A stretch of DNA of 64,000 bases, taken from positions 124,001 to 188,000 of the forward strand of contig CM041196.1 of NCBI GenBank assembly GCA_023078555.1, read 5' to 3'. The notes below the pieces were generated by a model. It had not been told where the DNA came from. It searched no databases and worked only from the letters and a program-made list of their open reading frames with translations. Below are positions 1-64,000 of the stretch, piece after piece. The position numbers were made by a program, and so were the translations under genes. The stretch is from Ulva prolifera. Taxonomy: Eukaryota; Chlorophyta; Ulvophyceae; Ulvales; Ulvaceae. Each line of letters starts with the position of its first letter. Within the stretch, counting starts at the first letter, position 1.

Positions 1-1443
1 CCAAACACGGGTACTCTTGTGCTCTAGATCTGCACCCCGGTGACCAGCCCCGACCTATGTCCTATGCTATCACCGGAGCAGTGGCTAGTATTGCATTGGC
101 TAGCTACAAATCGGAGTCGCTTACCTTTCGCTGGACATCCCTGCACCGCCTTGACATAGCCGAGCGTTGAAAACAGTTGCAATACTCTCGCAAAGCAGCA
201 AGATTCATTTCGTATTCTTTATCACCTAAATCTTGGTCCGGTACGTCTGGCTTGCGCCATAAAAGGCCTTGCCAGCCAATTTCCAATGAGTCTATCGATG
301 ACAGAGTCGATCGAGGCTGGCAAAACGCGCTTTTGGAACGTGAATTAAGATCTAAAGTTGCTCGCGTGGTAGCCAGTAGCATGGCGGTTCGTGCCAGGCT
401 CCCCAGATCTGCCCAGAAATTAGAAATGTTTTTCGTTATTTGGGGGTCTCCCGGGTAACGAGATACATGACTACACCCTGCATGCATCTCGGTCCGGAGG
501 CTGCGTCTGCGAGGGCGATGTCTGGCCAACACCAGCAACACCGCTGCGACACCGCTGCTCCTCGTGTATTCCCCAAACACACCACATTGCGATAATGATT
601 GATGTTGATGACTGATCTGGTGGTGGCAGCGGCAGCGATGCAACCGTGCAATTGACCGTGCACGTAGGCGGCAGAACCGTCGCTCCGTAGAGTCGCTGTA
701 GTGCCTTGCACATTATGTAGCACAGGGACTGAGTTTCAGCTACTTGGTGTATGCATGTGGCGCACAGCATACGTATCGTTGTTTCGACTTCCGAATCGTC
801 TGAACGCAAGCGACAGTACCTTTCCATCAAGGACTCAAGAGATTGCGACAGGTGCTGTGCATCGTGTTGAGTGATCTAGCGTCTCAAATCATGCAGAAAC
901 TACATGTCTCTGCATCACTGATATCAAGGAAGCGCTCGCTTGCTACCGTCAGGACATGTCATTGTTCATACCTTATAATCCTGTGCACGTCAATATCTGC
1001 GATGTGGAGATTGCCTAAAATTATGAACTTATTGGGAACTGTAATTGCCTCTACATCACACCTTTGACAGATCGTTGCTACATTGCCCTGACTCAAGCAC
1101 AGCGCCTGGTGCTGGGCGGCGCGCCACCAGGAGCCGCCGGAATGGGAAAGACAGAGAGAGCCAAGGATCTAGCTCGTGCACTGGGAGTGCAGTGGTATGG
1201 TCCCCCATTCCAGAATCGCTGAAGGCTCTTCCAGCCTGTGTCAATCGTCCTACCTGATCTGGCTTTGATCTGTGAGACTATGCACATGGCAGAGGGCTTG
1301 CAAATGTCCAAGCTGCTGAGTCGAAAGTTTGTAATTGTGTGGAAGCTGTGGATCAAGACATTCTTAATCATTTTACATACAATCGTGAGGAATCATTTGG
1401 GGACATCGCCAAAAAGTTTCACGACTTTCGTGAAGGATGTGAG
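1..1443. other. Left flank, no supported gene
   Basis: Several short overlapping reading frames exist on both strands, but none shows a domain, a consistent splice pattern or a recognisable mobile-element motif. I see nothing that supports a gene here. Confidence 0.5.
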
Positions 1444-1448
1444 CGCGG

Positions 1449-1733
1449 TGTTGTGGGATATCCATATCAAGAATCCAAGTATAAAGATAACATAATCAAG
1501 TGAAGAGGCGACTAACAAAGGACTCGTTGCTTCAGGTGCTTCAGTGGTAGAGCATGTGGGTTGTGCTCATGACGTCACCGGTTCAATTCTTACTTTCGTT
1601 TTTGCCGCGCGTTTTTACGCCATGGCAAGGTACGCTCCCCTCCACGTCGTCATGCACAGTCAGCATGCTTACCAGCTCAGGCACGCGCATTAACCCCTGT
1701 GCACACTCGATGAGACTAACACGCGTCTTGACA
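1449..1733 (+). mobile_element. Solo LTR of the TRIM family
   Basis: This 285-bp sequence matches the LTRs of the TRIM at 21943-22793. It starts TGTTGTGGGATATCC and ends GTCTTGACA (TG...CA termini). It is flanked by the direct 5-bp duplication CGCGG at 1444-1448 and 1734-1738, so its boundaries are exact and it is a genuine solo LTR left by LTR-LTR recombination. Inside it a tRNA-like stretch shows an A-box-like segment around 1535-1556 (TTCAGTGGTAGAGCATG) and a B box GGTTCAATTC at 1580-1589, about 40 bp apart as in a tRNA gene. T-runs follow shortly after the B box. Confidence 0.9.
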
Positions 1734-1738
1734 CGCGG

Positions 1739-2514
1739 CGCTCGCGTCCCGCGGCTCCCTCTTGCACAAGGAGGTTGTTGTGCGCGCGGCCTGCTGCGGC
1801 AGCGCGCTGGACCGCTCCCAAAGACGGCCGGGCTCAATCGAGGCACACCGGCGGCGCAGGGCCGATCAGCGACCGCGTTTCGATGGCGCTGATAGGAATG
1901 GGCTTGGCGGCAGCGCGATTCACCTAGCCATGGCCTCCTTATGGCGACGACAGCCGCCGTCGGTGCCGGCGTGGGGGGCGTCGAGCCGCATCGATGCCGC
2001 CGTGCGGTGGGCGGCCGGCGCAATGGTGTCATCCGCGGCGACGGCATGCCTGCACTTGGCGCTAATGCGCGAGCGGCGAGCGGATGCCCGCGAGACGCTA
2101 CATCACGGCTGGCCATAGTGGGGAAGTCAGGCCGAGCAACGACCACGTTCCTTTTCCAAACTAGCTACAGCGGCCTGATATGCTCCGGCATTGATGCCAT
2201 GGGTCGCACTCAGAGCTCCTGTGCGTGCTAGGAGGATACACTAGATTGCGCAAATCCATGCTGCTACATTTTGCCAGCAAGTATCGCGAGAAACACTGAT
2301 GTGGTTCGCGAGAAACAGAATGTTCTATTGTTTTGGCCCAAGTCATCGGTTGAGGCCGTTTGATGTGAGTGTTCTGGTCTGCCCTACACAGTGAGAGACA
2401 TGCATGAGGACTTGACTGTACTCGGGACTCTTGCTTGAGACCATGTAAGTAAATCACGTGTTATTTCCTACCTGGATTACCACTGTAACTGTGGTCAAGT
2501 CATTTCGCCTCACA
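1739..2514. other. Spacer between solo LTR and CACTA element
   Basis: The first 400 bp are GC-rich and open in several frames on both strands, as GC-rich DNA often is. No domain or splice structure is visible. I see nothing supportable here. Confidence 0.4.
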
Positions 2515-2517
2515 ACA

Positions 2518-2543
2518 CACTACAAGAAAGTTGACTACCCCAA
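2518..2543 (+). repeat. CACTA left terminal inverted repeat
   Basis: The first 18 bp are identical to the inverted right terminus, followed by a similar CCCCA block. It is preceded by the target duplication ACA. Confidence 0.92.
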
Positions 2544-3310
2544 GACTGCGTCTGGGGAGGTTTATGGAAAACGCTTGGGGCAGATCTGTGCCGTTGGGCG
2601 TAGCACATGGGGCACATTAGGCCATGTATTGGGGCCAATACATGCCAAGGGCAAATGCTGTACGTGAACACAACTAGCCGGATGCTGTGTAGGTTTGGCT
2701 CGTGTTGATGCAAATAAGCACATAGAAGACATTTAAGTGGTTTTGTAAGTGTTTGGGTCGCCGGGACTTGTTGCAGTGCAGCAGTAGTAAACCGCCCCAA
2801 ACGCCGCACAACTGTATGGGGCAAACACGGGCAACGTCCGTTGCACATGCGTTGCCGCCACACTACATCACGGACTTAAGGAGACTAGCAATCAAGAATT
2901 GACACGTAGATGGAGCGCAACTGTAGCGAGTTCGCACGCCTGGCAGATGATGCCCGATAGTGTGGCGAGTGCATGCTGTGTAGGATATTGGCAGCTCCCC
3001 GCATCAAAGACTGTAGTGCCCATTCCAAGACGGTAGATGACAGATGCATTGCTCTATTGTCTATTTGTGATTGGCCGCTTTGATTCGACTTGCGTATACT
3101 CGTGAACAGGTTCCTACACGAGGTCGCGTGCACACGTAAATCGCCACCTACAGATGTCTAAGTCTGCCCCTGATGGTCAAGGGGTACAAACTGCCCTTGC
3201 CCAAGTGGCGGTTTTGTGGACATTAGGGGCAGAAACTGCCCTAACTGCAACAGGTGAGGTTTGGCATGCATTCCTAGGGGCACAAATCGTATGGACTGCC
3301 ATTGCTAGGA
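2544..3310. repeat. CACTA left subterminal repeat region
   Basis: Short dispersed motifs of the type TTGGGGCA, ATGGGGCA, TAGGGGCA and their complements recur at irregular spacing. They match motifs at the right end. In known CACTA elements such clusters bind the TnpA-type protein; that role here is inferred from position. Confidence 0.7.
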
Positions 3311-3958
3311 AACGATGCTACACCGCAATGCAGGCCACGCACACCATTGCAGCTTGCATATATGCTTCCAGTGGTTTACAACTTGTTCACTATGTGGCTG
3401 CAAGTGGCTCTAGCTAGCCGAAAATTTAGTCACATGGCACTGATAAACATGCACGCCACTACACGCCACCAACCTGGATTGCACTGCCTTGGCAGGCTGC
3501 CAGGCTGTGCAGGAGCGACCACGGGTAAGGTTGGAACATGTTGACATCCTTCAATGTCTGACTATATGATCTTCACCCTGCCAGCCACTTATTTCTTGCC
3601 TCTACCCCGCCTGGCAATTCTCTGCATGAGATTCCTCATCAGTTAGCAAGTGTGAATCAAGGCTCAGCTCGGCTGCCGCATAGTGACAAGCACTCATAAT
3701 CAGACTTACAGTCACTCGTTGCAAGTGGCCTTCAGGTGGCGAGCGCCACGTGGACAGGCGTGCACAGTCAAACGACATTCGCCAGGAAAGCTCACATGAA
3801 CTCTACTGTGAGTGAAGGGTGACATACCGCTGCACAAGGCAAGTCCATATCTGCGCCGCTTGCTCCATAATTTGCGTTTGTATGGTTGCCTGTATACATG
3901 TACGTACATGAGATCATTTAATATGAATCTTGCATTTGGGCAAAATTGTCATGTCACA
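3311..3958. other. CACTA interior without a recognised gene
   Basis: Only short overlapping frames occur here. I see no motif; it may be the 3' untranslated part of the minus-strand gene that follows. Confidence 0.35.
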
Positions 3959-5012
3959 TCATCTAGTGGAGGGAAGAATATCAATGATCCGGCATTGGCG
4001 AGGAAACGCACCTTTGCTCGGGCGTAGTGTGTTAGCTGAGAGTGTTTGCTTCTGTGCCTTTGCAATTGCCTCTGTCTGCTTGATGCCAGCTGCTGAAGCC
4101 GCTCGCTTTTGTGATCTGGTCGTCTTACCTGTGACCGGTGGTCTTGATGGTAAGTTATTCTCACTTGCTGGTGCCTCCTGTACCTTCACATGTACACACA
4201 TTGAATTAATGCTGCTGCTCGAGCTCCTAGCATGATATGTGGGCGACGCGGTACTGACTTCTAGTGTGAAGTACAAGCCTACTGTAACACGGTGTACACG
4301 ACACGATAGCAGTGAATATACCAGGAACCTGCAGGCACGCATGAATCGCCGATGGGACAGGCGTCAGAGAGGGCATACCTCTCTGATCGCTGCTTCCGCG
4401 TGAGGTGGAGCCTTGGCAGCTGCTTTGCGTCGCCATTTGTTCTCTCCTTGCATGGCACGCTTGGCTGCTGGGTTCAGCATCGCACGCACCTGTGGGGGAG
4501 CATGCTCTTGCCTGGCCGGATCCGGAAACAGTGGCGCAGATGGTAGTGCACCAGCCACACTCTGAGGAGGAGGTTGATAAGCAGCCACAGTCTGAGTGCC
4601 CGGTGTGTGCACAGACCCGACACTGCTAATCAGCAGACTCTGCTCGAGTGTCGGAGGAATCGCTGAACCGTCTATAGTTGCAGTTGCTGCAAAAGAGTAG
4701 GGAACAGCACGAGACTGCATCTCCGCTCGGACGGCAGCCATGGCCTGGGCATACATCTGGGCCTTAAGTTCATTGATGTCAACCCCGGAAGCAATACCTG
4801 CCGAAGTCATTGCAGCTGTATCTGCAACCCCTAGAGGAGCATTCCTATACTTGTCCAGCTGCTGCTCAGCTCTTGCATTGGGATCTGTCCTCGGCAGAGT
4901 TGAAGATCTGGGCACAGGCCTAGGCATACTCGCCGTAGCTAGCAGCCTACCTGACGGCCTGCCATGACCACTCTTTTCAGATGCGAGAGATCCAGAGTAT
5001 GCATATGTGGGG

Positions 5013-5050
<38 letters not shown>

Positions 5051-8000
5051 GCGGTGGTTGTTGTCATCGTTGCCTCGGCGGATAAAGCTGGGAACATGGC
5101 CTGCACATCAATTTCTTGCGTGGCCGACACCTCATTTGAAAGGCATCTACCGCTGTCGGAATTGTTGGGAGCTCGATGAGCATCAGGCGCCGTGTCGTGG
5201 CCTGACGCTCTGACCTCGTCAATGACGTCCTCGAGCAGCTGTTCATCGTCACTATTTAGCTCGGGCCAAGCAGAATTTTCATCATGTTCCGGATGCTCGT
5301 CATTCATGGAACGTTGCTGCAGCGGAGCTTCAAATGCGGAATATGGGACGACGATCGAAGGTGGCGGGACAAAATCAGTTCCCCTTGTAGCCTGGACCAT
5401 CTCCGCTTCATTCGTGAAATTCGTTGTGTCATCGACCTGAACCTGTATGCCTGATTCATGTTGGCAGTGCAAATCCACATGATCGTCACAATCACTCAGT
5501 ACTCTATTTGTTGGCAGCGCTCAAGAATTACGTGCATTACCTGGTCCTCGCAAGCTGCAACAACATCACCAATGGGCTCTGCAAGCCATTCTTTGATGCA
5601 CTGATTATAGAAAGCCATCAGTCTTGGGTGCAAAGGTACCGAGTGAACGGCCTCTGCACTCGGGGCAGGTGCGAATGCATTCTGATCATACTGACCTTCG
5701 TCTGCATTCTCATCTGGTTCTGACTCGGAAAGGTCGTCGATGTAGTTCACCAGTTCTTTACGGTGCTTGTCATTGATGCATTGCAGTCTGTGCATCATCC
5801 TTTTGGAGGCCCCACACAACTCAGTAGGTGCTGCCACCCTCCACAAATGATCAGTCCATAGACTCATCTCAAACGCTAGCTCGCCGTGAAAGAGCATTGA
5901 CACATGTGGCCGTGACTTCCACGACCAGATCAGCGAGGGTGTGAGACCCTCGCTAGAGGCGCGCCTGTGGTTGTTGTTGTTGGGGGCCTCTTTGGCAGCT
6001 GGCACTGTGCACGGGATCGTGTCTGCTGAACTCCAGCCATATCTTTCGGTTGCTATTTGTTCCATGGTATCGGCGCGGTCGTCGATCCATTCAGCAGTGA
6101 GCCACTGAACAGCCTGCAATGGTGCACGTTATGTTCAGTCAAGTGCAGCAACTGTTTTCAATTGTGAGGCACGGAACTGTGTGTTGTATCACACCATTAG
6201 ATTGCAATTAAAAAATGGATAAACATATGAAGCTGCATGATCCTGGATCACGATACTGCGGGTGGTGACATGGAACATCACCTGTGGCGCAGTTTTGCAC
6301 AGACCGCATATGAACTCATAGAGTCGGTTAGCCAATTGATCTTTGTTTCGGATTGTGTTCTCACTGTGCCCTTCCCGGAACTTGCGTAGTTGGTCCCGAT
6401 ACGATCCTAGAGGCGGATCACCTGCTGCAAGTTGTCCAGCGGATGGCTCATCATCGTACATGGGAGTCTCCAGGGCAGTATCAATGCCATCTTGTAACGC
6501 TGTTGCATTTGCAGGTTGTCCATCGACATCAATCGCCAAGGCTGCAGTGTTCGGGTCACCTTCAGCGTCACGCTCGGCCATAAACATCAGAAAGTCCAGC
6601 ATACATGCCTCTCTGGCTCTACTCTTCATATGTTCCGTGGCCCTGCACATGTAGGCGTGAGAAGGACAGTTCGTGTGCTTATAGCGGATACTGCAGTGTG
6701 ATGCTGGTCTGATGCGGTGGAGGCAGCATGCTTTGTAATTTCACCACCCCGCTGCCCTGATTTCTTGATGTCACCGTAGTATGCCCTTGCTTGCGACCGT
6801 CTGTACGTCTCCCCGTAGCAAGTGCACGCCAGCAACGCCTGTAGCTCACGCACGTCATCCTTGTCGAGGATTTGCATGTACATGCACATCCACTGCATTA
6901 GATCCTGAAAGTTGTCAGTACAAGAAGATGCTGCATATTACTGTCCGATGTTCAATTTGTTCCTGATTTCGTTGCATTGCATGTGCTCAGCCATCAACCA
7001 CAGCAAGGGAGTACCTCATTAACAGCATTAGACTTCAGCTTGATTTTCAGCTTCGTCTTTGGGGCTGCTTGCCCTGGTAGAAACCCTTGCATGTCCGGCG
7101 CCCACCACCGGGCTGCCTTACATAATGACTCTTCTTGCGGTGGCTGCTTTTGCTGTGGAGGCATGTCCACCGCGATCGAGAGCAGGGTTTTGGACAGTCT
7201 TGATGGCATATACGCTACCGATGCCAGCCCGGCCTCCAATCGTCTCGAGTCCTACACAATGTGCATCTGTAGACTGTACCATGTGACAAGCGCCATCATG
7301 GTCGTGCTAGTGGTAGTGTGTGCACCATTGCAGGAAAACTTGCTCACGCTCTCGTTTGAATTCAGTTGTGGACGCACCTCCGCCGTGTCCGCGTCCGTGG
7401 CCGACTTCGGCTTGTTCTTTCCGCGAACCTTTTTTTTGGTGTTCAGCCGCAGGCTAAAGTGCCCCGCAGTGGGCTTCGTGTTAGCGACTTGCACCAACGC
7501 CGCATGCGCCTCTGCCGCTTCTTCGAGCGGCATCGCGTAAACCTGCTCGATGATCTTCCGGAAAGTCTTTTGTTTCTTGCCTTCTTCGAATTCCAACATA
7601 TATTCCTTCTGTCCTGCCTTCCCCAATTCTGACTCGGCAGCAACAATGATGTCCTCTGCGTGTTGCCGCCGCTCAGGCATCGACTGCATAGGACGGGTTG
7701 TATACGTATCTAAGGTGACAATTTTTAAGCCCTGGGAATACACATCGATGATCTTGATGTCCCGTGTGGGCAACCTTTTCGTCTTAGCGAGTTGTCCGGC
7801 CATGGCTAACACGGAATCTGCCACTGCGCACGACGTCGATTTGCGTGTACGTAGCTGATGGTCACGTCAGATCCTGCTGCATTTGTTTCTGGATCTGAGA
7901 CGCCAACTGTGGAGGGGTCGATTTTGAATGAAGTAGTGCGCGTCATGCGCCGTACGTGGCGGGGGGTTGTGGGCTCCATGAAGTCAACATGTGGGTGTTT

Positions 8001-8235
8001 TCACCGTCCTCGACGGGATTAGGAAAACCGCATAACATGCGAAGTAAGAGGCCGACTCTGGTCGCATGATGTGTAGAATTGGTCGGTATCTGAAATGCAG
8101 CACATTAGTCTCCTTCCTTGCGTTCGTCCTCAACATTGCACGTGCCGCAAGTTCTTGCATAGTACAATCGACATTGTACTCGTTCATCTTTGATACAGCG
8201 CAAAATCCTATGTGATCGGCGAGCGGACTAGACAA
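3959..8235 (-). CDS. Multi-exon CACTA-borne gene of unknown function (possible TnpA analogue)
   Basis: A chain of minus-strand coding segments runs from about 8235 to 3959. The clearest junctions are a donor after 7378 to an acceptor at 7251, an exon 7251-7015, an exon starting at 6892, and a donor after 6225 joined in phase to an exon starting at 6113. The predicted protein has a Lys-rich patch, a long acidic Ser/Glu/Asp stretch and a poly-Pro run from the G34 tract at 5016-5049. No catalytic domain is recognisable. Around 5496-5478 and 4950-4927 the reading frame changes with no room for an intron, so the copy may be decaying or carry sequence errors. It is divergent from the transposase, with the 174-bp array between them. 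A TnpA-like DNA-binding partner is a guess from position only. Confidence 0.5.
5011..5049. repeat. Poly-G tract (34 consecutive G)
   Basis: An uninterrupted G run covers 5016-5049, preceded by a near-continuous GGGGA block. On the minus strand it reads as poly-Pro within the unknown CACTA gene. Confidence 0.95.
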
Positions 8236-8880
8236 CCTTGGTCATACGCACGAGTCCTCCGAACCGTCGTGCTCTCGTCCTTGAGTGCGTCCACCGGCGT
8301 CATTATATAATTCTACTGCTCCAGCATCAACAGATCTCAGCAGACTTCAGGCAATGCGCGTACTCTGCAAAATTGACAGTGTCTTCTCCAATGAGCCCAG
8401 CTGGGGGGTGGCGCCTTGATCTCTAAGCTGCCCTCCAACTTCCGTGAGGGAGTACAGGATAACCTGTGACAATCATGCTTCTGGAGAAACGTTAGTCACA
8501 GGCACATATCCTGTTTGGCGTAGGCACCTACGCAGGTGCTCAATGAGCACTGCTCATGCTAATGTTCGTATGCAGATCATCCGATGCCACCTCTCTGGAC
8601 CATTTGGTGACAAACGAGCAACTTCCCAAGTGGCCGTCGTAAGACGATGAAACCTAGCCGAGTTGTGACAGCAATAACCCCCTCGTATTGGGTTGCGGCA
8701 GCAATGAATGAAAATGTTGACTCAACCAGCATGGTGGTAATTGAACCATAAAGTTCAATAGTCTTTCTGACGAAGGTGTAAGCACATGTTTCCATCAACC
8801 TTGTACACTCTTGTGTGGTGGTGATTATACGTTGGCATACTGCACGTGTTAATGGTTCCAACCTTGTTCCAGTGACTGAG

Positions 8881-9688
8881 TGCACACATCAACCGATTCC
8901 AAACTCCTCAACTACACCTACAGCCTGGGTACTGGGCAGAGTTTGAGCTGGATCAGAGCAAGTCCAGGTACCAAACTGCCAGGCGGTGTGTCTGCAGCGT
9001 TGAATTCCGGTGTGCAGCACCGACACACGAGAGCAGCCCCAGCAGATGTGATGCTGCACACATCAACCGATTCTAAACTCCTCAACTACACCTACAGCCT
9101 GGGTACTGGGCAGATTCTGAGCTGGATCAGAGCAAGTCCAGGTACCAAACTGCCAGGTGGTGTGTCTGCAGCGTTGAATTCCGGTGTGCAGCACCGACAC
9201 ACGAGAGCAGCCCCAGCAGATGTGATGCTGCACACATCAACCGATTCTAAACTCCTCAACTACACCTACAGCCTGGGTACTGGGCAGAATTTGAGCTGGA
9301 TCAGAGCAAGTCCAGGTACCAAACTGCCAGGCGGTGTGTCTGCAGCGTTGAATTCCGGTGTGCAGCACCGACACACGAGAGCAGCCCCAGCAGATGTGAT
9401 GCTGCACACATCAACCGATTCTAAACTCCTCAACTACACCTACAGCCTGGGTACTGGGCAGATTCTGAGCTGGATCAGAGCAAGTCCAGGTACCAAACTG
9501 CCAGGCGGTGTGTCTGCAGCGTTGAATTCCGGTGTGCAGCACCGACACACGAGAGCAGCCCCAGCAGATGTGATGCTGCACACATCAACCGATTCTAAAC
9601 TCCTCAACTACACCTACAGCCTGGGTACTGGGCAGATTCTGAGCTGGATCAGAGCAAGTCCAGGTACCAAATTGCCAGGCGGTGTGTC
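8881..9688 (+). repeat. 174-bp tandem array, 4.6 copies
   Basis: Copies start at 8881, 9055, 9229, 9403 and 9577, exactly 174 bp apart, and differ by only a few substitutions; the last is cut off at 9688. Because 174 is a multiple of three, the array stays open as a 276-codon frame (8880-9710), but each 58-residue unit shows no domain. The array lies between two divergent CACTA genes, so a promoter or enhancer array is more likely than a protein. Confidence 0.95.
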
Positions 9689-9915
9689 CATAATTTGCAT
9701 TTCGGCATAATGCATGGATGCTGACGCTTGGACAGCTAATGTAAACCGAAGCGACTGTCGAGGGAGGTGCAGGTGCCAGCTATAACCGGCCGTTGCGCGA
9801 TAGCCAGGAAACACACCACCACTCACAGCTACGAAGTACAACACTTGTGTCCCAGTACTAGAAGGCGACTACATAATTGTCCGTCGCGCCGACTGCCACC
9901 TACTGCTCCGATAAA

Positions 9916-12900
9916 ATGGTAGGCCGCAAGATAGGCAGCAAATTCTGCATATACCAAAACAATGTCTATCAATGCCCGGACTGTTTGGGGCGCTGTAGGA
10001 CACGGGACCGAATGAGGTACCACTTCCAGAAGCAAACAATTCATAACGGGCGTGTTGTGGCATGTCAAGTGCCTAAAGATGAGGCTTCTATCGCTGCGGA
10101 AGAAGCATGGCAAGCGCGTATTGCTGGGAAGAAACGGCGTCTGGAAGAACAGCCTTGCAGCTCGCCAAAGCAGCAGCAGCACTGCCACAGCGGATGCCCG
10201 GAATCATGTTCACTGCAGAAGACACGAGCTGATGCCGATGAAGGTCACTGTCATGGTGAGATACCCAGGCCTGCCTTTCACGTGGTTTACCGCGGTTCGG
10301 CCACGGGCATGCGGTCCGCAGTTTTTGACTTGCGTGCGGTAGGACTGCCAAGGTCAGCTTTTCACGCTGCAGGTGACCAGTCACCTGAGCAAGCTCACAA
10401 ACCTACCATGGACTCGACACACGTTCCTGTCAACGAGATTGCTGCTGCGATGCTACAACGCATCCTTGACAGTGGAGATGACTCCGGCACCATGCCAATC
10501 GAGGTACCAGAGGGGGTGGTCGACTACTTACAGGTGAGGATCCACAGTGTCATCATAACTGCATGCTGTACAGATACTCCCGGCATCTTTGAGTGGAGCA
10601 CCTTGCCGGTCTATGTGTGTTCTCACTGAACACGAACCGTCACCTGTAGCCTTTCCATGCTACAGCGTGGCATGGCATGGATCAGGAGATGTCTACTTGT
10701 GTCGGGGGCGGGTACATCAGGGGATTGCATACTACCATGAATTCGTGGAGAACATCCCATCAATAGATATGCCTGGCAGGTCGGCTCCCCGCCAACCATA
10801 TAGCACGCTGCAGGAGCTTTCTGGCATCGACTCGTGCAAACCGGGAGATGATGACATGCTACATCTCCGGGGTGGGCTTGAAGAGGAGGAAGATCCGGAC
10901 CTACAGGAGCACGCCGATGACGCAGAAGCATACTTTCAGGCTCTTGGCTTGCCGAATCTCTTGGCGGACGAAGAGGAGGAAGCCGACGAGGCGGGGGGGG
11001 GCAGCCACCAAGGAAGCTTGGCCTCTGGAATTGCTACAGAAGCCACTGTACCCTGGCTGTCAATACATTGTCCAGCAGTTTTGCTACGCCCTGTTCCGAG
11101 TGAAGACCGGATCCATCCGGGATGACAGAGCAGATCTATTGTGCAAACTCATGGCCCAAGTTATGCCAGAGGGATATCTGGGACCCAAGTACGTCCATCA
11201 GGCCTAGCGGCAGCGACACCACAATGCTGCCACCTATGCTGACTAGTTTCCAGCGCCTCATACTTGGGCACTACTAGCATCCGGGTATCGAGAGTGCAGG
11301 AGCTATCATGAACTCAAGCAGGCGAACCGAGTTCAACCAGCAGCCGCATTTGAGCACCATATCTGCCCGGTGTCAAGTTGTAGCCACGTCTTTGCCAAAA
11401 TTCAGAAAGGCGAGTGGGAGCAACACCGGAATGACATTTGCCCCCACTGTGGCCATGGACGGCGGTTGAAAAAGTCGGCGGGTCACCTGCAGGCCTCGAG
11501 AAGGTTCGTTTACCCCCGACACGACTCAATGCACACCCACCTGAGCACCTGCACCGCGACCGTTGCATGAAATTTTTTCAGGGGAGCAGCATGCACTGTA
11601 ACATAGTGTTGAATGTAGGATGTGGGATCTCGGCATTGAGAGCGCTATGGCCAAATTCCTGGAGGACCCTGAGATCAGGCAATGCATCAAAGACAAGCTG
11701 CATCGCACCACAGCTGACCCCCAGACGTATTACGGATCACAGGCATTCAAAAATCTGAATGACGACTGCGCGGGTGCTCTCATGATGCACAATGTCCTCA
11801 CCATGCTCATCAGCATAGGAGGTGACGGAGTGCAGTTGCTGAACTGGGGCAAACGGACTGCCACTGTCATTGCAGTGAAGTGCGAAGACTTGCCAATGCA
11901 CATTGTCCAGACAGCGCGAGCAGTGGCTCCTCTGATCATTATCGAGGGACCTACAGAGCCTGGCACTCTGGACCACATTCTCAAGCACACCGTTGATTTC
12001 CTATGTGACCACGCCCCATCACGGACCACAGGCAGTGCGAGCTCAGCCCACTCAGACTCCACCACTCTGTGCTGAACGCGGTGTCATGAAGTGCGCCCAT
12101 GCTTGCAGACGTTGACGGTATTCCGATGGCTTGGAGCGCCCCGCACCCATTCCATGTGGCAGCCAATCAAGCAGCAGAAGCTCTGAAAGCGGCGGAGGCT
12201 GTCCACGCAGCAGCTGTGATTGCCAAAAATGCGGATCCGGACAACGACGTTGCAAGTGCTCAGCTACTCGGGGCACAAACTGCACTTGACACCGCGTCTC
12301 AGGCAATGCATCAAGCTGCAGAGGCAGCGAGTGTCGTGTTGCCGGTCGTGCTGGAGCACTGGTTTCCAGTATTGATGGCACTACATGGGGACACACCATT
12401 TGCCGCGAAACTCCGGCATTCGGTGGGGATTGCTGCTCCAGCAGCATGCCCTCGCTGCATGCTGTTGGCGTCAAAGAGGAAGCCGACGGAAGATGGGTCC
12501 CCCGGAGACACAGTACTGAACGCCACATCGTATGGAGGCTGTGCATGCAAGGCTGAAAGAAATGCTCCAATCGTGCCTGAAGCCGGACCTTGCAGCATGT
12601 CTACACATGCAGGCTTCGAATACTCTGCTGAGGATGGCTCATTTGACAAAGAGGCAGCAAAGCTCCTCTTGATTGATGACGATCTGGACGAGCTCATCGC
12701 GGAAGCTGCCTTGGTGGCAACAGAAAAAGAGAGAGAGATCTACGTGACGGAGCTGAACAACAAATTGGCTGCCCTTGGGCCAAATGCTACCGTGCAGGAC
12801 AAAGCCAAGGGTACGTTCCAATTAATCCATACTCATCGATACTCTCATGTGCAAGAAAAGTAGCAGGATCGCTAGGTGATTCAATCAAGAGAACTGCATA

Positions 12901-14820
12901 CACAACATGATCATCAACATCGGCGAGATGTGCACCGTGCAGTGTACGAGAGTGAGTTCGAGAAATTCCAAAAAGAGTGCAACAAGAAACACCTGCCATT
13001 GGGTCGTAATGGGAAAAGTGTGTTCAGCAGACTACCATACTACAGGTTAGCGTCCGGTCATGACTGCGTTGATGTGCTTCGTGAGCCTATTGCATGTCAC
13101 TCGCAGTACACCACCGGGCTATGCTCTGCAGGCCAGAGGCTATGCATCGCATCCCGCTAGCACACGCTTTCTGTAATGGCCTGATCAAAGGCTTCTGGGC
13201 GCTCATGGCGAGGAGTGGCAAGGTGCCGCTGCGACAAGGCAACGACATTATACTGTCAAGAGACGCGCGGAAGGCAATAAAAGCGCAAGTTGCTGAGCTT
13301 CGAGGAACCACATGCTTCACCGCAGCTCTGCCGGACATCGTCCAGTGCGCACTTGATGCAACTGCTGAATAGCTTGAGCAGCGAGGTGTACGTGTGCATG
13401 TCAGGGTGTATGCATTGAGGCCAGCACGCTGGCACCGTGTGGCATTGCCAAGCATTACCACCTCTGACCGTTATCTCCAAACATTCTGGCGCATGCAGTG
13501 GCTCCAACATGACGATGGAGGACAAACTCACCTGGGCGGACACTGTATCCGCTTATGCCCTGCATGAAGCGGGAGTGGACGAGAGGATTCTGGAGATGTT
13601 GGGACATCTCCGCACTGCAGTGGTATACTTCATGCGATATCAAGAAGGTCAACATCAACCGGAGCACATTGATGCTGCCCAAGATGCACTGTTTCAGTAC
13701 AGCGTCCTCGTCCAGGAGCACTTTGACACCAACCACCTGATGACATTTCAACTGCATACATGCATGGCACACGTAGCAGAGCAGGCTCGCCTCTGCGGGC
13801 CCACTGCATTTGCTGCGGAGTGGTGGCTCGAGAGGTGCATGCAGGTTTTCAAACGAATCACAAAGTACCGCTCTACACGCCACCCAGAATGTGTGGGAAC
13901 CAATCACTTCTTGGCTGTCCAAGCACTGGACAAGATCGCCTCTTGCTGCCCACAGTCAACTGCGCTCTTGGACAAGATCGACCCCCCTGCAGGACGCACC
14001 AGAAAAGGTGCCCGGGACGACACTGCGGGTGACGAGTGGCTCGCTGGGCCCATTCAAGATGTGAGCGATGACCATCTTGCGGTGAGGACCATACACCCTC
14101 TTCATTTGATCCACAAACGCCGTGTACCACAAACACCGTGTACATGCCCATTGTTGCATTGCAACGAGCACGTCCGTGGTTGTGCACCTGGTCCTCTTCA
14201 TGCAGGTCACACGGGTCAAGCAGGCACTGCAGGCCACAAGCCTGAAAGCCGCTGGAGACACCGAGGCATTGTGGTCCGAGGCGGGAGGCCTGCTGAATCC
14301 GGGTCTGTTGGGTGGCAATGGTGCCAACGGGCAACCACGCGTCCGGTTGTTTCGCAGTAAGATGGCTTCGTGTAAGGGAGGCCACTTCCTCGTGAGGACC
14401 ACCGAGGCCAAGACTTCAAAAGTTGACTACTTGGCGTACGTGCCATTCCTGCTAGATGGAGGCCAAGGGAATGCAGAAGGCGGAGTAGGTGCCATCAACA
14501 CAGTGATGAAGATCTCTGATATCTTCTTGTGGCAGGAGACATCAGCAGATGGAGTTGTTCGGAAAACACGCTTTCTGCTGGGGGAAATGCATGAACTGCA
14601 GCCTGTGGGAGATCCGCTGCACGGGTATGAAGTGCGGTATACGGACACATCCATTGGAGAAAGGCTCAGAAAGCCGTCGTTGCTACAGAAGAAGCCACTC
14701 GTACAAGGAGGGGCGGGCTATACTTACGGAGTGCGACTAGACCAGGTGGACTGTACTCTAGTGAGCACTCGGAACGAACAGTTTTTCGTTCCAACACTGA
14801 AGATGTCTACGTTTGGTTAG
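9916..14820 (+). CDS. CACTA transposase, tnp2 family (one frameshift)
   Basis: Nine exons can be joined: 9916-10533, 10721-11188, 11300-11503, 11619-12004, 12109-12810, 12943-13045, 13132-13344, 13499-14060, 14206-14820. All phases agree except exon 2, where a run of nine G (10993-11001) puts the frame out by one; with that one base discounted the total is exactly 1,290 codons. The N terminus has a BED/C2H2-like finger (CPDC...H...H). Later come the tnp2 cysteine block (ICPVSSC...CPHCGHGRR), GGDGVQL, HGDTP with a following CPRC, LPYYR...MH, and a DUF4218-like GP...WWLERCMQVFKR stretch. The two Asp and the Glu in these motifs are candidate DDE residues. The C-terminal 200 residues resemble the DUF4216 region. 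The protein would cut and rejoin the element's ends. Confidence 0.9.
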
Positions 14821-15657
14821 CGTATATCATGGAGGAGTGTTGAACATGATCAATGATGTGCATTGCAAGTTGTGCAATTGCATGAATTGGTAACACAGCG
14901 TACTGTCACATGGCATAGAGTGCCAACATCGCTCCACATAGACCCAATGCACGATTTGGCGTGCAAATTAGAGACAATCACACAGCAACAAGTACCCAAC
15001 CGGGACTAGTTGCAGGAGGGATTCCACAGAATTGCTATGGCATAATTGTCTTGTGGGCGAGTCTGCTGCTAGCATGAGTTACAAATCTTATTAGCAGACT
15101 TGATGCGAAATATTACACACCACTGACCCTGCTACAGAACTTGACGCATATTCGGTACTGATGGGATGCTGAACTCATCTCCATTTCCACTGCCGCTATA
15201 GATTTGCAGTGACCACGGTGCCTGCATGTCCCCACAGCATTTCATTAATGATGTATACGGCACACGTGTGCTTTGCAAACAATTGTGGAAGTGGAGAGTG
15301 GAATGTGGCATGTCTTTACCGGCGACTTACCCACAATCTAAAGCGAAGATGTCTATAGCAAATGCGGCAGTTTCCACAGCGAAGAGGGGCTCATCAGATG
15401 GAGCAACTGGTATCATAAATTTGTGAAAGTGGCCAGGTTGGACCCCTCCCGAGCCGGCAGCACGTTCGAGGGCGTGTTTGTGTTGGATTTGAGAACAATA
15501 GACTCACAGGTGGTCCCGACCCGTGAGAGGGACGACATCCGGTATTTCTGTGTGTCTTCAAAATTGTCTGGTAGGTATGCCGGTGTAAAACGGTAGTGTA
15601 TGAAGCAGAAATTTACACTTGTTCAGGGGCTGACACCAACAGTCCAGTTTTTCACAC
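14821..15657. other. CACTA interior, no supported gene
   Basis: Low-coding-potential sequence downstream of the transposase. A 66-codon frame at 15226-15426 has no recognisable motif. Confidence 0.4.
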
Positions 15658-17244
15658 CCACTGTATTCCTAGCCAAGGTTCACGGCTCGATGCATTTGCA
15701 GACATCAGCTCTGGCAGCTTGTGTCTGGACTACATAATGGTAGGCTGCAGCCCTCCCGGGAGAGCAGACATCAAAATTTTTTGGTGGCCCACAAACCGCC
15801 CATTCTTATACCTATTCGATGTGTGATGCATCTGTGCTTGAGTCCCGGGTCGTGCAGCAAGAGGGCTGCTCGTGAGAGACTGCCACAGTTGTGGATTGTG
15901 CCAGCATTTTGCCAAACACGCACACTCGTGCAACAGTGCAATCCTGACAGGACTCTCAAGCTATCATATTGACTCTTTCACCACTCGACTGACAAACATA
16001 TCCACTGCATTCTCAGCCAAGGTTCACGGCTCGATGCATTTGCAGACATCAGCTCTGGCAGCTTGTGTCTGGACTACATAATGGTAGGCTGCAGCCTTCC
16101 CGGGAGAGCAGACATCAAAATTTTTTGGTGGCCCACAAACCGCCCATTCTTATACCTATTCGATGTGTGATGCATCTGTGCTTGAGTCCCGGGTCGTGCA
16201 GCAAGAGGGCTGCTCGTGAGAGACTGCCACAGTTGTGGATTGTGCCAGCATTTTGCCAAACACGCACACTCGTGCAACAGTGCAATCCTGACAGGACTCT
16301 CAAGCTATCATATTGACTCTTTCACCACTCGACTGACAAACATATCCACTGCATTCTCAGCCAAGGTTCACGGCTCGATGCATTTGCAGACATCAGCTCT
16401 GGCAGCTTGTGTCTGGACTAAATAATGGGAGGCTGCAGCCCTCCCGGGAGAGCAGACATCAAAATTTTTTGGTGGCCCACAAACCGCCCATTCTTTTACC
16501 TATTCGATATGTGATGCATCTGTGCTTGAGTCCCGGGTCGTGCAGCAAGAGGGCTGCTCGTGAGAGACTGCTACAGTTGTGGATTGTGCCAGCATTTTGC
16601 CAAACACGCACACTCGTGCAACAGTGCAATCCTGACAGGACTCTCAAGCTATCATATTGACTCTTTCACCACTCGACTGACAAACATATCCACTGCATTC
16701 TCAGCCAAGGTTCACGGCTCGATGCATTTGCAGACATCAGCTCTGGCAGCTTGTGTCTGGACTAAATAATGGGAGGCTGCAGCCCTCCCGGGAGAGCAGA
16801 CATCAAAATTTTTTGGTGGCCCACAAACCGCCCATTCTTTTACCTATTCGATATGTGATGCATCTGTGATTGAGTCCCGGGTCGTGCAGCAAGAGGGCTG
16901 CTCGGGAGTGACTGCTACAGTTGTGGATTGTGCCAGCATTTTGCCAAACACGCACACTCGTGCAACAGTGCAATCCTGACAGGACTCTCAAGGTATCATA
17001 TTAATTCTTTCAAACCTCTACTGACAAACACAGCCACTGTATTCCTAGCCAAGGTTCACGGATCGATGCATTTGCAGACATCAGCTCTGGCAGCTTGTGT
17101 CTGGACTACATAATGGTAGGCTGCAGCCTTCCCGGGAGAGCAGACATGATTTTTTTTTTGGCGGCCCACAAACAGCCCATTTATGTACACATTCGATGTG
17201 TGATGCATCTGTGCTTGAGTCCCGGGTCGTGCAGCAAGAGGGCT
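15658..17244 (+). repeat. 344-bp tandem array, about 4.6 copies
   Basis: The marker AGCCAAGGTTCACGG recurs at 15671, 16015, 16359, 16703 and 17047, a strict 344-bp period. Inner copies are nearly identical, while the outermost units share variants (TGTATTCCTAGCC) not found inside, the pattern expected when arrays homogenise from the middle. Each unit has an 83-codon frame on the plus strand, but no domain and probably no protein. Confidence 0.95.
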
Positions 17245-17751
17245 GTCTTGGAGCAGCACGTACAGAAGCACCATGCTATCCACAGAATGTCCTTTATACA
17301 ACCGGGATTAAGCACACTTACCTGTGGATTTTCGCCCGTGCCCTGGTGGCCCCCGTTTTGAATGCCCCCCTGCAGTGTACTTCGTCTAACCGGTCAGGCC
17401 CGCACCACAACACGAATGGCAGCCGCGTGAGCCCACCGAGTTTTGCAACGACACGCACACTGGGTGTATGGCGGTGACACCAGGCGCCTGGGCACGAATA
17501 CGGTCCGTAGAGGAAGCCCACGAAGCACAGCAGCAAGAAGCTGGAGACAATAAGACAGCTGCAACACAGGGACAACAACGAGGTGCCACACGCACTCGGC
17601 AATATTAATACTGGATTGCGTCAGCTTTATAGATGAAAGACGTCGAATCTCGCGCGCACTTCTACCTTGAGCGTGGCGACCACCGCGAGTTGCACTGTGC
17701 TGCTAGACACTTTCTCGAAGTGCTCGAGGAGCGCGATGGGAAACTGAAAAT
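17245..17751. other. Spacer between two satellite arrays
   Basis: About 500 bp of unique sequence. Overlapping minus-strand frames at 17318-17602 show no motif. I see nothing supportable. Confidence 0.4.
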
Positions 17752-18163
17752 ATATCGCTGTCCGGGTATTGGAAGATAGATTGTTGTCAAGGACTGTAAT
17801 TGATAACGTAAAATCTTTAATTGATTCCGGACAGCTCCACTTTTTTTTCGGACACTGGTGTCAGCGCCAGATCGTGCCAGCCCAGCCGGTCGACGGATAA
17901 AATATCGCTGTCCGGGTATTGGAAGATAGATTATTGCCGAGGACTATAATTAAGAACGTAAATTCGTGAATTGATCCCGGACAGATCCACATTTTTTTCG
18001 GACACTGGTGTCAGCGCCAGATCGTGCCAGCCCAGCCGGTCGACGGATAACATATCGCTGTCCGGGTATTGGTAGATACAGTATTGCCGAGGACTATCAT
18101 TAAGAACGTAAATTCGTGAATTGATCCCGGACAGATCCACATTTTTTTCGGACACTGGTGTCA
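17752..18163 (+). repeat. 150-bp tandem array with internal inverted repeat, about 2.8 copies
   Basis: Units start near 17752, 17902 and 18052. Each begins with CTGTCCGGG and carries the inverted copy CCCGGACAG about 70 bp later, so each unit could form an AT-rich looped hairpin. The array ends about 60 bp upstream of the start codon of the next CACTA gene. Confidence 0.92.
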
Positions 18164-18225
18164 CAGCGCCAGCTCCGGTAGGCCCAGCACAGTCACAAGC
18201 TTGAACACAGCGTGGGGCAGTACAG

Positions 18226-20358
18226 ATGGGCAAGGCGTCGTGTAGATCAAAAAGGGTATGCCTGGCCCACTTAGGAACCACTTGCCAACGGGATAATGGG
18301 TACAAAAGAGTGCTGGGCGACGTTGACTCGCCATACTTCCCGGTCGAGTTGCCGTGGGCGGGCCCGGGGGGGTTCGGGTGGGCTGTGCCCACAAGGGCGG
18401 GGCACATGCGCCTCCAGGCCTTACGCCGGCAGCACGTTAGTAGGCACTTTGTCAATTGTAGGCATAGTATGTCAAAAACTTTTGAAGCCAGCGGCTATTT
18501 CCAGAAGCATTTTACTTTGCACAGTGGCAAAGAGCCCCCGCTCGTGCCAGTGGTGAGTGCAGCCGGTGGTGGCTCAAGTCCCGTGCCAGGTGAGGAACAA
18601 GCACCGATTGTTGTGGACGATCCACCGGCACCGTTGGTACACGGTGGCAATGGTGTGTACCGGGCGGGGTGGTCGAGCTGTAGTAGTGAGACTAGTGGCA
18701 GCTGCAGTAGTGGGGTGCTGGAAGTGAGCACCCTCGACGAGTTGGCTAGTGCGCGTGCTCATTGTGATGTTCACAACATCGGGCCATGCGTACGGTATCA
18801 TGTACGTCACATGAGCCCGCTACACGTGAGCACTGTGGGTAGAATCCAAGCATTCCACGACCAGCTAGCGGGACACAGTCTGGTGCAATTGCCTGTACGA
18901 GACTTCGTGGTGATTTTCGTGACACCTGTAGTCCAACATGATGGTATGAGTCACGGATACCACGACACGGACAGCGACGGGGCATGGGAAGTGCCAGATG
19001 ATAAGCGGACCACCTACATCCTTAGAGCAGTGGATGACCCCCAAATCCATGACATATTAGCAGTGGTGGGTGCAACTCCAGGCTCACCGATGTATCTTCG
19101 CCCCGAGGTATGATTATGTCCTTTTTGCACTTTGGTGTTTCGTGCAATCAGTGTTCTAATGAGTTTGCGCATTGATTAGCAATGTTGCAGTGCATCAATG
19201 TAGCCGTAGTCACCGGTCAAGGAGCACACGACAACGCACCGTATGCACAAAGCAATTGATCTGTCAACATACTACATTGCGTTGTCTACAGCAATAGACA
19301 ATTGTGTACACATGTGTAGATGGCAGAAAAGCTCATCAAGATCGAACGGGCATGTCCAAAAGGAGTCTCAGGAGCAGGACAAAACACGCGTGGCCCTGGT
19401 AAGATGGTGGGAGGGGGGTTGAATAACCCGATGGGTGGAGGCAAAGGCCGTCAAGCGAGCATACCCAACGTAGCACGTGCTGATGACATCGATCCGGTGA
19501 CTGTCGCGGCTCTACTGGTACGCTCGCGCTTATTGTTGACGTATATAACAAGCGCCTAGCCATATCATTGGCAAAATTATTCATTTGTACAAATCATGTT
19601 GGCAGTTACCATTTGCAGTGGTTGTGGAACACAACGTTGTGTTCCTACCAATTCGCGCTGTGCAGGCGGGAGTGTGGAACATCGGTGTCCTTAATTTTAA
19701 CAAAACACCAGGGGCGTCATGGCTCGCTTTAATACCAATTGTTTGCGGGGCGCTTGCCATCGCTACCGATGTCAGTACTGAGTGGACAGCGACCGAGCTG
19801 AATTCGCCATGTCTCGGCGCGTACCCTTCGCGGGCGATGACCATTTTGACGGACGAGAGTCAGGTGAGATCCGTGAAGCAACACCTGGACTTGTATGACC
19901 GCCCTGAAGGGGGGCTCATCATGTGGCTACAAACAGGCCCTTGCCTCGGCTACCCCAAAAGTGTGTTGGGCGGGTTTTTTTGGATGAGTGGGGTGGGGAT
20001 CCGTCTTGCTATTACGCCACAACGCTATGTGTGGTTGCAAACCGGAGTCGTCCGGCATGGCACGACAGGTGGGGCACAGTTTGTTGACTCTGATGCAGTG
20101 CGGGTAGGCATGGCATTTTATGCCAACGTGCGATCGGTGTCGGCACTCCACAAAGCGGTGCAGCAGAATCCCAATGCGCAGGCAGCGAGGAGTGTGAACG
20201 GGTTCTTGAAACCCAGTAAGACATGTGGCAAGAAGCAAAGTGGCAGTAAGCCTAGGGTAGATCGTAAGACCTCTGAGTATAACAAGAGCGGAGTTGATGA
20301 TAACTGTGCGTCTACAAAAGTACATCAAACCAGGTCAAGGACAACCACTCTCTTGTAA
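18226..20358 (+). CDS. Three-exon CACTA-borne gene of unknown function
   Basis: The exons are 18226-19107, 19320-19517 and 19606-20358. All introns are phase 0 with GT...AG ends (GAG|GTATGA, CTG|GTACGC; acceptors TGTAG and TGGCAG), giving 610 residues. Residues about 75-105 contain a degenerate C2H2-like finger (FEASGYFQKHFTLHSG, with the second Cys apparently missing). The middle is rich in Ser, Gly and Pro. The C-terminal third ends in a Lys/Arg-rich tail, possibly a nuclear signal. I do not recognise the family. Its place inside the CACTA element downstream of the transposase suggests an accessory transposition protein or captured cargo. Confidence 0.65.
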
Positions 20359-21942
20359 GATCAGCATATGCAATGACCCCAAGTACAATGCAGCATTGCG
20401 CGCGTTACTAATGTCACTAACTATGAATGCCATGGAGCCCGTATTGCAAATTGTTTATGGTCTTGTGGAATCGTCGGTCACCTTAGCCGGTATGTCACAA
20501 AATTGTGGAGGTAAGCGAGTGTGTTCCGCTACAGATCCTACCACGAGAACGCATTCTGTGTCTTTGCGCAATGGTGTTCTACACAATCGGCAAGAATTGC
20601 TTTCACTCTTCACCATTCATTGTCATACCGATGTGAACAGTGTAGCTACTGCAATTGAGGGCGCTGTACATGTTCTCCGACTCCGGTATAATTTTCTGGC
20701 ATGTTGTCACACTCATTGCATTATTACAGACGTCCAACACATATTCTTTTTACCAGTGATCTAGATACAATCACATGAATTTGCAAGCAGACACCGACTG
20801 ACTATGGGAACATAACTCTATCCTATAAGAGTGGTATTGGCACCCGGCATGCCACTGGCAGGGAAACTCTTCACCTGCACAGGCATTGCGATTTGTCGTG
20901 TGGCGAGGCCAAGGGGACACACTGATGCAGCACACTGTAGAGATGGAAATCCATATGGCAAATTCACAGCATGATCCACATGGCCCTCAGCTACAGGCTA
21001 TAGCTAGAGGTGTAATGTGGCCACTACAAAGGCGATGACTGCTGCAGGATGTAGCGGCTGCAAAATGTAGCTGCTACAGGCAATAGAGGGCGATACCTCT
21101 ACCGAGCTCCTCGAGGATCGCAGCCAACGTCAGAATAACCCACTTGATACTGAGAGGTGAATCACCACAAGCACGTGCAATGGATTTACTGCCAGCGTCT
21201 CTTTCGCTACTAGCTACGTCGGTCTGCTGTGCGCAAATTCAGAAGGACAAGCGCAGGCTTTTCACAACGCCATACATTTTCAAGCATATGGATTTTACTG
21301 AAGGTACCAAAGCTGAGCTTGCGTTATAACTGTGTTCATACTCCAGCCGTGGGACTCGACGAGCTCAACACAGAGCTCCAGCACTGAAACGGTCCAAGCT
21401 AGAGGAGTACAAAACCCCTGCGCTGCTGCGCTTCACCCGAAAATACATCGCAAAGAGCAATGGACATGTCGAGAGCTATCGTGTACATTACTCACGGCGT
21501 GTGCACGTGCTGAAGATGCGCACAACAGTCGTGGCGTGGGGCACAAAATGTGTTGGAGCTGTGCATCCGGCATGTACACGCCGAAGGAGTGTGGATGCGC
21601 GTTCAATTGCCACTCGACCGGTGGTGGCTGAGGAGGCACGGTGTGCACGACGAGGACATGCTGCCGGCAGATGATGTGCTGTTCGTCGGAGCGTCCAAGC
21701 GCGGTCGCGGCGTGCACATTCCGTGCATTGAGGTGCGCTGCAGGTGTACACCGCGAGAACACTTCGGTGACACATCCCGCATACATTTCACTAACACATT
21801 CCAGCCAGCCATGGAATGTGCCTGCAATGTGCGTGTAATGTCCCCGAATGCGGCAGCGGGGCAAACGTGTGTCCGGCATGTACACTGCCGCATGCCTACC
21901 ATTCTTGTAGTGATAGGTCAAGAGTGGCACTTGGTCACCACC
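20359..21942. other. CACTA interior right of third gene
   Basis: A frame at 20294-20764 (+) overlaps the end of the previous gene and has no recognisable domain. Around 21001-21090 there are short direct and inverted copies of TGTAGC/GCTACA. The 21433-22011 frame on the minus strand runs into the nested LTR and is not credible as a gene. Confidence 0.35.
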
Positions 21943-22231
21943 TGTCAAGACGCGTGTTAGTCTCATCGAGTGTGCACAGGGGTTAATGCGCGTGCCTGAG
22001 CTGGTAAGCATGCTGACTGTGCATGACGACGTGGAGGGGAGCGTACCTTGCCATCGCGTAAAGTCGCGCGGCAGAAATGAAAGTAAGAATTGAACCGGTG
22101 ACCTCTAGAGTACACACGACATGCTCTAACCACTGGGGCTCACCTGAAGCAACGAGTCCTTTGTTAGATGACTCCTCCCTTGATTATGTCATCTATATTC
22201 TTGGATCCCCAGATACGGATATCCCACAACA
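21943..22231 (-). repeat. TRIM 3' LTR
   Basis: 289 bp, same sequence as the partner LTR. On the minus strand the B box GGTTCAATTC lies at 22096-22087 and the A-box-like CAGTGGTTAGAGCA upstream at about 22144-22122. Confidence 0.92.
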
Positions 22232-22243
22232 CTTCCCCCCTTA
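22232..22243 (-). promoter_or_regulatory. TRIM polypurine tract
   Basis: On the minus strand AAGGGGGGAAG directly abuts the TGTTG start of the 3' LTR. This is the position and composition of a plus-strand primer. Confidence 0.85.
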
Positions 22244-22491
22244 ACGAGGATCGAGCGCAGGGAGATCCAGATCTGATAACTGTGGGATATCTTCGATACT
22301 CCTGATGGAATGTTGGAACCTTCTCTTCGCGTCCCGAGTCCACGGGGGCCCAACCCGCTGTAACCGAACTCATATAACTGGGACTCCCTTAAGCTCGAGA
22401 GCTATGTTGACTGGGATGCGATCGCTCGGGAGGAGCTCACACAGCGGAAGGTGTAAGGAAGATGGAAGCTGTAAGGCAGATTACGAAGTCT

Positions 22492-22504
22492 GCTCACCGA
22501 TACC
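22492..22504 (-). promoter_or_regulatory. TRIM primer-binding site
   Basis: On the minus strand GGTATCGGTGAGC follows the 5' LTR without a gap. Its first 11 bases also occur just after the copia 5' LTR in this window. A small hairpin (GCAGA...TCTGC) follows. Confidence 0.75.
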
Positions 22505-22793
22505 TGTCAAGACGCGTGTTAGTCTCATCGAGTGTGCACAGGGGTTAATGCGCGTGCCTGAGCTGGTAAGCATGCTGACTGTGCATGACGACGTGGAGGG
22601 GAGCGTACCTTGCCATCGCGTAAAGTCGCGCGGCAGAAATGAAAGTAAGAATTGAACCGGTGACCTCTAGAGTACACACGACATGCTCTAACCACTGGGG
22701 CTCACCTGAAGCAACGAGTCCTTTGTTAGATGACTCCTCCCTTGATTATGTCATCTATATTCTTGGATCCCCAGATACGGATATCCCACAACA
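22505..22793 (-). repeat. TRIM 5' LTR
   Basis: 289 bp; on the minus strand the B box is at 22658-22649 and the A-box-like segment at about 22706-22684. The outer boundary is fixed by the CCACC duplication. Confidence 0.92.
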
Positions 22794-22798
22794 CCACC

Positions 22799-23334
22799 CG
22801 CTCAGCGATCGTAGCATCACTCTCGGTAGTCTCAGCCACCTGCACTCGAGAGCTTACGAGCATCAGTACACGCTGAATCTGGGCAATAGCACGGCATTGA
22901 AGGATGGGAATGTCCGGATGGTGTCAACGACGCACACTATCTTGATAACTACTTCCGATGAGACCGGCAGACTCTCGGGCGTCGAATGGTGACCTGAAGA
23001 CACTGTCAAACGAGTAGCGCACTCTCGGATGTCATGCGTGCTTTCGGCCCGCTCGCAATATGCCCTTCATGTACACGACAGATTTGCAAACAGTAATGAT
23101 TGCTTCGTTCCCGTACAGGGGACCTGCGTGTTTACAAGCTGGCTTAGCAAGCTGGTCCGCTGTGTACTTCTCCTGGCGTTATCTCTCACCAAACGTCGAG
23201 GTTGCGCCATGCACTTACCAAATATGCTCCTGGGATCACACAACGTCTTGTGTTGCCAATGCATTGTGCGTCTGCGTCCATTCTGCTGGTTGTCTAAGGT
23301 ACCCCTGCAACAATCCATCAATGTGCCCCTTCTA
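22799..23334. other. CACTA interior, right side
   Basis: Unique sequence between the TRIM and the right subterminal region. No gene is supported. Confidence 0.4.
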
Positions 23335-23524
23335 GTGCAATGTGGTGGCCACTTTGATAACTGCCCCAGCTTGTACTGCACAGAAAGGCCCCTGACTGCA
23401 ACTGTGGCTCTGGGGCGAGTTTCGCCCCGGACTGCTGTACGCTGCAACAGCCCCTGATGCAGCATGGGGCATTATTGCCCTCAGCCCACCCGCCCCTGAT
23501 CCGAAAGGGGCACTTCCCCCAACT
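23335..23524. repeat. CACTA right subterminal repeat region
   Basis: Dense GCCCC/GGGGC motifs (CTGCCCC, GGCCCCTGA, TGGGGCATT, AGGGGCACTT) mirror those at the left end. Confidence 0.7.
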
Positions 23525-23550
23525 CTGGGGAGGTCAACTTTCTTGTAGTG
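23525..23550 (-). repeat. CACTA right terminal inverted repeat
   Basis: Reverse complement of the left terminus over 18 bp (GTCAACTTTCTTGTAGTG at 23533-23550), followed by the target duplication ACA. Confidence 0.92.
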
Positions 23551-23553
23551 ACA

Positions 23554-24250
23554 TCGATATCGGCAAATTGTTCGATGTCACACGAATGCCATAGCCATCC
23601 GTCTTAGCGATTTATCTTGACGATATCTGTACATTCAGTCGTACTGAAGACGAGTCATGCATGTGCATGCTGTGCTTCACCGTTTGCGTGATCATGAGTT
23701 GTATGTGAAGGCCGGACAGTGTGAGTGTATGAGAATTCGATTGAGATCCTGGGTCATATTGCTTCTTCTGATGGTCTTTTTGTTCACCCACACAAGGCGG
23801 TCGCACTGTAGTCTTGGCCCGTACCCACATCTGTTCGCGAAGTGCGGTCGTTGTTAGGTACTTTTGGGTTTTCGCGTCCATATATTCCATGCTTCGCTAT
23901 CATTACAGTTGTTTTTAATCATTTTGAATTCGAGTCGAAGTTGAGCAAGCTGCTCTATGTTCTTTGAAGAGTGCGATCAGAACAGCTACCCATTTCCATG
24001 CATCCTGTTTTGTTGAAGCCTTTTGTCGGTGTATCTGATGCATATGATGATGGAGTTTGCGCTTCGCTTGAACAGGTTACCGACCAGACTGGTCGTGGAC
24101 GCCCTGTTGCGTTCTGATTCCCGCAAACATACCTGAACACGAACATCCTGTGCACGAGCGTGACTATCTCGCAAATGTTCTACCTTTTGCGTAAATAGGG
24201 ACATCTGCTATACGGATATGATATCATGATCTTCCGGTAGCTGGTTATTT
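23554..24250. other. Spacer between CACTA and integrase relic
   Basis: Unique-looking sequence with short frames only. Part of it may be further decayed gypsy sequence, but I cannot show that. Confidence 0.35.
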
Positions 24251-24253
24251 ATC

Positions 24254-24780
24254 GTGGATGGAAGAAAAGTTTCCATGCACTCGCACACAACTGTTATTGG
24301 CCTGGAATGGGTGAAGCGCTTGCGTCAACATGCCACTGCTTGTCCTACCTGTCAATGGGTGAAGCCAATGGTGCAGCCTAAACCTGAGTTTCATCCAGTA
24401 CCTGTTCCATCAGAATCATTCCGCCATATCACACTGGATTGCTGATCTGACTTTCCTACTAGTTCAGATGGCAATGATCGTCTGATAAACATAATTGATC
24501 CGTCTAGTAAATGGGCAATGGATATTCTATTAACAAAATCTATGACTGTTAAAGGTTTGATCGACGTTTAATGGGTGCAAGTGGATTGGCTTGCCATAGT
24601 CGAACATTGTTGATCGAGACTCTTGGTTGGCTGCCTCCAGATTGCGTGAGCTTTGATAACACGAGTCATCAGAATTGTAGCCTATCATCCACAGGCTGAT
24701 AGTCAGACTGTAAACTGTCATCGCACGTGAGCATGCTTCGTGGATTCATCAACAAGCGCCACTCCCACTGGGAAGCATTG
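24254..24780 (+). pseudogene. Ty3/gypsy integrase fragment, decayed
   Basis: The first 63 codons include the end of the integrase zinc-binding region (ACPTCQWVK) and a linker typical of chromoviral polyproteins (FHPVPVPSESFRHITLD). After a stop, the same frame continues with SDFPTSSDGNDRLINIID, the start of the catalytic core. Further stops and frame changes follow, then a weak match to the later core (HSHWEAL). The fragment ends where the copia element begins at about 24785. It is a dead remnant. Confidence 0.75.
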
Positions 24781-24788
24781 ATTTCATT

Positions 24789-26555
24789 TCAATGACCATA
24801 GAATTCACTGTTGGATTGCATGCGCTTTAGAACCCAATTAGACTGGTGAAAAGACAAGTGTGCTAGAAAAGCAGGTTCCAGCAAGTATGCATCATGCAGG
24901 ATCTCAGCTCCCCCAGCATTGGGTCGCTGTAGGTCAATGGCCGCGACCGCCACATGATGCCACTGCTGTTGATCCTCAATAACTGAGGTCGGACTGCTCT
25001 GGTTAGACCAGACTACCCCCCTATTGACAGGCGCACCGACGAGAATTGGTTTGGTCTCTACTGCCATTTTAAACGCAGAGACAGGGTGACCATCCACATC
25101 TAGTTCCTGATATTTGACGTCATCTTCTACGTTGGTTGCCATATCGCCCAGACCAGGAACATACAACACATTTCTACGCGTGTCTAGGAACATCTGCTCA
25201 TGTCTAAGACCCATCGTGCTGAGCAGGTTGTACGGACATTCAGGAGCATAGTAAACACCAGGGATTTCCACATCCAGCGGATGCTTGTTCCCATGCTTGT
25301 CCACATAAGTACCCAGGTTCACATGAATGGTTCCCCTGCCCATGATAGAAAGCTGCCCTAGTCCCGCGAGATTGGCAACTTTCTGACACGGACCGTACTC
25401 AGTGAACATCTCACGATTTCCTACTATCTGCATATCCGACCCACTATCAACAATGATGTTCCACGGCAGAGACGCGTCCGGCTGTGGATACTTGTCAGGC
25501 ATTTCTATAGTGCAAACATCCTTGGCCGCAGCCTGTTTGCGTTGGGGGCAGTTCGCACGCAAATGTCCCTTCTTCTTTCAGAAGAAACAGGTCCTGGTCT
25601 CCTCGCGAGGAGCCTGGCCAGCTGCGAGAGCAGCGACCACAGGGCCATCACCACGGTGCTGCTTGCGCCAGCCATGGTCTGGTTTGCCCGCGGGCGCCCC
25701 AGACCTAGCCTGCAGCTGCCGCTGTTGTTTGAGCAAGTCAGCATGCTCAGTCAAACGTGATATGATCACATGAGGGGAGGAGTGTTGAACTTCGCCGCGC
25801 ACAGCGTTGAACTCCTCCCCCACCTCTAACAGTTTCAAACGAAGCCATCGCTGGCCCACATCGGCACCTAGTGCCTCCAGTTGAGTGTAAACACTCATCA
25901 CATCACCACAATATGTCGCAACATCTCTATTGTTTTGTGATAAAGAATTAAACCGACTCCACAGTCTGTGGATTTCGGCTTCGGTGCTAGGTCTGTACTT
26001 GGCAGTCAAGTAAGACCATGCTTCACACAGGTGCGACATGCGATAGACAGTCGTCCTATCCGCGTCAGGCAAAGACATTAGGACCTGTGTCCTCGCCCTA
26101 GCATGAACACGCTGTTCGTCCGCAGACGGTGCGTGCTGCAACAGATGATCTAACTCAAATTGGCCTAACCACAAAAAGACTTTCTGTTCGTACGCAACGA
26201 AACTTTCAGTCTTAAAATTCCATTCAGGGAGTTTTCCTTTAGTCAGATCAGGTTCGCTACGTCCCCGAGATGCACGCAGCGCCTCGGTTAACGTTTCGAG
26301 TGATATGAAAGACTCAGTGTGACCGGGATCGTTCACAACATGAGAGGAAACAGGCACATGTTGGCTGCTCTGCCCAGTATGGGAAGAGGGTCGTGGCCGG
26401 ACAATTCGTCCGTCCTGGAGCAACATACCCGCAGGCTGTTCTCTGTCAGGGAGCTGCTGGTCAGCGTCCCTGTCGACGAGAGGCTGCTGGTCAGCATCGT
26501 CACGCCTCTCCTCGCGAGGAGAGTTGGCGTTAGAGTTGGCGTTAGAGAGAGACAT
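24789..26555 (-). pseudogene. copia gag-protease, interrupted by an in-frame TGA
   Basis: The frame opens with ATG at 26555 and runs 325 codons to a TGA at 25580-25578, then continues in the same frame to 24789. The first part is a copia-type gag (UBN2-like: SFVAYEQKVFLWLGQF, LTAKYRPSTEAEIHRLW). The TGA falls exactly where the second cysteine of the CX2CX4HX4C zinc knuckle is expected, between CFF and KKKGHLRANC. After it come the aspartic protease DSG motif (NIIVDSGSDMQIV) and a gag-pre-integrase-like stretch. Truncation after this point means the element cannot encode replication functions. Confidence 0.85.
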
Positions 26556-26848
26556 CCTGAATTAGGACAGACGGTTGTTTGTTGCGCGCAGCAACTAACC
26601 GGTGGGATGGCTCGCAAGCCGACAGGTTGAGAAAATAAGCCAACACGTTCGCTTTTCTCAGCGCTGATCATTAAAACAAGCTTCTCGAATTGTGTCTAAC
26701 AACAATGTACTACGAGAAAGCTAAATGATGCCTGCGCTTTTGACCGCAGTCTGAGCGCCGGCAGAACAGTGGAATGCCCGCCGTGTCTGCGCACAGACAT
26801 TGGCCGACGGTTTCCTGAACAAGACCATATACAGACATAACGCTAACA

Positions 26849-26861
26849 TTCACCGATACCA
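26849..26861 (-). promoter_or_regulatory. copia primer-binding site
   Basis: On the minus strand TGGTATCGGTGAA follows the 5' LTR directly. It begins like the usual initiator-Met site TGGTATC and then departs from the land-plant version. Confidence 0.75.
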
Positions 26862-27209
26862 TGTCAGAAAAGTGTTCTATTTGCAGGTCAGACGCGCAGT
26901 CTTAAGTCAGGTCAGGTAACCAGCATTCCATACCTGCTGCGCACAGAGGTAGAACCGAGGAATGCGAGGGAGAGATCGGATACTGCTAGTACCGTGAAAC
27001 AGTAAGAAGAATGGTTACAGATCTCAGTGTGCACATGCTTATATGCACACTGAACACTCAAGGTTACGACGGGAAACCCTCGCACGATCTCTCTACCTAC
27101 ATCGAGACAATCCTAGCTGGCGGCTTACCCCCACACTGGATCCGCGGATCGTCCGTGCATGGGTGCACCTGTCACCACGCTGCTGCCCGCAGGCTCATGC
27201 ATTGTGACA
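26862..27209 (-). repeat. copia 5' LTR
   Basis: 348 bp, starting TGTCACAATGCATGAGC and ending TTCTGACA on the minus strand. It is highly similar to two solo LTRs just to the right. A TATA-like TGCATATAA lies in the middle. Confidence 0.9.
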
Positions 27210-27238
27210 GTGGAGACGTAGCAGGGTTTATGGGGGAG

Positions 27239-27584
27239 TGTCACAATGCATGAGCCTTCGGGCAGCAGTGTGGTGACAGGTGCACCCATGCACGGACGAT
27301 CCGCGGATCCGGTGCAGGGGTAAGCCGCCTGCCGAGATTGTCTCGATGTAGTGAGAGAGATCCCGCAAGGGTTTCCCGCCGTAACCTTGAGTGTTCAGTG
27401 TGCATATAATCTTGTGCACACTGAGATCTGTAACCATTCTTCTTACTGTCTCACGGTATTAGCACTCCCTTCAGCGTTCCTCGGTTCTACCTCTGTGCGC
27501 AGCAGGTATGGAACGCTGGCTGCCCTGACCTGACGTGTACTAAAGACTGCGCGTCTGACCTGACAAGATAGAGCATTTCTGACA
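27239..27584 (+). mobile_element. Solo copia LTR, first copy
   Basis: 346 bp with TGTCACAATG...TCTGACA ends, opposite in orientation to the LTR at 26862-27209. The tetranucleotide GGAG flanks both sides (27235-27238 and 27585-27588). No primer-binding site follows, so it is solo. Confidence 0.88.
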
Positions 27585-27588
27585 GGAG

Positions 27589-27935
27589 TGTCACAATGCA
27601 TGAGCTTGCGGGCAGCAGTGTGGTGACAGGTGCACCCATGCACGGACGATCCGCGGATCCAGTGCAGGGGTAAGCCGCCAGCCGAGATTGTCTCGATGTA
27701 GTGAGAGAGATCCCGCGAGGGTTTCCCGCCGTAACATTGAGTGTTCAGTGTGCATATAGGCATGTGCACACTGAGATCTGTAACCTTTCTTCTTACAGTC
27801 TCACGGTGTTAGCATCTTCCCATCAGTGTTTCCTCGGTTCTACCTCTGTGCGCAGAAGGAATGGAACACTGGCCTCCTGACCTGACCTAACGGAAGACTG
27901 CGCGTCTGACCTGAGCGAATGAAGCATTTCAGACA
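27589..27935 (+). mobile_element. Solo copia LTR, second copy
   Basis: 347 bp, same orientation as the previous copy and separated from it by only GGAG. The first copy probably inserted at the edge of this one. No primer-binding site follows. Confidence 0.87.
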
Positions 27936-29092
27936 GTCGAAGCCCGCAGACTGCAGCTGCCACCTATATATATGTCGTAGTCCGCGACAGGGTCAAGCAC
28001 TAACACTGCGTTGCCTTTGAATACAGCATTGAACCAAATGGATCCATACACAGAAGACCTGGGCCTCATGGCCATGATCATTTGTGCTGGGTGGGACCCC
28101 ATGTCGATGTCGTTGGAAGAGTATGAGCGTTTCAGAGAGAGGCATATGGCATGCATGAGTCTTAAGCCAGAAAATGACGCCCATTTGAAGGCCAGATTTG
28201 ATCAATCTAAACGTCTCAACTGTATCATGGCTCTGGGTACCCTGTCGGCCATGATGGACCACCTCACCGTTTGAAAACATCACAATGGTGAAGAACGCGT
28301 CATCGGCTTGAGGACGCCTCTGGAGAGTTGCCTGACGGACATTGCTGGAGAGTCTTGCAGCCCGATGACCTTCAAGCGGCCAAAATCATGCCCCGAATCC
28401 GGGAGGATTAAAGTATGCGGAACGTACCTCTGTCGAGATGATGCCCGGGCGTCCACCTCGGCACACGACCGGACCCACTCTGCGGCAGCGCCCCCGCCGC
28501 GGGGTCTAGACCAGCGTGTGGATTTGCAGGCTACTGGTCCCAGCAGAGACAGCACTACCGCACGAGCCGCTGTCGGAGCCTATAGGACTGTCGGTGTGGC
28601 CTTGCTGCGCTTCGATGCAAGAGTTCCTAGTTGTTGTTGGGTGCATTGCATGCGCACACATGTTGGCCATGCATGTTGTCTTTGAAATTACTGCACCTCT
28701 GTCTTAGGCGATTGCCTGTAACAAGCGGGGTGTCTGCGAAAGGTGCGAGTTTCAGCTAACTAGTCACTGCATGGTGAAGTCAATTGCGTGCTTTGACTAG
28801 CTTTGCCTCGGTTTCGGACAGAGTGCACGACATTGTCAAACACAGCGATCGCTGATCATCACGCCTCTCGCATTTGGTGCATCACTGGGAACGTCGCACG
28901 CAGGCCTTCGGCCAGCCTCTGTGTAGGAGCATGCACATGCATGTACGTTTCATCGGACGATCTTTTTTGGCCGCCCATTTCTGGCTGTGTGGGACTATAT
29001 GCAGAAGTGGAGGTGCAGGCCGCCACGCCGCTAGTCTGGCTCTTCCACTTCATGTGGTTGTGCCGCATGCCCACGTGGATGGAGGATAAGAG
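27936..29092. other. Region with one unassigned ORF
   Basis: An 87-codon plus-strand frame at 28011-28274 has an ATG and a balanced composition but no recognised domain. The rest shows only overlapping short frames. A gene cannot be supported or excluded. Confidence 0.3.
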
Positions 29093-29371
29093 TTGTGGCC
29101 GCAAACACATTCTGCCTATGAAAATGCTGTCACATACAACGACACAGTACGTGGGACTCGCCACGCGTATTGGGGTGCTCTGGAAAAGCTCATCAAAGAG
29201 CTGGAGGCTCTGAATAAGGCCGACAAGCTGGAAGCCAGCTTGAAGCTTCTGCTTCCTGGAGCCCGTGAAGCGTTTGACATCATTGACAACGTCATGGATG
29301 CGGGTGTGTACAATCGTCACATCCGGTACCAGCCTATCCCTGATGACCCTGCACCTGAGGAGGCTGGTTAA
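29093..29371 (+). CDS. Possible 3' exon of an unknown gene
   Basis: This frame ends with a helical, charged segment rich in Leu, Lys and Glu (ALEKLIKELEALNKADKLEA) and the stop at 29369-29371. The composition looks coding and could form a coiled coil. No start exon was identified upstream and no family is recognised. Confidence 0.3.
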   Translation: MWPQTHSAYENAVTYNDTVRGTRHAYWGALEKLIKELEALNKADKLEASLKLLLPGAREAFDIIDNVMDAGVYNRHIRYQPIPDDPAPEEAG

Positions 29372-30047
29372 TCAGGTGAGACATTACATGTAGCTGCCAT
29401 GCTAATAATGCGCGGTTCTCCCCAGTGGAGTCTGACTAATGCCTTGTAGGTATCATTATGTGATGTAAATGTCATAAGAGTATCACTCATTACTGGTCTT
29501 TCCCCATCGGAGTGCCTGTGTGTGTGACATCCCGGTGCCCACAGAGCACCGCCCGTTCTAATTGCCCGCACACCCGGCGTAACAGTTTCACATTGCATGT
29601 GCTCGCTTGAAGCTTTCAATGCATTCGTGTTAATCGGCGTTTACCCTGTCTGGTTTAAGGATTTCTATGGTAGTCGAGCGACATAGTGCGCAGCGAGGTC
29701 TGGCTTGGCCGCTCGTAGCCATGCGCGGGGCTGCGGCCTTTTCATGCATATAGGTGACATCCGGGTCAGTCGTTGCCCATTGTATATGCATGCAGCAGGA
29801 GTCGGATTCCGATGCTACGTGTTTGTTGCGTTATGAGTCACGAGCGGGAGAATGATCTAATCCCGGGTTCACTTGTGATAGCTCAAGTTTGCAGAGCTGA
29901 ATTTGGCGACATGCCAATTGTCGGACTAGTAGAAACGCGTCTACGAATGCATGCAAACATTTGCGCACCAGGTCTGCAGTCGAACAGTTGCACCACCCTG
30001 GCTCTACATAAGTCCACGCACAGACACTTTATGTTCTGTTCACTGCC
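29372..30047. other. Upstream region of gag-like pseudogene
   Basis: It may include an LTR and leader of the gypsy-like element that follows: a TATA-like TGCATATAGG sits near 29745-29755. I could not find LTR boundaries or a primer-binding site. Confidence 0.3.
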
Positions 30048-31084
30048 ATGGTGACTACGAGAGCAGGTAATCTCTACGGCTTTCCCGCACCATTACAGCA
30101 ACCGGCACCTATGGCTGACGAAGCGCAACCTGACGCGAATGCACCCCCTGTAAACCTCTCTTTAGGTGTTCTGCCACAAAATGCATGAAACGCAGGCCTT
30201 GTGCCTTATGTTCAACAAGTGCCTAACCTTAACGTGCCTGGTCCTCCTAGCCTGTCGCAGGGTTCGGAAGGGGTGGGTCCAGGCCATGCACTGCATCAAG
30301 AGCAACCTGTGCAGCAACCTGCGCACCCAGTGCAGCACCAGGGCGGGGCAGGTGCCCCGCCGAAAGATGCCTTCAGCATCCCGAAATTCAGAGGTGAGCC
30401 ATCTGAATTGCCCCATACGACGTCGATCTTGAATCGATTCTCGCTATACTTCAACTGTCTGCCTTGGTATAACGCAGAACCGATGTCATGGCAGCGGCGC
30501 AGTGCAGCACTTGCATTGAGTGCATTTCCGCCGGGATCTGCCGCGGCTGTTTGGTTTGAGCAGCTACTGCCAAACTTGCATTCGTATGAGCAGTTCGTAA
30601 CCGAGTTCCGTGACCGCTTTGTGTCCAGCGGGGTGGATCTGCTTACGTTGCAAGAGAAGTGGCAAAACGCGAAACAGCGGGGGTCAGATAGTGTGTCGTC
30701 GTATTGTACGTTCCTGTTGCGTTTGCAAGCGCAGATAAACGTAGAGGTGATGTGACCTCCGACTAACTGTTTCTGCGCATGCTTTATGGGCTGCAGCCGG
30801 CTCTGCTAGAGCGTATTAAGCCCCATGTTATGTTATGGGCACCTGCACAGCAGACACCGAATAACCTTAAGTCGTTAGCCGAGACGTTTTCGACTAAGCC
30901 TAGGGCTGCCCCACCTGCGCCTGCGGCTGCATTGAACGCAACAGTCGGGCCCAAGAAGTTCTCAGGTAAAAAGCAAAAGTTCTGTTTCTTTTGCAAATCC
31001 AGAGAGCACTCGCACGAGTCATGTCCTAGGATTGCTGATAGGAAAGCCGCAGGCACTTGGGAGGACCGTCCCCGTGCGCAGTAG
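30048..31084 (+). pseudogene. Ty3/gypsy-like gag, broken
   Basis: The frame starts at ATG 30048, meets a TGA at 30186-30188 and continues in the same frame to another TGA at 30753-30755. It then resumes in a different frame at about 30779. The middle resembles the Retrotrans_gag domain (WFEQLLPNLHSYEQFVTEF, DRFVSSG, SSYCTFLLRLQ). The C-terminal part holds a perfect CX2CX4HX4C zinc knuckle (CFFCKSREHSHESC). Two stops and a frameshift make it non-functional. No intact protease, reverse transcriptase or integrase follows. Confidence 0.8.
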
Positions 31085-31138
31085 TGCGCCTTCTTGTGTG
31101 CACGACTACGGTGTGCACACCTGCGTCACGTACTGACA

Positions 31139-31243
31139 TATTGTCCATTGGACGTTCAGCCGCCTGCGTGGCGTATTGTCCCTTGGACGTTAAACCGCCT
31201 GCGTGGCGTACTGTCCCCTGGACATTAGACTCGTCCTAGTGAC
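31139..31243 (+). repeat. 35-bp tandem repeat, about 3 copies
   Basis: Units start at 31139, 31174 and 31209, each with a TATTGTCC-TTGGACGTT core and the first two ending CGCCTGCGTGGCG. The third is diverged. Confidence 0.85.
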
Positions 31244-31496
31244 GAAGTTCTGCGGCAACGCCGTGTACATGGCTGGTACCATGATTGATGCTGACGCGCA
31301 GCCATGCTTTGTAGCGAAGCGGGCGCCCAAGCCGAAGCCGTCCAAGGAACAGAGTTGTGGACGTCGAATGACTACCGAGCGAATTTCCCTGAGGGTACGG
31401 CTGCACGACCCCCTTGCACTATTAATGCTCCAATTGCCTCCATGTGCTTGAGCGTGCAATTGCAAGCCACTGCAGGCCGATCTCATGTGAAGCCAC

Positions 31497-33445
31497 TTGA
31501 ATAGACTACACCTGCTGACGAATGTTGCCGTGCGCGCATGGTATTTGCCATTCCTGCTTCTCCTGGGGTGGATCTTCCTCCTTGAAGTGGCAAAGACTGA
31601 GAGAAAGAAGGAAGATCTAGAATGCGAGGAATCCCAAAGCTTCTTGAGCAAGGAATTGTGGCTGGTCCTCATGGGCTGGAAGAACGTGCAGTCCAACCTG
31701 GCCATCAGCGTGCAGTCCACGGGGCGGGACTCACCTCCCAAAGCCACGAATCCACTTAAGCGTGTTATCGCCCTCGGCCACTTGCTCAGGAAGATTGGGG
31801 AGAACCAGGCCTTGCGTGACAGTGCAGTGAAGGTGTGCATTCTTTTCTCTGTCATGTAAGCAATCTTTGCACCTGGGCATGAGACCTGATGGTCCAGCTT
31901 TGCTCAACTTCTGCTCAACGATATTGTTCCCTGTCGCACGGAGACCCCGCCCCCTGTTCTGGTTTCAGCCAAGCATCGCCGTTTGCTGCACGTTGCCGGC
32001 ACAGCCAGCGACTTACTAGCGGATCGTGCAGGTGTTGATGGAGTGCCTGCTGAACTTCCTCTGCCTCGTAGCGGCGCTGGAGCCGCTGCTGCATTTCATC
32101 ATGAGGGAGCAAGCGGCGCTTGCGGACCAGGATCTAGACCTGTCCGAAGCGCTGAGCCATTTTGCCACAGGGGACGTGCTTAGTGACGCCATCCTCGATG
32201 CATGGGAGCCCACAGGGCTGGACGACTAGATCGGGTGTGTTAGGAAGGCCTGGAAGGTGGCCTGCTACTGCATGTCTGTCAGGGCGAAGGCGAACAGGGA
32301 GGGCAAGTGTTGTGCGGAGAGTCATGGTCTCGGCCAGCACAGCGACCACGCGTCAACATCGCGGCTGCATGATGGGCAATTCGATGCGGTTCACATGATC
32401 CTCTGGACTTGCCGGCAGCTCTGTTCGCCCTTGCGGCGACATGCTGCTTCACCTGCCACAATTGGTGGTGGCCCCCGTCCGCTTCTGTATTGGGAAAGCA
32501 CGCAAGGGCATACAAGCAGAGCGGGCAAGCGTGGGCAGCGCCCGACATGCTCAGCAAGCTCTGTGAGCACATCGTTGACGAAGGGCGCAGCATCAACGGC
32601 CTCAAGATGGCCGGCCTGCCGGCCGCCCACTTCTGGGAGCTCGCTACGGAAGGGCTGAAGCACTGGATCAATCCGGACAGCAAGCCGGAAAGTCTGATTT
32701 GCACCCTGGAGAGCATCGAGGAGCTCGCACGCACATTTGTTGAGCGCCATCAGCGCAATGCAGGCTCGCCATTGCGTGGGACTTTCTCGGAGGAGATGAT
32801 CCCGGAGCCATGCCCCGGAGTGCCGCACGCGCCCGCACACCTCCCGGAGGCGCGCGATCTGGAGTACACGTTGTCCGTGCTGGAGAGGAGCGGCGGCGGA
32901 GGCGGCGCGGCCCTCATGGACGCAATGTGTCTCCATGGACGAAAAACTACAGCGGCCGACTTCCTGAGGGTGCGGCGTTACATATGTATATGACCTTAGC
33001 GCCGAGTCCCGGCCGCTGCGTGCTGTTGCGAGCTGTTGGCTTATGTGTATGTTCCAACAACTGTCTTGTGACTACAGAGCTCCTGCAGACCACAGCCGTT
33101 GCGCGTGCAGGATTTTCGCCCTTCTTAATTTTCATGGTGTCACAGACAATATTGGATTCATTGAAGGGACCGGCAAATGCCCAGCAGAAGACGGCCCACC
33201 CTGCGGAAGGCGATCAAAGTGCGAACTTTGAGGATCCTTCAAACGGGGGCTTGTTGCCCAAATTGAGCGCGGTGAGGGCGGAGGCAGAAGTTTTGACCAT
33301 GTACACGGAAGGCAATGGGATCGATAGGGGGCTTCTCATGACCGCCGCGCTGAGGCGTGGCATTGCCGTTGCCCGCTTGTTGTTGATGATGCTGCAAGAC
33401 AAGGTCCTGCGCTATGGTATACTCCTGGTGCGCCCTGATACCTAG
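31497..33445 (+). CDS. Unknown gene, duplicated copy A
   Basis: Coding segments at 31497-31859, about 32020-32229 and 32409-32993 have counterparts in copy B. Shared features are ME CLL-x-x-LCL-x-AALEP followed by EQAAL-x-x-QD, then CPGVP-x-AP-x-HLPEA near the C terminus and a Gly-rich end. The first segment has a hydrophobic stretch (YLPFLLLLGWIFLLEVA) that could be a membrane helix or signal anchor. A further frame at 32810-33445 weakly resembles the first segment and may be the first exon of copy B. Exon joins were not resolved and no function is recognised. Confidence 0.45.
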
Positions 33446-33495
33446 AGACTGCCTCCGCCCAGAGATCTGCGTGTATGAGTTCATTAACGTACACT

Positions 33496-33757
33496 CCATA
33501 CTGTGTCCAGCAGGGGGTCCATTCCCCCATCACCGACGCCGCCCAGCACATGTTGCGTGCATGCATGAGTGTGCACTCCATACTGTGTCCAGCAGGGGGT
33601 CCATTCCCCCATCACCGACGGCGCCCAGCACATGTTGCGTGCATGCATGAGTGGGCACTTCATACTGTGTCCAGCAGGGGTTCCATTCCCCCGTCACCGA
33701 CGCCGCCCAGCACATGTTGCGTGCATGCATGAGTGTGCACTCCATACTATGTCCCGC
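33496..33757 (+). repeat. 82-bp tandem repeat between the duplicated genes
   Basis: Units begin at 33496, 33578 and 33660, with a fourth partial one at 33742. Each contains the inverted repeat GGGGGTCCATTCCCCC (one mismatch in unit 3) and the palindrome TGCATGCA. Confidence 0.93.
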
Positions 33758-33769
33758 ATGGTACGCGAC

Positions 33770-35966
33770 CTGCTTGTGGACCGTGCAGGTGCCGATGGAG
33801 TGTCTGCTGGACTACCTCTGCCTCGCAGCGGCGCTGGAGCCGGTGCCAGCTGCTGTCCCTCATGAAGGAGCAAGCGGCGCTCGAGAACCAGGATCGGGAC
33901 CTGGCCAAAGCGCTGGTCCATTTCGCCGACGGGGACGTGCTCATGATGGCCCTTCTCCATGCATGGACGGGCACGGATTTCCGTGTGTCGAGCCCCACAG
34001 GGTTGGACTACCACATCGGGCCTCTATCTTATGCCTGGGGCGTGGTCTGCAAAAAAAATCATCGACAAGGAGAAGGAGGAACACAAGAAGACAGTGCGCA
34101 ATCAAGCTTTCAAACCCGACGAGGTCAGCGATGATGCCGATGCGTCAACGACATCGCCGCAAGATGGGCAACTCGACAAGCACTACAGGAACCTCCTGAC
34201 GTACTTCGTTGCATCCACATTTGTCCTGGCGGCGACTTGCAGCAAACTCCAGAGCTGGTGGTGGCCCAAGGCTAAACCTGCAACGGATTCGGCAGCGTCC
34301 CTGACTGTCCAAACCCGGGTCGCTGCAGTCACGAAGGCTGCGCGCGCCAAGTACAAGACGGCGAAGATGTCCATCATGCACGCCAAGCTGTGCGCGCACG
34401 GTGCTGATCTCCTGGAAGATATCTTGCATTGCGCTACGGTTGGGGTGCCGCGCGCTCATTTCTGGGTGGCTGCGCTGGAAGCGGTGGCGCATGTGGTCAA
34501 GCCGGGCAAGGGGCCAAAAAACATGAAGTGCACCTTTGCCGACATCGTGCAGTACGCGCGTTCCTGCATTGAGGCGGCTCGACGCAAGGGCGTGAAGCTG
34601 CAAGTGCCCGAGTCTGTCTTGGAGGAGATGATCCCGGCGCCGTGCCCCGGAGTGCCGAACGCGCCCGGACACCTCCCGGAGGCGCACGACCTGGAGGACA
34701 CGTCGTCCGTGCTGGAGGGGAGCGGCGGCAGAGGCGGCGCGGCCCTCGCGGACAGCTCCACCGACGCAGCCTCGGGCCACAAGTCCGATGTCGACGGCCC
34801 AAGCGGCCAGGGGGCCGGCGCCGGGGGCGATGACGGGTCGGCGGCCGCCAAGACTGGTGACGGCAGCGGCGCCGCAGGAGTTCCCGCCGGGCCCGGGGGA
34901 GCCGCGGACCCCAATGGTGGGGACCGCGTGAGTTCCGCTGGCACAGGGGGAGGACGCGCGGCTGTAGCGTCCGGAGCCACCCCGGCATTCGGCCGTGCTG
35001 GCGGTGCTGCCGAGGTCATCGACCTCATCACTCCCATCCATGCGATGAACTCGCGAGACGCACAAACCACACCAGTGCTGGCCGACCAGCACCCAGCAGG
35101 TGAGCTTCCATGCGTGCCCGCAACTGCACACTGCCCTGTCATCCATGTTTGTCCACCGCCTTGTATGTATGTGATTACACAGGACAGAGGCCGGAAATGA
35201 TGCTGGATCTCGGAATCCGTCTTTTGACCTGCTCCCTCATTCATGGCACTGAGCCGGGCACGAATAGGAGCTCACCTGCTGCTCGCACTCAGTCCCGCCT
35301 ACGCGGACGGGACGGCCGCACTGCAGCGCCCGTCCCCCCCCAGCCCAGCATCGCCATTATCACCCTCACCCCCACAACAAGTACAGCCGCTCTGACAGTC
35401 CGCGTCACACCAGGGGCACTGTCATAAGAGGTCACGCAGGGGGGATGTGTACAGGTCCGCCGCCAGTCCAGCCAGTGCAACCGGCGATGCAAGTGGACAC
35501 CCCCATGATGCAGCAGCCGGCGGTCGAGAACATGGTGGAGAACAGCCCGTACTTCCGTCGGATGGTGATGGACGTGGTGAACAAGGGGCTGGACGTCGCC
35601 CCTGATGCACCTGCAGCGCAAGTGGCGCCCGAGGCCCACCACCACGGAGCTACCGGCGCACCGCCGATGCCAGAGACGCCCGAGGCTCTCCGGCCGTCGA
35701 TCAATGAAGCCCAGGTGCTTCAGGCGCAGTTGCAGAAGACCACGGATTTCGCCCGGCAGATACATCGGGCGCTGCAAGCTGCCGGAGCCGGCGCCGCTGC
35801 ACGTGGAGGACCAAGCCATGCCGCTGCAGACGGGGCGGGTGTGGGGGCGGCTGGAGCACAGGATGCTGCATGGAAGCGCAGTCGCAGCGAAGAGGCACCA
35901 GAGAACATGAGTGTCGGGACACAGGCGCCCCACATTGTGGAGAGGCATGCTCGGAGGCGGCAGTAG
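33770..35966 (+). CDS. Unknown gene, duplicated copy B
   Basis: The main exon (about 34060-35099, donor GCAG|GTGAGC) encodes a domain matching copy A, ending in CPGVP-x-AP-x-HLPEA and then a long Gly/Ala/Ser low-complexity tail. A last exon (about 35445-35966) encodes a Gln/Pro-rich, possibly coiled-coil segment ending HIVERHARRRQ. In the first part (33790-33990) the block matching copy A changes frame after AALEP relative to copy A, and a run of eight A lies near 34051-34058. The copy may therefore be frameshifted or use a splice not seen here. Function unknown. Confidence 0.45.
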
Positions 35967-36876
35967 GCCGAGAGGCTTGAGGTGGGTTGGCCACCTGCGC
36001 CGACGTGTCGCTGTCAGGCCAGGGGCATGTCTTGCTGGGTTGGCCTCTACGCGTCTGTGTTGAGTGAGCAGCCGCGCAGGTCGATGGGACCGAGGGCATG
36101 CCAGCGGCCTGCGTTGTCTGTTCTCGTGGGGAGCATCACCACACCGTGCGCCGTCAGAGCATTGGTCTCCGGCCGTTGATGAACGCCACGGGTGTTGAGT
36201 GAGAGAGTGTCTGTGACTGGCATGCTGCTGCGGACACCAGAGCTGCTGAGCATTCCCGGACTTGCAAGCTGATTGTGCTTCGGTCGAGACTGTGCAGGCA
36301 GCGCTCCATAGGATGTGGTTGCTAGTGATTGCAATATTGTCATGCTTTGACCGAAGAGTGACTATGGTAGTCGACTTGATTTATTTCATTGAATTGATGG
36401 CGGCTGGGGGAGTCCGAGTTCAGTGGCCTTGCTGGAGAGCGAGTGTTGAGAGACACTGTGTGCGCACCGCTGCTTCTGGTTGCGTGCCCCTGGTGATAAG
36501 TTTTGGTGGTGTAGCTGCAACACGCAGGAATCTTGTTTCACACTGTAACAAATCTCACACACATGTGGTCGTGATCAGCTGGATCCTCGACGCTCGTCTC
36601 TTGACCGTATTCTCATTGAAGTCACAGGATCAAACATGACGTTTCGGGCTTTGCCATGGGTTCTGCCATGCAGCAATCAGAGGTGGTTGCCCACCAGGCA
36701 TAGAGCTCACCACTTGTCCTTTCCACACCCCTGGACTTCACTGTGAGTGTCGGCGATCTTCATATAGAGGAGAGGGACGAGGCGGAAGCGCTGCCGTGCC
36801 GAAAGTTTCAAGAGAAGTCTGAGTATAACACCCTCCAGCCCCGTACAACAGCCAGCCCCAGGGTGACGGTGGTACC
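35967..36876. other. Spacer between unknown gene and JmjC-like ORF
   Basis: Short frames only. It could hold upstream exons of the JmjC-like ORF, but no splice join could be fixed. Confidence 0.35.
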
Positions 36877-37473
36877 GTGGGTGCGCAGTGCTACAAGGTG
36901 CAACATGACTCGTGCGTGACTTGCGATCTATCTAAATGTGTGAAGGCCAAGCTGGTCTTTTTGATACTGTCCAAGCCAATAGGCTTGGGCGAGTTTGATT
37001 GGCACAAGCTTACGCTTGTGTTGGTGACTCCGTCATTGCTCAATAAGCCCGGCATAGTGGTGGGTATGTGGGTCCACTTTGACTCCACAGGCGCCGTAAA
37101 CCTCCTTGAAAGCTTCTCAGACGGCTGCATTGATGAGGTTCACGCGACGTGGTACTTCTTGAGCCCCAGCCACGCGAATCCAGAGTACCCTTCCCCTGCC
37201 CTCTACATATTTGCAGCGATTGCGGGGGTCCAACCGAAGGATCTCATGGCAAAGGATGGGATCCTTGACCGTGTTAACGCAAAGCTGTTGGCAAAGATGA
37301 GCTCCACGGCCGGTGTAAACGAGAGTTTGATGGTGGTGTACCAGAAGAACGGTGACACGGTGTACGTCCCAGTGGGGTGGATGCATTGCGTGTTGAACCA
37401 CAAACCGAGCATGGAGATTGCGAAGGAAGTCTGCGCAAGTCCGTCGCAAGCAGACGCTGTTCGGTGGTCGTAG
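36877..37473 (+). CDS. JmjC/cupin-like dioxygenase domain, first ORF
   Basis: A 199-codon frame with a plausible double-stranded beta-helix signature. An H-x-D pair (HFD, codons at 37075-37083) is followed about 103 residues later by GDTVYVPVGWMHCVLN, whose His (37384-37386) fits the distal iron ligand of JmjC-type Fe(II)/2-oxoglutarate oxygenases. The GD-x-V-x-VP-x-GW-x-H pattern is typical of JmjC proteins. A cluster of Cys at the N terminus (CVTCDLSKC) could bind zinc. There is no in-frame ATG at the very start, so upstream exons are likely. Substrate unknown. Confidence 0.55.
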   Translation: MGAQCYKVQHDSCVTCDLSKCVKAKLVFLILSKPIGLGEFDWHKLTLVLVTPSLLNKPGIVVGMWVHFDSTGAVNLLESFSDGCIDEVHATWYFLSPSHANPEYPSPALYIFAAIAGVQPKDLMAKDGILDRVNAKLLAKMSSTAGVNESLMVVYQKNGDTVYVPVGWMHCVLNHKPSMEIAKEVCASPSQADAVRWS

Positions 37474-38293
37474 GCGCAGCGACACAATCGGCTGCCGATG
37501 CAATGCATACCATGCGTGAGGCAAGGTATTCTCTTGTGTGTTAGTAATAGTGTTTGTCTTCTCCCGATCACTTGTTTGTAGCAATGTGTGTTCTTGGGGT
37601 CGTACGCAGACGAGGTCCACCACCCGGTGTTCACTTGCATGCCTTGCAGTGCTGGTAAGCGCAGTGGCTCCATTCAATGTGAGCATCACCCCCTTGCGCA
37701 AATTACGGACTCATCGGCGGAGGCTGTGGGCACATTCATGGCGTGGGTTTACAGCTCAGCTCCGTTCTCGAGCCGTGCTAGCTGCCCATGCCTCACAAAC
37801 ATGGCCGCACAGACATAGCCATTCATCGTGCCTGCAAGAATGCCTGAAATGTTCCCCGATGTGGCACGCCTACTTACTACAGGACGGCACAGTGCTTCAA
37901 TACTAACCAATCCACCCGGCGGCTCTTGGATGTACATGGTGTTGGCGCTGCAGCGGCAACCCCGATGCTGATAGCCCACATGGCTGCTCTGAAGGCCTCG
38001 AAGCTGCCTCATTCCAACCTTGCCCCAGCCTCTCCCCGATGACCGGCCTGGGCCCAGCCTCATCGCCCCAGCGTTGTCTACTGTTTCACAAGTGGCAGGC
38101 TATCTCATGTAGGCTGCCACTTGTGGCACCTAATGTGTTTGGGTCAATGCATCAGCCGTTTCGTGGCACGCTGCGACACCACGGGCTGCTCGTTTTGCTT
38201 GACGGAAAGCAATGGCCATGTTGTTGACGCCGTCATGGGGGTCGTCTCGCATCACGTGATTGGAGGGTAGCAGGCAGAGTCTCCTGAGGCAGA
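37474..38293. other. Spacer between JmjC-like ORFs
   Basis: Overlapping short frames on both strands; no supported gene. Confidence 0.35.
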
Positions 38294-39192
38294 GTGTCGA
38301 TCGCGACGTCATGGCCACTCGAGACACACAATCACAGCCGACCACCTACGATGACATCCTGCACACTCCTCACCCGCCCCAGCATCGGCGCCATCGGCGC
38401 CATCATGATCAACGCCAAGAAGGGGCGGGCAACCGACAACGTCCGCATTGTGCGTGACGTGCTTCATGCAAAGCCCGGCCAGAACATCTTCGATAGAATT
38501 GAGGAGGTGAGTAAGCGCGCGCCCGAGAAGACGGGTGAGAAGCATTCAAGAACAGGGTTGCCGCTAGCCGGGAATGGGGTATGGTCTGTGCATTTTCGCC
38601 AGAGTGTAGATATGAAGAAGCCAAAGCAGTTCAATGCACAAGACCATAAGGGTGGCATTTTTGGCGAGGGGAGACATTTGTGGTATTCAGTAGCCAGTCA
38701 GTGGACTTTTACTAGTGGCTCTCGCACCACGTGTACACATGTCGATGAGGGCCATGTTGCGGCGTACATGCCCATGTTTTGTCGTGCGGGGGCTCTCAAG
38801 GTGTGGGTCATGGTACCGCCTATGCAGCTAAACAATGCAAAGGTACCGTGGCTTCGACGGGCGGTTGAAGGTACCTACGACATGCAGGGATAAATTAGTT
38901 CATTTGTCGATATGGCATGTACGGTTGCGGGTGCTGTTGTGTTTTGCCAGCGTCCGGGCAATGTTGTGATCATCCCCGCCGGCTTCCCCCATGCGGTCCA
39001 CACATGCTACGAGGAGGGACTCCCGGATCAATGGTGTGCGTTGGGGGACCAGCAGTGGTTCTTGAAGACCCACAACGACCTGATCACTGCATTTCAGCTT
39101 GCTGAGGACATGTCGGGGGAAAAGCGGCTTATACGGGATTCTTGTCCCGACCATGCGGATGACAGAGTGCGACCGTTTTATAAGCTGTGGAT

Positions 39193-39226
<34 letters not shown>

Positions 39227-39283
39227 TCAATCGGGATTGCCCCAAAGATGCAATGCATAGCACTGCCGAATCTCCATTGCTGA
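38294..39283 (+). pseudogene. JmjC-like domain, second ORF, interrupted by TAA
   Basis: The frame has TTCTHVDEGHVAAY with the H-x-D ligands at 38738-38746. It then has GALKVWVMVPP, whose Lys fits the 2-oxoglutarate-binding position. Further on, RPGNVVIIPAGFPHAVHT supplies the distal His at 38990-38992. A single in-frame TAA (38891-38893) lies between the halves, and the frame continues unchanged after it. This is either a nonsense mutation or an intron whose borders I could not find. A G31 tract at 39195-39225 is in frame near the C terminus as poly-Gly. It differs clearly from the JmjC-like ORF 0.8 kb upstream. Confidence 0.6.
39195..39225. repeat. Poly-G tract (31 consecutive G)
   Basis: An uninterrupted G run inside the second JmjC-like ORF, read as poly-Gly. 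Confidence 0.95.
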
Positions 39284-41490
39284 GTAGCAAGTGGCGTCGC
39301 GGCAATTTCTCAAAGAAAATCTGAAAATCAAACGACGTGACTTCATGCAAAGCATGATGAGGAGTGGCTCGTCTGAGGTGTAACATGTCTACTTTTTTGT
39401 GGTTTTTCTTGGTCATACACAGCCTTGCCATCTCCGTGAATGTGCATGTCGCAACGAACAATGGCCAACAACGTATTTTTTGCAATAGTGGTCTTCCTCA
39501 ACCGCATCAAACTGCCTACAATAGCCCGGGTACTTGCAAGCGCGCCTCGTTGCCTTGAAAGTTCCGCTGCTCTACGGAGCCTTGTTTTCCCATTGGGATT
39601 CCCGCTGAACTTCGCAGAATCAAGCATCGCTGATAACTCAATTTATCAGCGCGATATCCTGCTATACTGATGTTTCCTTTTTCTGGAATGCTGCCTCGAT
39701 ACAGTGTCCGCTCGCATCGCCCGTGCAGGTCATTTGATCACGCAACAACCACATATCATTTCCCACAACAGCTATTGATGCTCGTATGACAGCGGAAATT
39801 TTCAGCCTTCTTGAATGCAAAAAGTTCGCAAGCGTGTCAACTCGGCGCGCTCTACATCTTGCTCATCGTCGAAGTTGTCACTTGCCACTTCCCCACCATA
39901 AAGCTCATCGGACTGCACCACATACCAGGGCCACAGCCTCTTCACCAGCACATTACCTATATTCAAGACTTCTCGCCGCTGCAATCGTGCCGGACGTACA
40001 AGCAACCTCGTTGCCATTGCATTGTGTTGGGACCGATCCCGCTGTACGAATCTGTCCAAGCATGGTGCACAGCAGACATGACAACAAGCAGCTACATATA
40101 TCTGGTATGCAGCTTCGGATCGTTGCATAGTGGCGAAGAGCTAGCGTGCTGCGGCTCCGGATTTGTGCGCACGTAGACGGCACGGACAGTGTGCACCCGG
40201 GGACAGTGTGCACCTGTCCAATCGAGATAACTCGCCTCGCCCTCGCTATCAGCATATGCATTGGTTTCACGGGCACGCTGCGATTATGATCGGGCAATCT
40301 CGCTCCAATGCCCCAGGTGCCAGCGGGCTGCCATCGCTGACATCTGCTCTGACAGCTCAGAACCAGCGGCGAAACGCGGCGAGGTCATTGATATCTGTCA
40401 AAAATGTACAAAGTGCTAAGTATTTCGGATGGACGTCAGCCGGGCTGTAGAGCATTGCAATCAATTCCCGGTCCATGCAACACCGTGACCCCCAGAAACC
40501 TGCGCAAGCCCACGTTTACACAGTTCTCGCAGCTATCATCTACATGAAATGGGTAAACAATGCCATGCAACATAATGTGCCAGCGACGGAAAAAGCGAGG
40601 GCCCATATCTCTGCTTCGTGCGCGTCCGCCGTGCACGGAGTAAGACAGCGTGTCTTTACTTGCGGGATGGTCGGGATAGACAATGCTACGTTTAGACATG
40701 GATAGCCAGTATGGTTGAAACAGGGACTCTGATCCGCTGCGTCGGTCTTCGACCTATGTCAATGTCCAGTGTCCACCTGGGAACTTATCCACAAAAACAG
40801 CGATTCACTGCATGTGCGTCCGGTATCACGTATATGTGGGCAGTCACTGCTATTTCTGAGTTCGATATGCATTTGATAGACATACCAGTGGAAGCGGCGA
40901 CCAGAGTATTACGCGTGCGCGAAGAACGAGGTCGATGCAGCCGCTTGGCGCATGTCCCAACATGTACGTCACTGGAGAGTTGTGAATTGAATGTTCAGCC
41001 CGACTGGACAGGTCTCGATGAGCAGCGGCCCCGTGGAACAGCAGCTGCTGCGTGTTCAACGATCGTGTCTTGAACGTGCCGCAAAACGGGGCTTGCAAGC
41101 GTGCCTCAATCTTCAACTGCAAGTTACGGGACAGGCTATGTCGACTGACAGGGGTTGGTGGTCCTTGCCTTCAACAAGCAGAGCTGTACACCAACACAGC
41201 GCGGAAAACTAATACTGAACGAATGACGATGCTGCAAACCTTTCCACGCGAGGCAGCGACGTCTTGCGTTGATGCAATCCCTACACCTAGTTTCACTGTG
41301 GGAGTTGCAGAGGTGGAGTCACTGTATCGGAGCTGAAGTCACTGTTTTTGTGAACACAACATTTTCAGAAACTCGCATAGTGACAGCACGTCTAGATTGC
41401 AACACGGACGACTTGACCATGACACACAATCGGTAAATGATTGTCACCGCATTGCATCGCATAAACTTCGGCGGTGTGAATGCATCATTG
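39284..41490. other. Intergenic region, no supported gene
   Basis: Short frames only. A 14-bp direct repeat GGACAGTGTGCACC occurs twice around 40186-40216. The last part is the 3' flank of the ligase gene. Confidence 0.4.
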
Positions 41491-41497
41491 TTCACTG

Positions 41498-44400
41498 TCA
41501 TACACCCTTCATCCAATCGAGAGATTCTTCAGCCAGAAGCTCCTCTGCAATTTTATCATCCTCAGGCCCCTCTGCCCAGCCCTCGATGTCACTGCTGCTT
41601 CCTGAGTCTGTAAAGTACCCGTCGAGCCCTTGCGCTGCCGCTGCATCTATCCCATTACCTGGAGATCCATCATCACTCAGTGCAACAAGAACCTGCATCC
41701 TCAGGAACTCATCCGGGTAGATTGGAGGATCCTCTGCTAGCGCCTGTTGGAAGAGAACATTGTTTGGCGTCAACCCTGGGATCGTGTTGACTTCAATCAC
41801 GAAGAGTGTACCGTCCTCAACAGCCACGAAAGCATCTATGCGCGCAACGCCGGATAGCCCTAGCCTATTTGCTACCTTCTCAGCACTTTTTTGGGCAGCC
41901 TGCATGCACTCGCACAACACTGTTTCATCTGACAGGGGCGCATGTCTTTCCCAGCAGCTACGCAGATAGTGGGTCTCCAACGTTGTGGTAGCCACAGCCA
42001 TTGCCAACTGCTTGACAGTCTCACGGACAAGAAACACGCCATTTTGGAAACCCACCAGCGAGTGTTGCAATCAGACTACAGCTGGAAGCAAACACGCATC
42101 AGCATTCCGGTGGTAATGGCATGCAGCCACAAGTGAACGGCACGCAGCACATGGAGCAAGATGACGTGCCAGCTGATCAGCATAACTGCATGCGCCAGGT
42201 GCATCACGGGCCACAGAAGCATACCAGCAAGGACTCGCGAGGGATAATTTCAGGTGGCGGAGGCGTCAGGCAGACGCCGCCCCCGGTCTGGAACTTCTCG
42301 TCGTGTGACAGCACTGAGCCGCTCTTGAGCTGCATGCTGGGAATCATGGCCTGCATGTCCCCCGCTGTGCCATAGACCCCTACTGTGACCTCTACGAGGC
42401 CTGACACCTCCTCCCGCCGCAGCCGGGTCACTTGTGTGGCAGACTGCAAGTTGTGGACGAGCTCCAGCTGCACTGCATCTGCGCCCTCTGCCTCTTCTTC
42501 CCCATCGGGGACCTTCGAGGGCTCTAGCTCGCTGTTGGCGGCCGCAAAGGCCGCGGAGAGCGAGGGGTCGGCCACAAGGTCTGGCACTGGAGCCGTCTCC
42601 ACATGGACCTGGTCTGCCTCTATGAAGGGCTCAATGACGAATGTCGGCACGATCCCGGCCGGCATCGCGATGGAGCCCGTCCCATCTGCACATGCAGCCG
42701 GTCCAAGTGAGTTCGCCATCCCAGTGTGGGCTCAGCTGACGACACCCGTTTCCAGCTGCGTTGACAGGATACACAGCAACACAGCTCCTTGAGCACATAC
42801 CATATCTGGAAGCACTCGGGTCACGATGGTCAACATGCTTGTAGTGCACAGCCCGTATGGCAGTCACACGTGTGGCTGCAGTCAGACAGGCGTTCCAGAA
42901 CACTGGCTATCCATCAATGGCACAGGCAGGGCTGGTTACGGTCCGAGGCGCACCGGGCGTCAGCTCTTCAGGGATCTCGTCCCACTGCTGTGCGATGGCA
43001 CTGGCGTAGGCGATGAGGTCGCCGGGGTGCTGCAGGCGCATGATGCCTGTGCTGCAGCCATCGAGGGCAGGCTTGATGATGAGCGCCGCGTCCTCCCGCA
43101 GCACAAGGTCCTCACGCATGCCCTCCAGCCCGACCTCAGCAAGTTCGGGCGCCTGAGCGACCTCGACGATGTCCTCCAGGAACAGCTCAATCTTCGGCAC
43201 CGGGTAGATGTTCTGATCTCCCAGGGTCTGCACAGGTGACCGTGCTGGTTGCAGCCTCCCAGTGGGCGCTGTGCTGCTGATGGCGGCATGACAGGGGCTC
43301 CTCCCGGTACCCGCAGGGTGAAGAGACAGTAATGCCAGCGGTCGAATGGTGCTCAGACTGGGACTGAAGACGACACCAGGAATACAAGGTGACCTTGTGG
43401 TGGTGGTACGAATGAGCGTACCCCGATGACCTCGGCCGTTTCAGCTTTGTCCATGCAGATGCGGCTGGCGGTCTCGCCTGAGCCGGTAAACGGGATCGAG
43501 AAGTGAGCTAGGTACTGCTGCAGGGTGCCGTCCTCACCGAGGTCTCCGTGGATGAGGTTGAACACCACCGCCGAGTTGGTCTGCACATTGCTGGTGTCAG
43601 CCGTGGCACCTCTGTGGCAGTGCATTAAATTCTCACCGAGACTATTTTTTACTTAGGTCGGTTTACATGCGTGCAGACGGCAATGAATTGTAAACCAGCA
43701 TAATGGCAGTTTGCGGGAAATCAGTCAGCAAACAGTGCACAGCCCCGTGAAGCGGTGCGGGTGGGTCACAGGCAGCACCTGGGCATGAAAGGCAAATGCC
43801 TCAAAGTCCATTGCCGCAGCCCGCGGTGCTCCGAGCCCCTCAAACATCGCGCCGGCGCCCTCCAGGCCGGCCACACCCATCTCCCACGCCATCTGCTCGC
43901 GCAGCTGCCAGCCATCCGCCGCGCCGGGTGGCCGCGCGTGCGGGGCGGTCGTCTCGGTGAGCGCTAGCAACTCGCACGCCTCGACGACCTCTGCGACGCT
44001 GCGCCGCATTGCGAGCGCGTGCGGCACCGCCCACACGACGCGCTCCTCCAGCGGCGGCGGCTCGTCGACCTCCGGCCGCCGTATCTCGTCGAGGGACATT
44101 CCCTCCGGCAGGTCGTCCTCCTCGAGGCCCGCGAGCATCATGTGGCTGCGCTCCGCCAGCATCTCCTTCCGCCGCTCACGCTCCCGAAGCGAGCTGAACT
44201 GTGGCGTGAGGACATACAACGTGACCTCCAGGTCATGATACTTCCGCAGATGCAGCCATGCCTGCACACGACTCGTCTGTGAACGGCACACTACTCCTGG
44301 CTGTGTGATACACGGAAAGGTGTGGCCAGCGATATGCACCATGACAAGATTGACAGATGACAGGGGGGCAGCAGCCACAGAGCACGCTACGATAGCCTTC

Positions 44401-47400
44401 GCAGGCTGCCCGAAGCATGCCAGACACTGTGAATTTCAGCAGAGCGGATCATTACGAATCAGGTGGGTGGAATCGCACTGTGATTCCGCTCTGCATTGAG
44501 ACGTTCCTCTCAGCCGAGTCCCCGCCACACAGGACGTACACCTTCTGCCGATCCCGACCGACCCGGATGTCTGGTGCGAGCCCCCGCTCCTCAAGGTCCA
44601 CCTCGGCCTCCCCCGTGGGAGCCGACCCAGAGCCCCCCGGCCACCCAAACTCCCCGATGTCGCCCATAGTCACGCCCTGCGATGTCTGTGCTGGACTGCC
44701 GTATGCACCGCTGTCGCGGCCATCTAGGCTGGGCAAGGCTGGAGCCGTCTCACCGAAGTCCATGGCCCCACCCCCCAGCTGCTCCCCAAAGTCCCCAAAG
44801 CCATCGAGGCCACCTTCTGCAGGTGCGCTCGCAGAGGCAGGCTCAAAACCCTCCTGAACGGCCCACGCCCTCACCTCCGGGTCGACCTCGTCTTCGCCCT
44901 CGCGCACGATGTCCTCCCCGTTCTCATCTGCCCATTCGTCAAAGCCGGATAAGTAGCTGTCAAACGCATCAAAGCGGAGGGGTCCGCCATCATCGGCAGT
45001 TCCCGCGCTGCCAGACTCATCGCCCCCGACCTCCCCATCGGAGCCCCCGTCAAGCAACCGCGCCTCTTCTACGGTGTTGGTCCACACGGCCAGCATGTCC
45101 CCCGGCATCTCTTCCCCCCGCGCAATTGTCTCGGGATCGCGCGCCACGGGCTCCTCCGGTGCAGGCAGAGCCGGCAGCTGCGCGCGTCGCAGCGCGCCGG
45201 CGACGAGGTGCCGCAGGATCGCCGCGTGGCTCCACCCTACAGCCGCCGCCTGCTGAAATAGGAAGCTGCCCTGCTCAAGGCCGCTCACAGGGTTGACCTC
45301 TGCGATGATGACAAGGCCGCCGTCAAATCTAACGAGCTCCCGGGGGTGTTTCGTGAGCGAGTCGAGGGGAGTTGTGATGGGCTCGAATGCGGCATCGGTG
45401 TCGCCCCGCGCTGCGGCGACCGCGTCGACCGGCGGGTCAACGACGCGGGTGCCACTGCGCTGCGCGTGCGCGCGCTGCTCTGTCTCGCGCGCATCTGCTT
45501 GCTCGACCTCAAATTGCGCCGCGTGCTCCAGCTGGTCGAGCGTGAAGTAGCGGTCCATGTCGCCGTCATACACGTACTCGTCAACGGGATCGTCCTCAAA
45601 TTCAGGGCCCATGCGTGCGACGTCGTCCTGCATTCACTCGATGCATCAGCCCTGTGCCAGACTCCAAGAAACCGATGAACATGACAGCGGCTTGATGGTG
45701 CAGATGTCACTGTGCAACCAAGAGTGAATTGATGCCACACAAGGTTGTCTGCAGCAGAATGCACAGTGGACGCCTCCATTACACCCAGTGAGGCAGCATC
45801 CTGATTGTGTGACATCAGTGGCATCAGCATGCACGTGCACATACGCATGCTGCCATAAACCCTCGTTGGGTGAGAAACGTAGATCTGCCCAAGTCACAGA
45901 GGCACAGCTGAGCAGATTGGTGCGAGGGCGCACATCGGTGACTTCAACGGCGCCATCGACCAAGAACTCGTCCTCGGCGAGGGGCCCATCGCCTGGAAGA
46001 GGCAGCTCTGGGGCTGTGGGGATGGGAGGGGGGTCTGTGAAGCGGGCAACGGAGCGGGCGAGCATGCTGCAGTGCTCCGCCTCGGCGTGGATGAGCAGCC
46101 AGCCATCAAAGCGGGCATAGTCCCGCAGGCCGAGGTCTAGGAACGCCCTCTCAGCGGAGCGACGGATAGCCTGCAGGCGCTCTGTGTGTCAGGTCACACA
46201 TACACCTACTCTGCTGCTACTGCAGACCTGCTCTGCAGATGTGGCCTTCTGCATTGCTGGTACGTGGCTCCCCATAGCCATCAGAACAAGCAGAGTGATT
46301 GCCTCACTTTGACGCTTGGGCAGGAACGGAGGGAGCACACAATTCCAGGAGTCACAACAGGCTTGGATGGTGCAAGGCACCAGTGCAGCGCAATGTGCGG
46401 AGAGATCAATGCAGGAGGCAAGCCCGATTAGGTGAGAAAGTTGATGAGCCATGCTTCTGCTAACCGATGTCATGCAGGGTAGAAGAAAAGGAACTCTGCA
46501 GAGGTCGTGCACACCTGGACCATCTTGGACTCCAGCTTGGGGGGAGTGTGGGTGCGGACTTCCTCGTTGGGCTGGTACTTGCGCCTGTACGAGAAGAAAG
46601 TCGAGTCTGGATCCATGTCATCATACAGGGGAACCTGCTCGATTGCCTGCCCGATCTCCTGCTCCATTTGCCCCATCTCTACCTCCCGTAAGTGGTCCTC
46701 GATGTCACTGTTGAGATTGACGATCTCCAGTGTCGTAGGTGGCAACGCCACAACGCAGCCGTCTGGGCTCTGGATGACTGTGACGGTGTACTCAATTGCT
46801 CCAAGCATCTTGGGCTCCACCACCACCTGCAGCACACACAACGGCATGGGCTGTGGAACAAAGGATGTTCTTGCAGGCGGATGCAGAGGTCTGAAGAGGA
46901 TGGCTGCTAATGACCTCTCTGTGACACACACAAACACCTCCAGTGTAACACTGAATGTATGTGAGTGAATTTCGTGCTGACAATGGTTGCTTGACAGGCC
47001 ACTGCTCTAGTCCTCAGCATTGCTGTCTGAGCTAGCTCAGCACAGACTATGTGACAGCAGTGACAAAGTATGCTCGTGCTGGTGTCGTGGCACCATGCCT
47101 CTGCAGCTATGGGCATACTCCAGGCCATTCAAATGCTGACCAATGCAGCCTGCCACTATGCACGCCTCACATGCTCTGCCAGTCCGGATGATTGCACTGA
47201 AGGCAATCGTGCAGGAAAAACGGCAAGCAGTGCTTCCATGTGCACAAGCACAGAGGCACCAGCAGGAAGATCACACCATGGGAGCTCCTCCGAGCAGCTG
47301 CTGCCTGGCAGCCTCCAGTGCATCTGAGAGGCCCTGTGAGAACATGACACCGATGGAAGAGCCGCCTTCGGCTGACTTGACGACCACGACGTTGTCCTCT

Positions 47401-50400
47401 ACGTCCATGTTGGTCTGCTCCACCCACCAATCGACCTTCTCACGGCTTTCCTCCTGCACAACAACCAAACATGAGCTAAGCGGACAACTCAGGCACTGTA
47501 CAATGCCATCAGTGTTGAATCTGCACAGGAGCAAAACAGCAGCGCAGTGCGAGGCAACAGCTGTTGCTCGTTCTTTGCAGCAGCTTTGAATAGGCACACT
47601 GTGTCAATCTGCCACCACTGCCCCTGATGCCAGGACAGGTATACGATGAGACTCACAGGCATGTGCACACAGGGACACCCTGCAGCAACCTTAATAACCT
47701 CGAGAACATTGCAAGGTCAGCACCAGGAGTGTGTAATGTATGAGCATGACACAGCAAGCCATGCACGATCTTCATGTGCTTGGGTTCAGCCCAATCATGG
47801 CTGCACTCACATGCAGCCCATGCTGGAAGGAGGAGACTCACCGTGAGCTTGCAGTCTTCCGCCTCAAGATCGACAAAGTCTGAGGCCAACAGGTTCATCT
47901 GTTCCAGAGCAGGGAAGCCTGCCTCCAGCAGGCGCTGCCGGGCGCTGACCTTGTTGAATGCCGTCGCCATCGCCTCGGGCTCGCTGCCGACATACTGCAC
48001 CCCCGCATCCTGCAGCGCCGCCGCCAGCCGGCCGTCCTCGCCAAAGGCGCCGTGAATAACAGGGAACGCGATGTCGGCGGTGTCGGCGATCTGCGCCGCC
48101 ATCTCCTGGGGCCCGCCGAGGTGCAGCCCGATGTGGTGCAGCTTGTGGGCAAAGTCCGAGGCGGTGTGGCTGTAGAGGGCTGCAGCGGGCACGACCCACG
48201 CCTGCAGCTGAGCGTCCACGAAGTAGGCGTCCACAGACACCCCGTACTTGTCAAACTCGTCATAGACGTCCTCAAAGCCCTCCTGCATGAGCAGCACTGA
48301 TGAGTCATAGGTACACCCAGAGACCAGGAGTGCGTGCCTTGGTGAGATGCTGTCATGTGCACATCAGGCAACACTGCTCGTGCCAGGCGAAAGCTGCCTG
48401 AAGGAAACAGTCTCAGCTTGTCGCTGCCAAACGCCCATGTTCACACAGGTGAAAGGCTGCATGATGATCGCACGGCGAGGATATCCACTGTGGTGCACGT
48501 CAATTGTCATGACAAGTTGCCATGACCGAGCAGCCAGGCACTTGGTCAAGGCTGGAGAGGCAAGGCATGATCAGCAGCGTGCATGGGCCTCACAGACGCT
48601 AATTCCTCCCGGCCATCGGCAGCGGCTGGTGGGCTGATGCAACAAGAGGAGCCACACCTGCATGAGTGCTATGCCCAGCTGCGCAGCCTGCTCTGGATGC
48701 GGCCGGGTCCGCAGCATGTCCAGCACCGTGCGTGCGGACTCGAGTGACACGGACGCCTCGGCAGAGGGGCCGCCGGTGATGACGGCGACGCGTATCCGCG
48801 GCGTAGGTGGCGTGAGCAGCATGTGTGTTGCACTGTGCAGCTCAAACTGGGGCATGTCCCCAGGCGCCATCACCTCCTGGTTCTCTACAGCAGGCCCCTC
48901 TGAGCCAGACGAGCGCTCCCGCACGAGGTGCTCCACGAGGCGGTCCTCCAGCTCTGACAGCGTGGCTTCAGGTGGAGCAGGCTCACCACGGCGTTCCAGC
49001 TCGTCTTCAAGCTGTGGCCGCGACAGCAACATCGCCTGCACGTGCACGCGACTGCTGTAAGGGCCTGCAGGAACTTCAGCGCAGTGCTGCTGATTGGCTG
49101 ACAATTGCATCTTGCAGGGTCCAGGTGGTGCGCGAGCGTTTGTAACAGACACCCCCAGGCGTGACAGCCGTGACCTGCAGTGTGAGGCACAACCGCAAAA
49201 TCACTGTCGGTACTGCGCTATTTACGTTTTTTTACAATGACATTGGAGGGCAGCCTTCCAAGCAGTAACAGTGATGTATGCAATACAGTCAGTCACACAT
49301 TCAGAGTCATCCAGATGCAAACGCTCACAGATACAATCGCCTGCCTCCACGTTAACGTGCGCAGGACTGTGTGGATGCACCCACAATGCAAGCACGGGTG
49401 GACAGTTCTGGACAGAGGTCAGCGGAGGTGGGGAAGCTGCTTGGGCGTGCAATTCAGCAAAGCAACCTAAAGTTCTTCGGTACATTCTCAGCGGACCTGC
49501 AGTTCTGCATCAGCGACACTAGGCATATGCGCTCTGCCGAGCGCAACTAAAGAGCAGTGCAGCATACCTCGTCCCGAGCTTGCTCGGTCAGCTGCTCGAT
49601 GTCTGTGTCCTCGCCTCCACCTCGCTCTGCCCTGGCCTCCACCAGTAGCATCAGCTGAAGCCTCTCCCGCAGAGTCGCAGCGTCTCCGTCCAACTTCACC
49701 CCCTGCGTCTGTAAAGCAGACGCGACCTCTTGATCAGACATGCGATCGATTGCTGCACGTATGCCAGCCACATCTTCAGGGCTGTCAGAGCGCTGTGCAG
49801 CAGGTGGTACTGCAGGGCCAATCTGACTACCGCCCGAGCCCTGTATCAACCCCTCTCTCTCCCGGAACTGCTGAAGCCGGAAAATCATTTCCGCTTTGCG
49901 ACCTGACGAAGGCAGCCGCAAGGCTTGCAGGGTGGAGCTCAGATCCATTGAAGTGTAGCCCGACGGATCAAAATCATTGCTGCTGATTCCCCTGTATGCT
50001 GCCTTATATGCAGCTCCTGCATCGGATGACTCAACAGATACATCGGATACGGGGTAGCTAGGCCTTCCAGAGACATCATCAATAATCGGAGTCGGTGATC
50101 CGCCGGGTGAAATCCCGGAGGAATAGGTTATGAGCTGCTGTAGGCGGTCATACAAGTCAATCTTGCTGCGGCCCAGAATTGGATCACCCCTCCTTCTCAA
50201 CTCTTGCAGAAGTTCATGCTTGGTGACTTCGCTGAATTCAGGCATGGGGCCGCCATCGGGGAAAAGTGTGGCCGTGTCAGCAGGAGAAGCGGCAGCAACC
50301 TGTTGATCTGCTGCATCGTTGTCTTGAAGGCGACGGACAAGCACTGCTTTACTTCCTGATAAGGCCAGGCCTCGCGATCTCAACTCTTCTTTAAGCTTGA

Positions 50401-50593
50401 TTATGGTGAGCTGCGTGTAGTCTCGTGCACGAGCAACAACGGCGGTCCGGGACGACTGCAACAGGCGAAATCGGACTCCGCCGAAGACAGACGGTTGACG
50501 CAGAAAACATTTTAAACTTCTTCTTCCTGCTGTCTTTGCGGGTGGCCGAAGTCGGCTACCGAGTGCTGCAGGCGCTACCCTTGCAGAAGCCAT
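41498..50593 (-). CDS. DDL: Tandem D-alanine-D-alanine ligase with N-terminal SAP-like repeats
   Basis: Twelve exons on the minus strand: 50593-49568, 49035-48658, 48282-47842, 47453-47277, 46826-46515, 46170-45898 (or 45934), 45627-44479, 44261-43779, 43580-43422, 43227-42954, 42685-42225, 41899-41498. Introns are phase 0 except one, and acceptors are TGCAG. The protein is about 1,840 residues. Residues 1-50 are Arg/Ser/Ala-rich like a plastid transit peptide. SAP-like helix pairs lie near 59-92, 122-155, 213-243, 285-318 and 347-381. Ligase domain 1 runs from about 423 (VAVITGGPSAEASVS) through HGAFGEDG to AEVNP (about 980). Domain 2 runs from about 1232 (VYVLCGGDSAERNVS) through IHGDLGEDG to ARIDAF and IEVNTIPGLT (about 1747). 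Plants and mosses have a plastid tandem ligase making D-Ala-D-Ala for plastid peptidoglycan; the role here is inferred from that. Confidence 0.9.
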
Positions 50594-50599
50594 TCAGAC

Positions 50600-53500
50600 C
50601 TGCGGTCAGGTCCACGTTTCATAGGAACCAATATACGGCACCGGTGCGGTCGATAACACATTTCAAATGTGTTGCTGCTATTGTCAGACAGGTATGCGGC
50701 AGCGTTCTAGTATATGAAGTTGTTGACACTGGCTTGCGGCGATCGTGCATCGATAGTTCGTCTGTGTGCGCAAAAGCTCTGCGATGCACACGCAGCTACA
50801 TACAGCATGGTACCATGTCAGCGGTCACAACCACGGCACATCGCTTCGTACCTTCGACGTGGAGCTACACTTGAACACCCCGGGCGACGGAACATGCTGC
50901 ATCCGTTAGCGGGTGAACACCGTGCTGACTGTAAACCGCATCTTGACACGACTTCTTGACAACTGTTACTTGAACCACTGTATCTGGCTGTGCATGCTTT
51001 ATCTGGCCGTCTAGAGGACAAGGAATGCGACGGCACACGCTAGCAGCCGACAATGACCAGGAAAAAAATATAATCAACAGCTCCGCGAATGCTCTAAACT
51101 CCACATCAGTATGGATCATGGTTCTACGCTGCTCGTCTCTCATGGCAATGCCGTGGTGGTAGCGGTTTGGCAGTCGACGCCCTTTGAGCTGCCTCCGGAA
51201 TGCCCAGAAGTGGCGGTAGCACAAACAGTTCCCACGTGTCAGAGACACCGACCTTGTAACCGCAAATACCAGGGGCCCTGGATTTGCCGACGTCCCTGTG
51301 CATTTCCAGCAGCAGTCACTGATACCATTTATCCGGTTGGCTGGACATCTCTCATACAACGGACGCTGCGGGGTCCACAACCATTTACGCGCGCCATCTC
51401 ATGCCAAAGTACCCGGCCACTACTTGAAACCACAGAGTTGCAAATATGACCTTTGAAGCGGTGCATGAATGCATGAGGAATTTCTGCACCGTTATGTGTA
51501 CATTTGGGCCACCCTCGTGCACTGTGTCGCACCTGCATTGTTGTCAATGGTCACAAACATGTTGTGTCTCTGAGATGGGAGGATGACGCAGAGAAGATGC
51601 GCTACTCTGCTTACGTTATGATCCCGAAAGCAGCTGGCTGCGAGCTAGTTCATGGCCTGCACTGGCGACATGTGTGACAATGCAGATGTATACCTGACCT
51701 GAAGTGCACTCCGTTCCCAATGCAGCCTGTTTTGCGGGCCTGCTCCAGCAGCATGGTCAAAATCCATACCAACAGCGAATTTAATGAGCATTGTGCTTGC
51801 ATTCCGAGCATTGCATCATTGCTATGCATGATTATGGACACTTGCTGATCACAACGGGGCGGTGGCAGATTACGTTCGGACCATAAAAGAGGGCAGATGC
51901 AGGCACCAGATGGCATGATGTATCGTACATCATGTGCAAGCCTGTATATTGTATGGTAGACCACACGGTGTCATGCTGAGACTGGTGACGGGTCTGCACT
52001 CCAATTCAACACCGTGAACGTGCCCAGCCCACTCATGCATGCATCGTATCAGGCTGAAATCATCAATTCTCGTGTGCCTCTGACTGCGCATAATGGTCCT
52101 GGCATGCTGTCACATGCACCGATCAGTGTTGAAGCACCATCTACAACAGGACACCTATCATGTACTTTGCGAATGCAGCTCACAGCGACAATGCCGTGTT
52201 AACTCCACAGCAGCGAATTTGGTACGTTATTGGAGTGCCGATATAACAGCACCCAGGCTGGATCTGATGTTGAAGTTTCCGTTCGATCAGACTCGATGCC
52301 ATTGAAACCACGACAGCTGTCAACACATCAGTATCACTCATACAGAAACTCCTTTTTTTGAATAGCCACGATACAGTGCATCAGCGGATTCTGAGGGTCG
52401 ATGTGCGTGCTGGACTTCTTGCACAATGGCAGGTCACACAAAAGCATGGCAGGGGGCATGCAAATCATGATGCATGTACCCGGCACCTTCAGCGGATGTC
52501 AACCTTTTAGTCCATATTTATAGATGCGTGGAAAAGTCATGTTAAGTGCAATTGCAATTGACCCACCTATGGCAGTTGCTACATTGCTACATGCTACAAC
52601 TGCGCACATAGTGGCCACCAACGCATAAGGTAGGAGATATTCATTCACGCCATGAGATCTAGGTGACGGGCTCCGTTCATCAGTGATGCTTTGCTAGCTC
52701 TGTGTTAGTGTACTCTGCAGCAAAAGCAGTTGGTCAGAAAACAGCGTAGACGAAGCGTCACATAAGTAAAGGGGGAGGGACCATACTTGACTGTTTCCGG
52801 TCTTCATCTGCACAAATATAACGCAGTTAGGCAAAGCCGTGAGCGACAGAGGTCCGTGTAACGCAAGGCAGTTGCCTTCCAGCAAGCAAGATCCGCTGGA
52901 AGCCGACAGGAAAAGATCGCGACCAATCACAGTCGAGAGATTTCGCACCTGTGAATCCCATCTGCATTTTCAATATTACAGCGCCGGTTGCAGCGAATCC
53001 TAGCCAGAAAGGCCACCTGCAGATGCTAGGCTGTGTGCTCAGTACAGCGCGGTAGATCAAATCAGCTTTGGTTTACAAGGTGAAATCATACGTGAATTTC
53101 AAGTCCTGCATCAGGACCTTCATACCATCAGCGCGGATCGGCATTGTGGACGGGCTTGTATAGTGCACAACGATTCTGGGAACGGATACAATGCAGTCCC
53201 AGCGGTGACAGACGATGCAACAGAGGTAGGCGGACTGTGGCGCACAACTTTCCGCTTGGTTTCCTGCCGTACTGGATTTTGCGCGGACTGATCCGCATGT
53301 GTCTACCTGGACCCAACAGCGACAATGCCCCCAGGGACCTCGCGTAGGCTCGGCCAGCTGGTGTGCAACAGCAATTGTGACATTGCTTCGTGGGAACTGT
53401 TGGACTATTCAACGTACGGCACTCGCTCCCATATCTTAATGTACTGTTGCACAAATTGTCGGACATCATCGCCAAGCGGGATCGCCTGCAGCGCAAGACC

Positions 53501-55555
53501 AGGTAACTCGCATGATGCAGACGTCAGTACACGATCCAAGACCCGAATTCTTCATATGTCTGCTATATGTACAGCTTGGTTCGGAATATGAGGACAACTG
53601 ACACATACTACAGGTATCGTGCTTCTGGCGTGGCACAGAAGTGATCAGTAGGGCCCTGAAGCGTGTATACTGCACGCGGTATTCTTCACTTGAACATCAA
53701 ACATTAGAGAAGACCGCCAGGTGTATCCGTTTAGGCCACCGTGTCGATGCTTCCCGCGCAATTGCGCCATTCCTTCACGTGGCGTGCGAAGAGTTGTCTG
53801 TTCCCCCTGGTCACCCATGAGCAACCACTTCTAGGAATACATTTGTTGTGGTCCTCACATCTAGCCTGTTTCGGCTCGGGGCTGGCGGGAAGAGCGCATG
53901 GCTCGGGGGCTGGGAACACAGGCCCGGGTGTGGGTCTGTATGCCGCTGCAGCCAGCAGTGCTCTGGCCAAGTGCGTGGGTGGTACGTCGCATATTTAGTG
54001 GATCCTCAGGATGCTGCAAGACCACAGACCCAGAGACAGGCAGAGCTGCGGGGTCGCGAGCTCCACTGCATGCAGCCATGACTCGGAGTGAATTCCTGCA
54101 GTCGCCCACTGATCCGACGAAGCCACACACAGCTGAACACACCAACCCTAATTACCGTCACCCGTTTGGACCCGCAAACACCTGCTCGTGACTCCCCGCC
54201 TGGCATCTCACACATGCGCTTCACAGACAACGAGGCATCACTTCTGCAATGTCACGGCCACGCCAGCAGAGACCTGCTGCTCGGAAGTATGGTCACCTGA
54301 ACGCAATTTCTAAGGCTTCTTTTGCAGAGAGGTGACAGTCGGATCTCAAGACATGCCTGGAAAATAGATTGACAGTGCATATGACAGTCTATGGCCACCT
54401 CGCATGTCGTGGATACCTGGTGGCAGAGCTAGGCTTCAATGGATTTTGATCATGTGGCTAAGTCTCATGTGGAAGTATTCCGGAGGATCGTTCACTGCAT
54501 GTGTCACAGGCTAGCTCCCCCCCCCTCATAAATGCCAGCTCTTGTTGCGGGGAGATGTGAGGCATCGAACTGGAGAGTGCAAGTGCTACTTCCTGGAAGT
54601 GCACTGCATCAGGGACATAGCATCATGCATGCAGCATGTAGATAGTATTGTTCTGAGTTTGCAAGCAGTTCTCGCGACACACTGCTGCATGGCCAGCACG
54701 CGCACCGCGAGGACCAGGATCTTTGGGACCTCCTAGCCACGAAGGCGTTCTTATCATCAAGCCTATCAAGTCGCTTGATCAATAACGAGGTACGTTTCCG
54801 GATGGGGTCAACTTATTTATGCCAAAATTATACTGCCGCCAGATATGCGAATTACCCACTTCGGACGGGCGTTGGCTTGTCAACGCCAATGTCCCGCACG
54901 GTGTGATGCTATTTTCAGAGCGTGATAACCCCTGGAATCATCCTGGTGAATCAAGCGGTTGACATTCTGTCATGTCTTGGTGCCGCCTGCGTATAGATTG
55001 ACGTGTGCCGTTTGCGACAGACATCAGATTCCCAGCTGTAATGCCACAGTATTGCCTCGCCCACAGAGCGGTCTCGGTGAGTCTTGGACAATAAATGGTC
55101 CAATGAACTCTAGGCATGAGCTGCGTAAGCCACCATCGCAGCTCGTGGCCGGTACGCAGCACAGCGCAGGTCACACTGATGTTCCACGGCCGCATGGAGC
55201 CTGCGTATGTGCCATGCTGTAACCTACATACATGCATACGTCAACGTGAAAGATATGGGAACATGCCTGTGGACCTGATTGCCCAATTTGTTGCCCTGGC
55301 CTATGTGAAACGTTGATGCGTAGATCCACTCAGGACTCCTGAACGGATGCGATCCCGCTGTCCAGGCTACTCTGCCAATGCCGGTGAAGTCACTCGTCAT
55401 TGTATATTTCTTTCTGTGCTTGATCGTGCCATTTACGCATGCTGGGGCCCCTCCATCACCGGTGCAATATTCAGCCCCTGCTGTGCATGCATGCATGGAT
55501 TCCATGACAACCTGGATGTTATCAGATTCTCAATGCAGAGGAATGCCGAGGGGAT
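50600..55555. other. About 5-kb intergenic region between divergent genes
   Basis: Frames here are short and overlap on both strands, with no domain or convincing splice chain. It should contain the promoters of the ligase gene (left) and the helicase gene (right). Frames at 51111-51449 and 53741-53998 were considered and not supported. Confidence 0.45.
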
Positions 55556-57955
55556 TTGGTGAAGGGGCTGGTGAAAGCAGCGGCAACGAGCCGGGCGGGA
55601 TGTGGGCACCTATCTCTCCAAAGCATCGGCTCTGCCCGCATGGACTCTTTGTCCTCTGTTTCAGCTTTTCCACTTGTCAAGCCCATGGCGTATGAGAGCT
55701 TCAACTGTGGCGTCCAATTGAGGCTGCCTGGGCATGACTCTTTTGCAGCTGGCATCGTTGCTGGCTACCTGCTTCAGTGTGCGGCCCATACGAATGAAGA
55801 GTATATGGTGTGCCATACCACACTGCTGAAGTCCGCAAAAATCACCATCCGCTCCACCGTCCATGCGCGCGAAACTGTCCAGTGCGTTAGACTGCGTATT
55901 TGTGCACTATTTCCGGTTTGCGTTGTCTTTTCATAATTTTGCCTGGGCTTCCCATACAACCTACCATATGCGCTGTGTGTTTTACAACCATGCCCTGGCC
56001 GATGTACGTGGCTGACTGGATGTGCATCGCGCTCAGGCGTTGGCACCGGGTGTCTGATCCACCGGTGTTGGTATTTGGCTTGGGGGTTCACCCAACTGCA
56101 CAATTATTCCATGTATCACACTGTCACCTGTGGACTGCGGCAGTTCGCTGGCCTGGGTACAACAGCAGTCCTTTGTGGGCATTACATCTCGACAGTGTGA
56201 TAGGCACAGAGATGTGGCTGTGCCATGCTGCAACGCATGTACATGAGCACAGCCTCAGGTCCCGCGGATGTGCAGGGCAGTGCCGTTCGGGCTGCTGCAA
56301 ACACAGGTCCTTCCGAGCGCGGGAGTGGGACTGTGCTCGCTGCATTTAACAGTGGAAGCCCCTTGCATGCAGCACTGGTGGCTGTAGGTTCCTCGAGCCT
56401 GGGCAGGGCGCAGGCATGGGCGCTCATGGCTACAGATGACACTGATTCAGAAGGAAGCCTGGTTGACAATCTGATTGCTCTTCAGGACATGATGGTGTCA
56501 AGTGTGTATGGCCCCAGCGCTGCGTGTGTCACGGGCATGCTATGTTTCGGTTTTCCCCCAGAAGCCAGCCTTGTTCTGCACTGCATGGTCTGTTTATGTG
56601 CCAACCTCGCATCCCCATCCATTTCCCAGGCTGCAGGACATTCCAAAGTCGATGAACTGTATTCAGGTCGCACCAGCGTTATGCCACCCCAAGACATGGC
56701 AAGAAACAAGTGGCAAACCATGAGGCAAGTGGTGGGAATGCCACAGCTGCAGTTTATCATGTGTCAGCATCGCGAGCGGCGGATGCAGCGGCGCTGCGGG
56801 TGCTCCGTACGCCCGACTTCTCCCCCTGCGTTCGGACGTTCAGCCCAAGACTGACCGTGCTAGCTCTGAGTTCGTCGCTTCCAGTGGCATGGCTCCCCGC
56901 GGTGTGTGGTGGGATCGCGTCGCATCGCTGCCCCCAGGTGTGTGTACACCCACCTGACACCGGCGCTGTATGTTGCAAGGTTTTGGACAGCGGTGCAGAG
57001 CATGATCTCTGTGGGCGACCCCACGCTCTATGGGTACACCACCCCCAAGGCGACCAGGGCCATGGATCCCAAGCCATGCTCCGCCCATCCACCTTGCCAT
57101 CTGTTTCGCTATCAGAGGCACCTCCAAGGCACCTCCAGCGTGGGCTGTACACACAGTGCAGCAGTTTTGTCTGATACCTGCCCGCCGCTGCAGATCTCCC
57201 TGCAGGTAATGGTATTCATGAAACCGGTGAAGCAGTACTTCTGTGCTGCAATCAGCCTGCTCGCATCGCTGCAGCGTGGATCGGTGCCTCCGGCAGCCGC
57301 GGCGGTCCTGCACAGCATCGCCCACCAGAGCTGTGTCAGCCGAGAATCATTCACGGACGCTAGCGCCACTGATCGAGCGGCGCATAATGAAACTGTAGAG
57401 TGCGACCCTGCTTAACCAGCACATCGCTCCACGCGGGGCGGACACCTCAGTTGCCGAGATCAACCAACTTGCCAACCGTCCACAGGCACTGGATCAGTAC
57501 TGTTGGCCGGCGAAGCTGTCACAACGCACTAGAGTGCGCACAGTATGTGCCTGAATTCCCTCTCTCAACAGACCGCCTGTAGCTGAATGTTGTACTCGTG
57601 CTGTACGTTAGAGTGTGCTGCTCTGATCTGTGACCTTCCTCAGCAATCCACTGATCGGTTCTCTTGTGCTGCACAATCTCATTAGTGTTTGCGTTGCTGG
57701 TATCCTGGTCAAGATCAGGTTGTTCTCGGGTGGCTGCGTACAGTCCCACTGTGTGGTCTGCTCATTGCCTGCGACATCTCAAACCACAGTCCTGGACTGC
57801 TAGTCTTGGTTCGCTGGGCCCAGGCGGCAGGCTGTTGGTGCATGATCACGTCAGAATAGGCAGTTGTCCACCACCAGGGTGCCTCGTGCCCTGGCGATGT
57901 ATGAGCATCAGCTCCCGGTTTTCCCAGCTGATTTGTCTTTCTTGCTGCCATGCAG
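55556..57955 (+). CDS. Probable 5' exons of the UPF1-like helicase gene
   Basis: Plus-strand segments with coding-like composition occur at about 55556-55880, 56225-56500 (a DDTDSEGSLVDNLIALQDMM stretch) and around 57205-57415, just upstream of the helicase core and in the same orientation. TGCAG acceptors are present. I could not build one continuous frame through them or find a known N-terminal domain, so assignment to the helicase gene rests on position. Confidence 0.35.
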
Positions 57956-60900
57956 GTACGCGGCCTACTGCCGGAGCAAGACTGCCGAAGAGATATCTAT
58001 CTCCGCCGGCACGGAGCCACTACGCCCAATGTCTCTCGCAGTTTCAGAAGCAACATACAGCGTTCCATGCAACCGGGACCAGCAAAACGCGGTTGAGAAG
58101 CTACGAGAAGGGGTGTTCCTGGTGCACGGCCCGCCTGGCACAGGTATGAGGTGCTCTCAGATGCTCTGAGCCTCCAGGGGCCTGTGTTGGTATTGATACT
58201 GTGCAAGGTACATGTGCTGCTTTCACGGTGTGCTGGGCCTGTAGATGTGATGCAGCGATGGTGTCTCTACTGCTCTCTACAGTGCACTTTGTGATGGACG
58301 CCATGCCTCTGTGATTCTTCTTTGTCTGCGCAATCAATGCTGTGGCCGAACCTAACTTTATTGGCTGTTACGACTTATAAACGCCTGATGAGACGACGCA
58401 CACACACCCACGCAAGCTTGTGCCACCTCTGGTGGATCCCATCCTCTTCTTTCTGTTCCGTATTACTCTGCAGCTGGTATCCATGCCTGACAGAACTCAG
58501 CACTGCTGACACTCTGCTCCTGGGCTGTGCACATGTCAATACAAACCACTCTGATGCCCACATGTAGGCAAGTCTACGACCATATTCCATATGATCAACA
58601 CCCGCATCCACCCAGGCAGCAACATGCTCATCACCGCTGCTCGAAACGTGGCCGTGGTGGCCTTGCTCGACAAGCTCACGCGTAGCCCCGCGCTTGCCGG
58701 CCAGGTCGTGGTCATCGGGTCAGAGCACCGGCTTGGCCCCGAGGCTGCGCCGTACCTGCTCCCGCGGCTGCTGCAGGCCCCCGCGCACCCCGGCGACAGT
58801 GCGTGGCCGCACCTTGCATTCCTCGTGTACCGAGCACTTGCGAGCATGCATACAGCTGCCCGTGAAGCGCATGCCCACGTACGCCCACGCCGCCCCCATG
58901 ACCTCCCATATCTTCTGTCTTTGCAGCATGAGTGGATGCGCGGATCTGGGGTGTCACTTTTAGTATTGGTCTGGCTTTTTGAATACCACTGCCATGATTC
59001 TCTGTAGCTGTGAGCGCGTGACACGCGATCACGTTCACTGGTGTGCAACTCTCGCGTCTCGTTGATGCATGCACTTGAGGCATGTCCGCACTCATGCCTC
59101 GCACACATGCCTTCTGCTTGCATCATGTGGAGAGAATGTCCCACCCGGAAGAGCATATTTCCACCGCGACCATGGGAGGCTTGCCCCTGTACAAGATGCC
59201 ATCTGTTCTCCTCGTCCATAGAGTCGAGTGCTCGATTTACTTATCGCGTACTTCGCGTGATGATCTATGGTGTCTGTGTGTTGTTCTGCAACGCCTCATT
59301 CGCAGCTGCGTCGGTGCGCTTCAGTCCCATTCAGGTGCCATGCAGCGCTTCACGGCGTGCCCATTCGGTACAGCTTCATGCGGCAATGCAGGCGCTTGTA
59401 CACGGGGACCCAGATGCTGTGGAGCCCCAGGTGCATGCATCTCGTGAGCAACTCGTCTCATTTGACGGCCTGCAGCACATTTCTATGGAGGAGCGTGCGC
59501 GGCTACTCGGCAACGCCTCGCTCGCTTCAGTGCAACCGCTACCATGCATCAGCCACGTGAGGGAGGCCGATGCTGCAGAGCAGCTCAAGGCTCGTGCCGC
59601 GCAGGTGCTGCTGCTCCAGCAGGCGCTGTACTGCCTTCGCCAGCTGCGCACATATCAGGTACTTTCCTCTCCTACCACGGCCTGTCTTGAGTTGTACCAC
59701 TTTTCTCCCCTCCGCTCCCCTCCGCAGCTGTAGCAGAGCTGTAGAAGAATCCGTATGAGAACTGTAGGTATCATAAAGTGTTGTCATTGCACCATTCACG
59801 CGGCCTTCCGCTGCCAATTTACATCGTTGTGGATGTTCACACGAGAATGCACATTCAACCATGCTTCCAAGCTGGGCGGACGTGCTCGCGTCACGGCGCC
59901 ACCACCTTGCCGCATCAGTGCTACTCGTGCTTGCAGGTACTGAAGGAGCGGCGCATCCGCATGTGCACCATCGACTCTGCACCGCGGCTTGCTCTGACGT
60001 TCAGCGTTGCCATGAGCACGCTGCAGAAGGAGGTCATGGACTCTGCGCTGGTGCCTGAGCCATTCCCTGGGGACGCCGTGGAGGACACGCTGCCCGCGCT
60101 GCCGCAAGTTGCCCGAGCGCTCCTGAACCTCTCCGTATTTGGTGCTGCCCTGAATCTTTGCTTGCATGTCTGCACCCGCCTGCATGCAATGACCTGGCCA
60201 TACCTCCCGCGATATATGTACTGCCAGCTCGTGCTTGTTTTAGAGCAGGCATTCTGCTTCCTCGTGCTGTGTTGCTGACCTGTCAGTGGTCGTACTTGCC
60301 TCCCCGCTGGTGAACGAGTCGACAAAGAGCTCACCGCGCGGACTGCAGCAGGAATGCCATAATTGGCATGGTGGATGCAACCACTCTTCCACTGGACTGC
60401 CCCACTGTAGCTGCTGACATTTGATATCGTTGGCGGGTCTGTCAGATAGGCATCGGCGCATTGATTGCTGCAAGTTCTTGGGTCCATGGCACGTGTGCAC
60501 ACTCTGCATCACAGAGGGGTTTCAGTGCAGGCGCCTTTGAGCGGCTGCCTCCGGAGACCCAGGAGCCTCTGGCCACGGCGCTGTCGCGCACTGCGGCTTC
60601 ATCACCCTTCTCCTCGGCAGAGCTGAGGAGTGCAGACTCTCGGCAGGGGTGCATCGCAAGATCGCAGCTGCTCCTCTCGACACACAGCCTGCACCCGGAG
60701 GAGCACCCCTTGCAGGTGCCGAGCCCTACTTAAGCTTGCCAGTACCCTGGTGGCTCGTGCTTCCTGCCTAGGTGATCTGGCGTGCAGCATTTTTAATCAC
60801 TGTGCTGTGCTCTCACCGATGCAAAGCAGATTCAGGGCTCAAGAGTGCTGGCACGTCTGTGTGTTCCACCAATATCTCTATCTAGATAATGTAGGCTACT

Positions 60901-63900
60901 GCGGTGCTCACTAGATTTGGCAAGTCGGCCGAACGCACATTCGATCTCGAGAGTTGCCGTTCGTACAGTGCACCGCTGTTGCGCATTCCATTCCCGGGTG
61001 AGTGGCTCTTGTACAGGCACAGTGTGTTTCTTCATGGCAGCTCCCATGAAGCTCCTGCGAAAAATTGGAATTGAGACATGCTGCAGCTTGCAGGTGACCA
61101 AGTGGCTGGCAAGTGTAGCGCTGTGGGCTGCCAACAGGGGCCTGCTCTCGTGGGTGCGCTGGCCGTGTGCTAAGGTGCACTATCCCGGAGCACCGATCCC
61201 CCCGGTGCTGGCGTTGGCGCACTGCTTCGTGCGGCCAGGAAGCTCGCGCTATGCTACCGCTTTCTGCGCTGCGTCACGCGCGAAAGGCGTCGATCCCATT
61301 GCCATTGCTCTGCAGTCTGTGGCAGCCCATGATCGAGGCGAGAGAGCTGCCTTCCTGGGAGCAGGAGCTGGGCACGGCGCAGATGATTCCGACGGGGGGA
61401 CGTCCCATGCAGACAACATCATCACCGCTGTTGAAGAGATTCACTCTGGTTTGAAGGTCCGTCGTCCCAAATTTGCTGCAGAAGACGTGGTCGTGGTCAC
61501 CTGTGCATGTGCAATGCCTCTCATTCTCAGGACTGTGCGAATGCACTGAGCATTGCACTGGAGCTCAACCTTGGCTGGACCATCGTGGAGCCCCAGGGAA
61601 ACCCCAAGTTCAGATGCACGCGTGGCACATATGCACACGCACATACATTTGGACATCCCTTGTCGGGACGGCTGTCTCCTTGCGGCCTTTCTGTACATGA
61701 TGTTTAACGCCGTATGGCGTGCATGCATACAGCGTCGTCCGGTGTAGCTAATGTGACGAAGGCCAGCCGATGCAATGTTATATGCATCAGGCGGCAAGCT
61801 CAATCCCCAACATAACTGTGATCCCCGTGCAGGACTTCCGCGCTGCGCATGGTGACCAGGGTCTCCCCGCCGCGGAGGTGGAGGCAAGGGATGCGCTGGC
61901 TGTGCTTCTCACTCACTGGGACCCACAGACGCTGGCGCACACTCTTGCAGGTGCCAATGCTGCCCCACACATTGCACACAGTCTTTCCTGTTTCAGGCAG
62001 AATGTGCAGCACGGTTTCACCTTGACGGCGTCTCAGACCGCTTCAGCAGGCGGGATGTTGATTGATGGATCGGTTCAGGTTGTTTTATTATGTGGCGCCT
62101 GTTGATTGATTGCTTCAGGGTGTACATCACGTGGCACCTACTGGCACGCAGCCGTGCATGACTGGCCAGGCCCATGCGCATCATGCTGTGCAGGGCCCCT
62201 TTTCGCGCTGGCGTCCAGCCGGACGTCGTTGCTCCAGGTGCAGCGCATGCATGCGGAGCACATACGGCAGGCGGCGCTCGCCGAGCAGTGCCGCGCACAT
62301 GGCCTCGCCTCCGCCGACGGCTTCCCCGCCGCGGAGCTGGACGCTGTCGCTGCCAGCATGCATGCGCTCGCGTCGGCAGAGGTGTCCGACCTCGGGGACG
62401 TCGTCACCAGCACCATGCGTGGCATCGGTGCCCTGCAAACCACGGACCTGCTGGGCACTGCGTGGGGGTTTGGCCCACCTGGGGCCCCGTACGAGGGGGT
62501 GCCTGTGGATGTCGCCATGGTGGACGAAGCCGGCTGCATGCCGGACTATGCCATGCCAGTCGTCCTCGCCTTCATGCCTGCTAATCTGGTACGTCTTGTC
62601 CCTCTGAACATGCATGTGGACCCTGCACGGAAGACTTCCACGACCGCGGTGCAACTGCTGTCTCTGCGAACATGATTTCCACATGCATTGCTACGCCGGC
62701 AGGCGCCGCTGTGCCAGACCCTGCCACTGTGTATGTGCAGCTGGGGGGCAGGCCGCCGCCATGGGCTGGGCAGGGGGGCTCATGCGGAGGTGCTCTGCAG
62801 GTGCTCGTCGGGGACCCAAAGCAGCTGCAGGCTTCGTCGGAGCTGCACAACACGCATGTGCCGCGATCCAGCGGGGGGCTGCGAGAGTTCATGCAGCACC
62901 ACAGCCGGAGCACGATGGAGCGTCTCAGCCGCACGCCGCGCTCTGCATTCGGCGCCGGCGGCGCCAACGTGAGCGCACTCACGACACAGTACCGCATGCA
63001 TGCGGATGTCTGCCATGTTGTCTCGGAGCACTTCTACCGGTGCGGAGGTCTCTGTGTATATGTGCACAATTCCTGTCTGCTGGTGGCCTGTGCCGAGGCA
63101 GCCACAGGCATCTGCCTGACAGCATCCTCATGGCAATGATGCATGCCAGGGTGTGTGCGGAAGAGTGGATGACACCTGGCATTTCCGTGCTGTGGCCACC
63201 ACTGTGTGCCTGTGCTGCAGCGCTCAGGACAGCTCCGCGAATGTCGCGTTGCGCACGGACGCGGACGTCGAGCGAGTGCGCTCTGAGATGCTGCAATGCA
63301 TGCGGACATCCACCACTTTCCGTGCGCCGCCGCAGTGTGCATGCCAACTCATCACTGTGTACGAGCCTGTCCGCGAGGGTGCCGCAGCGCCGGCCGCTCA
63401 GAGAGGTGCTCCTGCGCTCGGTCTCACGACGGCACACCGCACGGGCTTCAGCAACACCGACGAGGCATTCATCGCCGTGCACGTGCGCCACCGACCCCGC
63501 CTCTCAGCATATCAGGGCGTGGCATCCTTCTGCGCCGACGCGTCACATGTGGGCTGTAATCGTACTCTTGAGTTTCTTGATACCTGAAAGTATGAGGTCA
63601 TGGAGCGCTCAGTCAAATCGACGAATCGTGCGCAGTTTCAGATTTGGTGATATGTATCTTCCACGCGGCAGAGCTCAGATTCTGGTGTTTCACACATGCT
63701 ACCGTGCGCCATATTCCTGTCAGAGCGTGACGACAGGGACACGTCTGTGCTGACTGATCAATATCACGGCGTAGTCGGCAGAACAGTCTGTGTTTCAGCG
63801 CAACTGCAAGTGTCCGCAGGTGGCGCACTTGCGGTTGCAACAGCTGCTGGAGGCCGCTGAGCGGCTCGGGTGGACAGAGCAGCAGCGGCGGGAGCGCTTC

Positions 63901-64000
63901 CGCGGAGCCGGGGGCACGCCGGTCGTCTTCATCCTCACCCCCTACCGCAAGCAGGTCTTCCTCTGTAAGCAGGTCCTCCACGCGCTCCACGCACTCCCCG
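57956..64000 (+). CDS. UPF1-like superfamily 1 helicase (3' end beyond window)
   Basis: Exons with firm borders are 57956-58143, 58568 onward, 59346-59658, 59937 onward, 60531-60715, 61094 onward, 62244-62588, 62801-63039, 63221 onward, and 63820 to the window edge. The Walker A motif is split by an intron and reads GPPGTGKSTT when joined. Then follow motif Ia (MLITAARNVAVVALLDKL), the Walker B variant VDEAGCM, motif III VLVGDPKQLQ, motif IV TTQYRMHADVCHVVSEHFY and VVFILTPYRKQ. These are the ATPase motifs of the UPF1/DNA2/SETX/MOV10 group, which unwind RNA or DNA. The core is longer than usual between motifs Ia and II. Which subfamily it belongs to cannot be told without the missing ends. Confidence 0.85.

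Follow-up and report, generated by a model that had tools for sequence, protein, structure and literature searches.

A probable Helenus-type TRIM with a tRNA-Thr-derived segment in its LTRs in the green alga Ulva prolifera

The 64-kb window (the whole stretch of Ulva prolifera DNA that was analysed) contains an intact miniature LTR retrotransposon (TRIM) of 851 bp at positions 21943-22793. This element is very probably a Helenus-type TRIM whose LTR segment originates from a tRNA-Thr and whose primer is the initiator tRNA-Met (iMet). What is new is the green-algal host of a tRNA-bearing TRIM, as the design itself is already known from the Helenus/TRIMp3 elements, which are described as TRIMs carrying tRNA-like sequence in their LTRs (Kojima, 2024; PMC10886601). 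The first-pass annotation had proposed a distinct design beside Cassandra, a proposal that the 2024 description of Helenus had already overtaken. Both the source tRNA and the primer are unusually clear for the family of the window TRIM. The features of the element, and of a second insertion of its family in the window, are as follows:

21943..22793, minus strand: whole TRIM (probable Helenus-type), 851 bp, sense on minus
22505..22793, minus strand: 5′ LTR (in sense), 289 bp, identical to its partner LTR
21943..22231, minus strand: 3′ LTR (in sense), 289 bp, identical to its partner LTR
21938..21942, no strand: target site duplication (TSD) CCACC, left
22794..22798, no strand: target site duplication CCACC, right
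22493..22504, minus strand: primer-binding site (PBS) GGTATCGGTGAG, complement of the host initiator tRNA-Met 3′ end (...CTCACCGATA + CCA)
22232..22242, minus strand: polypurine tract (PPT) AAGGGGGGAAG, ahead of the 3′ LTR
22637..22709, minus strand: tRNA-Thr(UGU)-like segment, 5′ LTR
22075..22147, minus strand: tRNA-Thr(UGU)-like segment, 3′ LTR
22684..22697 (5′ LTR) and 22122..22135 (3′ LTR), minus strand: A-box-like D-arm CAGTGGTTAGAGCA, 5/7 set positions in tRNA register
22649..22658 (5′ LTR) and 22087..22096 (3′ LTR), minus strand: B box GGTTCAATTC, 9/10 set positions
1449..1733, plus strand: solo LTR of the same family, TSD CGCGG (1444-1448 / 1734-1738)

The PPT AAGGGGGGAAG, read in sense, and the PBS place the sense strand on minus, and because CAGTGGTTAGAGCA and GGTTCAATTC lie on that strand, the A- and B-box-like strings are in sense as well. 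The LTRs start with TG and end with CA, and they enclose an internal part of 273 bp. In LTR sense coordinates, CAGTGGTTAGAGCA is at 97-110 and GGTTCAATTC at 136-145, which puts them 39 bp apart from start to start, close to the 40 bp first estimated, while a TATA-like ATATAGA (34-40) and a CAA (69-71) lie upstream of the tRNA-like segment. The longest ATG frames entirely within the element encode 116 amino acids in antisense and 69 in sense, and neither has a Pfam match above cut-off. The anatomy reported by the first-pass annotation (identical 289-bp LTRs, TG/CA ends, CCACC duplication, PBS and PPT) was recovered in full, and its statement that the element has no coding capacity agrees with the short frames (116 amino acids at most) and the absence of Pfam matches above cut-off.

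To name the tRNA, we compared the LTRs with a set of 51 different tRNAs, which ARAGORN predicted at 57 of 60 matched loci and at three iMet loci; this set is incomplete, as it comes from the best 63 scored among 1780 candidates and lacks some isotypes, Tyr for one. The LTR of the window TRIM reaches its top score, 41, with tRNA-Thr(UGU), a value equalled by two of 500 dinucleotide shuffles and by none of 620 window tiles. Across 45 LTRs of the family, the best tRNA is Thr(UGU) in 41, Asn in two, and Lys and Ala in one each. The LTR at L069, which belongs to a subfamily lacking one T in the D loop, scores 54 with tRNA-Thr(UGU), compared to 38 for the next isotype and 22 for a reversed-tRNA control, and none of 2000 shuffles reaches 54 (maximum 43). 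Without gaps, eight of the 45 LTRs match tRNA-Thr(UGU) at 44 of 72 positions, where the maximum in 826 window tiles is 36. By sequence, then, the LTR segment is a degenerate copy derived from the host tRNA-Thr(UGU). The claim that the LTRs are tRNA-derived is thereby supported and the tRNA named.

The solo LTR at 1449-1733 also scores 54 with tRNA-Thr(UGU), compared to 41 for the window TRIM, with 47 colinear tRNA positions and TTGT retained in the anticodon region. This copy is only 89.6% identical to the LTR of the window TRIM and is thus presumably older. Across the 45 LTRs, however, the tRNA score does not correlate with identity to the window LTR, so that older copies are not in general closer to the tRNA. 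A genome pattern built from this solo LTR and the tRNA matches 56 sites, compared to none for the control; the only mismatch-free sites are two tRNA-Thr(UGU) genes and the solo LTR itself, an outcome given by construction, and by pattern match a site at C6:6174749 looks intermediate. The segment was initially described as a relic and not a working tRNA, and this description stands: ARAGORN makes no tRNA call on the window TRIM or the family LTRs, Rfam has no tRNA match in the LTRs, including a scan of 21700-23050 up to an E value of 10, and the tRNA-like segment forms no cloverleaf fold and is of ordinary stability (z of 0.14 and -0.22).

The genome scanned for copies comprises 88.9 Mb in 44 contigs and contains at least 40 matches to the TRIM (the best 40 scored of 194 candidates). 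Allowing for one mismatch at most, the first 14 bases of the LTR are found at 273 sites, compared to four for the reversed control. The PBS region, with at most three mismatches, is found at 32 sites, 22 with GGTATCGGTGAG, nine with GGTATCGATGAG and one unrelated; these are counts of sites and not of elements, as two sites on C7 lie 562 bp apart in a tandem-like arrangement and the PBS site in L124 does not adjoin an LTR of this family. The 273 LTR-start sites set against 31 PBS sites suggest that the majority of LTRs in the family are solo. The PPT-LTR junction pattern, which also takes in a second TRIM family (family B, described below), has 164 sites compared to 12 for its control.

The 45 insertions examined are a non-random set, built on 55 full-length LTR matches among 66 BLAST pieces, with the 11 shorter pieces left out; 38 are from the first 40 fetched regions on C1-C3, two are in the window, and the remaining five are L106 (C6), L107 (C4), L122 (C4), L123 (C7) and L125 (C5). 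A perfect 5-bp TSD flanks 34 of the 45. Among the 11 others, six (L044, L106, L107, L122, L123, L125) have one full-length LTR per fetched stretch, with the internal part instead of a second flank adjoining the LTR, while five (L039, L047, L057, one of two in L060, and L065) have flanks matching at one to four of the five positions. Ten complete LTR pairs show no differences in six cases, one in two and two in two, and the family has therefore moved recently. Comparison of 17 full copies gives 18 informative sites, of which 17 clash with at least one other, a pattern that co-packaged RNAs and template switching would give. The occurrence of a PBS variant in both LTR subfamilies was considered as proof by homoplasy that the PBS is rewritten, and was rejected because recombination, given these conflicting sites, explains it equally well.

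The primer was identified from three initiator tRNA-Met loci, read from six sites with one mismatch. Their 3′ ends are ...CTCACCGATA at one locus (C10) and ...CTCATCGATA at two (C4 and C8). The 12-nt PBS of the TRIM is the perfect complement of CTCACCGATACC or CTCATCGATACC, version by version, and the sole position that differs between the PBS versions is the position that differs between the iMet versions. The acceptor stem of the host initiator tRNA-Met exists as ATCGATG and ATCGGTG (L108, L109, L110), and the two versions are mirrored in Copia as well as TRIM PBSs. Seven Copia 5′ ends, picked for long open frames among the best 150 of 676 candidates, all have TGGTATCGRTGA directly after CA, in the form TGGTATCGGTGA in four and TGGTATCGATGA in three, the LTR end being delimited by a repeat only in L130/L131. 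These Copia PBSs have a first T that is missing from the PBS of the TRIM, a difference that counts against a Copia partner.

The primer and the host Copias fit trans-mobilisation by a Copia, where the proteins of a Copia with this primer would package the TRIM RNA and copy it. The initiator tRNA-Met would prime minus-strand DNA and leave its own acceptor-stem version in the PBS, integration would create the 5-bp TSDs, and recombination between LTRs would yield the solo LTRs. At the Copia loci read, no LTR resembles that of the TRIM, and BLAST up to an E value of 1 returns only a 13-base chance match. An L112-type element was also considered as the partner, since the first 15 internal bases are in common, but it was rejected because only a 168-codon frame of unknown kind is seen after its PBS. 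Within the window, pieces of Copia gag and pol lie at 24789-26555 on the minus strand in two separate frames (Retrotran_gag_2 and Pol_BBD).

Family B has 278-bp LTRs and is known from three loci read, L114 (196-473), L111 (C2:3952900-3954500) and L128. It resembles the window TRIM in its TGTTGTG start, CA end, PBS GGTATCGGTGAG, similar PPT (AAGGGGGGAGG) and small size, but the LTR body is unrelated (no BLAST match up to an E value of 1) and is without the tRNA piece, its tRNA similarity score of 29 being not above background. Among the first 100 PPT-LTR junction sites in the list, 75 have the GGAGG form of family B. Because family B lives without a tRNA segment, the segment is unnecessary for the TRIM life style. 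In L111, family B copies form a tandem array with a period of 470, an arrangement already known for plant TRIMs (Gao et al., 2016; PMC4717578).

A primer switch within family B was suggested by L128, where a long stretch complementary to the anticodon half of iMet comes after the LTR. This reading was rejected once the left flank (L139) was seen to be an insertion into the half-iMet PBS of another element. L139/L128 (C3:10562360-10563900) is thus a family B TRIM within the PBS of a different element, with the TSD ATGGG. The invaded PBS is complementary to roughly 30 nt in the 5′ half of the initiator tRNA-Met, as in half-tRNA priming, and a PBS of the same kind occurs in L129. The half-tRNA complement ends at tRNA position 10, beside G9, a base that is often methylated in tRNAs.

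Other features of the window include a D-Ala-D-Ala ligase N-terminal domain (PF01820, 1.5e-10) at 47653-48363 on the minus strand, a peptidoglycan-type enzyme in a green alga, with a weaker match below cut-off at 44455-45633. A SAP-domain frame lies at 49547-50593. Tandem repeats of 174 bp occupy 8881-9688, inside an open frame at 8880-9710, and repeats of 344 bp occupy 15658-17245. The genome as a whole has 38 matches to chlorophyll a/b-binding proteins, spread over eight contigs (C1-C6, C8, C9). Among the best 120 of 2805 hits, most of which are unnamed, the named proteins closest to a 210-aa match of this type on C5, aligned over 99% of it, are from Acetabularia (89%), Tetraselmis (88%) and Ulva mutabilis (86%). 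The host is accordingly a green alga, most likely of the Chlorophyta. A fungal host, considered in view of the Helenus literature, was rejected on these grounds; searches for STE3 and hydrophobin gave no match either, but as their controls were equally silent this negative carries little weight.

Pol III transcription from the LTR, proposed in the first-pass annotation, may occur, at chances that we put a little below even. If the tRNA segment was captured, from a tRNA gene or a SINE, it could supply, or could once have supplied, Pol III with a start site within the 5′ LTR. With initiation upstream of LTR position 85, R would be present in both LTRs, provided that the polymerase reads on for 562 nt as far as the second LTR. 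Plant tRNA genes are preceded by TATA and CAA signals, and ATATAGA and CAA in the LTR would suit Pol III or Pol II alike. It is about equally probable that this is a Helenus-type TRIM with the tRNA segment as ballast, transcribed by Pol II from ATATAGA, with the captured relic drifting along. For Helenus itself, no conclusion on Pol III transcription is drawn without experiment (PMC10886601).

Several observations bear on these two readings. Most Helenus members have a box A with TRGCY and YGG and a box B with GGTTC (PMC10886601). In the window LTR, GGTTC and TGG are present and TRGCY is not intact. The degraded A box (5/7 in register) favours ballast; the nearly perfect B box counts against it. 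When set positions were counted, the general A- and B-box consensus forms served as reference. Variants common to at least eight of the 45 LTRs fall at five sites in the segment, one beside the D loop, one a D-loop indel and three in the anticodon arm; none of the five is within the B box, again counting against ballast. Overall conservation points the other way. Across the 45 LTRs the boxes have a divergence of 0.0512, compared to a mean of 0.0411 over placements, and at 169 of 240 placements the value is no higher. Since the divergence of the boxes equals or exceeds that of the remaining LTR, their conservation was ruled out as proof of function, and their lack of extra conservation is consistent with ballast, although the power of the test is low, given the unconstrained decay of solo LTRs and the large contribution of a single D-loop indel. 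The published statement on box conservation in Helenus is across families (PMC10886601). The first-pass annotation held that copies without conserved boxes would count against its claim, and the outcome is divided, with both box cores intact in 26 of the 45 LTRs.

Family B, which matches the window TRIM in PBS core and resembles it in PPT yet has no tRNA segment, further favours ballast. Retention of the segment in recently moved copies (six of the ten complete pairs have no LTR differences) argues against ballast. Pol III read-through of an element needs the absence of T4, and nine of ten full copies, including the window TRIM, have no T4 run in sense. Terminator avoidance was nevertheless rejected, as this absence is near chance (129 of 2000 shuffles and 87 of 308 window tiles).

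That the tRNA resemblance is itself accidental, and the element an ordinary TRIM with two lucky short motifs, is very improbable. Taken by themselves, the two box motifs do not exceed chance: B-like sites (9/10 set positions) number ten over the two strands of the window, of which three belong to the family of the TRIM, and three of the seven outside it have an A-like partner fitting 6/7. The failure of Rfam and ARAGORN to detect a tRNA is also compatible with accident. Accident accounts poorly, however, for a similarity colinear with a tRNA, for one isotype being best in 41 of 45 LTRs, for an L069 score that no shuffle in 2000 reaches, or for a diverged copy in the window that outscores the TRIM on tRNA-Thr(UGU) by 54 to 41, and as a whole the resemblance exceeds chance. 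Most remote of all, to the point of being barely conceivable, is a LINE-mobilised SINE with LTR-like ends: a tRNA-derived promoter-like segment would suit it, but the structure refutes it, as identical LTRs, TG/CA ends, a PBS, a PPT, a 5-bp TSD and solo LTRs are all present and are not SINE features.

We return to the Helenus-type TRIM. The window TRIM has the structure that defines Helenus, set beside the named Helenus families by description only: it is under 1 kb, with tRNA-like A and B box regions in each LTR, a PBS, a PPT and a 5-bp TSD, the TSD length also given for the fungal and plant members (PMC10886601). Further likenesses are the degenerate tRNA, the solo LTRs and a primer in common with Copia, which is the likely partner of Helenus in fungi; Thr is among the tRNA types named for Helenus (PMC10886601). 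The fungal Helenus PBS is at the anticodon loop in most families and at the tRNA 3′ end in several, including iMet 3′ ends in some (PMC10886601); the PBS of the window TRIM is that of the iMet 3′ end. Plant TRIM PBSs match methionine tRNA, as stated in the PbTRIM paper (PMC3532108). The green-algal host is the second difference from the listed Helenus elements, whose hosts are Pucciniales, a few Agaricomycetes, six animal phyla and Selaginella; Table 1 of that paper lists no alga and Selaginella alone among green plants (PMC10886601).

Two other designs are comparable. Cassandra is likewise a TRIM with a piece of a Pol III small-RNA gene in its LTRs, but that piece is 5S rRNA sequence, where here it is tRNA-Thr; 5S rRNA is absent from the window TRIM, the Rfam scan of 21700-23050 up to an E value of 10 returning two weak microRNA matches outside the element. 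Cassandra makes Pol III transcripts (PMC10886601). Ajax shares the TRIMp3 design, its LTR likewise containing a small-RNA promoter, but is 5S-derived and reported from two nemerteans (PMC10886601). Among algae, TRIMs are described in Chlamydomonas, Volvox and Chondrus (Gao et al., 2016; PMC4717578). Those of Chlamydomonas and Volvox are fellow green-algal TRIMs, compared here by description only; a tRNA piece in the LTRs is unreported in the main text of that paper, where "tRNA" occurs zero times (PMC4717578). Among the open-licence PMC papers listed by our searches, none reports a tRNA-bearing TRIM in an alga, although such an absence does not prove that no report exists.

We tentatively propose, as a scenario somewhat less probable than not, that the TRIM-plus-tRNA design originated independently in green algae. 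A tRNA-Thr(UGU) gene, or a SINE derived from it, may have been captured in the LTR of a Copia-dependent TRIM, giving a Pol III start and driving repeated amplification, with the tRNA-like part drifting stepwise from a state like the solo LTR at 1449-1733, through the subfamily without the T, to the T subfamily of the window TRIM, all readable in one genome. This genome brings together the source tRNA, the primer tRNA, candidate Copia partners and a tRNA-free TRIM family. The two PBS versions, matching two versions of the initiator tRNA, are a natural marker of the priming tRNA in each copy, and because family B is a natural control, the Pol III origin of TRIMp3 elements is directly testable here.
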